Assembly: GCA_024635625.1 (NCBI GenBank)
Contig: JAGXIQ010000035.1
Coordinates: forward strand, 1-64,000
Reading direction: 5' to 3'
DNA from: Loktanella sp.
GTDB lineage: Bacteria > Pseudomonadota > Alphaproteobacteria > Rhodobacterales > Rhodobacteraceae
Length of the DNA: 64,000 nt
This document shows, piece after piece, positions 1-64,000 of the stretch (position 1 is the stretch's first letter; every line of letters starts with the position of its first letter). The position numbers were made by a program, and so were the translations under genes. The notes under the pieces were generated by a model. The model saw only the letters and a program-made list of their open reading frames with translations, was not told where the DNA came from and ran no database searches.

Positions 1-74
1 CTCGATCCCCGCCGATGCTCCGCAAGGATCACGCCACGTTCCTCGGCATCCAGGTGCTTGTAGTGTCTTTCCAT
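1..74 (-). mobile_element. 5' end of an IS30-family transposase gene (truncated by the window edge); the IS end probably lies at about 100-130
   Basis: Reverse strand from 74 reads MERHYKHLDAEERGVILAEHRRGS, resembling the N-terminus of IS30-family transposases (xxYxHLxxEERxxI). Open to the window edge. Confidence 0.6.
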
Positions 75-385
75 GGCAACATCCTATGCCCTCTGGGCTG
101 TCGGTGTCGCACTTCAAACTTGAGCCCAAGGGGTACCTCGTCGAAATGGTCGCGCGGTTAGAAGCAGTCTGTGTCGTTTACCTCTCCGGCCATCGATCCA
201 TATCCATCAATGCTGAAAAAACGATAAACGGCTTATGAATAGCCATCTGGCGACAATGCCTTGGGCTGAAAAGTTTATGAAATTGCTCAGCATAATTTGA
301 GGTCATAATTTTTAGGACGATAATGTGGATTGATGCTTTAGCGCTCAACAATTGGGATGATGACCAAAACCCCGAAAGAGCGCAC

Positions 386-1024
386 CTACCAGCGCAGGAC
401 ATGTCGGCCAGCAACGGCCCCAGTCACAGCGACGATTAGCAGGGCCAAAGTATACCAAGTTCCATAGAATAATGGAGAGTCTTCAACGCAATAAAGTGAG
501 TAGACGGCTGCCGAGCACCCCCCAGCCAGCAGGCCAGCGACAGCGCCGCAGCGCATTGGATTCGATGGTGCACCCCGCCTTAGCGTTAAGAGTAGAGCCA
601 CTAGGATGGGCGCAGATAACACGGGGATTGATGTCAGGCACGTTGCAATGGACTTGCCCTGCAGGTTCATTATCCATCCCTGACTTGGGGTCGTAAACAG
701 CGCTGCGACTGCGGCTAATAGTGCAAGCGCAGGGACGCAAAGAATTGCAAAGCGAAAAATGGTCCGACTACCGGGTCTGGCCTGTGACAGGACCCACGGC
801 AAAGCCAGACATCCGAGCAACAATGACAGTGCGGATTTCGCGAAGAGTGCGGGGTCATGCAAAATGGCCCCGATATCTGGCCTTATGCCCCAGAAGACCG
901 CAAAGATAAGTGTCGTCGTCGCAAGACCGATACCGAGTCCGACCAAGACGCCCTTTGTAAGCAGTCCAGGTTGAAGTGGCGTTAATTCTGCACCAAGCGA
1001 AGAGATGAGGTCGTTCGTATTCAT
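386..1024 (-). CDS. NrsF/DUF1109-like multi-TM anti-sigma factor
   Basis: 212 aa, about 6 hydrophobic segments, start overlaps the stop of the ECF sigma gene (1021-1024). Typical NrsF arrangement. Confidence 0.75.
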   Translation of the reverse strand: MNTNDLISSLGAELTPLQPGLLTKGVLVGLGIGLATTTLIFAVFWGIRPDIGAILHDPALFAKSALSLLLGCLALPWVLSQARPGSRTIFRFAILCVPALALLAAVAALFTTPSQGWIMNLQGKSIATCLTSIPVLSAPILVALLLTLRRGAPSNPMRCGAVAGLLAGGCSAAVYSLYCVEDSPLFYGTWYTLALLIVAVTGAVAGRHVLRW

Positions 1025-1617
1025 TTTCGTATCTTTCGGTCGCCCATAGCATTGCCCGACTTTTGCTGTGCAAGGGTCGACAGTCGCGCCATCGCGCGAT
1101 GCAGCGTGACGCGTATTGCGCCAGCGGTCATACCAAAGAGCTGACCCGCTTCCTCGGCGCTTAGGCCGTTCAACTTGACCTCTCTCACGATCGCGGCGGG
1201 CACCGTATCAAGCTGCGCGAGCAGGCGGTCTAAATCGCCAGTCACAGTGGGGTCGATGATTGTGTCATCGGCAATGTTGTCTTCGTGTTCGCCAAGAGGC
1301 GCCATGCGGGTGCGCCCATATTTTCGTAACGCATCGATAGCTTTGTAACGTGCGATCGCATAAACCCACGCACTCACCGGTTCGGTGTCGCGCCATGTAT
1401 GACGCTTTTCGTGGACGGCAATCAGCGTCGTTTGCAAAATGTCCTCGCTTTCATCAGAGTGGTTGCCGCATCGGGCCAAGATAATGCCGCGCAGAACCGG
1501 GGCTACTTCGGACAGAAACTGGATATAAGACGTGCGGTCGCCACCGTTTGCACGGCGCAACAGGTCGGCCCACCTTTCGTCCCTCGTACGTCCCATGGCT
1601 GTCCATTCGCTGTCCAT
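1021..1617 (-). CDS. ECF-family RNA polymerase sigma factor (SigF-like)
   Basis: 198 aa with region 2 (SEDILQTTLIAVHEKRHTW, VSAWVYAIARYKAIDALRK) and region 4 (LNGLSAEEAGQLFGMTAGAIRVTLHRAMARL). Confidence 0.85.
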   Translation of the reverse strand: MDSEWTAMGRTRDERWADLLRRANGGDRTSYIQFLSEVAPVLRGIILARCGNHSDESEDILQTTLIAVHEKRHTWRDTEPVSAWVYAIARYKAIDALRKYGRTRMAPLGEHEDNIADDTIIDPTVTGDLDRLLAQLDTVPAAIVREVKLNGLSAEEAGQLFGMTAGAIRVTLHRAMARLSTLAQQKSGNAMGDRKIRK

Positions 1618-1729
1618 GCGCCAAACGTTACACCATATTTCCTGAAAACTGCGGGCCGCACTGCGAAGTGACCTTCGTTACAGTGACTGGCGCCACGTTG
1701 TTACAACCGTTCACGAGGGCGCGAGGCGT

Positions 1730-1755
1730 GTAACGTCTGCCGCCCGGCCAGCGAA
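1730..1755 (+). promoter_or_regulatory. Candidate ECF SigF-type promoter (GTAACG-N16-CGAA) upstream of bufA
   Basis: GTAACG at 1730-1735, 16-nt spacer, CGAA at 1752-1755, about 55 nt before the bufA ATG. Resembles the Caulobacter SigF motif as I remember it. Confidence 0.5.
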
Positions 1756-1808
1756 TTGCCCAGCATCGGACGCCAAAACGGTGCCGAGTAACTGACTGGA
1801 GATAAGCC

Positions 1809-2102
1809 ATGACCACCAAGACCACGACACTTGCTCTCGCACTTTTTGGCGCTTGCGCCGCCGTCACAAGCGCCACTGCCCAAGACATGGAAAAATGCTT
1901 TGGCGTCGCATTGGCCGGTGAAAACGGTTGCGCTGCTGGTCCCGGCACGACCTGCGCCGGCACGTCAGCGATCGATTATCAGGGCAACGCCTGGGCCTTG
2001 GTGCCAGCTGGCACCTGCGAAGACATGGTTCTGCCAGCCGCAGCAGATGGCAGTGACCGCATGGGCGCGTTGGAAGCCTTGGATCGCGACATTCCCATGT
2101 AA
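1809..2102 (+). CDS. bufA: BufA-type bufferin precursor (DUF2282), secreted Cys-containing RiPP precursor
   Basis: Signal peptide, then [39 protein letters not shown] with four Cys. Followed directly by DUF692, DUF2063 and DoxX genes. Confidence 0.85.
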
Positions 2103-2165
2103 TGTCTGCCCAGTACGCCGCAGATGGCCATCTGCGGGGTATCCTCCTTTTCCCCACCAAGGACC

Positions 2166-3023
2166 ATGACCATGTTGCAGACCCGCTTGCCTGATGCCGT
2201 CGGAATTGGCTTTAAACGCGCCCATTTTGATGCCCTGCGAACGACGAAAAACACCCTTGGGTTTCTAGAGGTTCACGCCGAGAACTACATGGGGGCAGGA
2301 GGGCCGTCGCACGCGCAACTGGCGGCGCTACGTACAGATTATGCGCTGTCTATCCACGGTGTCGGTCTGTCGATCGGCGGCGCTGGTCCGCTGGATGCGG
2401 TGCATCTAAAGCGCCTTGCAGCGTTGTGTGACCGGTACCAACCAGAAAGTTTTTCCGAACATCTGGCATGGTCCAGCCACGACAATGCCTTTCTCAACGA
2501 TCTGCTTCCATTGCCCTATGACGACGAGACACTGTCGACTGTCTGCGATCATATCGATTGCCTGCAAGATGTTATCGCCCGGCCCATGTTGCTGGAAAAC
2601 CCGTCAACCTATGTGACGTTTGAAACCTCTACCCTCGCTGAAACGGATTTTCTGACCGCTGTCGCCAAGCGGACAGGTTGCGGGCTGTTATTGGACATTA
2701 ACAATGTCTTCGTCAGTTGCACCAATCACCGCGCTGATCCCCGTGCATATCTGGCAGATTTTCCGCTGCATGCCATGGGTGAAATACACCTTGGTGGCCA
2801 TGATGCAGAGGACCTACCGTCTGGCCCGCTATTGATCGATTCACATGGCACCCCGGTCGCCGATCCTGTTTGGGCGCTTTACGCCGAAACCATCGCACAC
2901 ACGGGACCCCGACCGACCTTGATCGAATGGGATACGGATGTGCCAGACCTGTCTGTACTGTTGGCAGAGGCAGATTGCGCCGCAGGCATTCTGGATGGGG
3001 TGCGCCATGCACTTGCATCGTGA
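2166..3023 (+). CDS. bufB: MNIO family (DUF692) multinuclear iron oxidase, bufferin maturase
   Basis: [24 protein letters not shown]...EVHAENYMG...[11 protein letters not shown]...[10 protein letters not shown]...EIHLGGH...; TIM-barrel DUF692 signatures. Confidence 0.9.
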
Positions 3024-3753
3024 TACGCAGGCGGCGTTTCGCGCGGCATTATCCACCCAGGATGTGCCGCCCGGTATCACTGCCGTCGGTGATTTAGCAC
3101 GGCGCTTTTCCGTTTATCGTAATACCGTCATGCATTCTTTGACGGACGCGCTCGTCCAGCGGTTCCCGGTCGTGCAGCGCATCGTCGGGCGCGCGTTTTT
3201 CAGTGCGACCGCCAAAGTCTTTGTCGTCAACCACCCGCCAAGTAGCCCTATAATACAGGCCTACGGCACAGATTTTCCAAATTTTCTTGCAACGTTCCCA
3301 CCCGCCGCAGGGTTACCCTATTTGCCCGATGTAGCCTTGATAGAGGTGCTGCGCGGTCAGGCCTATCACGCTGCTGACGCAACGCCGATGTCACCAGACA
3401 CCTTCCGTTCAGCCATCACAATGGCGCCCGAAGACGCGGTCCTGACGCTACACCCCGCGCTGCGATTGGCGACCTCGGAACATCCGGCGATGTCGGTCTG
3501 GCGCATGAATCAATCCGGCATGACACCGTCAACTGTGGATCCGGGGCCAGAGGCAGCATTGATATTTCGCAGAGCAGACAACGTCATCGTTATGCCCGTT
3601 CCATTTGACGCCGCAGACATCGTCGCGAAATTGGCGATGGGCGTACCCTTGGGCGTTGTGGCACGCGACACCCCGCCAGATAAACTTTCGCGTTCAATCG
3701 CGACCCTATTAAGCCACGGCCTGATCGTCGGCGTGGATCACCCCCAAGCCTGA
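3007..3753 (+). CDS. bufC: DUF2063 family protein (BufC-type partner of MNIO enzyme)
   Basis: [15 protein letters not shown]...[33 protein letters not shown]; overlaps the bufB end, start internal to the tracked ORF. Confidence 0.85.
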
Positions 3754-3760
3754 GGTTCCC

Positions 3761-4237
3761 ATGACAAAGATCGATACACTTCACAGTGATGGTCAGCGCA
3801 GTCATCCGGTTTTGCGCGCCCTTCGCGCGGCCGACTCTTTTGGTGCGCGCATGCCGTGGTCCGTGCCTGCCTTGTTGGCGCGCCTGATGCCTGCATGGGT
3901 TTTCTGGGCGTCGGCCCGCACAAAAGTCGACGGCTTTACCATAACCGACAGCACATGGTGGCTGTTCGAAAACGAATATGCCCTGCCCATTATTCCGTTC
4001 GCCCTCGCGGCTGTGTTGGCCACACTCGCAGAGCACGTCTTTGCCATTTGCCTTGCCTTTGGGTTCGCGACGCGTCTGTCAGCGGCGGCATTGCTTGGCA
4101 TGACTTTGGTTATACAAGTTTTCGTCTATCCCACTGCTTGGGTGACGCATGGCCTTTGGGCGGTTTGCTTTCTGGCATTGATCGCGAAAGGTCCGGGTGC
4201 TGCCTCCCTCGACCGTGTGATGCGATTGGATCGGTGA
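3761..4237 (+). CDS. DoxX family membrane protein of the bufferin operon
   Basis: 158 aa multi-TM ([25 protein letters not shown]...), 8 nt after bufC. Confidence 0.8.
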
Positions 4238-4356
4238 ACGGAAAACCTGCGTTCAATGGCGACAGCCATTTCATCCGTAAGGCTTGCCGGATGATCCGAG
4301 TGGCCCAAAGTGTTCTGCCGTAGCTGGCAGTGACTAAGGTCTGACCTAGTGTCAGA

Positions 4357-6744
4357 TCAGGTCTGATACCGCTTCAGCACCTTTTCAAGGCTAGCGTCAG
4401 AATAGGGCTTTTCTAAACGTTCTGAAATCAACGCGTGTCCCCCTTCTGGCATGTCGGCATAACCCGTCGCCAAGACAATTGGCATGTTAGGACGGGTCTT
4501 GCGGATTTGCTTGGCAAGTTCGATTCCAGTCATCTTTGGCATCGCCTGATCGGTCAGGACTAGATCGATGTCTGGCCGATTACCAATGGCGATCAACGCT
4601 TCGGCGCCAGAATAGGCGGCGATGACCTCGTGACCCAAGTCTTCCAGAACGCCTATCGTGCCCATCGAAACTAGGATGTCGTCATCCACGGCCAGAATGA
4701 CCATCTTTCGGTTTGGCTGCGCCATCGAAAGTAGGGGGGCGGGCAAAGATGACGCCGGCGTCAGCGGCACTTTCGGTGCTGTACTGGCCGGAAGAAAAAG
4801 CGCTGCGGTCGTGCCTTTGCCGACGCGGCTGGTCAAGGTAAAGGTGCCGCCGGACTGCTTGGCTAGGCCGTGGATCATTGACAGGCCCAGCCCTGTGCCT
4901 TTGCCGACGCCCTTTGTGGTGAAAAACGGTTCCGTCGCTTGGGCGAGGGTGGCGCCGTCCATGCCACAACCGGTGTCGGAAACGGCGATCCGTACATAGC
5001 GTCCGGGCGATAGTTCAGGGACATCATGTCCATCGGCCTCTTGGACGGACACGGTCAGTTGCCCAGCCCCCTCCATTGCGTCGCGACCGTTCACGGCTAG
5101 GTTCAGTAATGCCATTTCGAATTGGTTTAGATCGACGTCGGCGTCAGGTAGATCAGGCGCAATATCGATGATGACTTCGATTTCGGGCCCAATCGTACGG
5201 GATAGCAGATCACGCATTTCGGGAATTGCACGGGCCATGTCGACAGCGACAGAATTCAAATCCTGCTTGCGGGCAAAGGCGAGCATTCGTTGGGTAAGGG
5301 CGGCACCACGTTCAGTTGCCTGTGTCGCATTTTGGATCAAAGAACGCGTCCGGTCATCTGCGTCAATCAGATGACGGCGCAACAGGTCCAGACTGGCCCG
5401 CGTCGCCATCAGAAGGTTGTTGAAATCGTGCGCCACGCCACCGGTTAACTGGCCGATCATTTCTAGTTTCTGACTTTGGCGCAGGGCAGCTTCAGTTGCT
5501 TCCAGCATCTGCGCCCTTTCTATTTGTTCGGTCACGTCGCGCCCAATGGCATAGACCTTTCCGTTCTGCGCGGACGCCGTCCAAGCGAACCAGCGATAGC
5601 TGCCGTCAGCATGTCTGAATCGAAACTCGAACGGTGTGGTTAGCGGAGTCGCAAAAACCGACGTAAATGTCTCGGTGGTGCGCGACACGTCGTCCGGATG
5701 GGCCCAAAGCAGAAAGTTTTGGCCAAGAATCTTGTTGTCGGTCCAACCGAGGATACGGGTCCATGCGCCGTTCAGGTTGGCCAATGTCGCATCGGCGTTC
5801 ACAACGGCGATCAGGTCGATAGCCATGTCCCAAACAACGTCCCTTTGAAGGGTCAAATCTGTGACTGTCGCTTCGCGGGCTTTTACTTCGTCGTCGATGT
5901 CAGTGCAGGTGCCATACCAGCGCATGATGCTACCATCTGCGGCATGCACGGGCTGCGCACGCCCTAACACCCAACGGTACGTGCCCGACCGATGACGCAG
6001 CCGGTATTCGATTTCGTAGGCGTCGCCGGATTCCAAGGACTGCGTCCAAACCGACCAAGCCCGGTCCTGATCTTCAGGGTGAAACATGCCATTCCACGCT
6101 TCACCGTCGGTAGATCCTTCTGGAATACCGGTGAATTCATACCAGCGCTTGTTATAGTAATCGTGAAAGCCGTCCGGACGAGTAGACCAAATCATTTGGT
6201 CGACGGAATCGGCAATGGCGTGGAATTTCGCCTCGCTTTCCCGCAACTGGTTTTCGCGCAGGTGCAATTCGTTCAACTGCGCGCGGGCTTCATGCTGGCG
6301 GCGTCTGGCAGTCAGCGCGGACCGGATGGATCTTAACAGTTCCTCTGCGTGCAGTGGGCGGGACAGCAGGACAGCGTTATTTAAACGCTCGACACCGCGG
6401 CGCGCTTGATCAGACCTGCCGCTGACCGTGCCGTTCGCCAGCACGATAAACGGTATGTCAGACCAAGCCGGTTGTGCGGCGAGGGCTTCGTCCAACACGT
6501 CGTTTCCGGGGCTGGACAGGGCCTCCTCGGTGACGAGAATTGCGCCAACATTGTGATTGATCGCCGCCGCCAAAGTCGCAAGAGAGGGGACGATTATAGT
6601 TGAAATGCCGTCGGCCCTTAAAAGGTCGCTGGCGACGGTAGCATCACGCCCCCGTTGGGCAAAAATTGCCACATGCGTATCCTGCTGTTCATCAGCCGTT
6701 GTCTGATTTCTCAAGGGTGTGGTGGGGTGGTTCAAGATGATCAA
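4357..6744 (-). CDS. Hybrid sensor histidine kinase: N-terminal REC-like domain, PAS domains, HisKA/HATPase, C-terminal REC
   Basis: PAS/PAC (FHAIADSVDQMIWSTRPDG, WYGTCTDIDDEV), H-box GGVAHDFNNLL, HATPase GTGLGLSMIHGL, REC VDDDILVSMG..LVLTDQAMP. Confidence 0.9.
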   Translation of the reverse strand: MIILNHPTTPLRNQTTADEQQDTHVAIFAQRGRDATVASDLLRADGISTIIVPSLATLAAAINHNVGAILVTEEALSSPGNDVLDEALAAQPAWSDIPFIVLANGTVSGRSDQARRGVERLNNAVLLSRPLHAEELLRSIRSALTARRRQHEARAQLNELHLRENQLRESEAKFHAIADSVDQMIWSTRPDGFHDYYNKRWYEFTGIPEGSTDGEAWNGMFHPEDQDRAWSVWTQSLESGDAYEIEYRLRHRSGTYRWVLGRAQPVHAADGSIMRWYGTCTDIDDEVKAREATVTDLTLQRDVVWDMAIDLIAVVNADATLANLNGAWTRILGWTDNKILGQNFLLWAHPDDVSRTTETFTSVFATPLTTPFEFRFRHADGSYRWFAWTASAQNGKVYAIGRDVTEQIERAQMLEATEAALRQSQKLEMIGQLTGGVAHDFNNLLMATRASLDLLRRHLIDADDRTRSLIQNATQATERGAALTQRMLAFARKQDLNSVAVDMARAIPEMRDLLSRTIGPEIEVIIDIAPDLPDADVDLNQFEMALLNLAVNGRDAMEGAGQLTVSVQEADGHDVPELSPGRYVRIAVSDTGCGMDGATLAQATEPFFTTKGVGKGTGLGLSMIHGLAKQSGGTFTLTSRVGKGTTAALFLPASTAPKVPLTPASSLPAPLLSMAQPNRKMVILAVDDDILVSMGTIGVLEDLGHEVIAAYSGAEALIAIGNRPDIDLVLTDQAMPKMTGIELAKQIRKTRPNMPIVLATGYADMPEGGHALISERLEKPYSDASLEKVLKRYQT

Positions 6745-8249
6745 TTCCGACCGTCGCGTTCAAGTGCCATCAAACCATAGCGGTCTGGCGTGTAAATCGG
6801 TGCACCGGACAGGATGCCGGAAAAGCTGCGGATTGGTTCGCCGATGTTAATACCTTGGTTGTCGATACTGAACTCGCGGATTGTACGCTTATGGTCCGAC
6901 GTCCGCGTCTTGACCACTGCGATTGATTTACGCACGATCCCTTCGACTTCAAAAAAACGCATCAGCATGACGGTATCGGCCAGATAGCTGATGTCGATGT
7001 CGGACCGCAGGTCGCCGGTCACGCCATGCTGGCCAAGGATCATTAAAGAGATGACGCCCTGCTGCGCAAGGTAGCTAAGCAACTCGTGCATTTGCAGCAC
7101 GAGAAAGTTGTCGCTGGGCATGGCGTGCAAGTAGGCATTCAGACTGTCGATCACGACGACATCGACGTCATCCGTTTCGACGGCTTCTCGCACCGCGCAG
7201 GCAAATTGACCGGGGGACAATTTCGCCGAATCGATCTGGCGGATAGCAAGGCTGCCATCGTCGATGAAAGGCTTCAGGTCCATCCCAAGCGCCTTGGACC
7301 TGATTATCAAAGTTGAAAGGCGTTCGTCGAACAAGAAATATGCCGCCTTATGCCCGCGTCGCAGGGCCGCAATCATGCATCGAACGGCGGTCGTCGTCTT
7401 GCCTACACCTGCCGGCCCTGCCAGCAAGGCGTTTGTACCCGGAAATAACCCGGACCCCAGAAGCGCATCCAGCCCTACTAACCCTGTCGTGACAGGTGCA
7501 AGAGAAAAGGCGCGATGATGATCGGCGGCAACAAGGCGGGGATAGACGTTGATGCCACCCTTTTCGATTGTGAAATCGTGATAGCCGCCCCGATATCTTA
7601 GTCCGCGCATCTTGATTACACGCAGCAGACGCCGCTCTGCGCCAAAATCGTTCGCGTGTTGTTCAAGCGAGATGACGCCATGGGCGATGAAGTGCAGTTG
7701 CAGATCGCCAGGTTCTGCGGTGCGGTCGTCCAGCATCAGTACAGTACAATTTCGGCGCGCAAAGAAGTGTTTGAGTGCAAGAATTTGCCGCCGATAGCGT
7801 AGCGAATTTTGCGCCAGCAGGCGCAGTTCTGACAAACTGTCTACGACCACGCGAGCGGGATTGGTCGTTTCAACCAGTTCGATGATGCCGCGTACCGTTT
7901 CTCCTAACTCGACCTCGGAGGGGTGCAGCAAGGATTGCTCGTGGTCAGACCCAAATTCGGCCTCTCCGACCATTTCGAACAGGTTGATTCCGTCAAGCTC
8001 CCAACCGTGTGATTGGGCCACCGCCTGAAGTTCAAATTCGGTTTCGGACAGCGTGATATAAAGGCCCGCACCGCCGTTGACACGTCCTTCCATCAGGAAC
8101 TTCGGCGCGAGGGTCGTCTTGCCCGCACCCGGCGTACCCTCGACAAGGTAAAGACGCTCCTGGGTCAGGCCCCCGCCAAGAACTTCGTCCAATCCTTGCG
8201 TGCCAGTCAGCAAACGATGTGCCGGGTTGGTTTCGGTCGTATCCGGCAT
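6741..8249 (-). CDS. KaiC-like two-domain RecA-type ATPase
   Basis: Two P-loops (EGTPGAGKTTLAPKF; AGPAGVGKTTTAVRC) and KaiC-like CII tail (DISYLADTVMLMRFFEVEGIVRKSIAVVKTRTSDHKRTIREFSI). 4-nt overlap with the kinase gene. Confidence 0.9.
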   Translation of the reverse strand: MPDTTETNPAHRLLTGTQGLDEVLGGGLTQERLYLVEGTPGAGKTTLAPKFLMEGRVNGGAGLYITLSETEFELQAVAQSHGWELDGINLFEMVGEAEFGSDHEQSLLHPSEVELGETVRGIIELVETTNPARVVVDSLSELRLLAQNSLRYRRQILALKHFFARRNCTVLMLDDRTAEPGDLQLHFIAHGVISLEQHANDFGAERRLLRVIKMRGLRYRGGYHDFTIEKGGINVYPRLVAADHHRAFSLAPVTTGLVGLDALLGSGLFPGTNALLAGPAGVGKTTTAVRCMIAALRRGHKAAYFLFDERLSTLIIRSKALGMDLKPFIDDGSLAIRQIDSAKLSPGQFACAVREAVETDDVDVVVIDSLNAYLHAMPSDNFLVLQMHELLSYLAQQGVISLMILGQHGVTGDLRSDIDISYLADTVMLMRFFEVEGIVRKSIAVVKTRTSDHKRTIREFSIDNQGINIGEPIRSFSGILSGAPIYTPDRYGLMALERDGRN

Positions 8250-8367
8250 TGAAATCTCGCGCTAGCGGCAGGCATTGTTCCCCAATATACCTTGGCAATG
8301 TGAATTCTTGCAACCAGCCTGCTGACCTAGTCTACGGCCGCCGCCCCGACGTATTTACCCGCGTTTT

Positions 8368-9024
8368 CTAGATCGGTGGTAATGCCGTTATTGGCCAGCG
8401 GCTGCCGTCGGGGCGCAGGTTTGCCCGCGCGATCCACTTCTCGCAGATCGCATCGCTTTGGTTGCCGCCGCGCAGCAGAATATGCGTTGGTGCCACTTCG
8501 ACGCAGAAACCGACATGGCCTTTCCAGCTGTCCGGGCTGTCCCGCCAAAAGCAAAGGATCGCGCCGAAACTTGGTGCAACGGCGCGTCCAAACCTTGCCC
8601 ACGCGATAGAGGCATAGGGGTTCGTCGGCAGGGGTTCGGCGGGAAGAGACAAAGCAAGGCAGGTCTGCACGAAGTCCGCGCACCACGGCACCTGTGCGGG
8701 GTCACCCGCCGTGCCGCCATCGCTGGCCAGAAAATCGGTCACCTCGGCATTGTTTAGGGTTTCGTGCATGCCCATCATCTGCGCCGCGGTATCCATCCAA
8801 GGTGTGGCGTCGGGCAGGATGTCAGGCGAAGAAGGGTTCATGCCGAACAGACCTTGCGCCGTAGGCGCGTCGACAAGGCCGGTTACATCTAGTCCAGCTT
8901 CCGATTGATATGCCTTCAGCGCAGCGATTGTCCGACGACCCCGGATGCCGTCCAGCGGACCGGGGTCGAACCCTTGGGTTAACAAGGCATCTTGTACCAT
9001 GCGGGTGGTGATTGGCCCCCTCAT
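8368..9024 (-). CDS. Peptidoglycan-binding domain plus TIGR02594/CHAP-like domain protein
   Basis: MRGPITTRMVQDALLTQGFDPGPLDGIRGRRTIAALKAYQ (PG_binding_1) then VPWCADFVQTCLA...KGHVGFCVEV. ATGA overlap with the upstream gene supports the start at 9024. Confidence 0.75.
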   Translation of the reverse strand: MRGPITTRMVQDALLTQGFDPGPLDGIRGRRTIAALKAYQSEAGLDVTGLVDAPTAQGLFGMNPSSPDILPDATPWMDTAAQMMGMHETLNNAEVTDFLASDGGTAGDPAQVPWCADFVQTCLALSLPAEPLPTNPYASIAWARFGRAVAPSFGAILCFWRDSPDSWKGHVGFCVEVAPTHILLRGGNQSDAICEKWIARANLRPDGSRWPITALPPI

Positions 9025-10850
9025 ATAGAAAACACGCGCTGGGCTTCGAACGCCACGTCGGGGCGACCTACAGTCCAGAAATTCGGCGACTGCCATGATG
9101 GCATGCGCGCCGCGCAACGATCACGGAAGGTGCGATAGCCGTTTTGCGCACCCGGCTCTGCCAAGGTTTCAAGGATTGAGGCGGTGAAAAGTCCGTTGCC
9201 AAGATCTTCTTGGGCCTTCTGGTTCGACTGGCAGGCCGAAAGCTGCAGGACGCTGGCCGCCACTGGGAAACTTAATTCGTGGTAAGGCGTCATCACATTC
9301 GGCCCGACGGTAGAGGAGGGCAGGCTGCGATAAAAGTCCGCGTTTGCGCGATAGACTTGTGCTGCGGTCGCAAGCGACATCATGCGCGTCTTGCCCTGCC
9401 CGGATTGGGGCTGCGCTGCTGGACTGGTGCCTGCCCGCAACATTGATCCAGCGTGACAGCAATCGAAGACCGCCAGAATGCGAACGCCTTCGGCGAAGTC
9501 CGACCAGATCTTGTATAGCTCGTCGTCGATCATCATCGCATCATAAAGGCACAGCGTTTCGTCAAAGAGGTCTTGATCGGGACCGGCTGCTTCATCGTTG
9601 TTGAAATCCTTTACCTGCCCACCGTGCCCCGCATAAGTGAACATGAAGATATCACCGGATTTCAAGCGTTTGGCAGCGTCAGCGCAGACCTCGAATACCG
9701 CATCGCGGGTTGCGGCGTCATCGGTCAGGTGCGTTTGGGATCGAAAGCCCCGGTCAAGTGCGACGTCTCGCATCGCCTCGCTATCAAAGATGCAAAAGTC
9801 GAGATTGATCAGGCCATTGCCATAGTGAACTTGGTCGACATGGTTCAACCCGATATGTAGCGACACCGCCGAAGGCCCCGAAGGTTGGGGCGCGGGCGCC
9901 GGTCCGCTACGTACCCCGGATCGCGCGCCTTTGATCGCGGCCGAGAACTTGGCCGCCACGTCTGCGTAGCCCGCATTTGTTGGGTGCAGTTCGTCATGCC
10001 AACGGGTTCTGGCAACGGTGCCCCTTAGGTCCAGAAAGGTGACATGACGATGACGCCGTGCAAGGGCGGCCATGCCATCGTTAAAGCGATCCATCATAAT
10101 CTTGGCAATGGCGGCTTGCGTCTGGCCGTCAGTAATTCCGTTGGCGGCCATCGGCTTGCCCATCCACTTGCCCTTATTCGGGATCGCAAGGTCGTAGCCG
10201 TGACACAGGATTCGGACCGCGGGGTAGCGGGCAGCGACATCACGATAGATGCGGTCGAATTGCTGCACGGCCACCGCAACAAGCTGGTCAAAGCTGGGCA
10301 GTAGATAGTCGCCCGCCGACAGACCCGGATCAAAACGGCGCAGATGGCGTGACAGGTTGCCATCTGCAACCAGATCGTTACCGCCGCCCGACAGCAGCAA
10401 TATCGTAGCCCCGGTTTGTTCGATTGCGCGACGGTATTCGGCACGGGCCACCATATTAGCCAGTGTGTCGCCCCCGGCGGACAGAGAAAAGATGGCATAC
10501 TCATCCATCAACACGTCAATCGTGTCCCGCAAAAGGATCGGATATTGGAACCAGCTGTCACCTTCCTCGACGATGATCGGCCCCTTATAGTCGCCACGGG
10601 ATAGCCTTTGAAAAAACCGTGCTTGCCGGTTCTGCCGTTCGAACCAATTGGCGCCGTTGAGCAGTACCGCCGAACGTGTGGCGGCATCGTCAGTGGTCGG
10701 AATTTGCACGCGGTCAGGGTTAAGCTTGATCGCGGGCGCAAAGGGGGCAGATGCCTCTTTGTCTTCGATGAAATAGGGTGCCATGTCCTCGGGTTGCGTG
10801 TTCGGATCTGCCATTTTCAGCGAAAGCTCTTCGAGCGTGATCTTTGTCAT
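9021..10850 (-). CDS. SGNH/GDSL hydrolase fused to a caspase-like (peptidase C14) domain
   Basis: SGNH blocks EEGDSWF, GGGND, DELHP; caspase dyad YAGHGGQ and VFDCCHAGS. Confidence 0.85.
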   Translation of the reverse strand: MTKITLEELSLKMADPNTQPEDMAPYFIEDKEASAPFAPAIKLNPDRVQIPTTDDAATRSAVLLNGANWFERQNRQARFFQRLSRGDYKGPIIVEEGDSWFQYPILLRDTIDVLMDEYAIFSLSAGGDTLANMVARAEYRRAIEQTGATILLLSGGGNDLVADGNLSRHLRRFDPGLSAGDYLLPSFDQLVAVAVQQFDRIYRDVAARYPAVRILCHGYDLAIPNKGKWMGKPMAANGITDGQTQAAIAKIMMDRFNDGMAALARRHRHVTFLDLRGTVARTRWHDELHPTNAGYADVAAKFSAAIKGARSGVRSGPAPAPQPSGPSAVSLHIGLNHVDQVHYGNGLINLDFCIFDSEAMRDVALDRGFRSQTHLTDDAATRDAVFEVCADAAKRLKSGDIFMFTYAGHGGQVKDFNNDEAAGPDQDLFDETLCLYDAMMIDDELYKIWSDFAEGVRILAVFDCCHAGSMLRAGTSPAAQPQSGQGKTRMMSLATAAQVYRANADFYRSLPSSTVGPNVMTPYHELSFPVAASVLQLSACQSNQKAQEDLGNGLFTASILETLAEPGAQNGYRTFRDRCAARMPSWQSPNFWTVGRPDVAFEAQRVFSI

Positions 10851-10855
10851 GGGCT

Positions 10856-12805
10856 TTATCCTTTGTGCTGTTGATCGATGGATTTTATCTGCGTCAGATG
10901 TGCCAGTATCCGGGCGTTGGCATCACGATGGGCGATGACATCATGCTGCGTGTAACGTCGGCGGCGCATGTCTGGCGGCTGAACGGCATGATCCGGCGTT
11001 TTGATCTTGTGCAATACGACGCCTTCCAACTCTCCGCCGGGCGCTGTCATGTAGGCCGCGCCAGAGCGTTTCGACGACATGCCGATGAATTGCGCAGACT
11101 CCTTGTTCGCACCCTCGAAGCCATAAAGTACCAGATCAAGGATCGAGCGTGTGTAATGACCGACAGTCAGCTTTCGCTCGAACCCGTAGGATGGCACCCA
11201 AAGCGTGACGCGCCCCGGACCGCGTTCATTGATCTTTTTGATCAACGGCTGGAAGGCCTTTTTGAAAGGTTTCGGCTGAATCGTTGGCGCTATCATGGTC
11301 AAAGAAGACACGGCGCTCAGGAAAGTAGCCCGCTTGTCATTGATATTCTTCAGATAGTTATGAGATTCAAAAGATATGAGATATTGTTCCAGCAGAAGCG
11401 CGCCGGCCCCGTCCAATGTCAGATGCAAGCGCGTTCCCGTGGCTGCAAAGCTGTCGAACAGATCGGCTGCAGCGCCGTCCGCCTTTTGATCCGCGCCACA
11501 TATGTGGCGATGTGGACCGGCACATTCCGCAGCATTTTTAATGTCGCGCCAAAAGGCCCGGCCGATGCCGGATGTGGCGGCCTCGATCTCGGCGTTTAGA
11601 TTGGGGCTAAGGGCGCCGACTTTGTCGACGGCGGTATTGAACAGATGTTCCAGCACGGCGCTGGTGCTTTCGACCATGTCGTTGCACCAGAAAAGTGTGT
11701 AGGGATAAACGCCAACGCCGTCTTCTAGTCCGGGTCTGCGGTCGACCTCGGCACTGAAGGCCGCGTCGATCCCCAGCAATGAACCGGGTAAAGCGATATG
11801 GACCGGGCGGTTCGGTTTGGCCGCGATTTGCTTAGCCGTCAGGGCGACGCTGTCGCGCGAAGACGCGTAGCTGCCACCAGCCACATGTTTGCCGTCATCA
11901 AGATGCGCAAAATGGCCCAGCAACTGATGGCAGGGCGCTGAACCGGCCCGAATGGGGCCATCGTCAAAATTGATACCGCGCCGCGAGTGAGAAAACGTGA
12001 AGGCTTCCGGTGAAGGCACACCGAGTCGCAGGACCCAGGCGTCCAATACGTTTTCCGACCAATCTTCATACGGCAAAAGCGCCACGCCATGCAGCAGTCG
12101 ACCATCGCAACGGTAGCCGCCCCAATCCTTTTCCCATGAATTCAGAACCAGAAATCCGCGGTCGTTGTAGCCTACGATGACGAAGGCGTGGTTCTCTGCT
12201 GATTCCGGTTCAAGAGGAATGCTGCCGTTCACAACGGCCTTCCAGCCGCGATGCGTGGCAGCAGAGACAAGAATGCAATCCGCCTCTGACAAGGCTGCGT
12301 GGTAATCGTTAAGGTAGGACCGTACACGGTAATATGCACCAAGCGTCGTGGCCTTTGCGGCCTTGGCGCGATCTGGCGACAATTCGGTTTCGTGGGCGTC
12401 GTCTGGCCAAAGGGCGTCGTCGCAGATGCCGTGGTGGTAGAAACCCTTGATCACCGACCGCAGCGACGTGACCCCGTCCGAGGCGCTTCCACTTGTCCCT
12501 CGTTCCATCTGTACGGCCATGCGATACAACATGCGGGCTGAAATTTTCGCGGGTCGGCAGTTATCGCCCGCCGCCCAAATCCGGTGCATATCGATCAGAT
12601 TGGCAAGCGCCTGCCCCGCACAGGTGCCGTCCTGCCCCTGCTGGCGCAGTTCGTAGGGCAGAACATTGTGCGGCGGGCAAATGCGCTGGGCCAGAATACG
12701 CTCTGATTCCGGGGCGAGGGGTCGCAGCGATGGTTCATAGAACCGATCGCGCAGATCCGTGGGATCGGCACGCAGCACGCGATCAATGGCGGCGATGTCA
12801 GGCAT
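10856..12805 (-). CDS. Papain-like C1 family peptidase with additional C-terminal domains
   Basis: YELRQQGQDGTCAGQALANLI (Cys), ENHAFVIVGYNDRGFLVLNSWEKDWGG (His and Asn). Confidence 0.8.
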   Translation of the reverse strand: MPDIAAIDRVLRADPTDLRDRFYEPSLRPLAPESERILAQRICPPHNVLPYELRQQGQDGTCAGQALANLIDMHRIWAAGDNCRPAKISARMLYRMAVQMERGTSGSASDGVTSLRSVIKGFYHHGICDDALWPDDAHETELSPDRAKAAKATTLGAYYRVRSYLNDYHAALSEADCILVSAATHRGWKAVVNGSIPLEPESAENHAFVIVGYNDRGFLVLNSWEKDWGGYRCDGRLLHGVALLPYEDWSENVLDAWVLRLGVPSPEAFTFSHSRRGINFDDGPIRAGSAPCHQLLGHFAHLDDGKHVAGGSYASSRDSVALTAKQIAAKPNRPVHIALPGSLLGIDAAFSAEVDRRPGLEDGVGVYPYTLFWCNDMVESTSAVLEHLFNTAVDKVGALSPNLNAEIEAATSGIGRAFWRDIKNAAECAGPHRHICGADQKADGAAADLFDSFAATGTRLHLTLDGAGALLLEQYLISFESHNYLKNINDKRATFLSAVSSLTMIAPTIQPKPFKKAFQPLIKKINERGPGRVTLWVPSYGFERKLTVGHYTRSILDLVLYGFEGANKESAQFIGMSSKRSGAAYMTAPGGELEGVVLHKIKTPDHAVQPPDMRRRRYTQHDVIAHRDANARILAHLTQIKSIDQQHKG

Positions 12806-12859
12806 GATACATGTCCTTGATCTGGGTTGGTGCCGCCCGTTGTCGGACGGCACCTGTCC

Positions 12860-14692
12860 TTAGGCGTGGACGCCACCGGCGTGCATCATCGCCTGCAAGC
12901 TGGTGATTGGAGCACCATTCGGCTGCGGCGCATCGGCCGGCGTCCAGCTATCGAACGCGCCCTGATTGAGGTAGCTTTGCGGGTCTGTTACCAGCAGGCC
13001 AATCAGAGTTTCTGCTACTAGTCTGCTGCCCAAAGCGCCCAGATGCGCGCCGCTGGCAGAGACCTCTGCCTCTTTCAGGACATAGAACCACAGCGGCGTT
13101 GCAGTATCGAAACCACCGGACGTTACGGCGGTTTGCATCGCTTCGCTGCCCTGCGCGATCTGTTCAGGCGACAGTGCCGGGATTCTGATGCCTTTGTCGT
13201 AAAGGCATTTGATCATTCCTTGAGCTGTGGGCAGATTGAATACATAGCCGCGCCGTAGGTTGCGTTCGGCCAAACGTGACATCATCAAGTTGGTGTCATT
13301 ATTTTCTAGACTGTTCAGTGCCAAAGCCAGTCGCGTATCGATGCGGCGTGCCACACGGTTCGCCATTGGCGAGGTGCCGATAAGCCGGTTCCATTCGGCA
13401 ATCCAGTTATCGGGTAGGGTGGGCAAGCCTGCCATTCCGGTGCCACCGGTAAACTGGAACATCTGCCGAAAGGTCGCGCGTCCATCGCCGCCGTCGCTGG
13501 CATCGCGGCCAAAGTTGCGGTTGTAGTCGTAATCCGCCCGCACCATCGAATGGCCATAGCGGTAGGCCGCGATCGAAAATTCCAGCGGCATCGGTTGAAC
13601 ACCTTCTGGGACCCCGTCCTTGTGGGTAGCATAAAACGCCGCGTAAAGTGGTGCCTTGTCAGCTAGCACCTGATCCACAACAGCCGGGTCGCACACCGTC
13701 TTAAGGAACACATTCACGACCAGCCATTGATAAATGTGGGTGACGTGCTGGCGCGCCGTGCGAAAGATGTCGTCGGTGTCAGTCATGCCTTCTGCACGCA
13801 GAGTATCAGCCAGCGCATTGTGCAACCGCAGGATGCTGAGGTGGAACTGAGCCACGATCAGGTTCTCGTCGTTGCGTCCGTCGCCGATCAGCGCAAGGCG
13901 GCGCACGTCCATCTCTGATTTCGACCCATCCGCGTTGAACAACTCGTTCACCTCGTCCATGGTCAGATCGCCACCGTCCACGGCGGCGCCCACGCGGGGG
14001 AGGTCGGCGTGCTCGTCCGCAGGAAGCGGCGGTCGTTCGAATCCAGACGCAGGCGATGATACGGGCGTCACGGTACCCAGCCGCATTCGGGCCGGATCGT
14101 CAGGGTCGCGTAGGGCAGCTTCCAGTTTCAGCGCGGCAGGGCTTTGGCCCGGTCCGTCGCCATATACGCTGTCCAATTCCAGCCGGCCGATCCTTAGGTT
14201 CATCTTGACCGTTTCGGCCAGATCGCGGGATTGGGGCGCAATATCAGGGCGGTCTATATTGAACCCGGCTGCGCTGCTGCCTGGTTGTTCTTCGCGGTCG
14301 GTATTTGCAGTGATATCATGGTCGATAAACTGCCCGAAATAGGTAAAGACCGGCGGCATTGACGATTCACCGTCAACATCCTTCTCGTCAAGGCTGGCCT
14401 CTGCCATGGCATCGGCCAAGGCTTTGATCTTTGCACCAGCCCCGTCGATCTCTGCGACCTCTGCAGCATCCTTGCAGTAGAAGCGGAAAGCCTGCCGGGG
14501 CGCTAAGCCTGGTTCGGGTGCGGGATCGGGGTCCGGCACCGGGTAGGTGTCTGGTCCGTCCATTTGCCGCAGCTTCGTGATGCTCGCTACGTCGCCAAGG
14601 GCGACATAGTCGTTGGGCGCCCGCTGTTGGTCGCCACTGCGAGATTTTGGTGTGGTCGAAATAGTCTGGCCGTGTCCGATTTTATAAAGCAT
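12860..14692 (-). CDS. Animal-type haem peroxidase family protein
   Basis: TYFGQFIDHDIT (distal His), RNDENLIVAQFHLSILRLHNALAD, YRYGHSMVRADYDYN (proximal His). Start set at MLYKIGHGQ. Confidence 0.85.
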   Translation of the reverse strand: MLYKIGHGQTISTTPKSRSGDQQRAPNDYVALGDVASITKLRQMDGPDTYPVPDPDPAPEPGLAPRQAFRFYCKDAAEVAEIDGAGAKIKALADAMAEASLDEKDVDGESSMPPVFTYFGQFIDHDITANTDREEQPGSSAAGFNIDRPDIAPQSRDLAETVKMNLRIGRLELDSVYGDGPGQSPAALKLEAALRDPDDPARMRLGTVTPVSSPASGFERPPLPADEHADLPRVGAAVDGGDLTMDEVNELFNADGSKSEMDVRRLALIGDGRNDENLIVAQFHLSILRLHNALADTLRAEGMTDTDDIFRTARQHVTHIYQWLVVNVFLKTVCDPAVVDQVLADKAPLYAAFYATHKDGVPEGVQPMPLEFSIAAYRYGHSMVRADYDYNRNFGRDASDGGDGRATFRQMFQFTGGTGMAGLPTLPDNWIAEWNRLIGTSPMANRVARRIDTRLALALNSLENNDTNLMMSRLAERNLRRGYVFNLPTAQGMIKCLYDKGIRIPALSPEQIAQGSEAMQTAVTSGGFDTATPLWFYVLKEAEVSASGAHLGALGSRLVAETLIGLLVTDPQSYLNQGAFDSWTPADAPQPNGAPITSLQAMMHAGGVHA

Positions 14693-14895
14693 TGCCGTAG
14701 CCTCCTGATGAAGCCGGATATGGAACGCGCTGGGAAACTGATAAAAATTGGGTGTGCAATACGGCGCGTTAGGATAAAAAATCCGGCGGAAATTGCGTAA
14801 TGTGACGCGATGAAAAGATGCGTCTGGGATCAAAAATGGGTCGTCGTCTTATATGCGGTCGCGCAGCCCTCCTTTCGGGTGCTTTGGGGTGCAGG

Positions 14896-15597
14896 TCAGT
14901 CCTGCAAAATTTGCGTTTTAGAGTGTCGTCCAAAGTCGATCAGACGGTTCATGAGACGATGAATGCCGTCCGCACCGCCGGCCAAAACGATTGAGGTCAG
15001 GCAAATATCGACGAAGGAAAATACATGTGTCTGCAATGGAGGCAGGCCAGAAACTGCGATCTGATCGGCAAAGGCCCCGTGCAACAGTTGAAAACCCGAC
15101 AGGCTAAGGCCAATCCCAAGTGCCAGTGCCGACACTGTAGCCCAGCTTTTCTTCAGCAGGCTCAAATCCTCTAGCTTGCCACGCGTCTCTGCCGCTTGGG
15201 CGGGTAGAAGTTCACGGGCATTCAGCACGCTGTGCCGCAACCCATCGTCTACCAGCGTCATGCGGTCCTGCGGGCTGACCAGCATATCCATGTCGCGGGC
15301 AAGCATCTTCATCTGGGCATGGTTGCGGTCGGCGGCTTGCTTCAGCGGGGCCACGATGGCGATTTCCGCAGCACCAAAACGCCAGTTCAGGATCAACTCG
15401 ACCGCCCGTTCAATCAAAAGAGCGATAAAAAGTGTCGTGGCTAGCAACTCTCCCAATTGGACCAGCGAAACGTCCACCAAATTTAACGAGACAAAGTCCA
15501 GTCGCCCTGCGCCATAGACAAGCGCCAGCGCCAAAACCGCAGCGGCTATTTGAAGGCCTGTCACCGCGCTGATTTGTGAAGTGCCTTGCGCGCTCAT
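14896..15597 (-). CDS. Membrane protein of unknown function (2-3 TM with central soluble helical part)
   Basis: MSAQGTSQISAVTGLQIAAAVLALALVYGAG..LLATTLFIALLIERAVELIL..; ATGA overlap (15594-15597) with the subtilase gene. Confidence 0.7.
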   Translation of the reverse strand: MSAQGTSQISAVTGLQIAAAVLALALVYGAGRLDFVSLNLVDVSLVQLGELLATTLFIALLIERAVELILNWRFGAAEIAIVAPLKQAADRNHAQMKMLARDMDMLVSPQDRMTLVDDGLRHSVLNARELLPAQAAETRGKLEDLSLLKKSWATVSALALGIGLSLSGFQLLHGAFADQIAVSGLPPLQTHVFSFVDICLTSIVLAGGADGIHRLMNRLIDFGRHSKTQILQD

Positions 15598-17132
15598 GAT
15601 CCGGTGTCCTGATCTGGCGAGAAAGACTTCCAGTGGATCGCGGGTTCTGCGCTGGCGTAATCGCCTGTTTTTGTTCCACACAGGGCTGCTTTGGCGGCGG
15701 GACCGAACTGCGCCCCTCCCGGTGTGATCCGCCCTGCGGACATCGCCAGAGATAGCAATCCTGCGGTTAGGGCTGCCGCACCCGAGGTGCCAGAGTACCG
15801 GCAATAGGCAGAGCGGTAGTCCAAGACAGCACCTTCATGCCCGAATATTTGTGCGTTGGGGCTGGAGTTATAACCCGCCCGTCCCGGCACGTCGGTCGAA
15901 ATCAGATCCTGTGTGGCATGGGTACTTACGCCTGTCCCGTTCGACGCTTGTTGGTCGCCGTAGTTGCCCAGACCAGCGGTGTAGGCAATGGAATGGTCGT
16001 TAGGATTGAACCGCGCACTTTGGGTGTCCAGCCGTTGCAGGCGGCTGTCCAAACGTTCGCCATCCCCGCTGGGCGCATAGACAGTGATGTGGTCGGATTC
16101 TGGTGAATAAGCTGCGGGGTTACCGGTTGCGGCACGCGCGCCAACGGCGATGATGCCGTTGTCTGGGGCCGCTAATGACCCGGGGCATAGGATGCTGCCT
16201 TGCGCGCCATTGCCTGCGGCGCACACCACAGGGATACGCTTGGATAAAGCAATTGTCAGGTGTTGTAGGCTATCCCACGCGCTCAACTCTTGGGCAGACA
16301 GTCCGACGCCAAGGGCGAGGCTGAATGCCGTGGCATCCTCTGCCACGTTGTTCGTCCGCGGAATATGCGGCGCGAGGCTGGCGGGGGTCGGAAAGTCGCG
16401 GGCAAGGACAATGATATCCGCCTCTATTAAATCGGCATAGAGCAGGGCAAGGATAAGTTGTTCTGGTTCCGGGTCGAAATTGGTCGAGATCGGAACGATC
16501 TGGCAAAACGGGTCTACCCCGGCATAGGCAAAGGCCACCGCCTGACCCGTCGGCAGGTCGTGATAGGTGCCGCTGACTGGATCAAAGATTCGCACGGGCG
16601 TAACCGCGCTGGCGTCAGGGGCCACCGGACGCGCGCCTATCAGCCCCGCCATTGCCGTGCCATGGGCCGAGAAATTAGGGCTATTGGCTGGTTGAACAGC
16701 GGACGTGTAAAGGGTTTTGGCATCGCCGCGCAGGTGCGCTAACAAATCGTTCCAGTACGCACCTACAGCTGCGGGAAGGTCCGAAGGATAGGCCTTTTTG
16801 CAGGCTTTGATATAGGAATCGAGGGCATCTGGTGACGCTGGTACACCCAGCCGGGACGAGAAGAAGTCAATTGCCAGATCAGTGTCGATCGCGGCCGACA
16901 GGTTTGGGTGGCGCACCGCAACAGAGGTGTCGATCAGGGCCACGCGAGTCCGCCGAGCGCCATCATCAATCCGTGCTGCCGCAAGATCCCATGCCTCAGA
17001 TGCAAAGGTCTGCAAGTCTGCGACTACCCCAATCTGCGCCAGATGCCACAGCGCGTGGTAGGCGGCATAGTCGCCCCGCCCGCGGTCCCGGTCGGATGCA
17101 ATTTCCAATCGTCTGGGTTCTGGGGGGGTCAT
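15594..17132 (-). CDS. Subtilisin-like (S8) serine protease, no evident signal peptide
   Basis: ALIDTSVAVRHPNL (Asp), NFSAHGTAMAGLIG (His), VVCAAGNGAQG (Asn), YSGTSGAAALTAG (Ser). Start by ATGA overlap with the upstream gene. Confidence 0.85.
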   Translation of the reverse strand: MTPPEPRRLEIASDRDRGRGDYAAYHALWHLAQIGVVADLQTFASEAWDLAAARIDDGARRTRVALIDTSVAVRHPNLSAAIDTDLAIDFFSSRLGVPASPDALDSYIKACKKAYPSDLPAAVGAYWNDLLAHLRGDAKTLYTSAVQPANSPNFSAHGTAMAGLIGARPVAPDASAVTPVRIFDPVSGTYHDLPTGQAVAFAYAGVDPFCQIVPISTNFDPEPEQLILALLYADLIEADIIVLARDFPTPASLAPHIPRTNNVAEDATAFSLALGVGLSAQELSAWDSLQHLTIALSKRIPVVCAAGNGAQGSILCPGSLAAPDNGIIAVGARAATGNPAAYSPESDHITVYAPSGDGERLDSRLQRLDTQSARFNPNDHSIAYTAGLGNYGDQQASNGTGVSTHATQDLISTDVPGRAGYNSSPNAQIFGHEGAVLDYRSAYCRYSGTSGAAALTAGLLSLAMSAGRITPGGAQFGPAAKAALCGTKTGDYASAEPAIHWKSFSPDQDTGS

Positions 17133-18040
17133 ACCCATTCCTCTCGCGCAGCTAGCATTTGGTCTTCCAAAACGACCTCGAAAATCGGCGTCATCATACG
17201 GGCTAAGGCGCGGCCTGCAGCGGTGTCCTGCGGATAATGAACGCCAGCCCATTCGCGGTTTTCGGCAATGCGGCGGCCGCTCAGGAAAAGTTCTGCGATG
17301 CCCGGGTGTTCGGGGGCCACGCGGGCAAACACGAAGGCAATCGTATAGGATAGAAACGCATGGTTCGATGGATAGGATGGGTGAACGGGCACTGGGATAA
17401 AGCTGGAAAGCCGCGGGTTGACTGTTGTGGGCCGCGGTGCGTCGTAGCGATCTTTATAGCGTAACCCGATTTCTTCACAAAGGCGGGCAAGGATCAGGAA
17501 CAGTGTCACGGTCTGCGGATAACCGCCCATCTGCGTTAAGCCAAGGGGGCGCAAGTAGCCTGACAGTTCCAGCTCTTGTTCACGCAGGATTTCGGCACGT
17601 CGTATGGTTTCGGCCTCTGTTTGCAGCGCTGCCTGTTTCACAAGCAGACCTTGCGTCTGTTCGAACAAGGCAGCTGGTGACCTTGGCAGATCAAGCGGCA
17701 GGTCAACCCAGAAGTCTCGCAACTGGTGCAGTCGATCGATCTCTCGCCAGGGCAGTAGGATATCTGGCGTCTCACCGCCGAGGGGCGTAGCAGCGTCTGT
17801 CGTTGTGCGGTTTCTGTTACGATTCCTGTTCCTGTTTCTATTGCGGTTCCGGTTTCGATTTCGGTTCAGTAGGGCCGAAGCGCCGCCGCTGCCTGCCGCG
17901 ACAGAAACAAAGGTCGCCGCGTCGAAGGTGCCGCCAGCAGCGACGGGGGAGGTCTGACCGGCGACTGGAACGGCCTCGAAACTTTCCCCAATGGCCAGAA
18001 GCCATGTGCCGGAAAGAAGTTTACTGAACGGATTTGGCAT
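17129..18040 (-). CDS. PAP2 superfamily / vanadium haloperoxidase-like protein
   Basis: KDRYDAPRP, PSYPSNHAFLSY, SGRRIAENREWAGVHYPQD: the three PAP2 motifs. Confidence 0.85.
   Translation of the reverse strand: MPNPFSKLLSGTWLLAIGESFEAVPVAGQTSPVAAGGTFDAATFVSVAAGSGGASALLNRNRNRNRNRNRNRNRNRNRTTTDAATPLGGETPDILLPWREIDRLHQLRDFWVDLPLDLPRSPAALFEQTQGLLVKQAALQTEAETIRRAEILREQELELSGYLRPLGLTQMGGYPQTVTLFLILARLCEEIGLRYKDRYDAPRPTTVNPRLSSFIPVPVHPSYPSNHAFLSYTIAFVFARVAPEHPGIAELFLSGRRIAENREWAGVHYPQDTAAGRALARMMTPIFEVVLEDQMLAAREEWV
17807..17866 (-). repeat. 60-bp in-frame hexanucleotide tract encoding (Asn-Arg)10
   Basis: Reverse complement reads ten AAY-Arg codon pairs inside the PAP2 gene. Confidence 0.97.
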
Positions 18041-19918
18041 CTACTTCGCTCCTGCAATCAAAAGGCCGTCGGTAAGGATCGCCTTGGCTGTCGCGTCGCG
18101 GACTGCCATGCGATCTTCTTCTACCCAAGCCACAGAAAACCCTGGGTCCATGCGATGGATACGATGAATGCAGTCCTGCGCGCCCTTCGTGTCGCCCAGA
18201 TGCGCAAGGCTGACAGAGGTGTAACGCAGGGCCGCGCCGAAATTCGGGCGACGCGACAGGATACGTTGGCCAATGGAACTAGCCGTGTCGAAGTCGCCCT
18301 GCAGTGTTGCGATCATGCAGCGGGTTGTTTCCAGCGTGAATCGGATCGGACTATGTTCGCCAATTTTTAACGCATTTTGTGACGCCCTGCGGGCATCGCT
18401 ATAGCGCCCGTTGTAGACGTGGTGCAGCGCCATGTGGTCCCAGCAGAACGCGGAATGCGGCGACGTGCGGATCGCCCGGTCAAGCAAAGTGTTTGCCACA
18501 TCGTGATTATGCATGATGTAGCCCGTGGCGTGCCCGGCCAGACTGTAAGCAATGCCACCACTTAGCGGTGAGTCCTCTACGTATGCGATCAGGCTACCGG
18601 TGTCGTCGGCCAACGTGGTATCGAAGGAATGCCAATGTTCACCGACGCGAAAGCTGTTCAGATAAGCCAGTAGCGCGGGATATATTGGTTCTTTCGTCAA
18701 ATCCCAGCTGATCCGCAGCGCGGCGCGCAAATCGTCCAACGCCGTATGATCCAGCTGAAACATGGCCGACAGCGCATGAAATGGCGTTAGAGGACCCAAG
18801 TGTGCACGGTCAGCGAGTGTATCCAGCGTGCCTGCGACCCGTTCGATTGCTTCACCCAGCAACACAAGTATTTCTGCGTTGTCGATGCTGGCGCGGTCCA
18901 GCCTGTAAGGCCCTCCCTGAACGCTCCACAGCAATTCTTGTGTGCTATGGCGCAACACCAGTATCCGGATGGATAAATTGCCCTCCGCCTCGTACAGCCG
19001 CAACCGCAGATAAAGGTCGGGGCTGGTTGTTGTCACCGTCGCGTGGTCCATCCCGTCGGTCAGGTCACGGTAGTCGTAAGTCCGCGCACCGACATAGTCG
19101 CGTAGACCAAAGGCGATCCGGTCAATTAGGGCCTCGCCAAGATAGAGCGCCTGATAGGATTTCGAATGTATGACAGGCTCTAGCAGACCCACGATAGGGC
19201 GGATGTCGCGGATCGGTTCTGGTCGGGCCGGTGTCGCATGCGCTGGCGTGGGGGTGGTCACTTCGGCGTCCAATAGCGCCTCAATCCGGTTGTGCCAATG
19301 TTGCCGCTGTTCGCGCAGCCATTCTTCGAAGGGTTCGACGCTGATGTTGATGCCTTCCAGCAGGTCGGGCGGATTAGCGCGGACGTGATCTAGAAGGGCT
19401 GCAGCACCGTCCTGTACGATCTCGATGACATCGACGCTGGCGGCACCGGGTACAAGTCTGACACGGTGGGCGTCGATCTCGATCAGGGGGGTGCCGAAGG
19501 TGTCCAGACTACGTCGCAAGCCATGCAGCGCTGTACGCAGACTTTGGGCGGCCAGTTGCAAGTCCTTGTCGCCCCAGAACAGATCCTGAAGGCGGGCGCG
19601 GGACACACCGGCGTCAGATGCTAGCGCAGCTATAGCCAGCATGGCCTGTTGTTGCGCACTGCGGGGGGTCCGGTCGCGACCGGTCGAATCCGTCAGCCTA
19701 AATGGCCCCAGAAGCGTTAACCGGGCCTGTCTGATGGGCGTATCGCCCGCTGGTCGCGATGCCTGCGACACCTGGAATATCCCCCTGGCGGTCTGTGGGC
19801 GCATATCGTCGCGTTCAGATCGTAGGTAGTTGCGTTGATTTAGGAAAGCGTTTTCGCCGCACAGGACGAAGGTGGAGGGCCCCTGACTTTGAAAATGTGA
19901 AGCAGGATTTGAAATCAC
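18041..19918 (-). CDS. SARP/BTAD-type transcriptional regulator with TPR-like C-terminus
   Basis: Winged-helix plus BTAD (LTLLGPFRLTDSTGRDRTPRSAQQQAMLAIAAL...LQDLFWGDKD..QSLRTALHGLRRSL...EEWLREQRQHW). Likely GTG start at 19918 preceded by GGAGGG; the tracked ATG is at 20029. Confidence 0.75.
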   Translation of the reverse strand: MISNPASHFQSQGPSTFVLCGENAFLNQRNYLRSERDDMRPQTARGIFQVSQASRPAGDTPIRQARLTLLGPFRLTDSTGRDRTPRSAQQQAMLAIAALASDAGVSRARLQDLFWGDKDLQLAAQSLRTALHGLRRSLDTFGTPLIEIDAHRVRLVPGAASVDVIEIVQDGAAALLDHVRANPPDLLEGINISVEPFEEWLREQRQHWHNRIEALLDAEVTTPTPAHATPARPEPIRDIRPIVGLLEPVIHSKSYQALYLGEALIDRIAFGLRDYVGARTYDYRDLTDGMDHATVTTTSPDLYLRLRLYEAEGNLSIRILVLRHSTQELLWSVQGGPYRLDRASIDNAEILVLLGEAIERVAGTLDTLADRAHLGPLTPFHALSAMFQLDHTALDDLRAALRISWDLTKEPIYPALLAYLNSFRVGEHWHSFDTTLADDTGSLIAYVEDSPLSGGIAYSLAGHATGYIMHNHDVANTLLDRAIRTSPHSAFCWDHMALHHVYNGRYSDARRASQNALKIGEHSPIRFTLETTRCMIATLQGDFDTASSIGQRILSRRPNFGAALRYTSVSLAHLGDTKGAQDCIHRIHRMDPGFSVAWVEEDRMAVRDATAKAILTDGLLIAGAK

Positions 19919-20162
19919 AGGGGTCCCTCCTTTATCTTGACGATCAAAATGACGGGCGTGAGACGGCTGAAAATTGCCAGCTGTCCCATGTAAAGGCAGA
20001 CTTTGATCGCGGCGCGCAACGCAGCGCAATGATCAAGGCCACCCGGTGCAAACGCACGATAATGCGCGCATTTGAAAGTTCCGTGACGTCGACCGAAGCG
20101 TGTCCGGTCGACGACGTCCTTTTTACCCCTGACGCTGACCGTGGGAGGATGAACCGGTCGCC

Positions 20163-20261
20163 ATGACGTTGCGGCTGTGCCCGGTCTGCGGGGGCCTTCG
20201 TCAGGGGATGCACACCGTGGGAGGATGCGAGGCGTGCGAACGTAGGTGCCGATGCGACTGA
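20163..20261 (+). CDS. Possible 32-aa Cys-rich microprotein (zinc-ribbon-like)
   Basis: ATG at 20163 gives MTLRLCPVCGGLRQGMHTVGGCEACERRCRCD*; GGGAGG at 20143-20148 upstream. Confidence 0.35.
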   Translation: MTLRLCPVCGGLRQGMHTVGGCEACERRCRCD

Positions 20262-20619
20262 ATAGTCTGGACGGCATAGGCGACATTGGTCTGATTGATC
20301 ATGGGACTGTCGACGGGTGTCTGTCATCTATCCGACCTCTAACCAATGAAGATGGCCTAACGTTACCCATGTGGCGTGAGGGATACGTTAACCTTATGTT
20401 ATCGCTGAATTGATTTTTGAAATGTCGCGCCGAATCACTTTGGCCTCAAAGGCAAAATATGCCCTGTGCTACTCGTTGTTAGGATCGCAGGCTTTGCCAG
20501 TTTAGGTTTAAGGCAGGTTTCGCACGGTTTTGGACGGCCAATGTACCGTTGATCACCATTGTTCTGGAACTAAAGGCAGCTTTGGCCGCATCAGGATCAA
20601 GCTATCTGCGTCTAAATTT

Positions 20620-21366
20620 TCAGGTCACGCGGCGCAGAAATGCAATCGTCCGGGGGTCCTGCGGGCTTTCCAGTAACTGTGCGGGCGGGCCCTGCTCTAC
20701 GATCTTACCGTCCGCCATAAAGATGATCCGGTCTGCGATCTCGCGGGCGAACTGCATTTCGTGGGTGACGATCAGCATCGTCTGCTGCCGCTCCGCCACG
20801 CGGCGCATCAGGTCCAGCACCTCTCCAACCCATTCCGGGTCAAGGGCAGAGGTCGGTTCGTCGAACAGCATCAGGTCCGCGTCCAACGCCATTGCGCGGC
20901 CAATGCCGACACGCTGTTGTTGACCGCCCGATAAGGCTGCTGGGTAGGCGTCTGCCTTATCAGCCAGACCCGTTTCGCGCAGCGTTTCTTCTGCGCGGGC
21001 ATTCGCCGCTGACTTCGACTGGCCTTTGACCGTGATCAAGGCCTGCGTGATATTTTCTTTCGCTGTCTTGTTTGCGAACAAGGCATAGTTCTGGAATACG
21101 AAAGACGTCCGACGACGTAGTGCAAGGATCTGCGCCCGCGTGGCGCTATCGGCGTTTACTGACAGATCGCCGATCCGAATGCGGCCGCTGTCGGGGCGAT
21201 CCAAAAAGTTCAAACACCGAAGCAGGGTGGATTTACCTGTGCCAGATGGACCGATGATGACGACCCTTTCCCCCGGCGCTATGTCGAGCGAAATGTCCTC
21301 TAGAACTGCAGTTTTCCCAAAGGACTTGGTCAGGCCAGAGATCGATATGCCAGCGGTAGAGGTCAT
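20620..21366 (-). CDS. Polar amino-acid ABC transporter ATP-binding protein
   Basis: GPSGTGKSTLLRCLNFLDRPDSG, LSGGQQQRVGIGRAMALDADLMLFDEPTSALDPE. Start by ATGA overlap with the permease. Confidence 0.93.
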   Translation of the reverse strand: MTSTAGISISGLTKSFGKTAVLEDISLDIAPGERVVIIGPSGTGKSTLLRCLNFLDRPDSGRIRIGDLSVNADSATRAQILALRRRTSFVFQNYALFANKTAKENITQALITVKGQSKSAANARAEETLRETGLADKADAYPAALSGGQQQRVGIGRAMALDADLMLFDEPTSALDPEWVGEVLDLMRRVAERQQTMLIVTHEMQFAREIADRIIFMADGKIVEQGPPAQLLESPQDPRTIAFLRRVT

Positions 21367-22037
21367 CGTGCATGTGCCTTGTTCAGATAGACTTCGAGTT
21401 GCCGCTGCACAAAGGCTAATGCCTCTACCATGATCCAGTAGATCGCGGCCACGACAAGGAAGGCCTCGAAATACAAAAAGCTGCCAGCCGCCTCCTTCTG
21501 GGTTGCGCCCATCAGTTCTGTGACGCCAAGGGTGAAGGCCAGCGAAGTGCCTTTGATCATGTCGATGAAATAGTTCACCAAGGTCGGCGCTGCGACGCGG
21601 GCTGCTTGTGGAAGGATGATCTGCACCATCATCTGGCCCTGCGTCATGCCGACGGCCTGCGACGCCTCCCACTGGCTGCGGTCAACGCCAAGGATGGCCG
21701 CGCGAATACTTTCGGCCATGTAGGCGGAAAAGTGTAGTGTCAGTCCCATGATCGTGGCCGTAACGCCGTTGATATTGGCCAGAGAGGACATGACCTGTGG
21801 CAGTCCGTAATAGAATAGAAACAATTGCACCAGCAGCGGCGTGCCGCGAAAGAAGCTGATAAACAACCGCACGATCAGATCAAGGAAGGGGACGCGGAAA
21901 ATCCGCTCTACCGCCATGACCGAAGCCAGCACCAATGCGCAGACCATGCCCACGAAGGCCATGAATAGCGTCAGTGGCACATAGCCCAGCAAGACGGGCA
22001 CCAAAGACCACATATAATCCAGATCCAGTGCCCGCAT
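21363..22037 (-). CDS. Polar amino-acid ABC transporter permease
   Basis: HisM-type TM protein (FFRGTPLLVQLFLFYYGLP, ...EASQAVGMTQGQMMVQIILPQAAR). Confidence 0.93.
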   Translation of the reverse strand: MRALDLDYMWSLVPVLLGYVPLTLFMAFVGMVCALVLASVMAVERIFRVPFLDLIVRLFISFFRGTPLLVQLFLFYYGLPQVMSSLANINGVTATIMGLTLHFSAYMAESIRAAILGVDRSQWEASQAVGMTQGQMMVQIILPQAARVAAPTLVNYFIDMIKGTSLAFTLGVTELMGATQKEAAGSFLYFEAFLVVAAIYWIMVEALAFVQRQLEVYLNKAHAR

Positions 22038-22042
22038 CGGAT

Positions 22043-22795
22043 TTACTCTGCGACCGTGATGTCAGTTTTGAACCACTTTTCCGAAATCTCGGTTAGGGTG
22101 CCGTTTTCCTTTAACGTCGTGATGGCCGCATCAACCTTGTCGCGCAGCGCGATGCCTTCATCGTCCGTACGGAAGGGCAGTGCGTTGCGGATTTCACTGA
22201 ATGGCTTACCCCCAAGCGCCAGTGGCAGTGGGCTTTCTGCGATCAACTGGACCGACGAGACGCGATCCATCACAAAGGCGTCGACGCGTCCCAAGGCCGT
22301 ATCCTGTGCAATGTTGCTTTCGTAAGTGCGGATGTCGATCTTTGACGCGTTGGGCAGCTCGCTTAACAACTGCTCAAAGTTTGACCCAAGGTTCACGGCG
22401 ACGGTCTTTCCGCTTAGGTCGTCGATGCTGGTGATCGAACTCTCGTTGCCCTTCTTCACGACGACTTGCGCCCCGTCAAAGACGTATGGCTGTGAAAAGG
22501 CGAACTTTGCCTCACGCTCTGGCGTGATGGTGATCTGGTTTGCGATCGTGTCGATGCGGCCCGATTCCAGCGCACCAATCAGCCCGGAAAAGGACATAGT
22601 GACGAAATTGACCTCGTCCCCGGTTTCGGCGGCGATTGCATTCATGAAATCGACCTCGAAGCCCTGCAATTCGTCCAGCTTGACGAAAGTGAAAGGGAAA
22701 TATCCGCCTGACATGCCCACATTGATGGTGTCGGCTTGCGCTGCGCCGAATGTGGTTGCCATGGCGAAGGCTGCGATTGCGAGTGATTTGGTCAT
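22043..22795 (-). CDS. Polar amino-acid ABC transporter substrate-binding protein
   Basis: Signal peptide plus SBP_bac_3 signatures (GYFPFTFVKLDELQGFEVDFMNAIA). Confidence 0.93.
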   Translation of the reverse strand: MTKSLAIAAFAMATTFGAAQADTINVGMSGGYFPFTFVKLDELQGFEVDFMNAIAAETGDEVNFVTMSFSGLIGALESGRIDTIANQITITPEREAKFAFSQPYVFDGAQVVVKKGNESSITSIDDLSGKTVAVNLGSNFEQLLSELPNASKIDIRTYESNIAQDTALGRVDAFVMDRVSSVQLIAESPLPLALGGKPFSEIRNALPFRTDDEGIALRDKVDAAITTLKENGTLTEISEKWFKTDITVAE

Positions 22796-23175
22796 GGGTA
22801 GCCCCGTGCATCAGGTGTTCATTGGGGCAGCAGGTAACATGCTGCCAGCTTGCTTCAATATCCGCCAACGACTCAAGTCTGCACTGACGGGATTGTGGGT
22901 GTCATTGGAATATTGTTCCATGAATGACCGCTATGGAAGAACAGATTATTTACGCTGGCGCCGATCTTTAACGTCACTTGGACTAAGTAGACTTTGCGCC
23001 ATGCCATCGCTGCGCGATGCGCATACCAGTTATGTGGGTTTCTTTGTTTAACTCTGTATCACAGGACTACGTCTTGCCGCGTCACAGGGTCGTAGAACCA
23101 GCGCGATAGACTGCCTCTGCTCCGCGGCTCGCCACATGGAAGCGGGTGCCAATATGGCCCGCGCAGGAGAAGCCA

Positions 23176-23529
23176 GTGTCATATCCAATCTCTCAAAACC
23201 CTGCCGGACCCACGCTAGTGGCTTTCGCTGGTTTGATTGCGGCGATTACCGCCGGTTATGCATATTTGACGCCATTGACCGGCGTGAACGATACGGCTGG
23301 CCCGCTGCTGGTTATTGCCGCCGGATTGGCGCTGATCGCGGGTGGTTTGTTGCTACGCGCGGTCTCTGGCCGCGGGGTTCGGATGACGCTGCGGGTTTTG
23401 GTTCTTTTGGCTCTGGTCGGCACCTGCTTTGCAGGATTGCTGCTGCACCAATGATGGATCATCGCTGCGGCGGCGGTGGGCCTTGTGGGCCTGATCCTTA
23501 ATTTCGCCCGCCCCCCGTACAAAGGCTGA
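23176..23529 (+). pseudogene. Small membrane protein adjoining the PQQ dehydrogenase, interrupted by in-frame TGA at 23452-23454
   Basis: Reading through the TGA continues in frame as WIIAAAAVGLVGLILNFARPPYKG*. GTG at 23176 with an AGGAGA upstream is a plausible start. Confidence 0.6.
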
Positions 23530-23537
23530 ATGATCTC

Positions 23538-25449
23538 ATGAAACGCTCACTCATTTTTACACTCACGCTTGCCGCATTTTGCGCCAATGGTGCAGGCCCA
23601 AAATGCAGACGCGCGCTGGGATGGCTTTCATGGCCAGTAGAACGCGCAAAAGTATTCGCCCCTGACGCAAATCACTGCCGACAACGTCGATCAGTTGGAA
23701 AAAGTCTGGGGTTACCACACCGGCGACGTGTCCGATGGCAAAGGTGATTTGCCCGCGACGGTCTTGTCTGCCACGCCAATTATCGCCAACGATACGATGT
23801 ATATTGGCACACCGTTCTATCGCATCCTTGCACTTGATCCGGCAACCGGTGCCGAAAAGTGGGCGTTCGATACCCAGTCTGAACTTGCTGCACTGACCCA
23901 ACTCGCGTTGAAAAACAGGGGTGTGTCCTATTGGGAAGACGTCGCACCGACAGGCGATATCTGTGATAAGACTGTCTACATCGGTACGATGGACGCACGC
24001 CTATTTGCCGTGGACGCCGACACGGGTCAGCGATGTCCAGAATTCGCGGACAACGGTGTTTTGGATGTGAACCAATAGAACACCACAAACGACCGTTGGC
24101 CCCTGTCCCTGCTGCAACCGCCCACGATGGACGGCGACCTTCTGATCCTTGGCTGGGCAGGCAAGGACTGGGAATTTACTCAAGCGTCGCCGGGATCGGT
24201 CTCTGCCATCGACGTCCGCACTGGCGAGCTGGTTTGGACCTTCGAAACCCTGCCAGTCACGATGCGCGGCAAAAGTGGTACCGCTAATGTCTGGACTGCC
24301 ATGTCAGCCGACGTGGACCGGGGGCTAGTCTATCTGCCGGTTTCCTCGCCCTCGCCAAACTACTGGGGCGGCAACCGGGCTGAAGATGCGCCTTATGCCA
24401 CCTCAACGACCGCGCTGGATATCAAGACTGGAGAGGTCGTCTGGTCCCGTCAATGGGTCCATCACGATATCTGGGACTATGACATCAACGCGCCGCCAAC
24501 GCTGATGGATATCACGGTGGACGGCGAAACTATTCCAGCGCTGATGCAATCGACCAAGCAGGGCTTCCTTTTCGTCGTGAACCGCGAAACCGGAGAGGAC
24601 GTCTGGCCGATCGAAGAGTGTCCAGTGCCACAAGGCGACGGCACCGTCGACGGCGAGGTTTATGCCGCGACCCAGCCCTTTCCCACTATGCCAAAGCCAC
24701 CTTTGGATCAGGCCGCCAAACCAAAGGTCTGGAATGTCGCCGATCTTGTGGGCTTCGGTTCATGTTCCAAGTTGTGGGATAATATGGGGTACGAGGGGAT
24801 GTATACCCCGCCGACGACTGCCGGTGCTGGCGCGCTGACCTATCCTGATAGTTCGGGTGGCGTGCAATGGGGCGGTGTAGCGTTCGAGCCGGACAAGCGG
24901 ATCGCTGTCGTGAATACCTCGCACCTCGTGCAATACGTCAAGCTTTACGACCGTACGGCCTATAATAATGCAAACAGCGGATCCGGCAACGAAAGAGGGT
25001 TTTCGCCTCAGGTCGGCTCTCCTTACGGCATGCAGCTAGAGGTGGCGCGCAATTGGTTGGGCATGCCTTGCTGGGTGCCACCTTACGGCGAATTGGTCGC
25101 GCTGGATATGCATACCCGAGAGGTCAAGTGGCGCAAGCCGGTTGGCGCGTCACAGCAATATGGGTTCTTTATGCCCGAAAGCTGGGGCTCGCCCACGATC
25201 GGTGGCCCGGCCGTGACTGCAGGCGGTGTGATCTTTATCGGCGCGTCAATGGATGCCAAAGTGCGGGCCTACTCTCTTGAAACGGGAGAAGAGTTATGGG
25301 CTGATCAAGCCATGGCGCCTGCTGTCGCGAACCCCGCAATCTACGAATATGAAGGACGTGAATTCGCGGCATTCGTGGCGGGTGGCAATTCGATCCTGAA
25401 GAATCAGGTGGGCGACCAAATCGCGGTCTATGCTCTGCCGCAAGAGTAG
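23538..25449 (+). pseudogene. PQQ-dependent (quinoprotein glucose-type) dehydrogenase, degenerate
   Basis: Signal peptide MKRSLIFTLTLAAF, apparent +1 in a T run (~23578-23581), then QAQNADARWDGFHGQ*NAQKYSPLTQITADNVDQLEKVWGYHTGD with TAG at 23638-23640, a second in-frame TAG at 24076-24078, then an intact 440-aa C-terminal ORF (24127-25449). Confidence 0.8.
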
Positions 25450-25557
25450 GTCAGGCTGAATTCTGGTCTGATGACGCGCCGGATCGGAAAGGGCGGCGCG
25501 TCGCTGTTTTTTAGCAGTGTTCTGTTCCAGCCGAACCTTCGCCTCAACGTCCGTTGG

Positions 25558-26631
25558 TCACACGGTGACGAGGTGATTGTCCCATGCCCGGTCAAAGCGG
25601 CTGTGCCAAGCTGGCATGTCGTCCTGCATCGCAAGGAACGTGCCGAACCCGTCGGTCAGAAACAGCATCTTGCCGTCACTGGCCAAACCGCAGACGTCGG
25701 GGCGTATGATCTCTCGGATGAATTGCCCGGCTGTGTCGAAAACCTGCGCGCGACCGCCCTTGGGCGATGAAATGGCGACTTGCGTGCCGCCGTCAAAGAA
25801 CGCGACTGATCCAGCATAACCCTGCATCGCAGCGTGCCCATCGGCATTTGCCATCGCCAGCACCGGGGCGTTGTCGCCTAACTGATGTAGCCCCAATAGG
25901 GCGGGCGCGGTTGTCACGTCACCTTCCCATTGCATCGCAAAGGCGACGTGCCCGGCGTCATTCACCGACAGATGCCGGATAGAGGCCTGATGCTGTGCGG
26001 CAGGCAGTGTCACGGTTTGCAGGACAGTTCCGTTCGGTGAAAGATAGGTCAGGTTCGGGGCCATCGTGTCTAGGTTCAGTTTTTCACGATCGCCCGCCCC
26101 GGTTCTGATACCACCGTTTGCGACGACCAACGTGTCGGTGCCCGGCAAACGGATAATTTCATGCGGGCCGATCCCGGCAGAGGCGATTTCTCCGACGCGG
26201 GTATAGCCGTCGGGCCGTGACCAAATGCCGATCCGGCCTTCGCCAGTTTCGGCCACCACTTCGGAGGTGAAGAGCTGTGTGCCATCACTTGAAAACACAC
26301 CATGACCATTAAATTCACGACCCGGTTGGGTGGACAACCGCGTGGTCACAGATCCGGTGGCGCCGTTTATCACCAGCGCATAGGTGCCGGGTCTGCGCGC
26401 AAACGCCACAACTTCTGGTGCGGTGGGATGTGCTGCCCCGGCGTGGCCGCGCGCGGGTAGGGGGACGCGAAAGGTCTGCACACCGTCACGCGTCAGGCCA
26501 AAAACAGCAAAGCCCCCGTCAGGCTCTTTTGCTGCTGCTAGAAAGGCGGGGTTGCCTGCGTCCGCCCAACTCAGGCGGGGCAGGGCACCAGCAGCAAGCA
26601 GGCTGCCCAGAAACGCGCGGCGGGTCGTCAT
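25558..26631 (-). CDS. DUF1513 domain protein (Tat-like signal), iron-uptake operon
   Basis: MTTRRAFLGSLLAAGALPRLSWA, beta-propeller-like; last gene of the imelysin operon. Confidence 0.8.
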   Translation of the reverse strand: MTTRRAFLGSLLAAGALPRLSWADAGNPAFLAAAKEPDGGFAVFGLTRDGVQTFRVPLPARGHAGAAHPTAPEVVAFARRPGTYALVINGATGSVTTRLSTQPGREFNGHGVFSSDGTQLFTSEVVAETGEGRIGIWSRPDGYTRVGEIASAGIGPHEIIRLPGTDTLVVANGGIRTGAGDREKLNLDTMAPNLTYLSPNGTVLQTVTLPAAQHQASIRHLSVNDAGHVAFAMQWEGDVTTAPALLGLHQLGDNAPVLAMANADGHAAMQGYAGSVAFFDGGTQVAISSPKGGRAQVFDTAGQFIREIIRPDVCGLASDGKMLFLTDGFGTFLAMQDDMPAWHSRFDRAWDNHLVTV

Positions 26632-26635
26632 GGTA

Positions 26636-27640
26636 TCAGTCTCCGTCGAGCGAATTCAGGCCCATGCTTATGTCCAGCGTGGCACTTAGTTCGTTATGGG
26701 TATCGGCGCGCAACGCAATCAGGGCCGTTTGTAAGGTTTCCAACTTGAACCGTCCTGTGGAATCTTCGACGCCCGAAAAGTCGGGGTCATCCAGCGTGGC
26801 AGCCATTTCCTGCGCGCGAGCAAAGTCGCGGTAGGTGGCGGGGGCTTCGGCCGCGTCTGGCACCATTGCGCGGATTAGGTTGGCGTGGGCGGCCAACGAC
26901 AGTTCCAGATTGCGCTGCGATCGATCTGACACGCGTCCTTCGGCGCGTTTAGGGCGGGGGCGGTCGAAGGTCCCCATCGGCAGGCCCAACCGTTCGTCAA
27001 TATCGAACTGCATACTGGTCAGCAGTGCCGTAAATACGACTTGTCGCGTTTCACTGGCGTCCAGAAAGCGGGCGTTCCGCTTGGTGCCCGCCGTGCGCAT
27101 AACAGTGACAAAATCCGACTCCCACGCATCGCGGACGGTTTCGGCGGATTGCGCTAGATCCTGCGTCATTGCACGAACAAGTACGCAGCCCGGATCTCCG
27201 TCGCCGTAGGTGTTGAAGTCGGGATCGAACAGCATCGCCTCGACCGCATAAAGGCCGCGGGCCGAGATGGGCTGCGCTGGAAAGGTGTCAGCGTTTTCAA
27301 GCACCGGGTCTTGCCCTGTCAGGATGCGTGACAATGCGCGGGGGCGGTGGCCATCGGTGTCTGGCCAGAAGGCGATCGCCTGGCGCCGGCTACCCTGTTC
27401 CAGCGGGCCAAACCATAGGTCCTGTACGCCCAGCCAAGCATCCATCGCGTCGTTCCACGCTCCGCGTAGTTCCGCGTTGTTCGGCGTGCAGTCCGCGATA
27501 GCGGCAATGGCAAGTTCAGCCGTCGTTGCGGCGAAGGTTTCGACGTTTGGCATTACAAACTGATTCAAAACGCGATCAACAGCATCGTCGGCGTTGGCCT
27601 GCAGGGGCAGGATAAGAAGGGCTAGCAATGTCAGGCGCAT
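26636..27640 (-). CDS. Imelysin family protein
   Basis: Signal peptide; imelysin-like core with GLYAVEAMLFD; adjacent to a second imelysin and a di-haem protein. Confidence 0.8.
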   Translation of the reverse strand: MRLTLLALLILPLQANADDAVDRVLNQFVMPNVETFAATTAELAIAAIADCTPNNAELRGAWNDAMDAWLGVQDLWFGPLEQGSRRQAIAFWPDTDGHRPRALSRILTGQDPVLENADTFPAQPISARGLYAVEAMLFDPDFNTYGDGDPGCVLVRAMTQDLAQSAETVRDAWESDFVTVMRTAGTKRNARFLDASETRQVVFTALLTSMQFDIDERLGLPMGTFDRPRPKRAEGRVSDRSQRNLELSLAAHANLIRAMVPDAAEAPATYRDFARAQEMAATLDDPDFSGVEDSTGRFKLETLQTALIALRADTHNELSATLDISMGLNSLDGD

Positions 27641-27641
27641 G

Positions 27642-29198
27642 TCACAGGCTTTCCAGATAGGCGATCAGGGCGTCGCGGTCGTCTTTGGGTAGGTCCACAA
27701 TTGTGTTACGTGCTGCCTTGGCCTCGCCTCCGTGCCATAAGATTGCCTCCATCAGGGTCTGGGCGCGTCCGTCGTGCAGGAATGTGGCGTGGCCAATGAC
27801 CTGTTCCGTTAGACCGATACCCCAAAGTGGGGCGGTGCGCCATTCGGTGCCCGTAGCGCGGCCTTCGGGGCGGTGATCGGCCAGCCCTTCGCCCATGTCA
27901 TGCAACAACATATCGGTATAGGGCCAGATCAACTGAAAGCTTTGTGCGCTATCATCTGCATCGCGGCCTGTTACGAATTTTGGCGTGTGGCAGGATGTGC
28001 AGCCAGCATCATAGAAAACTTCCTTGCCCCGCAGAACCTGCGGCGCCGCCAAATCTCGACGCTCTGGTACGCCCAGATTGCGGGCGTAGAAAGTGACAAG
28101 GTCAAGGCTATCTGCACTTACTTCGACGCCCGTTTCGGGATCTGCACCAGAAGGTGCAGCGCGGCAGGCGGCCTGGGCTATTGTGCAGTCACCAGCCGAG
28201 TCGGTGTCTAGGGGGCTGGATAGCCCCATATCACTGGCGAAGGCCGCAGCAGATTGTTCACGCACGCTGGGCATGCCAGCTTTGTGGCCAAAACGGCCCA
28301 GCATTGGCACACCGAATTCGGCAGAAATAACCATGTTCGCCCTGCCGGAAATGCCATCGCCGTCGGCATCATCAGGGTCCGCATTGGCCAGAATATCTGC
28401 GACAGGGATCGATTCCAGTAAACCCAGACCAATCATCTGTTGCGCAACACGCGGCGAGGTCATCAGATCAGAAGACACCGGACCGTAGGCCGGATTAGTA
28501 ATGCTGTAATATGGATCACGCAGGTTCACGACCTCTCCGCCCGACAGCGTCACGGGGCGGTCTGTGTATTCTGTTTGTATCCGCGCCTCGGCAGGGATGC
28601 CGGGTAGGCTGAAAGATTGGAGTTGGCCACCGTAAACCGGGTCCGGTGTAGTGGCGATCCAGTCGGCGATCTCGGCCATTTCGGATGACACGTCTGTTGG
28701 CACAGACAAACGCAAGAACAATGAAACCGGCGCTTCCTTTGCATCCATCGGGGGTCTGCCACGTCCGTCTTTGACGTGACAGGCCTGACAGGCGCCGGCG
28801 TTCAACAGCGGTCCCAGACCATCAGAGGCGGCGGTGGATGCGGGGGCCGAAACCCAGTTGCGGGTGAATAGTCCGTTGCCAAGGTTGAAGGTCATACGCC
28901 CTTCCAGCCTGATATTGGCCGAAGGGTCAGAGAAGGCGTCGGCGGTCGATCTGGCCCGTACGGTAGCAGCACCAGCGGGTTTCTCCTCGAACCGTTCGGG
29001 GGCAGAAAAGTCAGTAGTGGAGGCCGTTGCTTTTGCAATCCGTGCGGCCTCTTCTGCTGTGCGCGGCAGCATCGGCACCTGCAGGTCAGATAGCGGTGCG
29101 GCCGCAGTCCCGGTTGGGATCGCGGCCATAAGCGCAAAAAGGGGAAGAGCCACTGGGCCGGCACGATGGCCGACCCATTTGCGAAAAAGCGATGTCAT
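27642..29198 (-). CDS. Di-haem oxidoreductase (thiol oxidoreductase-like, c-type)
   Basis: CQACHVKDGRGRPP and CTSCHTPKF haem motifs; imelysin neighbourhood. Confidence 0.88.
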   Translation of the reverse strand: MTSLFRKWVGHRAGPVALPLFALMAAIPTGTAAAPLSDLQVPMLPRTAEEAARIAKATASTTDFSAPERFEEKPAGAATVRARSTADAFSDPSANIRLEGRMTFNLGNGLFTRNWVSAPASTAASDGLGPLLNAGACQACHVKDGRGRPPMDAKEAPVSLFLRLSVPTDVSSEMAEIADWIATTPDPVYGGQLQSFSLPGIPAEARIQTEYTDRPVTLSGGEVVNLRDPYYSITNPAYGPVSSDLMTSPRVAQQMIGLGLLESIPVADILANADPDDADGDGISGRANMVISAEFGVPMLGRFGHKAGMPSVREQSAAAFASDMGLSSPLDTDSAGDCTIAQAACRAAPSGADPETGVEVSADSLDLVTFYARNLGVPERRDLAAPQVLRGKEVFYDAGCTSCHTPKFVTGRDADDSAQSFQLIWPYTDMLLHDMGEGLADHRPEGRATGTEWRTAPLWGIGLTEQVIGHATFLHDGRAQTLMEAILWHGGEAKAARNTIVDLPKDDRDALIAYLESL

Positions 29199-30454
29199 TG
29201 AAACACGTCACCGCCAGCTTCGAGTGTCTCGTCGCCTTCGACGACCACGCCCGCGACGTTCAGCGCCCGAGAGACACGCTCGATCGAGCGCGACTGTTCC
29301 ACCAATCCGTCGATCAGCGGGTTAATCAAGGCTTCGCCTTCGGTATTTCCGACCTGCAACATCATATCGTAGTTCATGCCGTCTGCCTGTGCCGCTCGCA
29401 AGCCATCTGCAGTCGCGAGCGTTGTTGCCATTTGCTCGGTCAAGGTTTCTGCCAATTTTGCATTCGCCGTTGCCACGACATCACGCAGCGCGGGCCCTGA
29501 AACAACAGAACCGTCCGTCCGCGTGTAGCTGCCAAGGTAGACGTTCTGCATCCCAAGCACGTCGTGGTAGTGGCTGCTGGGGGTGTTGTCTGAAAAGCAG
29601 TCATGCTCTTCTTCGGGATCGTGCAGGATCAAGCCCAGTTTGACGCGCTGACCAGCCATTTCGCCATAAGACAGGTTGCCGATACCGGTTAGCATCGCCG
29701 CGATTCCAGCCTGTGGATCGGCGGTCAGTGCCGTGCGTGCCGCGCCGTCAGTGTCCCATTGATCGACCATAAAACGAAGGTCGTCGACGAGTAGATCGGT
29801 CGCGACGTTTAGATAGGTCGCACGGCGATCGCAGTTATCGTTCGTGCAATCGTCGCCTTTTGCAAAGTCAGTATAAGGACGTTGGCCAGCGATGGGCGCG
29901 TCGCTAATCAAATCTTGCCCCCACAACAGGAATTCGATGGCGTGGTAGCCGGTGGCGACGTTGGCTTCGCTGCCGTCGGCTTCTTGCAGGATATCGGACA
30001 GCAGCGCAGGCGTAATGTCGGTGGCATCGACGTCCTGCCCGGAAAGGGTGAACCGAGGCGTCGCAATAACGTTCAACTGGGCGAATTCATTTTCACCAGT
30101 GCCAAAATAACCTGGTGCGACGACGTCAATCAGGCCTTCGTCCAGCGGCCACGCGTTCACTTTACCCTCCCAATCGTCGACGATTGGGTTTCCGAAACGG
30201 AAAACCTCTGTCTGCATGTAGGGATCGCGAGCCTTGAGCCACGCGGTACGAGCCGCGTTTAGCGTCTCTTCGGACGGGGCATCGGTTAGGGTCGCAATCG
30301 CATCCTTCAGGGACAGTGCGGTGGACAGGCTGTCCTCATATGTCGTCTCGGCGATATCAGCGTAGTTTGACACGACATCGGCCATCCGGTCATCGGCCAC
30401 GGCAGACGTCGCCACCCCCGCGACTGTCATCAAAGTGATACTTGCGAGTTTCAT
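29195..30454 (-). CDS. Imelysin family iron-regulated protein (IrpA-like)
   Basis: Signal peptide; GYHAIEFLLWGQDL and HDCFSDNTPSSHYHDVLGMQNVY. Confidence 0.88.
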   Translation of the reverse strand: MKLASITLMTVAGVATSAVADDRMADVVSNYADIAETTYEDSLSTALSLKDAIATLTDAPSEETLNAARTAWLKARDPYMQTEVFRFGNPIVDDWEGKVNAWPLDEGLIDVVAPGYFGTGENEFAQLNVIATPRFTLSGQDVDATDITPALLSDILQEADGSEANVATGYHAIEFLLWGQDLISDAPIAGQRPYTDFAKGDDCTNDNCDRRATYLNVATDLLVDDLRFMVDQWDTDGAARTALTADPQAGIAAMLTGIGNLSYGEMAGQRVKLGLILHDPEEEHDCFSDNTPSSHYHDVLGMQNVYLGSYTRTDGSVVSGPALRDVVATANAKLAETLTEQMATTLATADGLRAAQADGMNYDMMLQVGNTEGEALINPLIDGLVEQSRSIERVSRALNVAGVVVEGDETLEAGGDVFQ

Positions 30455-30497
30455 ACCGGGGGTGTCCTTGGAATCGAAATTTGTGATGCGCTTAAGT

Positions 30498-30512
30498 AGA
30501 CAAAATTAGTCA
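30498..30512 (-). promoter_or_regulatory. Candidate Iron-Rhodo-box-like site upstream of the imelysin operon
   Basis: AGACAAAATTAGTCA (TGA-N9-TCA with one mismatch), 44 nt upstream of the irpA-like start. Confidence 0.3.
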
Positions 30513-30687
30513 GGTAAATAAACCCGACAAATTTACTTTTTGACGCGGTTCCAAGCTAATGCCGATGGTTTCAATACTGGGCAAAGTAGGTCAGGTGCCC
30601 CCCTGCGAACAAGGTTAGACACCAATTTTGCTATTTAGGTCCGGTGTGAGTGTAGGGACTGGTGGGGTAGTGCCACCCGCCAAAAAA

Positions 30688-31563
30688 TCAGATTTTCAAA
30701 AGCCTGCGCGCGTTATCCTTCAGGATTTTCGGGATCACGTGCGGTTTCATATCCAGCTTTTCGAAGTCCGCCAGCCAACGGTCCGGCGTGATCGCGGGCC
30801 AGTCAGACCCGAACAGCATCTTGTCCTGCAAAATAGAGTTGCAGTACTGCACAAGGATCGGCGGGAAGTATTTGGGCGACCACCCAGATAGGTCGATATA
30901 AACGTTAGGTTTATGTTGGGCGACGGCCAAGGCTTCTTCCTGCCAAGGAAAGCTGGGATGTGCGGCGATAATCGGCATGTCGGGGAAGTCGACGGCCAGA
31001 TCATCAAGGTGCATCGGGTTAGAGTACTTCAACCGCATTCCCATGCCGCCTCGCATACCCGACCCCACGCCCGTCTGTCCGGTGTGAAACAATGTAATAG
31101 CCCCTTCGTCGGCAATCGCCTCAATCAGGGGATAGGCGCTGCGGTCGTTGGGGTAGAAGCCCTGCATCGTTGGGTGAAACTTGAACCCCTTTACGCCGAA
31201 ATCGCGGACCAGACGCCTTGCCTCGCGCGCCCCGGCGCGACCCTTGGCTGGATCAATAGAGGCGAAAGGGATCATGATGTCGTCGTTTTCGGCCGCGATG
31301 CGGGCGACTTCTTCGTTGGAATAACGGCGAAAACCGGTTTCACGTTCGGCATCGACCGGGAAGATAACGCAGGCGATCTGGCGCTCGCGGTAATAGTCGG
31401 CGGTTTGCTGGACGGAAGGCAGCATACCTTCGACCCCGGCGGGATTCTTAAAGTACTTCGCCATACCCGCCTGAAATTCATCGTAACCGTCGTCGCGCGT
31501 GCCGCAGCATGGCTCTTCTGCGTGGACGTGAAAGTCGATGGCTTTGATGTTGTCTAGGTTCAT
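30688..31563 (-). CDS. Amidohydrolase-2 family protein, possible CouO-like beta-ketoacyl-CoA hydrolase
   Basis: IDFHVHAEEP, KGFKFHPTMQGFYPND, AAHPSFPWQEEAL, LFGSDWPAITPDRW; context of feruloyl/coumaroyl-CoA synthetase and MarR. Confidence 0.75.
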   Translation of the reverse strand: MNLDNIKAIDFHVHAEEPCCGTRDDGYDEFQAGMAKYFKNPAGVEGMLPSVQQTADYYRERQIACVIFPVDAERETGFRRYSNEEVARIAAENDDIMIPFASIDPAKGRAGAREARRLVRDFGVKGFKFHPTMQGFYPNDRSAYPLIEAIADEGAITLFHTGQTGVGSGMRGGMGMRLKYSNPMHLDDLAVDFPDMPIIAAHPSFPWQEEALAVAQHKPNVYIDLSGWSPKYFPPILVQYCNSILQDKMLFGSDWPAITPDRWLADFEKLDMKPHVIPKILKDNARRLLKI

Positions 31564-32048
31564 GTCGTCTCCTTCGGCGTAAAGCCGCAGTATTTCATCA
31601 GCAACTTGGCCAATTGCCGCGATTCATCCGGTGTCAGGTCACTGTCATGATAGTCGTTGACCCCAAAAAAGTGCGCCTGCTGGTCCAGCACGAAAGCCTG
31701 ACCTTTTTCCGTCAGTTGTAGATGCACCGACCTGCGGTCCGCGTCGGGAACGTGACGGGCGACCATGCTGGACTCTTCCAGCCGCCGGATCGTTTTTGTC
31801 ATATGCGCGGGCTTAATGTTCAGTGTCTGCGCCAATCGCCCCTGCCGGATACCTGGGTTCAGGTGGATGACCCAAAGGATCGAAAATTCGCCGGGTCGCA
31901 GATTGGTTTCGCCGAAGCGTTTGTAAAATTTGTCGAACCCGCGCAGCTGGGCAATCCGCATCAGGAAGCCGAGAGAATGAGCGAGCGCGCCAACGTTCAC
32001 ATGCTTGTCGTCTGCCAGCAGGGGTGCCTCTGCCTGATCAGTCATCAC
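31560..32048 (-). CDS. MarR family transcriptional regulator (CouR-like by context)
   Basis: LAQTLNIKPAHMTKTIRRLEESSMVARHVPDADRRSVHLQLTEKG. Confidence 0.88.
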   Translation of the reverse strand: MMTDQAEAPLLADDKHVNVGALAHSLGFLMRIAQLRGFDKFYKRFGETNLRPGEFSILWVIHLNPGIRQGRLAQTLNIKPAHMTKTIRRLEESSMVARHVPDADRRSVHLQLTEKGQAFVLDQQAHFFGVNDYHDSDLTPDESRQLAKLLMKYCGFTPKETT

Positions 32049-32869
32049 GTCTGCCCCGGTGCCTTAACCTTGCCTTTTCCACGCTGAAGGAAATCGTTAA
32101 GGCGGGCCTCTGCCTCTGGTGTCGTGGCGGCAAATGACGAAACAAAACTTTCAACGAAAAGCCCGTCGTCAGCGGCCATTTGGTTAATGCGCGGCAGGGC
32201 ATTGATCACGGCATAATTCGAAAAGCTAGAGTTCGTCGCTGCCTGTTCTGCAAGCTCTATTGCGGTCTCTAATGCTTCACCTTTGGGGACGACGTATTGC
32301 ACCATGTTCCAACGTTCGCCCAATGTGGCATCAACGGATCGGCCAGTCAGCATCATGTCGGCCATCCGTGCAACACCCGTCAGCCGCGCGATCCGGACTG
32401 ATCCCCCACCGCCGACAAAGATGCCGCGCTGGCCTTCCGGCAGGGCAAAAAATGTGCTTTCGTCCGCGATGCGAACCTGCGTCGCCGCCGCAAGTTCAAG
32501 GCCACCACCCACCACCGCGCCGTGCAGGGCGGCGAACCACGGGATCGGGCCAAATTCGATCTGGGAAAAAACCTCGTGCCAACGGCGACTGTTCTGGACG
32601 CCTTCCATCGGCGATTTCTTGACGTGCTCGCCCAGATCCAGCCCAGCGCAAAAATGGGGGCCATGCCCGAATAGCACGGCGGCCCGGGCGGTATCGCGGG
32701 CGCGGCGTACGTTCACCTCAATCTCGTTCACGAAACGGTCGCTAATCGCGTTACGCTTTGCGGGGCGGTTAAGGCCGACGAGGGCCACATCGCCGCGCAT
32801 TTCGAATGTTACAAGCTGTGTGTCGTTATGGTCGCTCACGTCGTTTTGTCCTTCGATAATCAAAAGCAT
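32045..32869 (-). CDS. Enoyl-CoA hydratase/crotonase family protein
   Basis: AVLFGHGPHFCAGLDLGEHV and ALHGAVVGGGLELAAATQVRIADESTFFALPE. Confidence 0.9.
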   Translation of the reverse strand: MLLIIEGQNDVSDHNDTQLVTFEMRGDVALVGLNRPAKRNAISDRFVNEIEVNVRRARDTARAAVLFGHGPHFCAGLDLGEHVKKSPMEGVQNSRRWHEVFSQIEFGPIPWFAALHGAVVGGGLELAAATQVRIADESTFFALPEGQRGIFVGGGGSVRIARLTGVARMADMMLTGRSVDATLGERWNMVQYVVPKGEALETAIELAEQAATNSSFSNYAVINALPRINQMAADDGLFVESFVSSFAATTPEAEARLNDFLQRGKGKVKAPGQT

Positions 32870-32939
32870 CCTATGGTCAAAAATTTTCCTTGGAAACTAT
32901 TTTCTTGTAACTAATACTGCCCAAAGCGGAGGAGTAACG

Positions 32940-34802
32940 ATGACCGAGATGAACGACATCCCTATGCGCGATGTGGCCTTATGGCAGCCAGAGGTGGCGA
33001 TGGAAGAACGCGCCGATGGCACAGTTCTGATCTGGCGCAAGGATCCGCTGGGCGCCTATCCTGATCGACTGTCAGACCGGATTCTTAACTGGGGCAAGAT
33101 ACGCCCCGATCACACATGGATGGCCGAACGGAACGTCGACGGTGATTGGGTTAAGATCGATTACGCGACTTTGGCCGATCTTATGCCGCGCGTCGGGACG
33201 GCTTTGTTGGATCACGGTCTGACCGTGGATCGGCCGTTGCTGATCCTGTCGGGGAATTCGACGGGCCACGCCATCGCAGCCTTGTCTGCGCAATATGTTG
33301 GTGTCCCTTCTGCGGCCGTGGCCCCGGTCTATGCATTGGTCAGTGCCGATTTTGCAAAGTTGCGCAGCATCGCAGCACAGATCACCCCCGGTGCGATATT
33401 CGTAGAAAATGCCACCCTTTACGCCAAAGCGATTACGTCGGTCTTTGACCCAGATATTCCCGTCTTTGCGGTCACAGGGACGCTGCCCGACCGTGCCGTT
33501 TTGCCATGGGCGCACGTCATGGCGACCCCGCCCGCGCAAAAGGCAAATGACGCAATGTTGGCAACTGGTCCGGATACCGTGGCGAAGTTCATGTTTACGT
33601 CTGGTACGACGGGGTCGCCAAAGGCGGTCATTCAGACCCAGCGAATGCTGTGTGCGAACCAACAGATGGTGTTGAATTGCTACGCCTACATGCGGGATGA
33701 ACCGCCAGTCGTCGTCGATTGGGCGCCGTGGAACCATGTCGCGTCTGGCAGCAAAGTATTCAACATGGTGCTTTACAATGGCGGAACCTACTACATCGAC
33801 GCTGGCAAGCCGACGCCTGATGGCATGAAGGACACGATACGTAACCTGCACGATATCTCTCCGACGTGGTATTTTAATGTGCCTGCGGGATACGAACGAC
33901 TGGTCACAGAGATGGAACGCGATACCGCTCTGCGTGACGCGTTCTTTCGCCGCGTCAAAATGGTCTTCTATGCGGGCGCAGGACTGGCTGCGCATACATG
34001 GCAAAGGCTTGCGGCGTTGTCCGTGGCTGCCACGGGACAAAGGGTGCTGCTGGCGACGGGGCTAGGTGCGACTGAAACCGCGCCTTTCGCGCTGTTCTGC
34101 ACCGAACCGCAGGACGCTCCCGGCAATTGCGGTATTCCCGCACAAGGGATCACGATGAAGCTGGTGCCAAATGGGACAAAGATGGAACTTCGACTGAAAG
34201 GCCCCAATGTGACACCCGGCTATTGGCGCGATCCCCAACGCACTGCAGAGGCTTTTGACGAAGAAGGCTTTTACCGCATGGGCGATGCGATGCGCTTTGC
34301 TTCGCCCGGTGATGCGGCACGAGGTTTCATCTTTGACGGCCGCACGGCCGAGAATTTTAAGCTGCGCACGGGCACATGGGTCGCAGTCGGGGCGTTGCGC
34401 GCGGCATTGGTTGACACGCTGGGCGGATTGATGCGCGACGCGGTTATTACGGGCGAAGATCGCGCCGAACTGGGCGCGCTATTGATCCCTTACCGTCCGG
34501 CGGTCGAGGCGTTGGTCGCGGGCGGTGCCGACATGGATGATGCCACGTTATTCACGCACCCCGCGCTGCGGAAACGGCTGACGGATGTGCTGAACGCCCA
34601 TGCCGCACAGGCTACGGGATCGGCCAGCCAGTTCATGCGCGCGCTGATTTTGACGACCCCTCTATCTTTTGACGCTGGAAAGGTGACAGACAAGGGATCG
34701 GTCAACCAACGCGCTGTTCTGCACCATCGCGCCGACATGGTGGCGCGTCTGTACAGCGACGATAGCGCGGTGATCAACTTGCGTCCGCCGTCGCGGACCT
34801 GA
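32940..34802 (+). CDS. Feruloyl-CoA/hydroxycinnamoyl-CoA synthetase (AMP-binding)
   Basis: MTEMNDIPMRDVALWQPEVAMEERADGTVLIWRKDPLGAYPDRLSDRI; KFMFTSGTTGSPKAVIQT; start internal to the tracked ORF (32283). Confidence 0.88.
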   Translation: MTEMNDIPMRDVALWQPEVAMEERADGTVLIWRKDPLGAYPDRLSDRILNWGKIRPDHTWMAERNVDGDWVKIDYATLADLMPRVGTALLDHGLTVDRPLLILSGNSTGHAIAALSAQYVGVPSAAVAPVYALVSADFAKLRSIAAQITPGAIFVENATLYAKAITSVFDPDIPVFAVTGTLPDRAVLPWAHVMATPPAQKANDAMLATGPDTVAKFMFTSGTTGSPKAVIQTQRMLCANQQMVLNCYAYMRDEPPVVVDWAPWNHVASGSKVFNMVLYNGGTYYIDAGKPTPDGMKDTIRNLHDISPTWYFNVPAGYERLVTEMERDTALRDAFFRRVKMVFYAGAGLAAHTWQRLAALSVAATGQRVLLATGLGATETAPFALFCTEPQDAPGNCGIPAQGITMKLVPNGTKMELRLKGPNVTPGYWRDPQRTAEAFDEEGFYRMGDAMRFASPGDAARGFIFDGRTAENFKLRTGTWVAVGALRAALVDTLGGLMRDAVITGEDRAELGALLIPYRPAVEALVAGGADMDDATLFTHPALRKRLTDVLNAHAAQATGSASQFMRALILTTPLSFDAGKVTDKGSVNQRAVLHHRADMVARLYSDDSAVINLRPPSRT

Positions 34803-34836
34803 CCATCACGGGGATGATGACACGCATCATAGGTCG

Positions 34837-35751
34837 TCAGTCTAAATCATCGGCGTGTGATTGAAACGTCTGTGCGACCAACGCGCGGACCCATTTCAAC
34901 ATCTCTGAATGTTGCTTTTCGGCGGTCCAAACCAGCTGAAGGGGTAGTGTCACATCGACTGGGCAAGGGATAATCCGCAGCCGCTGTCCTACCTTTCGCG
35001 CCAGCGCCGCTGGCAGCGTAGCGACACGCTGAGAGCCGCGAACCAACTCCTCGATCCCGGCGGGGCTGGGAATGCGGATGCAGGCCCGCAGGTTGTGACC
35101 CATCTTTTCAAGCGCCGTCACATAATTTGACTTCCAGCGGCCACCGTAAGTCACAAGAATATGGTCCAGCGCCAGATAACGTTCCAATGTTAGCGGACCA
35201 CCTGCGTCAGGATGAGCGGGGTCCAGTAGGCAGGCATAATTGTCCGTTGTCAGGGTGCGGGTGTAAAAGACCGCGTCTTCGCGCTGAAACGGACCTATCA
35301 GCAGGTCGGCTTCTCGGTTCAGCAACTTTTCATGACCATTGCCAGAGGCGTCGACGATTTCGATCTGCATGTAAGGGGCGTGCCGCGTTAGCGCCGCCGC
35401 GATGCGCGGTACGATCAGCATGCGTTCGTAATAATTGCAGGCGACCACCAATCGTTCCGTCGTCGTGGCAGGGTCGAACCGACCAGCAGCGCGCAGGTCT
35501 TGAAATTCCCCAAGGAATCTTTCGGCAAATGCAATGACCATGTCGCAGCGATCGGTCGGCAGGGTCTGCCCCGCGACTCGCACGAACAGTGGATCGTCAA
35601 ATGCGTGCCGCAACTTGTCGACACCGTAGCTGACAACCGACTGGCTCACGTCAAGCGCTTCTGCTGCACGGGTGAAAGAGCGTTCGCGTGTGACCGTTAT
35701 CAACAGTTCAAACGCCCACAAATCAAGGTTGAACAAATTATTCTGGCTCAT
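34837..35751 (-). CDS. LysR family transcriptional regulator
   Basis: FELLITVTRERSFTRAAEALDVSQSVVSYGVDKLRHAFDDPLFVR. Confidence 0.93.
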   Translation of the reverse strand: MSQNNLFNLDLWAFELLITVTRERSFTRAAEALDVSQSVVSYGVDKLRHAFDDPLFVRVAGQTLPTDRCDMVIAFAERFLGEFQDLRAAGRFDPATTTERLVVACNYYERMLIVPRIAAALTRHAPYMQIEIVDASGNGHEKLLNREADLLIGPFQREDAVFYTRTLTTDNYACLLDPAHPDAGGPLTLERYLALDHILVTYGGRWKSNYVTALEKMGHNLRACIRIPSPAGIEELVRGSQRVATLPAALARKVGQRLRIIPCPVDVTLPLQLVWTAEKQHSEMLKWVRALVAQTFQSHADDLD

Positions 35752-35854
35752 AGGTTACACTACGATCTGGAAATCAGATGGCAATCATCGGCTGGATGCT
35801 ATTTTAAGATGCAGCCGCGCGCTTTAGCGTGTTCCGATACCTTGGGAGGGGGAA

Positions 35855-37036
35855 ATGAAGATGCCACTGGCACCTGTGAATACGACCGTGGGTATGGATG
35901 AACTTACGCTCGATCCCTACCCGATCTATCGCCAGATGCGGGCTGATACGCCGGTTGTTCGTGTGAAAGGTGTCAAACGGACATTTCTGACTAAAGCGGC
36001 TCATACCCGGATGGTTAAGGACAAGCCGGAGCTTTTCAGCTCTGACGATCCGAACACACCGATGCAGCCTGCCTTTCAGGCGCATACGCTGATGCGCAAG
36101 GACGGCGAAGAACACCGGCGCGAGCGGATGGCCATGCATATGGCCTATAGCCCTAAGGCCATCCAGCAAAACTGGGCCCAACTTTACCGCGACATTACAG
36201 ATGAATATCTATCACGCCTCCCTAGGGGAGAGACGGTGGATCTGTTCAGCACGTTGTGCGGTCCAGTCTCTGCCGCGATCCTGACGCATATCCTTGGTCT
36301 TGACGGCGCGACGGATGCGCAAATGATGCGTTGGTCGCAAGAATTGATCGATGGGGCCGGAAATTTCGCGTGGCGGCCTGATCTGTTCGCAATTACGGAC
36401 CGCGCCAACGCCGAGATGGACGCCCATTTCGACAGTCTAATCGACTATCACAAGACGAACCCAAACGCTTCGGCCCTGTCTTTGATGGTGAATGCTGAAA
36501 ACCCGATTCCCAAAAGTCAAATATTCGCGAATATCAAGATCGCCATTGGCGGTGGTATCAACGAGCCCCGCGACGCTTTGGCGACCATTGTCTACGGCCT
36601 GCTGACAAATCCGGACCAGTTGGAAGAAGTGCAGCGACAAGAGGCTTGGGGTGCCGCGTTTGAGGAAGGGGTGCGCTGGGTCGCCCCCATTCAAGTCTCA
36701 TCTCGGTTGGTGCTGGAGGATACAGAGATCGGGGGGTGCGACATTCCCAAGGGCGACACGGTCATGACAATTCAAGCCTCTGCCAATCGTGACGAGGATC
36801 TGTTCGAAAACGGCGAAGAATTTCTAGTCTTCCGGGGCAAGAATTCACATCAGGCCTTTGGCAGCGGTCCGCACCATTGTGCCGGTGCCCATGTCGCGCG
36901 CCGCACGGTCGGCGAGATCATGTTACCAGCGCTGTTTGATCGCTTTCCCAATATGGCACTTCCGGACCCGGCGGTTGTTCAATGGCGCGGTTTCGGATTT
37001 CGTGGGCCACTTAATTTGCCAGTCACGCTGCAGTGA
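35855..37036 (+). CDS. Cytochrome P450
   Basis: Haem loop HQAFGSGPHHCAGAHVAR; helix I region IAIGGGINEPRDAL. Confidence 0.93.
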   Translation: MKMPLAPVNTTVGMDELTLDPYPIYRQMRADTPVVRVKGVKRTFLTKAAHTRMVKDKPELFSSDDPNTPMQPAFQAHTLMRKDGEEHRRERMAMHMAYSPKAIQQNWAQLYRDITDEYLSRLPRGETVDLFSTLCGPVSAAILTHILGLDGATDAQMMRWSQELIDGAGNFAWRPDLFAITDRANAEMDAHFDSLIDYHKTNPNASALSLMVNAENPIPKSQIFANIKIAIGGGINEPRDALATIVYGLLTNPDQLEEVQRQEAWGAAFEEGVRWVAPIQVSSRLVLEDTEIGGCDIPKGDTVMTIQASANRDEDLFENGEEFLVFRGKNSHQAFGSGPHHCAGAHVARRTVGEIMLPALFDRFPNMALPDPAVVQWRGFGFRGPLNLPVTLQ

Positions 37037-37109
37037 CAGTGTCATATAATAGAAGCAGCGGGCACCAGCTTTGCATTTGTCTGCACCGCCGACAAAAAGG
37101 GGTCCCCGC

Positions 37110-37814
37110 ATGACGACTGACAAAATAATCCTGATCCCTGGCCTAATGTCGGACCGCACTGTCTGGGCACCGATCCTAGACCAATTGGGTCCGGATGCTG
37201 TCGTGGCCGATCTGACGTCGCAAGACGACTTGACCGATATGGCGCGCGATTGTCTTGCCTTGTCCGACGGCCCCTTGCGGGTCGCCGGGCATTCGATGGG
37301 CGCGCGCGTCGCGCTAGAAATGGCGCGTCTGGCCCCGAACAGGATCGCACGGCTGGCGTTGCTGGATACTGGCACCCATCCGCTGGCAGCGGGTGAACGG
37401 GATACGCGGGATAAGATGGTGGCCTTGGGGTATGCGCAGGGCATGCAGGCTTTGTGCGACCGCTGGCTGCCCGGCATGGTTCATCCTGATCGACATAGCG
37501 ATACCAATCTGATGGGCGCATTGAACGCAATGGTCATGCGACAATCGCCGGATAGCCATGCCCGCCAGATTACAGCCCTTATTCATCGCCCCGATGCCGC
37601 CATCTATTTGCTTAGCATCACCTGCCCCGTGCTGGTCATGGTCGGCCGCCATGACACCTTTAGCCCGGTGTCGCAGCACGAGGATATGGTGGCCCTTCTG
37701 CCCGACGCACGCCTTGTCGTAATTGAGGAGGCCGGCCATTTCGCCCCGCTCGAACGACCCAAGGCCACAGCAGACGCGTTTGTCCCCTTTGTGACGGGTG
37801 ACAGCATTTCATAG
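37110..37814 (+). CDS. Alpha/beta hydrolase
   Basis: IILIPGLMSDRTVWAPIL, VAGHSMGARVALEMA nucleophile elbow, EEAGHFAPLERP. Confidence 0.88.
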   Translation: MTTDKIILIPGLMSDRTVWAPILDQLGPDAVVADLTSQDDLTDMARDCLALSDGPLRVAGHSMGARVALEMARLAPNRIARLALLDTGTHPLAAGERDTRDKMVALGYAQGMQALCDRWLPGMVHPDRHSDTNLMGALNAMVMRQSPDSHARQITALIHRPDAAIYLLSITCPVLVMVGRHDTFSPVSQHEDMVALLPDARLVVIEEAGHFAPLERPKATADAFVPFVTGDSIS

Positions 37815-37979
37815 GGCTACCGACGATATCCCGCGCCGCAACACATCAAGTTTCCGATGCCAAAGGTGACGAATTTTCTGTTGCAGGAGTGGACATCTGC
37901 CTGATCGCCTGCTTGTTTCGCGCCGAAAGGTAGCCGGTCGTCGGCGGCCTTTGCGAACAGTGTCACAAGAGGTTTCATC

Positions 37980-39065
37980 ATGGATCGCCGTTCTTTCATT
38001 CGCACCGGCGCTTTGGGTGCCGGTGCAGCCGCGCTCGCGGCGCCCGCCGTTGCGCAGGGCAACACGACTTGGCGTATGGTCACGACGTGGCCAAAGAATT
38101 TCCCCGGCCTTGGTGTCGGTGCACAGCGACTGGCCGATCGCATCACTGCCGCCAGCGGTGGTCGTCTGACCATTCAAGTCTATTCCGCCGGTGAGCTGGT
38201 GCCGCCGCTGCAATCCCTTGATGCCGTCATCGATGGCACCGCCGAGATGAGCCATGGTGCCGCCTATTACTGGCAGAACAAGTCCCCCGCATTGTCGTTT
38301 TTCACCGGCGTACCCTACGGTATGACCGCGAACGAACTGGCAGCTTGGGTCCGTTTTATGGGCGGCCAAGAAATCTGGGACGAGGTCTATGACCAGTTCG
38401 GCGTACAGGGCTTTTTGTCCGGTAACACCGGGACGCAGGCAGGTGGCTGGTTCAAAAACGAGTTGACTGGCGTCGACAGCGTCAACGGCCTGCGGTTCCG
38501 CACGCCGGGTCTGGGCGGGCAAGTCTGGGAAAAGCTGGGTGCGACCGTGACCAATATGGCCGCTGGCGAAATCTTTCAGGCGCTGCAGTCTGGCACGCTG
38601 GACGCTGCGGAATTTGTTGGGCCTTACAACGACCTCGCGCTCGGCTTTTACCAAGTCTGCAAAAACTACTATTTCCCAAGTTTCGTCGAACCGGGTCTTG
38701 CGACCGAACTGGTGGTCGACAAGGCCAAGTATCAGGCTTTGCCAGAGGACTTGCAGGCCATCATCCGCGACTGTTCGCAGGCGGAATACGACATGGTCGC
38801 GTCCGACTTCTTTGCCAACGATCCGCGCGCGTTGCAAACGCTGGTGAACGATCATGGCGTGAACATCCGTCAATTCCCCGAAAGCATCCTTGAAGCCGGT
38901 GCCAAAGCGTCTTTGGAGGTGATGACAGACTTGCGCGATAGCGGTGATGCACTGGTCAAAAAGACGGCAGAAAGCTTTGTCGAGTCCCTCAACATTCTGC
39001 GCACGCGTACGCAGGACATCGACAGCCCGTTCGTGCAAGCGCGTCAAAAGTACCTGACAATCTGA
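37980..39065 (+). CDS. TRAP transporter substrate-binding protein (DctP family)
   Basis: Tat-type signal MDRRSFIRTGALGAGAAALAAPAVA; TWRMVTTWPKNFPGLGVGAQRLADRI. Confidence 0.92.
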   Translation: MDRRSFIRTGALGAGAAALAAPAVAQGNTTWRMVTTWPKNFPGLGVGAQRLADRITAASGGRLTIQVYSAGELVPPLQSLDAVIDGTAEMSHGAAYYWQNKSPALSFFTGVPYGMTANELAAWVRFMGGQEIWDEVYDQFGVQGFLSGNTGTQAGGWFKNELTGVDSVNGLRFRTPGLGGQVWEKLGATVTNMAAGEIFQALQSGTLDAAEFVGPYNDLALGFYQVCKNYYFPSFVEPGLATELVVDKAKYQALPEDLQAIIRDCSQAEYDMVASDFFANDPRALQTLVNDHGVNIRQFPESILEAGAKASLEVMTDLRDSGDALVKKTAESFVESLNILRTRTQDIDSPFVQARQKYLTI

Positions 39066-39084
39066 TCTTCGTCTGTTCAGACAC

Positions 39085-39122
39085 CGAAAAGAGGCCCGGA
39101 CGCATGTCCGGGCCTCTTTTCG
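39085..39122. terminator. Bidirectional rho-independent terminator
   Basis: Perfect 17-bp stem CGAAAAGAGGCCCGGAC-GCAT-GTCCGGGCCTCTTTTCG, between convergent dctP and dctM. Confidence 0.9.
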
Positions 39123-39220
39123 TTTGCAGGCCGTCGGCAGATGTTCAGCCAATCTGAAAGGCACGGCCTCTGACAGAAGGCGGCGCATTTCATTGTCTGA
39201 CATCTAAATCAGTTTGAACC

Positions 39221-40612
39221 TCAGCCAGCGATCAGCCGCGGCAACCACGTCACGATGCCCGGAAACGCGAATAGGATTCCGATGGCAATGATCTGCAGGA
39301 TGACGAAGGGTATGATCCCCTTATAGATTGCAGAGGTCGGTAGGTCCGCAGGGGCCACGCCGCGCAGGTAGAATAGCGCAAACCCAAAAGGGGGCGTCAG
39401 GAACGAAGTCTGCAAGTTCACGCCCACAAGAACACCAAGCCAGACAGGGTCCACGTCCAGTGCCAACAAGACTGGCGCGGTGATCGGGATCACGATGAAG
39501 ATGATCTCGAAGGTGTCCAGAATGAACCCCAGCAGGAACATGATGCCCATGACGACGGCAACGGCTGCAAGCGTGCCACCCGGCAGGTTCGACAAGAATT
39601 CGTGCACCAGATTATCGCCACCCATCAGGCGGAATACGACGGAAAACACCGAAGCTCCCAGTAGGATGACAAAGACCATAGAGGTGATAGTCGCAGTACT
39701 GATCGTCGTTTCGCGCAACACTGCGAAGGACAGGCGCCAGCGGAACGCAGCAAGCACCATCGCGCCGACGGCCCCGACAGAGGCCGCCTCGGTCGGCGTT
39801 GCAATTCCGCCAAGGATCGAACCCAGTACTGTCATGATTAACAGTAGCGGCGGCACGAGTGCTACCATGATGTCACGGCCCAGCGTCGCATGTTCCTCTG
39901 GTGAAACCGGTGTGGCGGGCAGGGCCGCCGGATCGACGATGGCCTTGAATATCGTATAGCCCAAGTACAGGCTGACCAGCAGGATACCGGGCAGCAGGGC
40001 CCCCGCGAACAGGTCGCCGACCGATACAGGCACCGGGGCGAAGTTGCCCTTGGCCATTTGCACCTGAGAGTTAATGCCCGACAGCATGTCGCCCATAAAG
40101 ATTAACACCGTCGATGGCGGAATGATCTGCCCTAGCGTGCCCGACGCACAGATAACGCCAGTCGCGATTTTGGGATCATAGCCTGCGCGCAACATCGCGG
40201 GCAGAGAAATCAGGCCCATCGTGACCACTGTCGCACCCACAACACCAGTGGACGCCGCCAGCATTGCACCGACAAGGATGACAGAGATTCCAAGCCCACC
40301 GCGCAGGTTGCCAAACAGCTTTCCCATTGTCAGCAGTAACTGTTCAGCGATCTGTGACCGCTCCAACATGACGCCCATAAAGATGAACAGCGGCACCGCG
40401 ACCAGCACCTCGTTCGTCATGAAACCGATATAGCGGTTCGGTAGCGCGCCAAAGTTTGACGGATCAAATACGCCAAAAGCCATCCCCAGCGCGCCGAACC
40501 CCAGACTGACGCCTGCAAGCGAAAAGGCGACCGGAAAGCCCAGCAGCAGAAAACCGATGATGCCAAAGAACATCAGGCCGGCGAAGATTTCGCCCAGTGT
40601 GACCGGATCCAT
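39221..40612 (-). CDS. TRAP transporter large permease (DctM family)
   Basis: 463 aa multi-TM; ASGTLGQIIPPSTVLIFMGDMLS. Confidence 0.92.
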   Translation of the reverse strand: MDPVTLGEIFAGLMFFGIIGFLLLGFPVAFSLAGVSLGFGALGMAFGVFDPSNFGALPNRYIGFMTNEVLVAVPLFIFMGVMLERSQIAEQLLLTMGKLFGNLRGGLGISVILVGAMLAASTGVVGATVVTMGLISLPAMLRAGYDPKIATGVICASGTLGQIIPPSTVLIFMGDMLSGINSQVQMAKGNFAPVPVSVGDLFAGALLPGILLVSLYLGYTIFKAIVDPAALPATPVSPEEHATLGRDIMVALVPPLLLIMTVLGSILGGIATPTEAASVGAVGAMVLAAFRWRLSFAVLRETTISTATITSMVFVILLGASVFSVVFRLMGGDNLVHEFLSNLPGGTLAAVAVVMGIMFLLGFILDTFEIIFIVIPITAPVLLALDVDPVWLGVLVGVNLQTSFLTPPFGFALFYLRGVAPADLPTSAIYKGIIPFVILQIIAIGILFAFPGIVTWLPRLIAG

Positions 40613-41199
40613 CAGTGCAGTCCTTCGATTGCTTCACCTGCGGCGTCCGCAAGTTTAAGGGGGTAAGCCATCATCGGTGGCACCAAATCGGCGCGTCCGG
40701 CCAGCACAAGGATTGACCTGCACAGCATTGCAATCCCTTGCAGGGCCAATAGGACGGTAAAAGTGATGATGAAGGTCTTGAGGATGTAAAGTCCCGGCAT
40801 TCCGCCCACGTTTGCCGATGCCTCTCGATACGACCAAGCCCGCACGACGAAGGGCATCGAATAGCTATAAACGATCCAGCAAAATGGTAGCAAAAACAGG
40901 ACGACGCCGACGAAATCGATGAAGGCGCGGGTTTTCATGCGCGCAGGACGGTAGAAAATGTCGACGCGCACGTGATCGTCTCGCAGAAGGGCAAAACCCG
41001 CCACAGCCATGAACATCGCGCCATTAAGCCAGATATACAGGTCCTGCAGCCATAGAAAGCTGGTAGAAAAAACGTAGCGCAGTACGACGACGGTAAAGCA
41101 GACCAGCACGATCCCTAAAGACAGCCATGAAAAAAACCGGCCGATAAACCAGTTCAGGCGACTAATCGCGCCAGCAATAGCGCCAAGACTTCGTAACAT
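40612..41199 (-). CDS. TRAP transporter small permease (DctQ family)
   Basis: 4-TM protein directly upstream of dctM. Confidence 0.9.
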   Translation of the reverse strand: MLRSLGAIAGAISRLNWFIGRFFSWLSLGIVLVCFTVVVLRYVFSTSFLWLQDLYIWLNGAMFMAVAGFALLRDDHVRVDIFYRPARMKTRAFIDFVGVVLFLLPFCWIVYSYSMPFVVRAWSYREASANVGGMPGLYILKTFIITFTVLLALQGIAMLCRSILVLAGRADLVPPMMAYPLKLADAAGEAIEGLH

Positions 41200-41375
41200 G
41201 GGTGGGCCGTCCTTCTCTCCGCAGGGCCGAGCCTGTGGTTTTGCACGTTTAATTTGTCCGCATTCCTTAAGCGATGGCGATGCGCCGTCAACCTATAGCC
41301 ACCTGCTGCTGCAGGCAGAGATACCGTGAATTGTTGGGTCGGGAACGCGCGCAATCAAACCGGGCAGTGCTGCGG

Positions 41376-41516
41376 TCAATCGTCGTCCAGCAGGATGCGG
41401 GCGGCGTTGCCGCTGTCATCGTCATATTGGTCTGATCGTACGGACCAAATGAAACCCGCCAGCCCCAGACCGCCCAAAATAAGGGAAATCGGGATCAGGA
41501 TGACGAGGATATTCAC
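41376..41516 (-). CDS. ccoS: cbb3-type oxidase assembly protein CcoS
   Basis: GTG start: VNILVILIPISLILGGLGLAGFIWSVRSDQYDDDSGNAARILLDDD*; overlaps the ccoI stop. Not in the ORF track because of the GTG start. Confidence 0.92.
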   Translation of the reverse strand: MNILVILIPISLILGGLGLAGFIWSVRSDQYDDDSGNAARILLDDD

Positions 41517-43630
41517 TGCACGCCCCGCATACGCTGCGCATTCAGCAGAACCGTCAGGGACGAAGCGGACATTGCCAGCGCCGCCGCCAGCGGCGTTGCA
41601 TGTCCCGCAAGCGCCACAGGAATTGCGATGGCGTTATAGGCCGCAGCAATGGCAAAATTTTGCCGCGACAGGCGGCGGGTGGCGCGGGCGACACGCAAGA
41701 TAAGCGGTAATACCGCGAAACTATCACGCAGGATAACGACGTCGGCAGCGCAGCGCGACGCTTCTAGCGCAGTAGCGGGCGCTATAGCAGCGTGGGCCTC
41801 TGCCATGGTGGCGGTATCGTTTAAACCGTCGCCAACCATCAGGACATGCCGCCCCGCGTCAGTCAGGATGCGCAAGCGGCGCAGTTTGTCCGAAGGGGTG
41901 GCGTCCCAGATCACCGGCAGCTTAAGTTGCTTTGCTAAGGCATTGGCAGGGCCCGCGCTGTCGCCGGTCATAATCTCGCAGGGCAGGTCAAGATTGGCCA
42001 GTGCATCTGTCACGCCCTCGCGCAGGGTCTCGGGCACTTCTAGGGGCTGCGTGGTGGCGTTGCCGATCCACAGCCCCAGCCCGGTGAAACCGGCGCCTAA
42101 CCAAGGGCCACGCCCCAGTCGTACATCCATCCCGTCGTAGCGACCGCAGATACCTTGACCGGCAACCTCTGAAAGGTCGGTCACTGTTGCAGCGGTCGTG
42201 TTACCTAAGGCTGTCACCAATGCCCGCGACAAAGGGTGGTGGGAACTTTGGGCCAGCGCCAATGCAACACCGCGGTCCCGCGCTGTCAGGCTGTCTGGCA
42301 CTACGACGGCGGGACGAGTGAGGGTGCCGGTCTTGTCGAACAGCACCATGTCGACCTCTGCCAGTCGTTCCAGTGCGGTCGCGTGTCGCACAAGGCAACC
42401 TGCCGCAAATAAGCGACTGACGGCAGCGGTCGACACCGCTGGCACCGCTAGGCCAAGGGCGCAGGGGCAGGTGATGATCAGCACGGCGATCGCAATATTC
42501 AAAGACAGGCGCAGATCGCCTGTGGCCCACCACCAGCTTAGGAAGGCAGCAAGCGCCAAACCGTGCACGGCGGGGGCATAGATTCGCGCTGCGCGGTCTG
42601 CGAGTGCGGTATAGCTATTTCGCGCGTGCTCTGCCGTTTCCACAAGCGCTGCCATGCGTCGCAAGGATGTATCCGCGCCGACACTGACCGCCCGCAGGCG
42701 AAGGGGGGCAGCAAGGTTGATCTCTCCAGCGTGGAGGGTGTCTCCGGTGGATAGGGTGACGGCCGCGCTTTCGCCTGTCAGAAAAGATCTGTCCATCAGC
42801 GCGTTTTGCGACAGCAGCACGCCATCTACTGGAATACGTGCGCCGGTCGGCACACTGACGATGTCGTCCACCTGCAGGTCCGCTACGGCAACCGTTTCGG
42901 ACCGTTCGCCAGTCAGACGTTCCGCTGTGTGCTGTTCCAGTGCCGTCAATTCACGCGCAGCGGACCGGGCGGCGCTGCGCGTCCGGTGGTCTATATAGCG
43001 ACCGATCAGCAAGAAAAATGTCAGCGACAATGCGGCGTCGAAATAGGCGTGAGTGCCGCCCTGAATCGTTTCGAACAGGGACATGGCAGAGGCCATCAGG
43101 ATCGCGAGCGAAATTGGCACGTCCATGTTCAGCCGCCCGCCCCGCAGGGCTGCAAGAGCAGAAACAAAAAACGGCTGTCCCGCGTAGGCAACCGCTGGCA
43201 GCGCGATCGCGGCAGAAATCATGTGGAACATGTCGCGCGTCGCGCCCGCAGCACCGGACCAGACCGCGACGGACAAGAGCATCACATTCATCATGGCAAA
43301 CCCAGCAACGGCAAGACGCGTCAGCAGGGCGCGCCCTTGATCGTCACGACGTGCCTCAAGCGAGGCAACGTCGAGGGGAAAGACCTCGAACCCCAAGTCC
43401 GTGACGGTTCCGATGACCGCGTCTGCATCGACAGATCCTGTGACCGATAAGCGCTTTAGCGACAGGTTCACACGCACGGTCGCAACACCGTTGAGGTGTG
43501 CCAGTCCACGTTCGATTTGGCCGATGCAAGCGGCACAATGCACGCCGGGGACAGAAAATTGCAGCGCTGGCCCGGATGCTGTTTCCAGCGCCATTGGGGC
43601 CGCGGCACAGGCGGGGCAGCCTGACATCAT
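41513..43630 (-). CDS. ccoI: Copper P-type ATPase for cbb3 oxidase maturation
   Basis: HMA motif GVHCAACIGQIE, TCPCALGLAVPA, DKTGTLT. Confidence 0.95.
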   Translation of the reverse strand: MMSGCPACAAAPMALETASGPALQFSVPGVHCAACIGQIERGLAHLNGVATVRVNLSLKRLSVTGSVDADAVIGTVTDLGFEVFPLDVASLEARRDDQGRALLTRLAVAGFAMMNVMLLSVAVWSGAAGATRDMFHMISAAIALPAVAYAGQPFFVSALAALRGGRLNMDVPISLAILMASAMSLFETIQGGTHAYFDAALSLTFFLLIGRYIDHRTRSAARSAARELTALEQHTAERLTGERSETVAVADLQVDDIVSVPTGARIPVDGVLLSQNALMDRSFLTGESAAVTLSTGDTLHAGEINLAAPLRLRAVSVGADTSLRRMAALVETAEHARNSYTALADRAARIYAPAVHGLALAAFLSWWWATGDLRLSLNIAIAVLIITCPCALGLAVPAVSTAAVSRLFAAGCLVRHATALERLAEVDMVLFDKTGTLTRPAVVVPDSLTARDRGVALALAQSSHHPLSRALVTALGNTTAATVTDLSEVAGQGICGRYDGMDVRLGRGPWLGAGFTGLGLWIGNATTQPLEVPETLREGVTDALANLDLPCEIMTGDSAGPANALAKQLKLPVIWDATPSDKLRRLRILTDAGRHVLMVGDGLNDTATMAEAHAAIAPATALEASRCAADVVILRDSFAVLPLILRVARATRRLSRQNFAIAAAYNAIAIPVALAGHATPLAAALAMSASSLTVLLNAQRMRGVQ

Positions 43631-44079
43631 GGCAAAACCTTTACGACAATCCGCTGTTGAAACAGCGTGCCGTCGGTGCTGCGCGCCTTTACCCGCAGGT
43701 TCCAGTTGCCGGGTCCACCATCCACCGTGGCACGCAGGGCGTCACCATCGAAGGCAAAGTTTGGTGTCTGGTCCCGTGCCACACTCGTCGCACGGCCAAA
43801 AATTGCATCTTCAATCACGGGCGCGATGGGCTGGCCATCCTTTACGATGTGCAGCGCCAGCTGGTGGCCCTGCAACGTCGCGGAAACGTCCCAGCCAAGA
43901 GCGAGTTGCGCGTCGCGGTCAGCGTCAAATGTCTGGCTGGCGACGTAGGAATTATCGACCTCTAGCCCCGGAAAGGTATGCACAGCCTGATAGGCTAAAG
44001 TCAGGTTTACGGCGATGATGACGCCGAATGCCATGATGAAGCCGGTCAGCACGTGCCAGCCCTTAATTTCGCGGGTCAT
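43627..44079 (-). CDS. ccoH: FixH/CcoH family protein
   Basis: MTREIKGWHVLTGFIMAFGVIIAVNLTLAYQAVHTFPGLEVDNSYVASQTFD. Confidence 0.93.
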   Translation of the reverse strand: MTREIKGWHVLTGFIMAFGVIIAVNLTLAYQAVHTFPGLEVDNSYVASQTFDADRDAQLALGWDVSATLQGHQLALHIVKDGQPIAPVIEDAIFGRATSVARDQTPNFAFDGDALRATVDGGPGNWNLRVKARSTDGTLFQQRIVVKVLP

Positions 44080-45542
44080 TGGACCCTCCCGTTGAAGGTT
44101 GTGGCACTGCTGGCACGGCTTTGTGTCGTCATATCCTCGACCCAAAGTCGCAGGGAGGTGCTGTGGGTTGTTGCTGCGGGGTCGCTGGGATTAGCGGTTA
44201 CATAGACACGCTGCATGACCGTTGTGTCCGCAGGGACTGTCACGTTCAGCGCCGCGTCTGCCCCCTCGACATCAATTTGCAGTGGCGTATCTGCGGTCAG
44301 GCTCAGATTGAATTGCCGCACGTCACCTGACTTGTTGCGAAGTCGCACATCGTAGATGTTCCGCACCGCACCGTCAGATTGGACCACGTAGGTGGGATTG
44401 CGCACCGGGCTGACAGTCAGCTCGATTTCAGACCTGATAAACAGCGCATAGACGAGCCCTACACCGATGGCCGCCCACATCACCGTATAAATGATCGTTC
44501 GGGTGCGCAGGATGTGCTGCCAGATCGGGCGCGGCGGCTTGCCTGCACGCTCCGCCGGTTCATCCGACAGCGCCATGTAGTCGATTAGCCCGCGCGGCTT
44601 GCCGATGCGATCCATTACGTCGTCACAAGCATCAATGCAAAGGGCACAGGTGATGCATTCCATCTGTTGTCCGTCGCGAATGTCGATTCCCATCGGGCAA
44701 ACGTTCACGCAGGCCATGCAGTCGATGCAATCACCTTTGGTGGCAACCGGGTCGGTACCGTTATGAAGGGCGTGCGCCAGATCGGGTACGCCGCTCGACC
44801 GATTGGCTTTGCCCTTACCGCGCGGCTCTCCCCTCCAGTCGCGGTAGGCGACGGTCAGGGTGTCGGGGTCCATCATCGCGGACTGGATGCGCGGCCAAGG
44901 GCACATGTATATGCAGACCTGTTCGCGCATAAAACCACCAAAAACGAAGGTCGTCGCTGTCAGGATTGCGATGGTGATGTAGGCGGCGGTGTGTGCCGAT
45001 CCAGTCAGCAAATTACCAAGCAGCGTTGGTGCGTCGGTGAAATAAAAGACCCAAGCGCCGCCGGTCGCTAGCGCGATCCCCAGCCAGACCGTCCATTTGA
45101 CACCGCGCAGCCAAGCCTTGTGAACGCTCCACTTTGCGTGATGTAGGCGCACGCGTGCATTGCGATCACCCTCGATCCAGCGTTCGACAAGGATGAACAG
45201 GTCGGTCCAGACGGTTTGTGGACAAGTGTAGCCGCACCAGACCCGGCCAAGCGCCGACGTGAACAGGAACAGGCCAAGTCCGGCCATGATTAAAAGCCCC
45301 GCCACGAAGTAGAATTCGTGCGGCCAGATTTCGATCCAGAAAAAATAAAAGCGCCGGTGGGCCAGATCGACCAGTACAGCCTGATCTGGAAGGGCCGGAC
45401 CCCGATCCCAACGTATCCACGGCGTCAGGTAGTAGATGCCCAGCGTTAGCGCCATGATCCACCATTTTAGACGGCGAAAGGCACCGGTGACCCGTCTGGG
45501 AAAGATTGGTTCGCGTGGCGCGTAAAGGGGGGATGTAGACAT
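44076..45542 (-). CDS. ccoG: Cytochrome c oxidase accessory protein CcoG (FixG)
   Basis: Ferredoxin motifs CIDCMACVNVCPMGIDIRDGQQMECITCALCIDACD; TM segments. Confidence 0.95.
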   Translation of the reverse strand: MSTSPLYAPREPIFPRRVTGAFRRLKWWIMALTLGIYYLTPWIRWDRGPALPDQAVLVDLAHRRFYFFWIEIWPHEFYFVAGLLIMAGLGLFLFTSALGRVWCGYTCPQTVWTDLFILVERWIEGDRNARVRLHHAKWSVHKAWLRGVKWTVWLGIALATGGAWVFYFTDAPTLLGNLLTGSAHTAAYITIAILTATTFVFGGFMREQVCIYMCPWPRIQSAMMDPDTLTVAYRDWRGEPRGKGKANRSSGVPDLAHALHNGTDPVATKGDCIDCMACVNVCPMGIDIRDGQQMECITCALCIDACDDVMDRIGKPRGLIDYMALSDEPAERAGKPPRPIWQHILRTRTIIYTVMWAAIGVGLVYALFIRSEIELTVSPVRNPTYVVQSDGAVRNIYDVRLRNKSGDVRQFNLSLTADTPLQIDVEGADAALNVTVPADTTVMQRVYVTANPSDPAATTHSTSLRLWVEDMTTQSRASSATTFNGRVQ

Positions 45543-45594
45543 GTCTGACCTATCGATTGCCCTTCGTCTTTAGGTCGCGAGGGCGTCGGTCGCG

Positions 45595-45608
45595 TTGATC
45601 TGTGTCAA
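45595..45608. promoter_or_regulatory. FNR box (near-consensus) upstream of ccoGHIS
   Basis: TTGATCTGTGTCAA, 53 nt upstream of the ccoG start. Confidence 0.75.
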
Positions 45609-45635
45609 CAACGCCCCCGTATCGGGGGCGTTGTT
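45607..45635 (-). terminator. Hairpin after ccoP (candidate terminator), overlapping the FNR box edge
   Basis: 13-bp arms AACAACGCCCCCG-TAT-CGGGGGCGTTGTT; no clear U-tract. Confidence 0.55.
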
Positions 45636-45645
45636 ACTGTTTGGG

Positions 45646-46509
45646 TTATTCACCGCCGCCAAGGCCGTGGACATAGACTGCGACTGCGGCCACATCGGCA
45701 TCGGTCAGGCGCTGGCCCCATGCTGGCATGACACCAAAGCGCGCCTTGGTCACTGTCTCTGTCAGTGTGGCGGTGTCGCCCCCGTACAGCCAGATCGCAT
45801 CGGTCAGATCGGGTGCACCCATGTCACGGTTGCCTTGCGCGTTGTCACCATGACAAGCGGCGCAGTTATCAGAAAAGACGGTCGCGCCGGCATCTGCTAG
45901 GCCCGGGTCTTCGGCTGGCGCTGAAAGGCTTCCGACGTACGCCACGACCGACGTAATCTCTTCGCGGCTAAGAATGTCGCCGAAGGCCGGCATCTGGGAC
46001 CAGCGGGCATCTGGGTCGGTGTCATTGCGGATACCGTGGTCGATGGTCGTGGCGATGCTGGCCACGTCGCCACCCCAAAGCCAGTCGTCGTCCAGCAGGT
46101 TGGGATAACCCTTGGCCCCCGCCGCACCAGAGCCGTGGCACTGGCTGCACTGGGCACGAAAGACCGATGCACCACGTGCAACTGCATAGCGATGCAGAGG
46201 GTCGTCAGGAGCAAGTGTCGGCAAGTCGGCTGCGACCAAGTCAGCGGTCAGGGCGGCATTCTTTGCCTCGTGGGCAGTGATATCGTTCGCGACATTTGCG
46301 CGGGTGGAATAGCCCAACATGCCAGGTGTCGCACCAGAGATCATCGGCCAAGCTGGATACAAGATTGTGTATCCGATGGCCCAGACGATGCAGGCATAAA
46401 GTGTCCAAAGCCACCAGCGGGGCAGGGGGTTGTTCAGCTCTTCGATGCCGTCCCAATTGTGGCCGGTCGTCTCGACACCGGTTTCCTTATCAATCTTCTT
46501 GTCAGTCAT
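45646..46509 (-). CDS. ccoP: cbb3-type cytochrome c oxidase subunit III
   Basis: Two CxxCH motifs (FRAQCSQCHG, DNCAACHG), N-terminal TM. Confidence 0.96.
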   Translation of the reverse strand: MTDKKIDKETGVETTGHNWDGIEELNNPLPRWWLWTLYACIVWAIGYTILYPAWPMISGATPGMLGYSTRANVANDITAHEAKNAALTADLVAADLPTLAPDDPLHRYAVARGASVFRAQCSQCHGSGAAGAKGYPNLLDDDWLWGGDVASIATTIDHGIRNDTDPDARWSQMPAFGDILSREEITSVVAYVGSLSAPAEDPGLADAGATVFSDNCAACHGDNAQGNRDMGAPDLTDAIWLYGGDTATLTETVTKARFGVMPAWGQRLTDADVAAVAVYVHGLGGGE

Positions 46510-46732
46510 GGTGCGGGGCCTTTCCGGTGTCGGCCATGCAGGCGCAGGTATCGCAAGTGCCTGAACAGGTCTTTGGCGCGTCTTCGTTGCGGAAGGGGAT
46601 CAGGCTTGCATCATCGCGGGCCCGGCGTTGGCTGGGCAGGTAGGCCCAGATACCAGCACTTGCGAAAAAGCCGAACATTGCCAGAAGAACCCAGCTGTCG
46701 GCCAGTTGGCGCAGGAAGGTATAAGTGTGCAT
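46502..46732 (-). CDS. ccoQ: cbb3-type oxidase subunit CcoQ with Cys-rich C-terminus
   Basis: MHTYTFLRQLADSWVLLAMFGFFASAGIWAYLP...CSGTCDTCACMADTGKAPHHD; between ccoO and ccoP. Confidence 0.88.
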   Translation of the reverse strand: MHTYTFLRQLADSWVLLAMFGFFASAGIWAYLPSQRRARDDASLIPFRNEDAPKTCSGTCDTCACMADTGKAPHHD

Positions 46733-46742
46733 AATGGCCTCC

Positions 46743-47468
46743 TTAGCGGCTGGGGTCAGGAACGAAGGTGGAAAAATCGACCATCGTGCCAAGAACTTGC
46801 AGATATGAAATCAGGGCGTCCATTTCGGATACGCCGGGCTGGTCATCAAAGTTCGCGACCGCGGCACCGGGGTAGCGTTCCAACAGCCCGCTGGTGTCTG
46901 CATCTGGGTTGGCTTGTACGCGGAAATCCTGATGCGCCTGCGCGATGTCGTCGTCCGAGTAGGGGACGCCGACGAAGCGGTGGGTTTTCATCAAGTCGTC
47001 CACGTATTCCCCAGTGATGGGCGTGCGGGACAGAAAGGCGTATTGCGGCATGACGCTTTCGGGCACAACGGACTGTGGGTCGCTAAGGTGGTCGACGTGC
47101 CAAGCGTTGGAATAGCGGGCGCCGACGCGGGCCAGATCCGGCCCCGTCCGTTTCGATCCCCATTGGAACGGGTGATCGTACATCGACTCTGCCGCAAGGC
47201 TGTAATGGCCGTAACGTTCCACCTCGTCGCGCATCGGGCGGATCATTTGGCTATGACAGACGTAGCAGCCTTCACGAACGTAGATGTCGCGCCCCGTCAG
47301 TTCCAAGGGCGAGTAGGGGCGGACCCCCTCGACCTTTTCGATTGTGTTTTCCAGCCAGAACAGCGGGGCGATTTCCACGATCCCGCCGATAGAAACGACA
47401 GCAAGAGAGAAGACCAGAAGTAGAGTTGGGCTTTTTTCAAGGATCGCGTGTTTGTCGAGAAGTGCCAT
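46743..47468 (-). CDS. ccoO: cbb3-type cytochrome c oxidase subunit II
   Basis: [28 protein letters not shown]. Confidence 0.96.
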
Positions 47469-47479
47469 GAGTGTGATCC

Positions 47480-49090
47480 TTATTCAGCCGCAACGGCGTA
47501 GCGGGCCGGGGTCGCGATTGTGACGGGTTTGCCCGCACGGATGGTCATCCACATATTCCAGACCATCACCAGTGCGCCGGATAGGAACATCACACCGCCA
47601 AGGCTGCGGACGACATACATCGGATATTTCGCGGCGACCGTGTCGGCAAAGGCGTTGACGAGGAACCCTTGGTCATCGACCTCGCGCCACATCAGACCTT
47701 CCATGATGCCTGACACCCACATCGAAGACGCGTAAAGAACGATCCCCAGTGTCGCGAGCCAGAAGTGCCAGCTGATCGCAGAGACAGAGTGCATTTCCTT
47801 GCGACCCCACAGGCGTGGTGTCAGATAATACAGGCAGGCGAACGTGATCATGCCATTCCAGCCGAGTGCGCCAGAGTGGACGTGACCGATAGTCCAGTCA
47901 GTGTAGTGTGACAAAGAGTTCACTGCACGGATCGACATCATCGGACCTTCGAAAGTGGACATGCCGTAAAAGCCCAACGACAGGACGAACATCCGCATAA
48001 TCGGGTCGGTGCGCAGTTTGTCCCACGCCCCTTGCAGGGTCATCAAACCGTTGATCATGCCACCCCAGCTGGGCATCCACAGGACGATGGAAAACACCAT
48101 ACCAAGGGTCGCAGCCCAATCGGGCAATGCGGTATAGTGCAGGTGGTGCGGACCAGCCCAGATATAAAGAAAAATTAGGGCCCAAAAGTGAATGATTGAC
48201 AGCTTGTAGCTATAAATCGGGCGCTCGGCTTGCTTTGGCACGAAGTAGTACATCATGCCAAGGAAACCTGCGGTGAGGAAGAAGCCCACAGCGTTGTGGC
48301 CATACCACCACTGGGTCATCGCATCCTGTACGCCTGAAAAGACCTGCACGGATTTGCTGCCCCAGATGCTGACGGGAACGCTTAGGTTATTGACCACATG
48401 CAGCATCGCGACGGTGATGATGAAGGCAAGGTAGAACCAGTTGGCGACGTAGATATGCTTTTCGCGGCGGCGCACGATGGTGCCAAGGAACACTGCCAGA
48501 TAAGTCAGCCATACGATTGTCAGCCAGATGTCGATATACCACTCGGGCTCTGCATATTCTTTGGACTGCGTTGCGCCCAGCAAATAGCCTGTCGCCGCCA
48601 GAACGATGAACAGCTGGTAACCCCAAAAGACGAACCAAGCCGCCTTGCCACCCCAAAGCTTTACACCGCTCGTGCGCTGGACGACGTAGAAGGACGTGCA
48701 GATCAGGGCGTTGCCACCAAAGGCAAAAATGACCGCGCTGGTGTGCAGCGGCCGCAGCCGACCAAAGTTCGCAAACGGCTGTGCCCAGTCGAAATTCAGA
48801 CTTGGATAGGCCAGCTGAAAGGCGATGAAGGTCCCAACGAGGAACCCGGCAATGCCCCAAAACGCTGTGGCAATTACGCCAGCGCGGATCACGCCGTCGT
48901 CGTATTGATCCGTTGGTAATGCCACCGGCACCGGTCCGTCAGTTGCGCGCAGTACGCGAACGAACAGGTAAGCAGCGATCACCATGATCAGAAAGGCGTG
49001 GACCTGGTAGGCTAGATCATGTGCCCAATTGGCCCCGAGCGCCGCAATCAGGGTTACACACCCCAGTAGCGCCAGCTTGATGTAATTCAT
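47480..49090 (-). CDS. ccoN: cbb3-type cytochrome c oxidase subunit I
   Basis: Multi-TM haem-copper oxidase ([27 protein letters not shown]...[16 protein letters not shown]). Confidence 0.96.
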
Positions 49091-49175
49091 CGTATTGTCC
49101 CTCGTCGTGCCGGCGCGCAAGGCATGGCGCAGCCGGTCCCTGCGAGGGGTTTATGCGTGGAAGGGTTCTGCGGCT

Positions 49176-49189
49176 TTGATCTGGATCAA
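49176..49189. promoter_or_regulatory. FNR box upstream of ccoNOQP
   Basis: Perfect TTGAT-CTGG-ATCAA. Confidence 0.85.
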
Positions 49190-49201
49190 CACTGCGTGAT
49201 G

Positions 49202-49948
49202 TTAGGACAAAATCCCGCCGTCGGAGTCATCGCCGGTTTCATCTTGCAGCCGGGCCAGATCCTTGACCGTCACGCTGCGCCTGTCGGACACATCGATGAT
49301 GCCATCTGCCTTAAGTGCGCTGAACTGGCGGCTGACTGTTTCGAGCGTGAGGCCAAGGTAATTGGCTATCTGGTCGCGCGTCATCGGCAAGTGCAATGCC
49401 GCACCGATCGCAGAACTGTCGCCCTTTGCTGTGTTCAACTGTGACCGCCGTGCCAGCATATCAAGGAAGGTCGCGATCTTTTCCCGCGCCGTCTTGCGGC
49501 CCAAAAGCAGCATCCAGTCGCGTGCTGCATCAAGCTCGTCCAGTGCCAGCTCCATCAATCGCTGGGCGACGTGGGGGGTGTCTTCGACCAGTTGCTCGAA
49601 CGGTCTACGGGCAAAGCAGCATAGCGTAACGTCTGTCGTCGCGGTTACGTCGAAATCGATCTGTGTCCGACCGGGTCGCCCGATGAAATCCGATGGCAGC
49701 AACAGGCCGACCATTTGTGTGCGGCCGTCTTCCAGCGTCTTTGACAAGGATGCGACACCGCTGACGACCGAGGCCACGAAGACTAAGGGTTCGCCGCGCC
49801 ATAGGATCGCATCGCCAGCTGCGTAGCTGCGATAGGACTTCATGTCTTCAAGCATGGCTAACTCGTCACCGTCGCAACGGGCGCAAACGGCACGGTGCCT
49901 GATTGGGCAGGCCTCGCATTTTACGGAAGCTGGAATGTGCAGTTTCAT
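49202..49948 (-). CDS. fnrL: FNR-type oxygen-sensing regulator
   Basis: N-terminal Cys cluster CEACPIRHRAVCARCDG; HTH MTRDQIANYLGLTLETVSRQFSALKADGII. Confidence 0.93.
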   Translation of the reverse strand: MKLHIPASVKCEACPIRHRAVCARCDGDELAMLEDMKSYRSYAAGDAILWRGEPLVFVASVVSGVASLSKTLEDGRTQMVGLLLPSDFIGRPGRTQIDFDVTATTDVTLCCFARRPFEQLVEDTPHVAQRLMELALDELDAARDWMLLLGRKTAREKIATFLDMLARRSQLNTAKGDSSAIGAALHLPMTRDQIANYLGLTLETVSRQFSALKADGIIDVSDRRSVTVKDLARLQDETGDDSDGGILS

Positions 49949-49952
49949 AGTT

Positions 49953-49966
49953 TTGATCTATATCAA
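49953..49966. promoter_or_regulatory. FNR box between fnrL and hemN
   Basis: Perfect TTGAT-CTAT-ATCAA in the divergent intergenic region. Confidence 0.85.
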
Positions 49967-50001
49967 TGCTTACGGAATGTCGCGCAGTCATATCAGCTAT
50001 C

Positions 50002-51357
50002 ATGGAAAAGATCGAGCTTCTGCGCAGTCATGGACTTTTCGATGCGAAAGTCCCCCGCTACACCAGCTATCCGCCGGCCAATCACTTCTTGGCGGACGCT
50101 GGGCATCGGCATCAGGCCGATTGGCTACGCGCCGTCCCAAAGGGAAGCGGCGTGTCAGTCTACGTCCACATCCCCTTTTGCCGCCGTTTATGCTGGTTTT
50201 GCGCATGTCGCACGCAAGGAACGCGCACCATGCGCCCGGTCGAGGCCTATGTAGACGCCCTTTTTAAGGAAATCGCTGCGGTGCGGGCATTGCTTCCTGC
50301 CGACGTGCACATGTCGCGCCTGCATCTGGGCGGAGGCACGCCAACTATTCTACCAGCCGATTTAATGGCGCACCTCCTTGATGCGCTGTTCGACGCATTC
50401 GGTGGACCGCCGCAGGACGAGTTTTCAGTCGAGATTGACCCCACGGATGCCGCCCCCGATCTGTTGCAAACACTCGTGCACTACGGCTTGAACCGCGCCA
50501 GCCTTGGGGTGCAAGATTTTGCGCCAGCGGTCCAGCAGGCCATCGGTCGGCTCCAGTCGCTGGAACAGACCCGTCGCGTCATCGATATCCTGCGCGAAGC
50601 TGGGGTGAAGGGTATCAATATCGACCTGCTTTATGGTTTGCCGCATCAGACGATGGAAAGCATGGGTCAGACACTAACCCATGTCATTGATATGACCCCG
50701 GACCGACTGGCAATTTACGGCTATGCCCATGTGCCGTGGATGTCCAAACGGCAGGTCATGATCGAAGCTGCAGCTATTCCCGATGGCGTCGCGCGCTATC
50801 ACCTTGCTACCTTGGCGCAAGACATGATGCTGTCAGAGGGATTTCACCCCATAGGCATCGACCATTTTGCCCGCCCGTCGGATAGCTTGTTCAAATCTCT
50901 TCAAGAGGGTCGTTTGCGGCGGAATTTTCAGGGCTATACGGATGATGCAAGTCCGACGCTCGTTGGTCTTGGCGCTTCGGCTATTTCTCGGTTCACGCAG
51001 GGTTACGTGCAGAATGCCGTTTCGACTTCTGCCTGGCAGGAAAGGGTCGGGGCCGGGGGGCTTGCTGGGCACAAAGGCTATTGCCTGAATGCACGGGACG
51101 CGCTGGTGTCGACAATCATCGAGGATCTGATGTGCCGCTTCGACTTTGATGCTGCGCGTTTGCAGGCGCAGTTTCCCGACGATGCAGCCCTGATCGCCCG
51201 GACCGGTGAAGCCCTAGCCAGGGAGTTCCGTGATATATTCACTATCGACGGACCGCGCCTGCAGATTAAGCCAGAGGCCCGGGCGCTGGTACGCATCGTC
51301 GCTCATCATATCGACGATTTCGTTAGCCCTACACAGTCGCATTCTGCCGCCATCTAA
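50002..51357 (+). CDS. hemN: Oxygen-independent coproporphyrinogen III oxidase
   Basis: VPRYTSYPPANHF, VYVHIPFCRRLCWFCACRT, HLGGGTPTIL radical SAM/HemN motifs. Confidence 0.95.
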   Translation: MEKIELLRSHGLFDAKVPRYTSYPPANHFLADAGHRHQADWLRAVPKGSGVSVYVHIPFCRRLCWFCACRTQGTRTMRPVEAYVDALFKEIAAVRALLPADVHMSRLHLGGGTPTILPADLMAHLLDALFDAFGGPPQDEFSVEIDPTDAAPDLLQTLVHYGLNRASLGVQDFAPAVQQAIGRLQSLEQTRRVIDILREAGVKGINIDLLYGLPHQTMESMGQTLTHVIDMTPDRLAIYGYAHVPWMSKRQVMIEAAAIPDGVARYHLATLAQDMMLSEGFHPIGIDHFARPSDSLFKSLQEGRLRRNFQGYTDDASPTLVGLGASAISRFTQGYVQNAVSTSAWQERVGAGGLAGHKGYCLNARDALVSTIIEDLMCRFDFDAARLQAQFPDDAALIARTGEALAREFRDIFTIDGPRLQIKPEARALVRIVAHHIDDFVSPTQSHSAAI

Positions 51358-51726
51358 GGCGCGCCGTTCGACTGACGCGAGCTGGCCCGATATCTAGCTG
51401 TGCGGATCTGGGTGCCTAGATTCGCGCCGCGTCTCTCATTTGCGCTTAATTTCTTGGCATACGGCAGCTGCAATGCCTGCATCGTGACCACCCCCATGCC
51501 TCTCGATGCACCGCTCTGCCATTTCTCTGGGCAGGTCATGACGGAAAAGTCAGGGTCCGAGCGTGCCTTAACTTGCACGCCGCCGCATAGCGGACGATCC
51601 GACTGGGTCCGCCCCTGTGCTGCGTTCACAACATGACAGGCTGCGGTCCTGCCCGAAAACCTCGGGCCTTTGGTGAAAGCGGGCGTCCGCTTTTGGTCAC
51701 GCAGCAGGCAACAGGGGAAGAAACAA

Positions 51727-53019
51727 ATGAAAAATTACCTGAAGACAAGCGCGTGCGTTGTCGGTGCGCTTTTGGCGAGCACGTCGCTCGTCGCGGCACA
51801 AGACTGCGCTGATCCGATCAAGGTGGGTGTGCTACACTCTCTCTCCGGCTCGATGGCGATTTCGGAGACCACGCTGAAAGACGTCATGCTGATGTTGATC
51901 GAAAACCAGAACGCCAAAGGCGGCCTGCTGGGTTGCCAGATCGAACCCGTCGTTGTCGACCCCGCGTCTGACTGGCCGCTGTTCGCCGAAAAGGCGCGCG
52001 AGTTGCTGACAGTGAACAATGTCGACGTGATCTTCGGCAACTGGACCTCCGTGTCGCGCAAATCCGTGCTGCCCGTGCTGGAAGAGCTGAACGGCCTGCT
52101 GTTCTATCCCGTCCAATACGAAGGCGAAGAGTCTTCCAAGAACGTCTTCTATACTGGTGCCGCTCCGAACCAGCAGGCAATCCCTGCCGTAGATTACTTC
52201 CTTGAAGAGCTCGGTGTCGAAAAATTCGCTTTGTTGGGCACAGATTACGTTTATCCGCGCACGACGAACAACATCCTCGAAGCCTATCTGATGGACCACG
52301 GCATCGCGAAAGAGGATATTTTCGTTAACTACACCCCCTTCGGTCAGTCCGACTGGGCGACCATTGTCGGTGATGTCGTCAAACTTGGCGAAGACGGCAA
52401 GCAGGTTGGTGTGATCAGCACCATCAACGGCGACGCGAACATCGGCTTTTACAAAGAGCTCGCCGCCGCGAACGTCAGCGCTGACGATATCCCCGTCGTG
52501 GCCTTTTCGGTCGGTGAAGAAGAATTATCCGGCCTTGATACCTCTAACCTTGTCGGTCACCTCGCGGCATGGAACTACTTCATGTCTGCCGACACGCCGG
52601 AAAACGCGACGTTTATTGAAGATTGGCACGCCTATATCGGCGACGATAAGCGCGTGACCAACGACCCGATGGAAGCGCATTATATCGGTTTCAACATGTG
52701 GGTGCAGGCGGTCGAAGCGGCTGGAACCACAGATGTCGACGCGGTCTCGGATGCCATGATCGGCCAGACCTTCCCGAACCTGACTGGCACCACGGCGGAA
52801 ATGCTGCCGAACCACCACCTGACCAAGCCCGTCCTGATCGGTGAAATCCGTGCCGACGGTCAGTTCGACATCATCAGCCAGACAGAGCCGGTCCCGGGTG
52901 ATGCATGGACCGACTTCCTACCCGAAAGCGCCGTCCTGACGAGCGATTGGAAAGACCTGAAGTGCGGCATGTACAACACCGAAACCAAGACCTGCGTACA
53001 GCTGACGTCTAACTACTAA
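51727..53019 (+). CDS. urtA: Urea ABC transporter substrate-binding protein
   Basis: Signal peptide; IKVGVLHSLSGSMAISETTLKDVMLMLIENQNAKGG; followed by urtBCDE. Confidence 0.94.
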   Translation: MKNYLKTSACVVGALLASTSLVAAQDCADPIKVGVLHSLSGSMAISETTLKDVMLMLIENQNAKGGLLGCQIEPVVVDPASDWPLFAEKARELLTVNNVDVIFGNWTSVSRKSVLPVLEELNGLLFYPVQYEGEESSKNVFYTGAAPNQQAIPAVDYFLEELGVEKFALLGTDYVYPRTTNNILEAYLMDHGIAKEDIFVNYTPFGQSDWATIVGDVVKLGEDGKQVGVISTINGDANIGFYKELAAANVSADDIPVVAFSVGEEELSGLDTSNLVGHLAAWNYFMSADTPENATFIEDWHAYIGDDKRVTNDPMEAHYIGFNMWVQAVEAAGTTDVDAVSDAMIGQTFPNLTGTTAEMLPNHHLTKPVLIGEIRADGQFDIISQTEPVPGDAWTDFLPESAVLTSDWKDLKCGMYNTETKTCVQLTSNY

Positions 53020-53082
53020 GCGCAAAGGCCGTGTGCGGGGTTTCCTTCGCACACGGCCCATCACCTTGATCGAAAGACTGTC

Positions 53083-55017
53083 ATGCTGCGCATTCTGGCC
53101 GCCCTCATCCTTTCGCTCGGCTTCGCTGCTTTGGCGCAAGCGCAGGACCTGCAACCGGTCTTGCAAGACCACGCGGACGAAATTGCCAAGCCCTCGCGCA
53201 GCAGTGTTTCGACCGCCCTCGACGCGCTCATAGCGTCCGGACTGCCGCAAGTGACCCCGTTTCTAGAGGCTTGGACTGACAAGGGCATCTGGCAACGCGA
53301 TGCTGACGGCATGTTTTTCTATGGCAACGCCAAAGGTAGCGATCTGACATTGCGCAACATTGACACGGGTGCAGAAACCACTGTGTCCACCGTGGGTCAT
53401 ACCGAACTGCGACCGAACGGTGGTGTCCGTCGTGTGATCGGAACGGCCCTTGTGCAATTCCAGCTGGCCGATCCCGATATCACGCGTCGCCTTTCGGCCA
53501 TCGATTCCATCGCCCGCCGTCCCGACGCGGACCAGTTAATCCCGTTGCTTGGCTCTATTGATACGGAACCGGACCCCACCCTGAAGGCGCGCAAGATCCA
53601 GCTGGCCAACTTCCTATCGGCCAGCTTTGCCGAAGATGTCGCCGACCGGATCGCCGCAATAGACAGCTTGGCCCGCGATACCTCGATAGAGGCGCGGGCC
53701 GTCTTGAACCAAATTCTTTCCGTTTCATCCCAAGTCACCGCAGACGAGCCGACTGGCGGCATCGCCCGCATTCTGTCCGTCGGGCGCGACCTGACGGAAG
53801 CAGAGGCCTACGAACGTCTCGTCGCAGCTAACCTCGCCCCGCCGACGATCCCCCCCGTAGCGATCCGTGATGCGCTCGCCGCCAATGTGATAGAGGGCCG
53901 GGTTGGCGGCATTCCCACTGCACAACTTGGCACCGACGCGACCCGCGCGCAGGCCTACGCTGCACTCGCCGCGTCCGGTTCAGTGCTGCCTTTCGTCACC
54001 CCTCAAGACCAGTCCACTGCAATCGCAAACCACACCTTCTACGAGGCATATGATCAGGACGACACGGCGATCACCGACGCCGCCCGTGCGGCTTTGTCAT
54101 CCGTAGAAACACGGGTCGCAGCCTCGCGCTTTGCTGATCTAGCGTTGGACGGTCTGTCACTGGCGTCGATCTATTTTCTCGCGGCTATCGGCCTTGCCAT
54201 CACCTTCGGCGTCATGGGCGTGATCAACATGGCCCACGGCGAATTCATCATGATGGGTGCATACACGGGCTATGTCGTGCAGCAGTTCGTTCCCGACTAC
54301 ACTCTTTCGATCATCATCGCCTTACCGCTGGCGTTTGCTGTGACCTTCGGTGCTGGCGTTGCGATGGAACGTCTGGTGATCCGCCACCTTTACCACCGTC
54401 CCCTGGAAACCTTGCTTGCGACCTTCGGCATCTCGATTGCTCTGCAGCAATTGGCTAAAAATATCTTTGGCACGCAGGCACGTCCGCTCACGTCCCCCGG
54501 TTGGCTTGACGGTGCATGGGTGCTGTCTGACGTGATTCAGATCAGCTATATCCGTATCGCAATCTTCGTATTGGCGCTACTCTTTCTTGGTCTCATTCTT
54601 TACATCCTCAAACGCACGCGCCTGGGGTTAGAAGTCCGCGCCGTGACCCAGAATCCCGGCATGGCGGCCTCTATGGGAATCGACCCTGACCGCATCAACA
54701 TGATGACCTTTGGCCTTGGATCTGGCATCGCAGGGATCGCGGGCGTCGCTATCGGCCTTTATGCCAAGGTGACGTCTGAAATGGGCGCGGATTATATCGT
54801 CCAATCCTTTATGACCGTCGTTGTTGGCGGTGTCGGCAACGTTTGGGGTACCCTCGCGGGGGCATCGCTGATCGGTTTTCTACAAAAAGGGATAGAGTGG
54901 CTAAATCCCTCGAATACCCTTGCAGCGCAGACCTACATGGTCCTCTTCATTATCCTCTTCATCCAGTTTCGTCCCAAGGGCATCGTTGCTCAAAAGGGTC
55001 GTGCGGCGGCAGACTGA
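53083..55017 (+). CDS. urtB: Urea ABC transporter permease UrtB (long N-terminal domain)
   Basis: C-terminal LivH-like permease; N-terminal extension typical of UrtB. Confidence 0.94.
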   Translation: MLRILAALILSLGFAALAQAQDLQPVLQDHADEIAKPSRSSVSTALDALIASGLPQVTPFLEAWTDKGIWQRDADGMFFYGNAKGSDLTLRNIDTGAETTVSTVGHTELRPNGGVRRVIGTALVQFQLADPDITRRLSAIDSIARRPDADQLIPLLGSIDTEPDPTLKARKIQLANFLSASFAEDVADRIAAIDSLARDTSIEARAVLNQILSVSSQVTADEPTGGIARILSVGRDLTEAEAYERLVAANLAPPTIPPVAIRDALAANVIEGRVGGIPTAQLGTDATRAQAYAALAASGSVLPFVTPQDQSTAIANHTFYEAYDQDDTAITDAARAALSSVETRVAASRFADLALDGLSLASIYFLAAIGLAITFGVMGVINMAHGEFIMMGAYTGYVVQQFVPDYTLSIIIALPLAFAVTFGAGVAMERLVIRHLYHRPLETLLATFGISIALQQLAKNIFGTQARPLTSPGWLDGAWVLSDVIQISYIRIAIFVLALLFLGLILYILKRTRLGLEVRAVTQNPGMAASMGIDPDRINMMTFGLGSGIAGIAGVAIGLYAKVTSEMGADYIVQSFMTVVVGGVGNVWGTLAGASLIGFLQKGIEWLNPSNTLAAQTYMVLFIILFIQFRPKGIVAQKGRAAAD

Positions 55018-55053
55018 TGCCTTGGTCCCCCCTTCTTCTCGTCGCAAATATCC

Positions 55054-55081
55054 CCGGGGGTCCGGGGGGCTGGCCCCCCGG
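55054..55081. repeat. GC-rich palindromic intergenic element between urtB and urtC
   Basis: CCCGGGGGTCCGGGGGGCTGGCCCCCCGG: 9-bp stem CCGGGGGGC-TG-GCCCCCCGG preceded by AAATATCCCCGGGGG. Confidence 0.6.
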
Positions 55082-55132
55082 CGTGGCGGCGCGCATGGCG
55101 CGACGCAATTCCTCGCCTGAAAGACACATCGC

Positions 55133-56299
55133 ATGACTACTGGCTTCCTCGTTACCAACCGCTCCGTCCGCTGGTTTTTGCTGGCACTCGCGCTCTTCAC
55201 CGCCGTCGTAGCCTTTGGGTCAGAGGCGTCGGGTGCGGGCCTGATCTCCACCTCACTGGTCAAAACACTGGGCAAGACCCTGTGCCTGTGCCTGATCGCC
55301 GTCGCAATGGATGTGGTCTGGGGGTACTGCGGTATCCTCAGCCTCGGCCATTTTGCCTTCTTCGGCATCGGCGGCTATGCCATCGGCATGTGGCTGATGT
55401 ATGCCCGCACCGAAGGCATCGTCATGTCCAGTTTGTCGGGGCAGGTCATTCCACCAACCCCCCAAGAGGTGTCTGACGCCATCGGCAGCCAGATTTTCGG
55501 GGTCGTCGGTTCATCTGATTTTCCGCTGGTCTGGGCCTTTGCTGACAGCCTTTCGTTGCAGCTGCTGATGGTGATTGTGGTACCCGGCCTCTTGGCGCTT
55601 GTCTTTGGTTGGCTCGCGTTCCGCAGCAGGGTCACGGGCGTCTATTTGTCGATCCTGACGCAGGCCATGACTTTGGCGCTGTCACTCTACCTTTTCCAAA
55701 ACGATTCCGGGCTACGGGGCAACAACGGGTTGTCGGGCCTGCAAAACATCCCCGGGTTCGAGGGCACGTCGCAGGCTACCATCAGCCTTGTTTTCTTCCT
55801 TGCCTCCGCCTGTGCCCTGGCATTGGGCTATATCCTGTTTGCGTGGGTCGTTGCGGGTAAGATGGGCAGCGTCGTCAAAGGCATCCGCGATAACGAGGCG
55901 CGTGTGCGCTTTCTCGGCTATCGTGTCGAAGGCTATAAGCTTTTCGTTTTTACCCTCACGGCCGTCGTATCAGGCATCGCAGGCGCGCTTTATTATCCGC
56001 AGGCTGGCATCATTAACCCGGCGGAAATCGCACCTATCGCGTCGATCTACCTTGCCGTTTGGGTCGCAATCGGCGGCCGGGGGCGCCTGTATGGCGCTGT
56101 TATTGGGGCGGCGCTGGTATCGCTGTTGTCAAGCTGGTTCACCGGGGGCGGTGCGCCTGACGTGAACCTTGGGATATACCGGATCCAGTGGACTGATTGG
56201 TGGCTGGTACTGCTGGGCCTATCCTTTGTTGGCGTCACCCTCTTCTTTCCAAAGGGCATCGGCGGCCTGTTCGATTACATCGTTAGGAAACCGTCATGA
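55133..56299 (+). CDS. urtC: Urea ABC transporter permease UrtC
   Basis: LivM-like; MDVVWGYCGILSLGHFAFFGIGGYAIGMWLM. Confidence 0.94.
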   Translation: MTTGFLVTNRSVRWFLLALALFTAVVAFGSEASGAGLISTSLVKTLGKTLCLCLIAVAMDVVWGYCGILSLGHFAFFGIGGYAIGMWLMYARTEGIVMSSLSGQVIPPTPQEVSDAIGSQIFGVVGSSDFPLVWAFADSLSLQLLMVIVVPGLLALVFGWLAFRSRVTGVYLSILTQAMTLALSLYLFQNDSGLRGNNGLSGLQNIPGFEGTSQATISLVFFLASACALALGYILFAWVVAGKMGSVVKGIRDNEARVRFLGYRVEGYKLFVFTLTAVVSGIAGALYYPQAGIINPAEIAPIASIYLAVWVAIGGRGRLYGAVIGAALVSLLSSWFTGGGAPDVNLGIYRIQWTDWWLVLLGLSFVGVTLFFPKGIGGLFDYIVRKPS

Positions 56300-57045
56300 G
56301 CAGCCTTCTTGAAGTGTCCGGCGTGTCGAAAACCTTCGACGGCTTTCGCGCCATAAACGATCTATCCATTCAAATCAGCGAGCCTGAATTGCGGGCCATC
56401 ATCGGCCCTAACGGCGCTGGCAAGACTACCTTTATGGATATCGTCACGGGCAAGACGAAGCCCGACGAAGGCCGCGTGCTATGGGGTGAACGCAACGAGT
56501 CCCTGTTAGGCCTTTCAGAGGCTGAAATCGCAAACAAGGGGATTGGTCGCAAATTCCAGAAACCCACTGTGTTCGAGGAGCAGACTGTTCGCCAAAACCT
56601 CGCCATGGCGCTGAAAAACCCGCGCGGCCCCTTCGCCGTTCTGTTTCACCGCAAAACGGCGCAGGGTGCTGCCCGGATTGAGGAAATCGCGTCAGAGATC
56701 GGTCTGACTGACCAACTGACCCGCACCGCAGGCGAGCTTAGCCATGGGCAAAAGCAGTGGCTGGAAATCGGCATGTTGTTAGCGCAAGATCCGCGCCTGT
56801 TGCTGGTAGACGAACCCGCTGCCGGCATGACGGCAGAAGAGCGTGAAAAGACCACCGACATCCTGCGCCGCGCCGCTCAAACTCGCGCGGTCGTCGTTGT
56901 GGAACATGATATGGAGTTCGTCCGTCGCCTTGATTGCAAGGTGACGGTCTTACACGAAGGCCATGTACTGGCCGAAGGGACGCTGGACCACGTTACAGCC
57001 GATCCGACTGTGATCGACGTCTATCTGGGGCGCACTGATGCTTGA
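56296..57045 (+). CDS. urtD: Urea ABC transporter ATP-binding protein UrtD
   Basis: IGPNGAGKTTFMDIVTGKTKPDEG; LSHGQKQWLEIGMLLAQDPRLLLVDEPAAGM. Confidence 0.95.
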   Translation: MSSLLEVSGVSKTFDGFRAINDLSIQISEPELRAIIGPNGAGKTTFMDIVTGKTKPDEGRVLWGERNESLLGLSEAEIANKGIGRKFQKPTVFEEQTVRQNLAMALKNPRGPFAVLFHRKTAQGAARIEEIASEIGLTDQLTRTAGELSHGQKQWLEIGMLLAQDPRLLLVDEPAAGMTAEEREKTTDILRRAAQTRAVVVVEHDMEFVRRLDCKVTVLHEGHVLAEGTLDHVTADPTVIDVYLGRTDA

Positions 57046-57733
57046 TGTGACCGATCTGTCCCTGAAATACGGGCAAAGCCAAATCCTTTATGATGTATCC
57101 CTGACCGCCCCGGTCGGGCAGGTCACGACCGTTATGGGAACAAACGGTGTCGGCAAAACCAGTCTTCTGCGGGCGCTGTCAGGGCGTCACGCGTACAGCA
57201 CTGGCACCGTCACTCTAGATGGATCTACGCTAAGCCATCCAACCGCCGCGCAGGCCGCCCGGGCAGGTATCGCTTATGTCCCGCAGGGGAGAGAGGTCTT
57301 TCCGATGATGAGCGTGGCCGAGAACATGGAGACTGGCTTTGCCTGCCTGCCAAAGTCCGAACGCAACGTGCCAGACTGGATTTTCGAGCTGTTCCCCGTC
57401 TTGGCCGAAATGCAGCACAGGCGCGGCGGTGATTTGTCTGGTGGCCAGCAACAGCAGCTTGCGATCGCGCGGGCACTGATTACGAAACCGCGTGTTTTGT
57501 TGCTGGACGAACCGACTGAAGGCATCCAGCCCAACGTGATACAGCAGATTGGTCGCGCCATAGCCCAGTTGCGTGATCGGGGGGATATGGCAATAATCCT
57601 CGTCGAACAGAACGTCGATTTTGCTTGGCGCGCGGCGGACAGCTTTGTGATGATGAAACGGGGTGCGGTCTGGCGCAGCATGGCAAAGATCGACTGCAGC
57701 CGGGATGACGTGGTGGCCGCGCTCGCACTTTGA
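57038..57733 (+). CDS. urtE: Urea ABC transporter ATP-binding protein UrtE
   Basis: MGTNGVGKTSLLRALSGRH; LSGGQQQQLAIARALITKPRVLLLDEPTEGIQPNV. Confidence 0.95.
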   Translation: MLDVTDLSLKYGQSQILYDVSLTAPVGQVTTVMGTNGVGKTSLLRALSGRHAYSTGTVTLDGSTLSHPTAAQAARAGIAYVPQGREVFPMMSVAENMETGFACLPKSERNVPDWIFELFPVLAEMQHRRGGDLSGGQQQQLAIARALITKPRVLLLDEPTEGIQPNVIQQIGRAIAQLRDRGDMAIILVEQNVDFAWRAADSFVMMKRGAVWRSMAKIDCSRDDVVAALAL

Positions 57734-57806
57734 TGCGAGGATGCCGACGTGTGCACGTGTCATCATCCTGTCGTGCCGCGCGCTTTACTGACGACGCGAA
57801 ATAATA

Positions 57807-57834
57807 GCGACGGCGCTGTCGTCAGCGCCGTCGC
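57807..57834. terminator. Hairpin between urtE and bioM (possible terminator or leader structure)
   Basis: 11-bp perfect stem GCGACGGCGCT-GTCGTC-AGCGCCGTCGC; no U-tract. Confidence 0.5.
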
Positions 57835-57881
57835 TTGCGCTTGGCCGTCGACGCGGCGATACCCCGTGGCAGTTCGAAGGG

Positions 57882-58640
57882 GTGGCCATGATAGAAGATG
57901 ACGAACGCATAGAACCGGTGACCGGTCTGATCGCCCTATCAGATGTGTCACTGGCGCGTGGGGGTCGTTCTGTGCTGACCGGCATAGACTTGCACAGTAA
58001 CGCGCGGCGGATTGGAATCGTAGGCCGCAACGGGTCTGGTAAGACGACATTGGCGCGGGTGCTTTGCGGGTTGATTCCAGCTGATGCAGGCACAGTGCGC
58101 GTTGCTGGCATTGATGTTATGCGTGACCGTAAGGCTGCGCTGCACACTGTTGGCATCCTGTTTCAAAATCCGGACCACCAGATCATTTTCCCTACCGTGA
58201 CCGAAGAGCTTTCCTTTGGTCTGACGCAGATGGGGCAGTCAAAGGCGCAAGCCGCCGCGCGAGTTGCAGCGATCCTGTCGGAGTTCGGCAAGACCCATTG
58301 GGCGGACGCTGCGACCCACAGCTTAAGTCACGGGCAAAAACAGCTGGTCTGCCTTATGGCTATCATCGCGATGTCTCCACGGGTTGTGGTACTGGACGAG
58401 CCGTTCTCTGGTCTCGATCTGGTCACGCGGATGCAGCTGACGCGCTACCTTGGCCGAGTCGATGCAGCCGTTGTGCACATCACGCACGACCCCGAGGTGC
58501 TGCGCGATTATGATCAGGTGATCTGGCTTGACGAGGGGCGTATTGTGCAAAGTGGCAACGCGGGGCCGGTGCTCGACGGCTATATCACGCGGATGACGGC
58601 ATTGGGGGCGGGTGATGATCTCTCTGACCTCGCCGGTTAG
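57882..58640 (+). CDS. bioM: Biotin ECF transporter ATPase
   Basis: GRNGSGKTTLARVLCGLIPADAG; LSHGQKQLVCLMAIIAMSPRVVVLDEPFSGLD; followed by BioN and BioY. Confidence 0.92.
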   Translation: MAMIEDDERIEPVTGLIALSDVSLARGGRSVLTGIDLHSNARRIGIVGRNGSGKTTLARVLCGLIPADAGTVRVAGIDVMRDRKAALHTVGILFQNPDHQIIFPTVTEELSFGLTQMGQSKAQAAARVAAILSEFGKTHWADAATHSLSHGQKQLVCLMAIIAMSPRVVVLDEPFSGLDLVTRMQLTRYLGRVDAAVVHITHDPEVLRDYDQVIWLDEGRIVQSGNAGPVLDGYITRMTALGAGDDLSDLAG

Positions 58641-59217
58641 GACTCGGGCGCACGGCTGGCCTGCAGCGGCCAAGTTGGCTTTGCTGTGCGGGGCGACCGT
58701 GGTGCTTTTTGCCCGTACCGATATCGGGTTTCAGGCGGCAGCTTTTGTGACGGCCTTAGGGTTGTATCTGCTTGGCGGTAGGCAGTTTGCACGCCAAGGG
58801 GGCGCCGCGCTGTTGCAGTTGTGGCCCTTCGTCGTGCTGGTCGGGGTCTGGCATGTGCTGACAGGGGATATAGAGGCTGGAAGCGTCATCATATTGCGCC
58901 TTTTGACGGCTTTCGCGCTCGCCAATTTGGTCACGATGACGACAACCCTGTGGCAGATGATCGACGTGGTTATGGCGCTTACAGCACCGTTGCGCGCGCT
59001 AGGGCTGAATACCCGCGCTTTGGCTCTTGGCATGGCGCTCGTGGTACGCTTTACACCGGCCTTGGCAGACAAGGGTACGCAGCTGACGCAGGCTTGGCGT
59101 GCACGGTCGCCCCGGCGGGCCAGCTGGCGCATCGTGATGCCGTTCACGGTCCTGGCTATTGATGACGCGGAAAATGTTGCCGAGGCCTTGCGCGCCCGTG
59201 GCGGCACAAACCCCTGA
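58612..59217 (+). CDS. bioN: Biotin ECF transporter T component
   Basis: CbiQ-like TM protein; AWRARSPRRASWRIVMPFTVLAIDDAENVAEALRARG. Confidence 0.9.
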   Translation: MMISLTSPVRTRAHGWPAAAKLALLCGATVVLFARTDIGFQAAAFVTALGLYLLGGRQFARQGGAALLQLWPFVVLVGVWHVLTGDIEAGSVIILRLLTAFALANLVTMTTTLWQMIDVVMALTAPLRALGLNTRALALGMALVVRFTPALADKGTQLTQAWRARSPRRASWRIVMPFTVLAIDDAENVAEALRARGGTNP

Positions 59218-59228
59218 AAGGGATGAGA

Positions 59229-59774
59229 ATGGAACGGAACCTGACACTCGTGGCGCTGTTTGCCGCATTGATCGCGGCGCTGGGTTTGATCCCGCAGCTG
59301 ACGTTGGCTTTTGGCGTTCCGATCACGGCGCAAAGCCTTGGAGTGATGCTTTGTGGCACCGTGCTTGGTGCTAAGCGCGGCGCACTGGCCGTCTTATTGT
59401 TCGTGTTGCTTGTCGCACTGGGTTTGCCGCTTTTGGCAGGCGGACGCGGTGGGCTTGGTGTTTTTGTCTCTCCAACTGCGGGTTTTGTCGTTGGTTTTCC
59501 GTTTGCCGCCTTCATGACGGGTCTGGTGGTCGAGAACTGGCGCCAAGGGTCGCTGGCGCTTGTTGCCGGTGTCGCTGCGGTTTTCGGTGGAATCGTGGTG
59601 CTTTACGCATTTGGCATTTCGGGGCTGGCATGGTCCTTGGATAAGCCACTGTCCGAGGCGGCCTTGCTGGTTACCGCGTTCATACCCGGTGACCTGATCA
59701 AAGCGGTACTGGCTGGGGTGATCACTGCCGCCTTAGCACGCGCACGCCCGGACTCTGTGTTGTCGCGCGCATGA
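59229..59774 (+). CDS. bioY: Biotin transporter substrate-capture component BioY
   Basis: MERNLTLVALFAALIAALGLIPQLTLAFGVPITAQSLGVMLCGTVLGAKRGALA. Confidence 0.95.
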   Translation: MERNLTLVALFAALIAALGLIPQLTLAFGVPITAQSLGVMLCGTVLGAKRGALAVLLFVLLVALGLPLLAGGRGGLGVFVSPTAGFVVGFPFAAFMTGLVVENWRQGSLALVAGVAAVFGGIVVLYAFGISGLAWSLDKPLSEAALLVTAFIPGDLIKAVLAGVITAALARARPDSVLSRA

Positions 59775-60454
59775 CCGACATTGCGCTAGAAAGTCTTCTG
59801 GCGCAACGTCGGTCCATCCGGGCCTATCTTTCGACGCCTGTGACGCAGGCAGAGGTGGCGGCGATCCTGACCGATGCCCGGCGTGCGCCGAGTGGCGCAA
59901 ATCTGCAGCCGGGGCATTTCGTGGCACTGACCGGGCAACCTTTTGCCGCGTTAAAGACCGCGCTGGCGCAGGGGATCGCGTCAGGGCGTCAGCCAGTATC
60001 TGAATATTCCTATTTCCCCGAACAGATGCCGCCGCACCTAAAAGCGCGGCAGCGGGCAGCGGGATACGCCCTATATGCCGCGTTGGGGATCGAGCGGCGC
60101 GATATTGCAGGACGCCGGAGACAGTTCGCGCGCAACTACGACTTTTTCGACGCGCCTGTCGGGATTGTCGTGACCATAGACCGCGCCATGGGCAAGGGCT
60201 GCTACATGGACCTCGGCATGGCGCTGATGGCCCTGTTCCTTGCGGCAGAGGCGCGGGGGCTGGCGACCACCGGCATCGGGGCCCTCGCACATTACGGTGA
60301 CGTTGTGCATCAGGCGTTGAAGCTGCCTGATAATCAGTTGGTCGTTTGCGGGATCGCTCTTGGGCACGCGGACCCAGACGCCGCAGTGAACGGCTTTCGC
60401 ACAGACCGCGCAGCACTGCCCGACTTTGCCCGATTTGACGGCTTTTCGGACTAG
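59771..60454 (+). CDS. Nitroreductase family protein
   Basis: LLAQRRSIRAYLSTPVTQAEVAAILTDARRAPSGANLQPGHF; overlaps the bioY stop. Confidence 0.9.
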   Translation: MTDIALESLLAQRRSIRAYLSTPVTQAEVAAILTDARRAPSGANLQPGHFVALTGQPFAALKTALAQGIASGRQPVSEYSYFPEQMPPHLKARQRAAGYALYAALGIERRDIAGRRRQFARNYDFFDAPVGIVVTIDRAMGKGCYMDLGMALMALFLAAEARGLATTGIGALAHYGDVVHQALKLPDNQLVVCGIALGHADPDAAVNGFRTDRAALPDFARFDGFSD

Positions 60455-61551
60455 GACCGCAGCAAAAGTGCAGTACCGATCCCACCAGCGGCGGCGATCG
60501 CGGTAAGGCCCGTGCCACCGCAGTTCTGTAATTCATGGTAAAGCCTGACGGCGTTGATTGCCCCGGACGCCCCGATGGGGTGCCCTCGTGCCAAGGCACC
60601 GCCGCTGATGTTTACCCGCGCAGGATCCAGCCCGCCGCCGCGTATGCAGACGATGGCCTGCGCGGCATAAGCCTCCATCACCTCTGCCACGGCTATGTCC
60701 GAAGCGGTCAGGTTTGCCGCCCCCAGTACATCTTGCATGGCGGCGATGGGGGCTAGGCCGGGCATATCCGGCTGGCCGCCCAGCGTACGACCTCCGACAA
60801 TTCTGATCGGAGGTGAGGAAATCTGCCGCGCGACCTTGTCCGACACTAGAAGCACAAAGGCCGCCGCATCCGCTGCCACTGCGGTATTGGCCGCTGTGAT
60901 CGTGCCATGCAGCGTCGGCGCACGGTTGCAGACCTTTGGGGTCAGATGTCGGCTGAAGGCATCCTGCGTCAGCCCCGCGACTGGGACGATTTCGTGGTGC
61001 AATCGGTCGTGGGCCTTCATGGCCTTGGCGTGGCTTTCCACCGACCATGCATCCTGTTCTGCTCGGGTTATTCCATATTGATCAGCCAGCGTCGCGGCGG
61101 CGCTGGCCATATCTGGGTCGCGATCAGGCCACGGGGTAAACGCGGCCTGATCGTAGGGGACAGGTGCCCGCCCATCGGGGAAAGTTTGTGCGCGGATGGG
61201 GCGCAAAGAGGTGCTTTCGGTGCCACCAGCCAGCACGATTTCTGCCATTCCAGCGCGGATTAGCGCATCGGCCAGCAGAATTGCATCCAGCCCGCTGACG
61301 CATTGACGGTCGATGCTAAGGCCTGCGACCCGTTCCGGCAGGCCCGCGGCCAGTGCACATAGCCGGGCCGGGTTACCGCCAGCACCAAGCGCATTGCCGA
61401 CAATCACCTCGTTGACCTGCTGCGCGTCCAATCCGGCGTCGGCCAGACAGGCGCGGATCACGGGGGCCGCAAGATCGTGAAACGATAGGGCTGCGAAGGC
61501 TCCGCCTACCGGGGCTACGGCGGTGCGGCGGGCAGCGACGATGACAGTCAT
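60451..61551 (-). CDS. Thiolase family (acetyl-CoA C-acyltransferase), YhfS-like by context
   Basis: SIDRQCVSGLDAILLADALI, VNISGGALARGHPIGASGAINAVRLYHEL. Confidence 0.88.
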   Translation of the reverse strand: MTVIVAARRTAVAPVGGAFAALSFHDLAAPVIRACLADAGLDAQQVNEVIVGNALGAGGNPARLCALAAGLPERVAGLSIDRQCVSGLDAILLADALIRAGMAEIVLAGGTESTSLRPIRAQTFPDGRAPVPYDQAAFTPWPDRDPDMASAAATLADQYGITRAEQDAWSVESHAKAMKAHDRLHHEIVPVAGLTQDAFSRHLTPKVCNRAPTLHGTITAANTAVAADAAAFVLLVSDKVARQISSPPIRIVGGRTLGGQPDMPGLAPIAAMQDVLGAANLTASDIAVAEVMEAYAAQAIVCIRGGGLDPARVNISGGALARGHPIGASGAINAVRLYHELQNCGGTGLTAIAAAGGIGTALLLRS

Positions 61552-62672
61552 GTCATGCGCCCGGCAAGGGCGGTAATCGCGATGTAATCGGGCTTGCCCG
61601 CCGGCAGCAGGGGCAGGTTGTCCACGAGGTGAATGCGGTGCGGTACCGAAGAAGGTGCCATTTGCACACGGCAAGCACGTAGCAGGGCATCCTCTGTGAC
61701 GTCTGTTGCCCCGGCCACCAGCGCGACCAGTCGCGAACCCCGTTTGGGGTCTGGTAGGGCAACCACGGCAATGGTGCGTGCTGTCGTCAGGTCGGCCAAG
61801 CAAGCCTCTACCTGATCTGGATAGACGTTATGGTCGGCTATTGTCACCATCCGCCCGTTGCGGCCCGTCAGGAACAGATGGCCGCTTGTATCCATATACC
61901 CGATTTCGCCCACGGTCAGATAGTCGTCCTGCCAGCGTGTATCCGCACTTTCGCCCGCTGCATAACCTTCAAACAGATAGGGGCTTTTGACCCAGATGCC
62001 GCCCGTCGCGTCCAAGCGCAGGGTCACACCGGGATAGGCCCGCCCTACTGATCCGGCTGGAGTGTCCACATCTGTCCACGTTATAAAACTCGTCTCGGAC
62101 GCGCCGTAGAACTGCGTTAGACGCGCCGTCGGGCACATCTGCGTCGCTGCTGCACTGATGTCTGGTGACAACCGCCCGCCGCCCACCATGATATACCGCA
62201 CGTCTGGCAAGGCATTTCCCGTCGCGCAGAGCAGTCCAAGTTGTGTTGGTGTGATGTAAAGCAACGTGGCCTTTGCCTTGGCTAACGCCAGGGCCTGCCG
62301 ATCTGGGCGCAGGCCATTCAGCGGCAGGATCGAGGCCCCGTGGTGCGCTGCTTCTAATACTGCATACAGCGCCAGCGACGAACTGGGGCCAGCGAAGACG
62401 GCCATGACGGCGTTAGGACATAAGTCCAGAACCGGAGCATTAGCGTTAAAGCTTTGCTGCCACGAAGCTGGGGTGCGCTGGATCACCTTTGGTTGGCCGA
62501 AACTGCCAGAGGTTTCGCACAAAAGCTGCGGCGTCGGCGTTGCGATCCCGGTGACCTGACCGCCTGCTACCCGTAGCGACTGGCCTGTCAAGGCGACGGT
62601 TCGCAGTGCTGCATATGCTGCATCCTCGCACAGAAGGCGGGTAGAGGCGTGCCAGACGAAAGGCTGTGACAT
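61548..62672 (-). CDS. AMP-binding acyl-CoA synthetase/ligase, YhfT-like by context
   Basis: LLCETSGSFGQPKVIQRTPASWQQ, LTQFYGASETSFITWTD, YLTVGEIGYMDTSGHLFLTGRNGRMV. Confidence 0.88.
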   Translation of the reverse strand: MSQPFVWHASTRLLCEDAAYAALRTVALTGQSLRVAGGQVTGIATPTPQLLCETSGSFGQPKVIQRTPASWQQSFNANAPVLDLCPNAVMAVFAGPSSSLALYAVLEAAHHGASILPLNGLRPDRQALALAKAKATLLYITPTQLGLLCATGNALPDVRYIMVGGGRLSPDISAAATQMCPTARLTQFYGASETSFITWTDVDTPAGSVGRAYPGVTLRLDATGGIWVKSPYLFEGYAAGESADTRWQDDYLTVGEIGYMDTSGHLFLTGRNGRMVTIADHNVYPDQVEACLADLTTARTIAVVALPDPKRGSRLVALVAGATDVTEDALLRACRVQMAPSSVPHRIHLVDNLPLLPAGKPDYIAITALAGRMT

Positions 62673-62731
62673 CGGTCAGTGGCTCCGCTGTGGGACACTG
62701 CCTGCAAATCCCAAATCGGACGGCGATGCAA

Positions 62732-63541
62732 TCACGACGAGGCGGTCAGATTTTCCCAACCAAGTGCGGTGCGGGCGTAACGGGCATTGCTGCGGGCTGT
62801 AAAGGTTGCGTCACTGGTATCAGCGGTCATCCTGCAGGCGCTGAAGGTGGCACCGTCCAGATCTAGGATCGCGTATTCATTCGGATCGCCGCGCAAGCGG
62901 GTTGATAGCCCTGTGCCGCAGTGTACCTGCAGGGTCATCAGCTTGTTTTTCTGCGCCAGAAACGGCTCTACTGTCCAAGTGTGCAGATGACCGGACAGGA
63001 TCACGTGCGGACCACACTCTGACCAGTGATCCAGCGCGTCGGCGGCCCCCTTCATCACCTTCTTTTCCACGTCGGGTGCGTGGTGAAAGGGATGGTGTGC
63101 CATCACGACGACGATGCGATCACGGCAATTATTGCGGATCACCCGCCCGACGCGTTCGATCTGTGCTGGGCGGATCAGACCGCGTTGATGGCTCCACCGG
63201 TGGGTCGTATCCAGACCGACGACAACGGCCTCATCGGTTTCAAACATTGGTTCCGTGTTCGCGGCAATCCAGCGACGATAGGCGGCGCGGGGGGCCAAAG
63301 CACGTGCAAGGATGTTGAACAACGGAATGTCATGATTACCGGGCACCGCAATCCAATCGTGCTGCAAGCGGTCGACAAAGGCGCGGGCGTCGCTGAACTG
63401 GCTAGCGCGGGCGCGCTGCACAAAATCCCCTGCGATGACAATGAGATCTGGATCAGCCTTTGCCACACTATCAAGCAGAGGTTGCACAAGATCGGGTTGG
63501 GCGCGGCCAAAGTGTAGGTCGGTTAGCAAGACAAGACGCAT
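62732..63541 (-). CDS. Metallophosphoesterase (calcineurin-like)
   Basis: LLTDLHFGRAQPD, IVIAGDFVQRA, VPGNHDIPLF, VVMAHHPFHHAP, ILSGHLHTW. Confidence 0.93.
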   Translation of the reverse strand: MRLVLLTDLHFGRAQPDLVQPLLDSVAKADPDLIVIAGDFVQRARASQFSDARAFVDRLQHDWIAVPGNHDIPLFNILARALAPRAAYRRWIAANTEPMFETDEAVVVGLDTTHRWSHQRGLIRPAQIERVGRVIRNNCRDRIVVVMAHHPFHHAPDVEKKVMKGAADALDHWSECGPHVILSGHLHTWTVEPFLAQKNKLMTLQVHCGTGLSTRLRGDPNEYAILDLDGATFSACRMTADTSDATFTARSNARYARTALGWENLTASS

Positions 63542-64000
63542 TAGGACTGGCCTTCGGTGCCAGCATTTGGAACGCGTACGTGGATCGCATCACGGCGGAC
63601 CCTGAATGTATAAGGCCCCTCCATCCTCTCGTTTTCGCCGTCCCGGGCGACAAGGCGACGTCCGCGCTTTGTGTTGATCACAATTTCTTCTCCGATATGC
63701 ATCAAGTAGTCGTCACCCCGATGAATTGCGCCGAACAGGATTTTCACCGACCGCCACAGCAATCGCAGACGGTTGGAATCGGGTGCAAGGATCAGTGCCA
63801 GTTTGCCGTCGCGCACTGCGTCGGCTCCTTCAAATTCATACTGTTCCAGCTGGTAGGCGCTACTGGCTACGAACGCCATCGGGGACCGCAGGGTGTGTTC
63901 TTTTCCATCGACGGTTACTTTCATGCGTAGGGGGCGATACAGCGTCAGCATGGCCTTAACGACTGACCAATACGCAGCTGGGCGACTGCGACCCCAGCGG
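63541..64000 (-). CDS. Diacylglycerol/lipid kinase-like C-terminal region (5' end outside window)
   Basis: Frame stays open past the tracked ATG (63951) to the edge (..RWGRSRPAAYWSVVKAMLTLYRPLRMKVTVDGKEH..). Confidence 0.65.
   Translation of the reverse strand, partial: RWGRSRPAAYWSVVKAMLTLYRPLRMKVTVDGKEHTLRSPMAFVASSAYQLEQYEFEGADAVRDGKLALILAPDSNRLRLLWRSVKILFGAIHRGDDYLMHIGEEIVINTKRGRRLVARDGENERMEGPYTFRVRRDAIHVRVPNAGTEGQS

Follow-up and report, generated by a model that had tools for sequence, protein, structure and literature searches.

An eight-gene mobile cassette of Loktanella sp. joins a conserved regulator-PAP2-protease triad to swappable effectors and may direct regulated self-lysis

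An 11.5 kb run of eight minus-strand genes in Loktanella sp. is a horizontally moved cassette in which two modules, A and B, are joined. Module A, comprising a SARP-type regulator, a soluble PAP2-fold protein and a protease, is a conserved triad that is widespread in Alphaproteobacteria, while module B (an animal-type haem peroxidase, a C1 protease, an SGNH-caspase fusion and a peptidoglycan hydrolase) supplies effectors that can be swapped. The reading we favour, with a probability of about 40%, is that the whole would be a transcriptionally controlled, proteolytically executed cassette for self-destruction or lysis with swappable effectors; we place it ahead of a stress or metabolic regulon, with anti-phage defence and an exported weapon in joint third place. 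The window referred to below is the entire stretch of DNA that was analysed (64,000 nt, positions 1 to 64,000 of contig JAGXIQ010000035.1), which belongs to a 3.58 Mb draft genome of Rhodobacterales type.

All eight open reading frames are present and form a single co-directional run at positions 8368-19918. The first gene, which opens module A (18041..19918, 625 aa), encodes a putative SARP/BTAD-type transcriptional regulator with TPR repeats and starts at a GTG codon (19918) with a strong Shine-Dalgarno sequence (AGGAGG). It is followed by the gene for the PAP2-fold protein (17129..18040, 303 aa; start at 18040), whose disordered N-terminal tail contains an (Asn-Arg)10 tandem repeat (17807..17866), by that for an S8 subtilase, the partner protease of module A (15594..17132, 512 aa; start at 17132 in a 4-nt overlap, ATGA, with the PAP2 gene), and by that for a small membrane protein with 3-4 membrane segments (14896..15597, 233 aa; start at 15597, overlapping the S8 gene by 4 nt). 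A non-coding gap of 203 nt (14693..14895, from our reading of the start sites) precedes the ATG (14692) of the haem peroxidase gene (12860..14692, 610 aa). Downstream of it are genes for the C1 papain-like protease (10856..12805, 649 aa; start at 12805 after a 54-nt gap), for an SGNH esterase domain (residues 1-312) fused to a C14 caspase domain (residues 323-609) (9021..10850, 609 aa; start at 10850 after a 5-nt gap) and for a peptidoglycan-binding protein with a CHAP/TIGR02594-like amidase domain (8368..9024, 218 aa; start at 9024 in a 4-nt overlap). The first-pass annotation had taken these genes for an apparent operon with 4-nt or near-zero gaps at most junctions. Most junctions do measure 0-5 nt or overlap by 4 nt, with exceptions before the C1 (54 nt) and peroxidase (203 nt) genes, and the 203-nt gap, which lies at the border between modules A and B, divides the co-directional run into two. 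Scans for promoters and terminators gave results no better than chance.

The gene families named in the first pass agree with Pfam and structural matches, weakly so for the SARP, C1 and CHAP assignments. Pfam is clear for five proteins (SGNH plus C14, An_peroxidase, S8, PAP2 and PG_binding), and the C1 and CHAP scores lie just below their respective cut-offs. The regulator has Pfam hits to TPR only, with no BTAD hit in the window protein; we assign it tentatively to the SARP family because it matches AfsR weakly (residues 86-195 of the longer ORF) and its orthologues carry the annotation 'SARP family'. SARP proteins, which are defined by a winged helix together with a BTAD domain, are transcription activators. 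For the S8 protein (Pfam Peptidase_S8), the motif alignment shows the catalytic D/H/N/S intact. Lactoperoxidase is the closest solved relative of the peroxidase (Pfam An_peroxidase), in which the distal Gln/Asp/His, Arg-x2-Glu and the proximal His are all present and GQFIDHD, GRNDEN and RYGHSM are kept across 13 homologues save for conservative changes. The best PDB match of the AF2 model of the C1 protein is xylellain, itself a C1 protease, and its active-site motif is intact by comparison with papain. In the C-terminal domain of this protein (10856-11905), DGAGA stands in place of the nucleophile motif GHSAGS, which is kept in Rhizobium leguminosarum 248 (L037) and replaced by EGAGA or similar in most relatives. 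The domain is probably an alpha/beta-hydrolase-like pseudo-enzyme that has lost its nucleophile Ser, a label drawn from motif similarity to L037 that a fold search did not confirm.

The SGNH-caspase protein matches Pfam Lipase_GDSL_2 and Peptidase_C14; the solved structure nearest to its C14 domain is GSU0716 (PDB 3bij), and the His-Cys dyad is intact (YAGHGG and DCCHAGS, 14 homologues aligned). A second, unrelated C14 caspase gene, with a 565-aa frame and a higher Pfam score than that of the cassette, lies on another contig of the host genome (C101, L001). The peptidoglycan protein combines Pfam PG_binding_1 with a weak CHAP match and is TIGR02594-like. As first reported, the active-site motifs of the peroxidase, S8, C14, C1 and PAP2 proteins are complete where checked, and the protease and peroxidase proteins appear to be without signal peptides, a hydrophobic N-terminus being found only in the membrane protein among the eight (by a crude hydropathy test, not SignalP). 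None of the eight gene products has an NTPase domain by Pfam, and no nuclease is encoded by the cassette according to the ORF list and Pfam. The membrane protein matches no Pfam family; outside the window a homologue was found in Loktanella atrilutea only, and a plasmid search with this protein as query returned zero matches. Its candidacy as a YLATT relative was rejected for lack of a Pfam match. In R. leguminosarum 248 (L037, 9267-16899), genes for a C1 protease, a membrane-anchored trypsin, a lysozyme-like protein, YLATT (PF20303) and an SGNH-caspase are clustered, and a link of this cluster to YEATS/YLATT systems is possible.

The run is more than a chance juxtaposition, because the whole unit is found again in two further genomes, where the flanking DNA is unrelated. 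DNA homology to L. atrilutea (L033), at 72%, begins at 8393 and ends at 19930, the outer gene ends, and in this comparison the flanks of the cassette show no matching DNA. The third copy lies on plasmid pTHAF1_a of Palleronia sp. THAF1, where it spans the plasmid origin; in this strain the right-hand ABC-transporter flank of the window is on a chromosome contig and not beside the plasmid cassette. Among the genomes found, these three alone hold the full set of both modules, the Palleronia copy being without the membrane protein. The co-occurrence on which the first pass had made its proposal depend is thus seen, in three genomes. A single eight-gene system is not supported, as the two modules mostly occur apart. 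Enrichment in defence islands, which was also to be checked, is absent from the flanks of relatives, where the genes are mostly metabolic, and neither a secretion system nor an adaptor or immunity gene was found in or near the cassette in the three full copies. Directly downstream of the cassette in the window (4357-8249) lie overlapping genes for a KaiC-like double-ATPase and a PAS hybrid histidine kinase. This pair is absent beside the L. atrilutea cassette and has no close homologue in two genomes of the same genus; it was rejected as the sensor of the system because it is not conserved with the cassette.

Neighbourhoods were annotated for homologues from about 300 Rhodobacterales genomes, with simple gene calls made for this analysis. 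Every locus found via the S8 gene has the order SARP, PAP2, S8 on one strand; for the first 15 module A loci, which were found through S8, linkage to S8 is by construction, while the searches of class and phylum used PAP2 only. A protease lies directly downstream of PAP2 in 45 of 49 SARP-linked loci (window-type S8 in 21, long S8 in 18, Peptidase_A4 in 5 and M24 in 1), with no identified protease in the other 4. The SARP-linked PAP2 cores form one clade (98% SH-aLRT) in a tree built without the repeat, on which we count 5 changes of protease class, 28 of repeat unit and 3 between basic and non-basic units.

Some triads have further neighbours. Downstream of the triad in two Rhizobium loci (L111 and L213; pRL12 RL_RS36050-RS36030) come genes for a putative peptide-modification protein with HEXXH, for a ThiF adenylyltransferase and for a small protein; the arrangement resembles a RiPP-type pathway attached to the triad. 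A second example of a peptide-modification neighbour occurs on a Rhizobium plasmid (L039, 7231-20016), where a BTAD regulator, YcaO, TfuA and small genes precede a 1716-aa SGNH-S8 protein. After triads with TGV or AGV units and a long S8 (L202, L203) comes a protein that is similar to the C-terminal portion of the haem peroxidase. In L088 and L090 a peroxidase gene, divergent from module A, is followed by one for an alpha/beta-hydrolase-trypsin or trypsin-NucA-S8 protein.

PAP2-fold enzymes have as substrates phosphate esters or, with vanadate, halides. In the AF2 model of the window protein the core has a pLDDT above 90 and residues 28-90 fall below 50, and Foldseek places class A acid phosphatases nearest, ahead of vanadium haloperoxidases, the two groups having the same active site. 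This soluble fold has the K-x6-RP, PSxH and R-x5-H motifs of class A acid phosphatases, with Lys196, Arg203, Ser225, His227, Arg262 and His268 all present, and enzymatic activity is predicted.

The tail before this core, overlooked in the first pass, contains (NR)10 in the window, its 10 units being encoded in 8 DNA versions that are all synonymous. Perfect repeats of 2-5 residues in a disordered N-terminal tail are present in 49/49 SARP-linked PAP2 genes versus 1/11 other PAP2 genes (Fisher p about 1e-10), in a set obtained by PAP2 profile searches of class and phylum with linkage assigned by rule, where the profiles include the repeat columns and may slightly favour repeat-bearing matches. 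The sole exception (L207) has SARP-like ORFs nearby, and several of the other ten have signal peptides. The units are NR, NK, SR, SK, NRG, LHKS and LHKG in the clade of the window; outside it they are TGN, AGN, NTG, TSN, GSF, NSF, GGF, GGA, SGGA, SGA, SGV, TGV, AGV, NAE, TAM, GNQ, QTQ, AGR, DAR, DGM, EGGG, GL and GGNWF. In rhizobia the copy number varies modestly and the unit is fixed. General low complexity of these genomes was rejected as the source of the repeats, since at least 5 perfect short repeats occur in 18 of the 828 genes of the fetched loci and 17 of these 18 are PAP2s. Recent slippage was rejected as well, the codons being scrambled inside perfect protein arrays: neighbouring units show 842 DNA differences across 466 units, every one synonymous, a count that expresses protein-level constraint and not an exact probability because array borders were set by perfection. 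Conserved possession of a perfect short tandem repeat whose sequence is repeatedly replaced is a very unusual protein feature. In this case it is linked to a single type of regulator, a single enzyme fold and a neighbouring protease whose class changes, in Alphaproteobacteria and beyond.

The unit contains R or K with 21/21 window-type S8 partners versus 2/28 others (p 6e-12), an association that is not independent evidence of co-evolution because it represents essentially one clade. What survives this caution is that, within the S8 clade, units were replaced several times and a basic residue was always retained; outside the S8-1 clade the repeats are mostly without basic residues. With only about 5 changes of protease class, the data are too sparse for a strong test of whether the repeat follows the protease. 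An Arg/Lys tripwire for S8 was rejected as a general rule. The S1-pocket position is non-acidic in the alignment, so that the S8 proteases do not look Arg/Lys-specific, and many tails are non-basic (TGN, GGF, GGA, SGV); for both reasons the repeat cannot in general be a set of basic cleavage sites. Homotypic contact via a shared repeat unit was also rejected, as 0/109 partner proteins carry the same unit as the tail. Prokaryotic caspases cleave after positively charged residues (PMC6426788), and cutting of the window's (NR)10 by a caspase is possible.

The repeat may have one of two roles, as a protease-read element or as a condensate or anchor segment. Our tentative and somewhat doubtful proposal for the first is that the triad would be an undescribed system family in which the PAP2 array is read by its cognate protease: the perfection of the array would be conserved and its sequence not, the unit would change with the protease or be constrained by it, and cutting or binding would switch the enzyme or a death programme. 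Should the array be read in this way, nature would offer an evolvable pairing of protease and substrate, and a new means of gating an enzyme. The second role belongs to an account that we consider unlikely, in which module A would be a stress or metabolic regulon whose SARP protein controls a cytosolic acid-phosphatase/haloperoxidase-like enzyme, module B having been added in a few strains; the tail would be a low-complexity stretch that serves as an anchor or forms condensates, and the protease would act in turnover. Such a regulon is consistent with the stable metabolic surroundings of the rhizobial module A copies, with the absence of defence enrichment, and with a tail that is disordered in the model and falls into chemical types that are usual for low-complexity domains (NR/SR/SK, GGF/GSF, GGA/SGV, TGN/GNQ). 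However, a generic turnover role leaves unexplained a protease of changing class in 45/49 loci, and a low-complexity anchor would not require identical units throughout.

The genes of module B are differently combined in relatives: PEROX-C1-SGNH/C14 (L046), SGNH/trypsin-PEROX-C1 (L059-L061), PEROX-SGNH/M10 with a separate caspase-like gene (L054) and C1-SGNH/C14-M15 (L047-L053). The C1 homologue is beside an SGNH gene in 13 of the 18 other genomes that have one, and a peptidoglycan hydrolase is again present in C1-SGNH clusters. Overall, the partners of the SGNH module are C14, C14-M15, trypsin, trypsin-NucA, trypsin-EEP and M10; its fusions include trypsin-NucA (L034, L057), trypsin-EEP (L055, and in other order L040) and a long S8 (L039). 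Trypsin-NucA proteins also adjoin SGNH or peroxidase genes in L056 and L090, where they match the NucA-trypsin conflict systems of PMC7159879, and an SGNH gene in L058. The trypsin and trypsin-NucA partners link the SGNH module to proposed conflict systems and, by the trypsin-NucA architecture, to LypC. On pSymA of Sinorhizobium meliloti M162 (L036, 12179-31899), a cluster of TIGR02594 amidase, C1 and SGNH-caspase genes has a cGAS-like nucleotidyltransferase/ThiF/patatin set and VapBC within 20 kb, and on a Roseivivax plasmid (L043, 6625-13806) a 2393-aa uncharacterised ORF is divergent from a trypsin-C1 fusion.

CHAP/TIGR02594 proteins cleave peptidoglycan, and haem peroxidases generate oxidants. 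If the cassette serves self-lysis, the SARP protein would sense an internal signal and switch it on, and all products would remain in the cytosol. The proteases, with S8 leading, would then target either the repeat tail or the enzymes made alongside them; the (NR)10 of the window offers a series of Arg sites at which the caspase, too, could cut. This proteolysis would release phosphatase, esterase, oxidant and protease activities, after which the peptidoglycan hydrolase and the membrane protein would assist lysis of the cell. Proteolytic activation and protease-driven lysis are proposed here by analogy with two described cases (PMC12799240 and PMC13236601). We count in support of self-lysis the whole-cassette homology without flanks, the plasmid copy, the repeats in 49/49 and proteases in 45/49 loci, the repeat identity kept under synonymous DNA change, the swapping of effectors, the LypC architecture of trypsin-NucA neighbours, the renewed presence of a peptidoglycan hydrolase in C1-SGNH clusters and the preference of prokaryotic caspases for positively charged residues. 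Against it stand the lack of a sensor NTPase in the cassette, the non-acidic S1-pocket position of the S8 proteases, the mostly non-basic units outside the S8-1 clade, the small number of genomes (three) with the full set, and flanks that are metabolic, also around the rhizobial copies, unlike typical defence islands. The role in regulated cell death or immunity that the first pass proposed is likewise putative. The eight genes would add a case in which the triad controls a set of caspase, papain, subtilase and animal-type peroxidase, which bears directly on the way in which swappable parts are put together into bacterial systems of programmed death.

Anti-phage abortive infection, in which a phage would trigger the cascade and the host cell would die, strikes us as distinctly improbable. 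In relatives, the caspase, trypsin-NucA and SGNH fusions are similar to defence pairs of nuclease and protease and to caspase-nuclease loci (PMC12799240), and in Sinorhizobium no more than 20 kb separate the C1-SGNH-caspase cluster from the cGAS/ThiF/patatin set and VapBC. However, the flanks of relatives are not defence-rich, a sensor component is lacking and no PADLOC model fits, the search returning only a generic caspase hit, in line with the initial statement that no known system matches. We give an equally low probability to an exported multi-enzyme weapon that would leave by a non-Sec route (a phage-like particle, a contact-dependent system or a few lysing cells) and attack neighbours: the targets are broad (protein, ester, phosphate, peptidoglycan, oxidant), signal peptides are absent and a prokaryotic GDSL-amidase-caspase fusion has been termed a destructive weapon (PMC3501461), but the three full copies lack the export and immunity genes that were sought.

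Among described systems, the NucA-trypsin 'System 3' (Kaur et al. 2020, PMC7159879) is likewise alphaproteobacterial, with several peptidase classes per operon and exchangeable effectors that include papain-like and peptidoglycan-degrading domains. Extra effectors of this kind are found in the cassette (S8, C1, C14 and PG/CHAP) and are swapped in its relatives, in two of which (L034, L057) the SGNH protein is fused to the trypsin-NucA pair of System 3. In contrast, neither domain of the System 3 core (NucA endonuclease plus trypsin-like peptidase) is found by Pfam in the cassette proteins, both occurring in SGNH-module relatives; the cassette is also without EAD1 and a STAND NTPase, and has instead the SARP, repeat-PAP2, peroxidase and caspase. 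In Caulobacter, cytosolic proteases of LypABC drive regulated cell lysis, as proposed for the cassette, and lysis requires the protease activity of LypC, a protein of trypsin-NucA architecture (PMC13236601). LypC-like proteins adjoin SGNH genes in cassette relatives (L056, L058). The cassette differs from LypABC in its SARP regulator, as opposed to the repressor CdxB, and in lacking the NLR/ATPase component; the NLR-like ATPase and CARD-like adaptor of LypABC/CARD-NLR systems have no counterpart in the eight genes, which are without an NTPase domain, and the adjacent KaiC is not conserved.

Canu and nuclease-protease pairs (PMC12799240) share with the cassette a protease of exchangeable class and a co-encoded enzyme as its proposed target. 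In the cassette, which encodes no nuclease and thus no caspase beside an MBL-fold pro-nuclease, the partner is a PAP2-fold enzyme and not a metallo-beta-lactamase-type nuclease, and the proposed gate is a repeat tail and not an active-site loop. The GDSL-amidase-caspase fusion of Chitinophaga pinensis (PMC3501461) likewise joins a bacterial esterase to a C14 caspase, but it is a single survey protein for which no SARP, peroxidase or PAP2 context is described. With class A acid phosphatases and vanadium haloperoxidases of the PAP2 superfamily, the cassette PAP2 has in common the fold and all active-site residues; it differs in having no signal peptide and in its second motif, which is an SNH or SGH variant, while its SARP-linked clade is set apart by the obligatory N-terminal repeat tail. 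No description of the triad or its repeats was found in the literature searched, which comprised 5.39 million open-access papers. Taken by itself, module B would count as a variant of the multi-peptidase conflict systems already published, whereas the triad is apparently of an undescribed kind, since the nearest described kinds each fail a defining feature.
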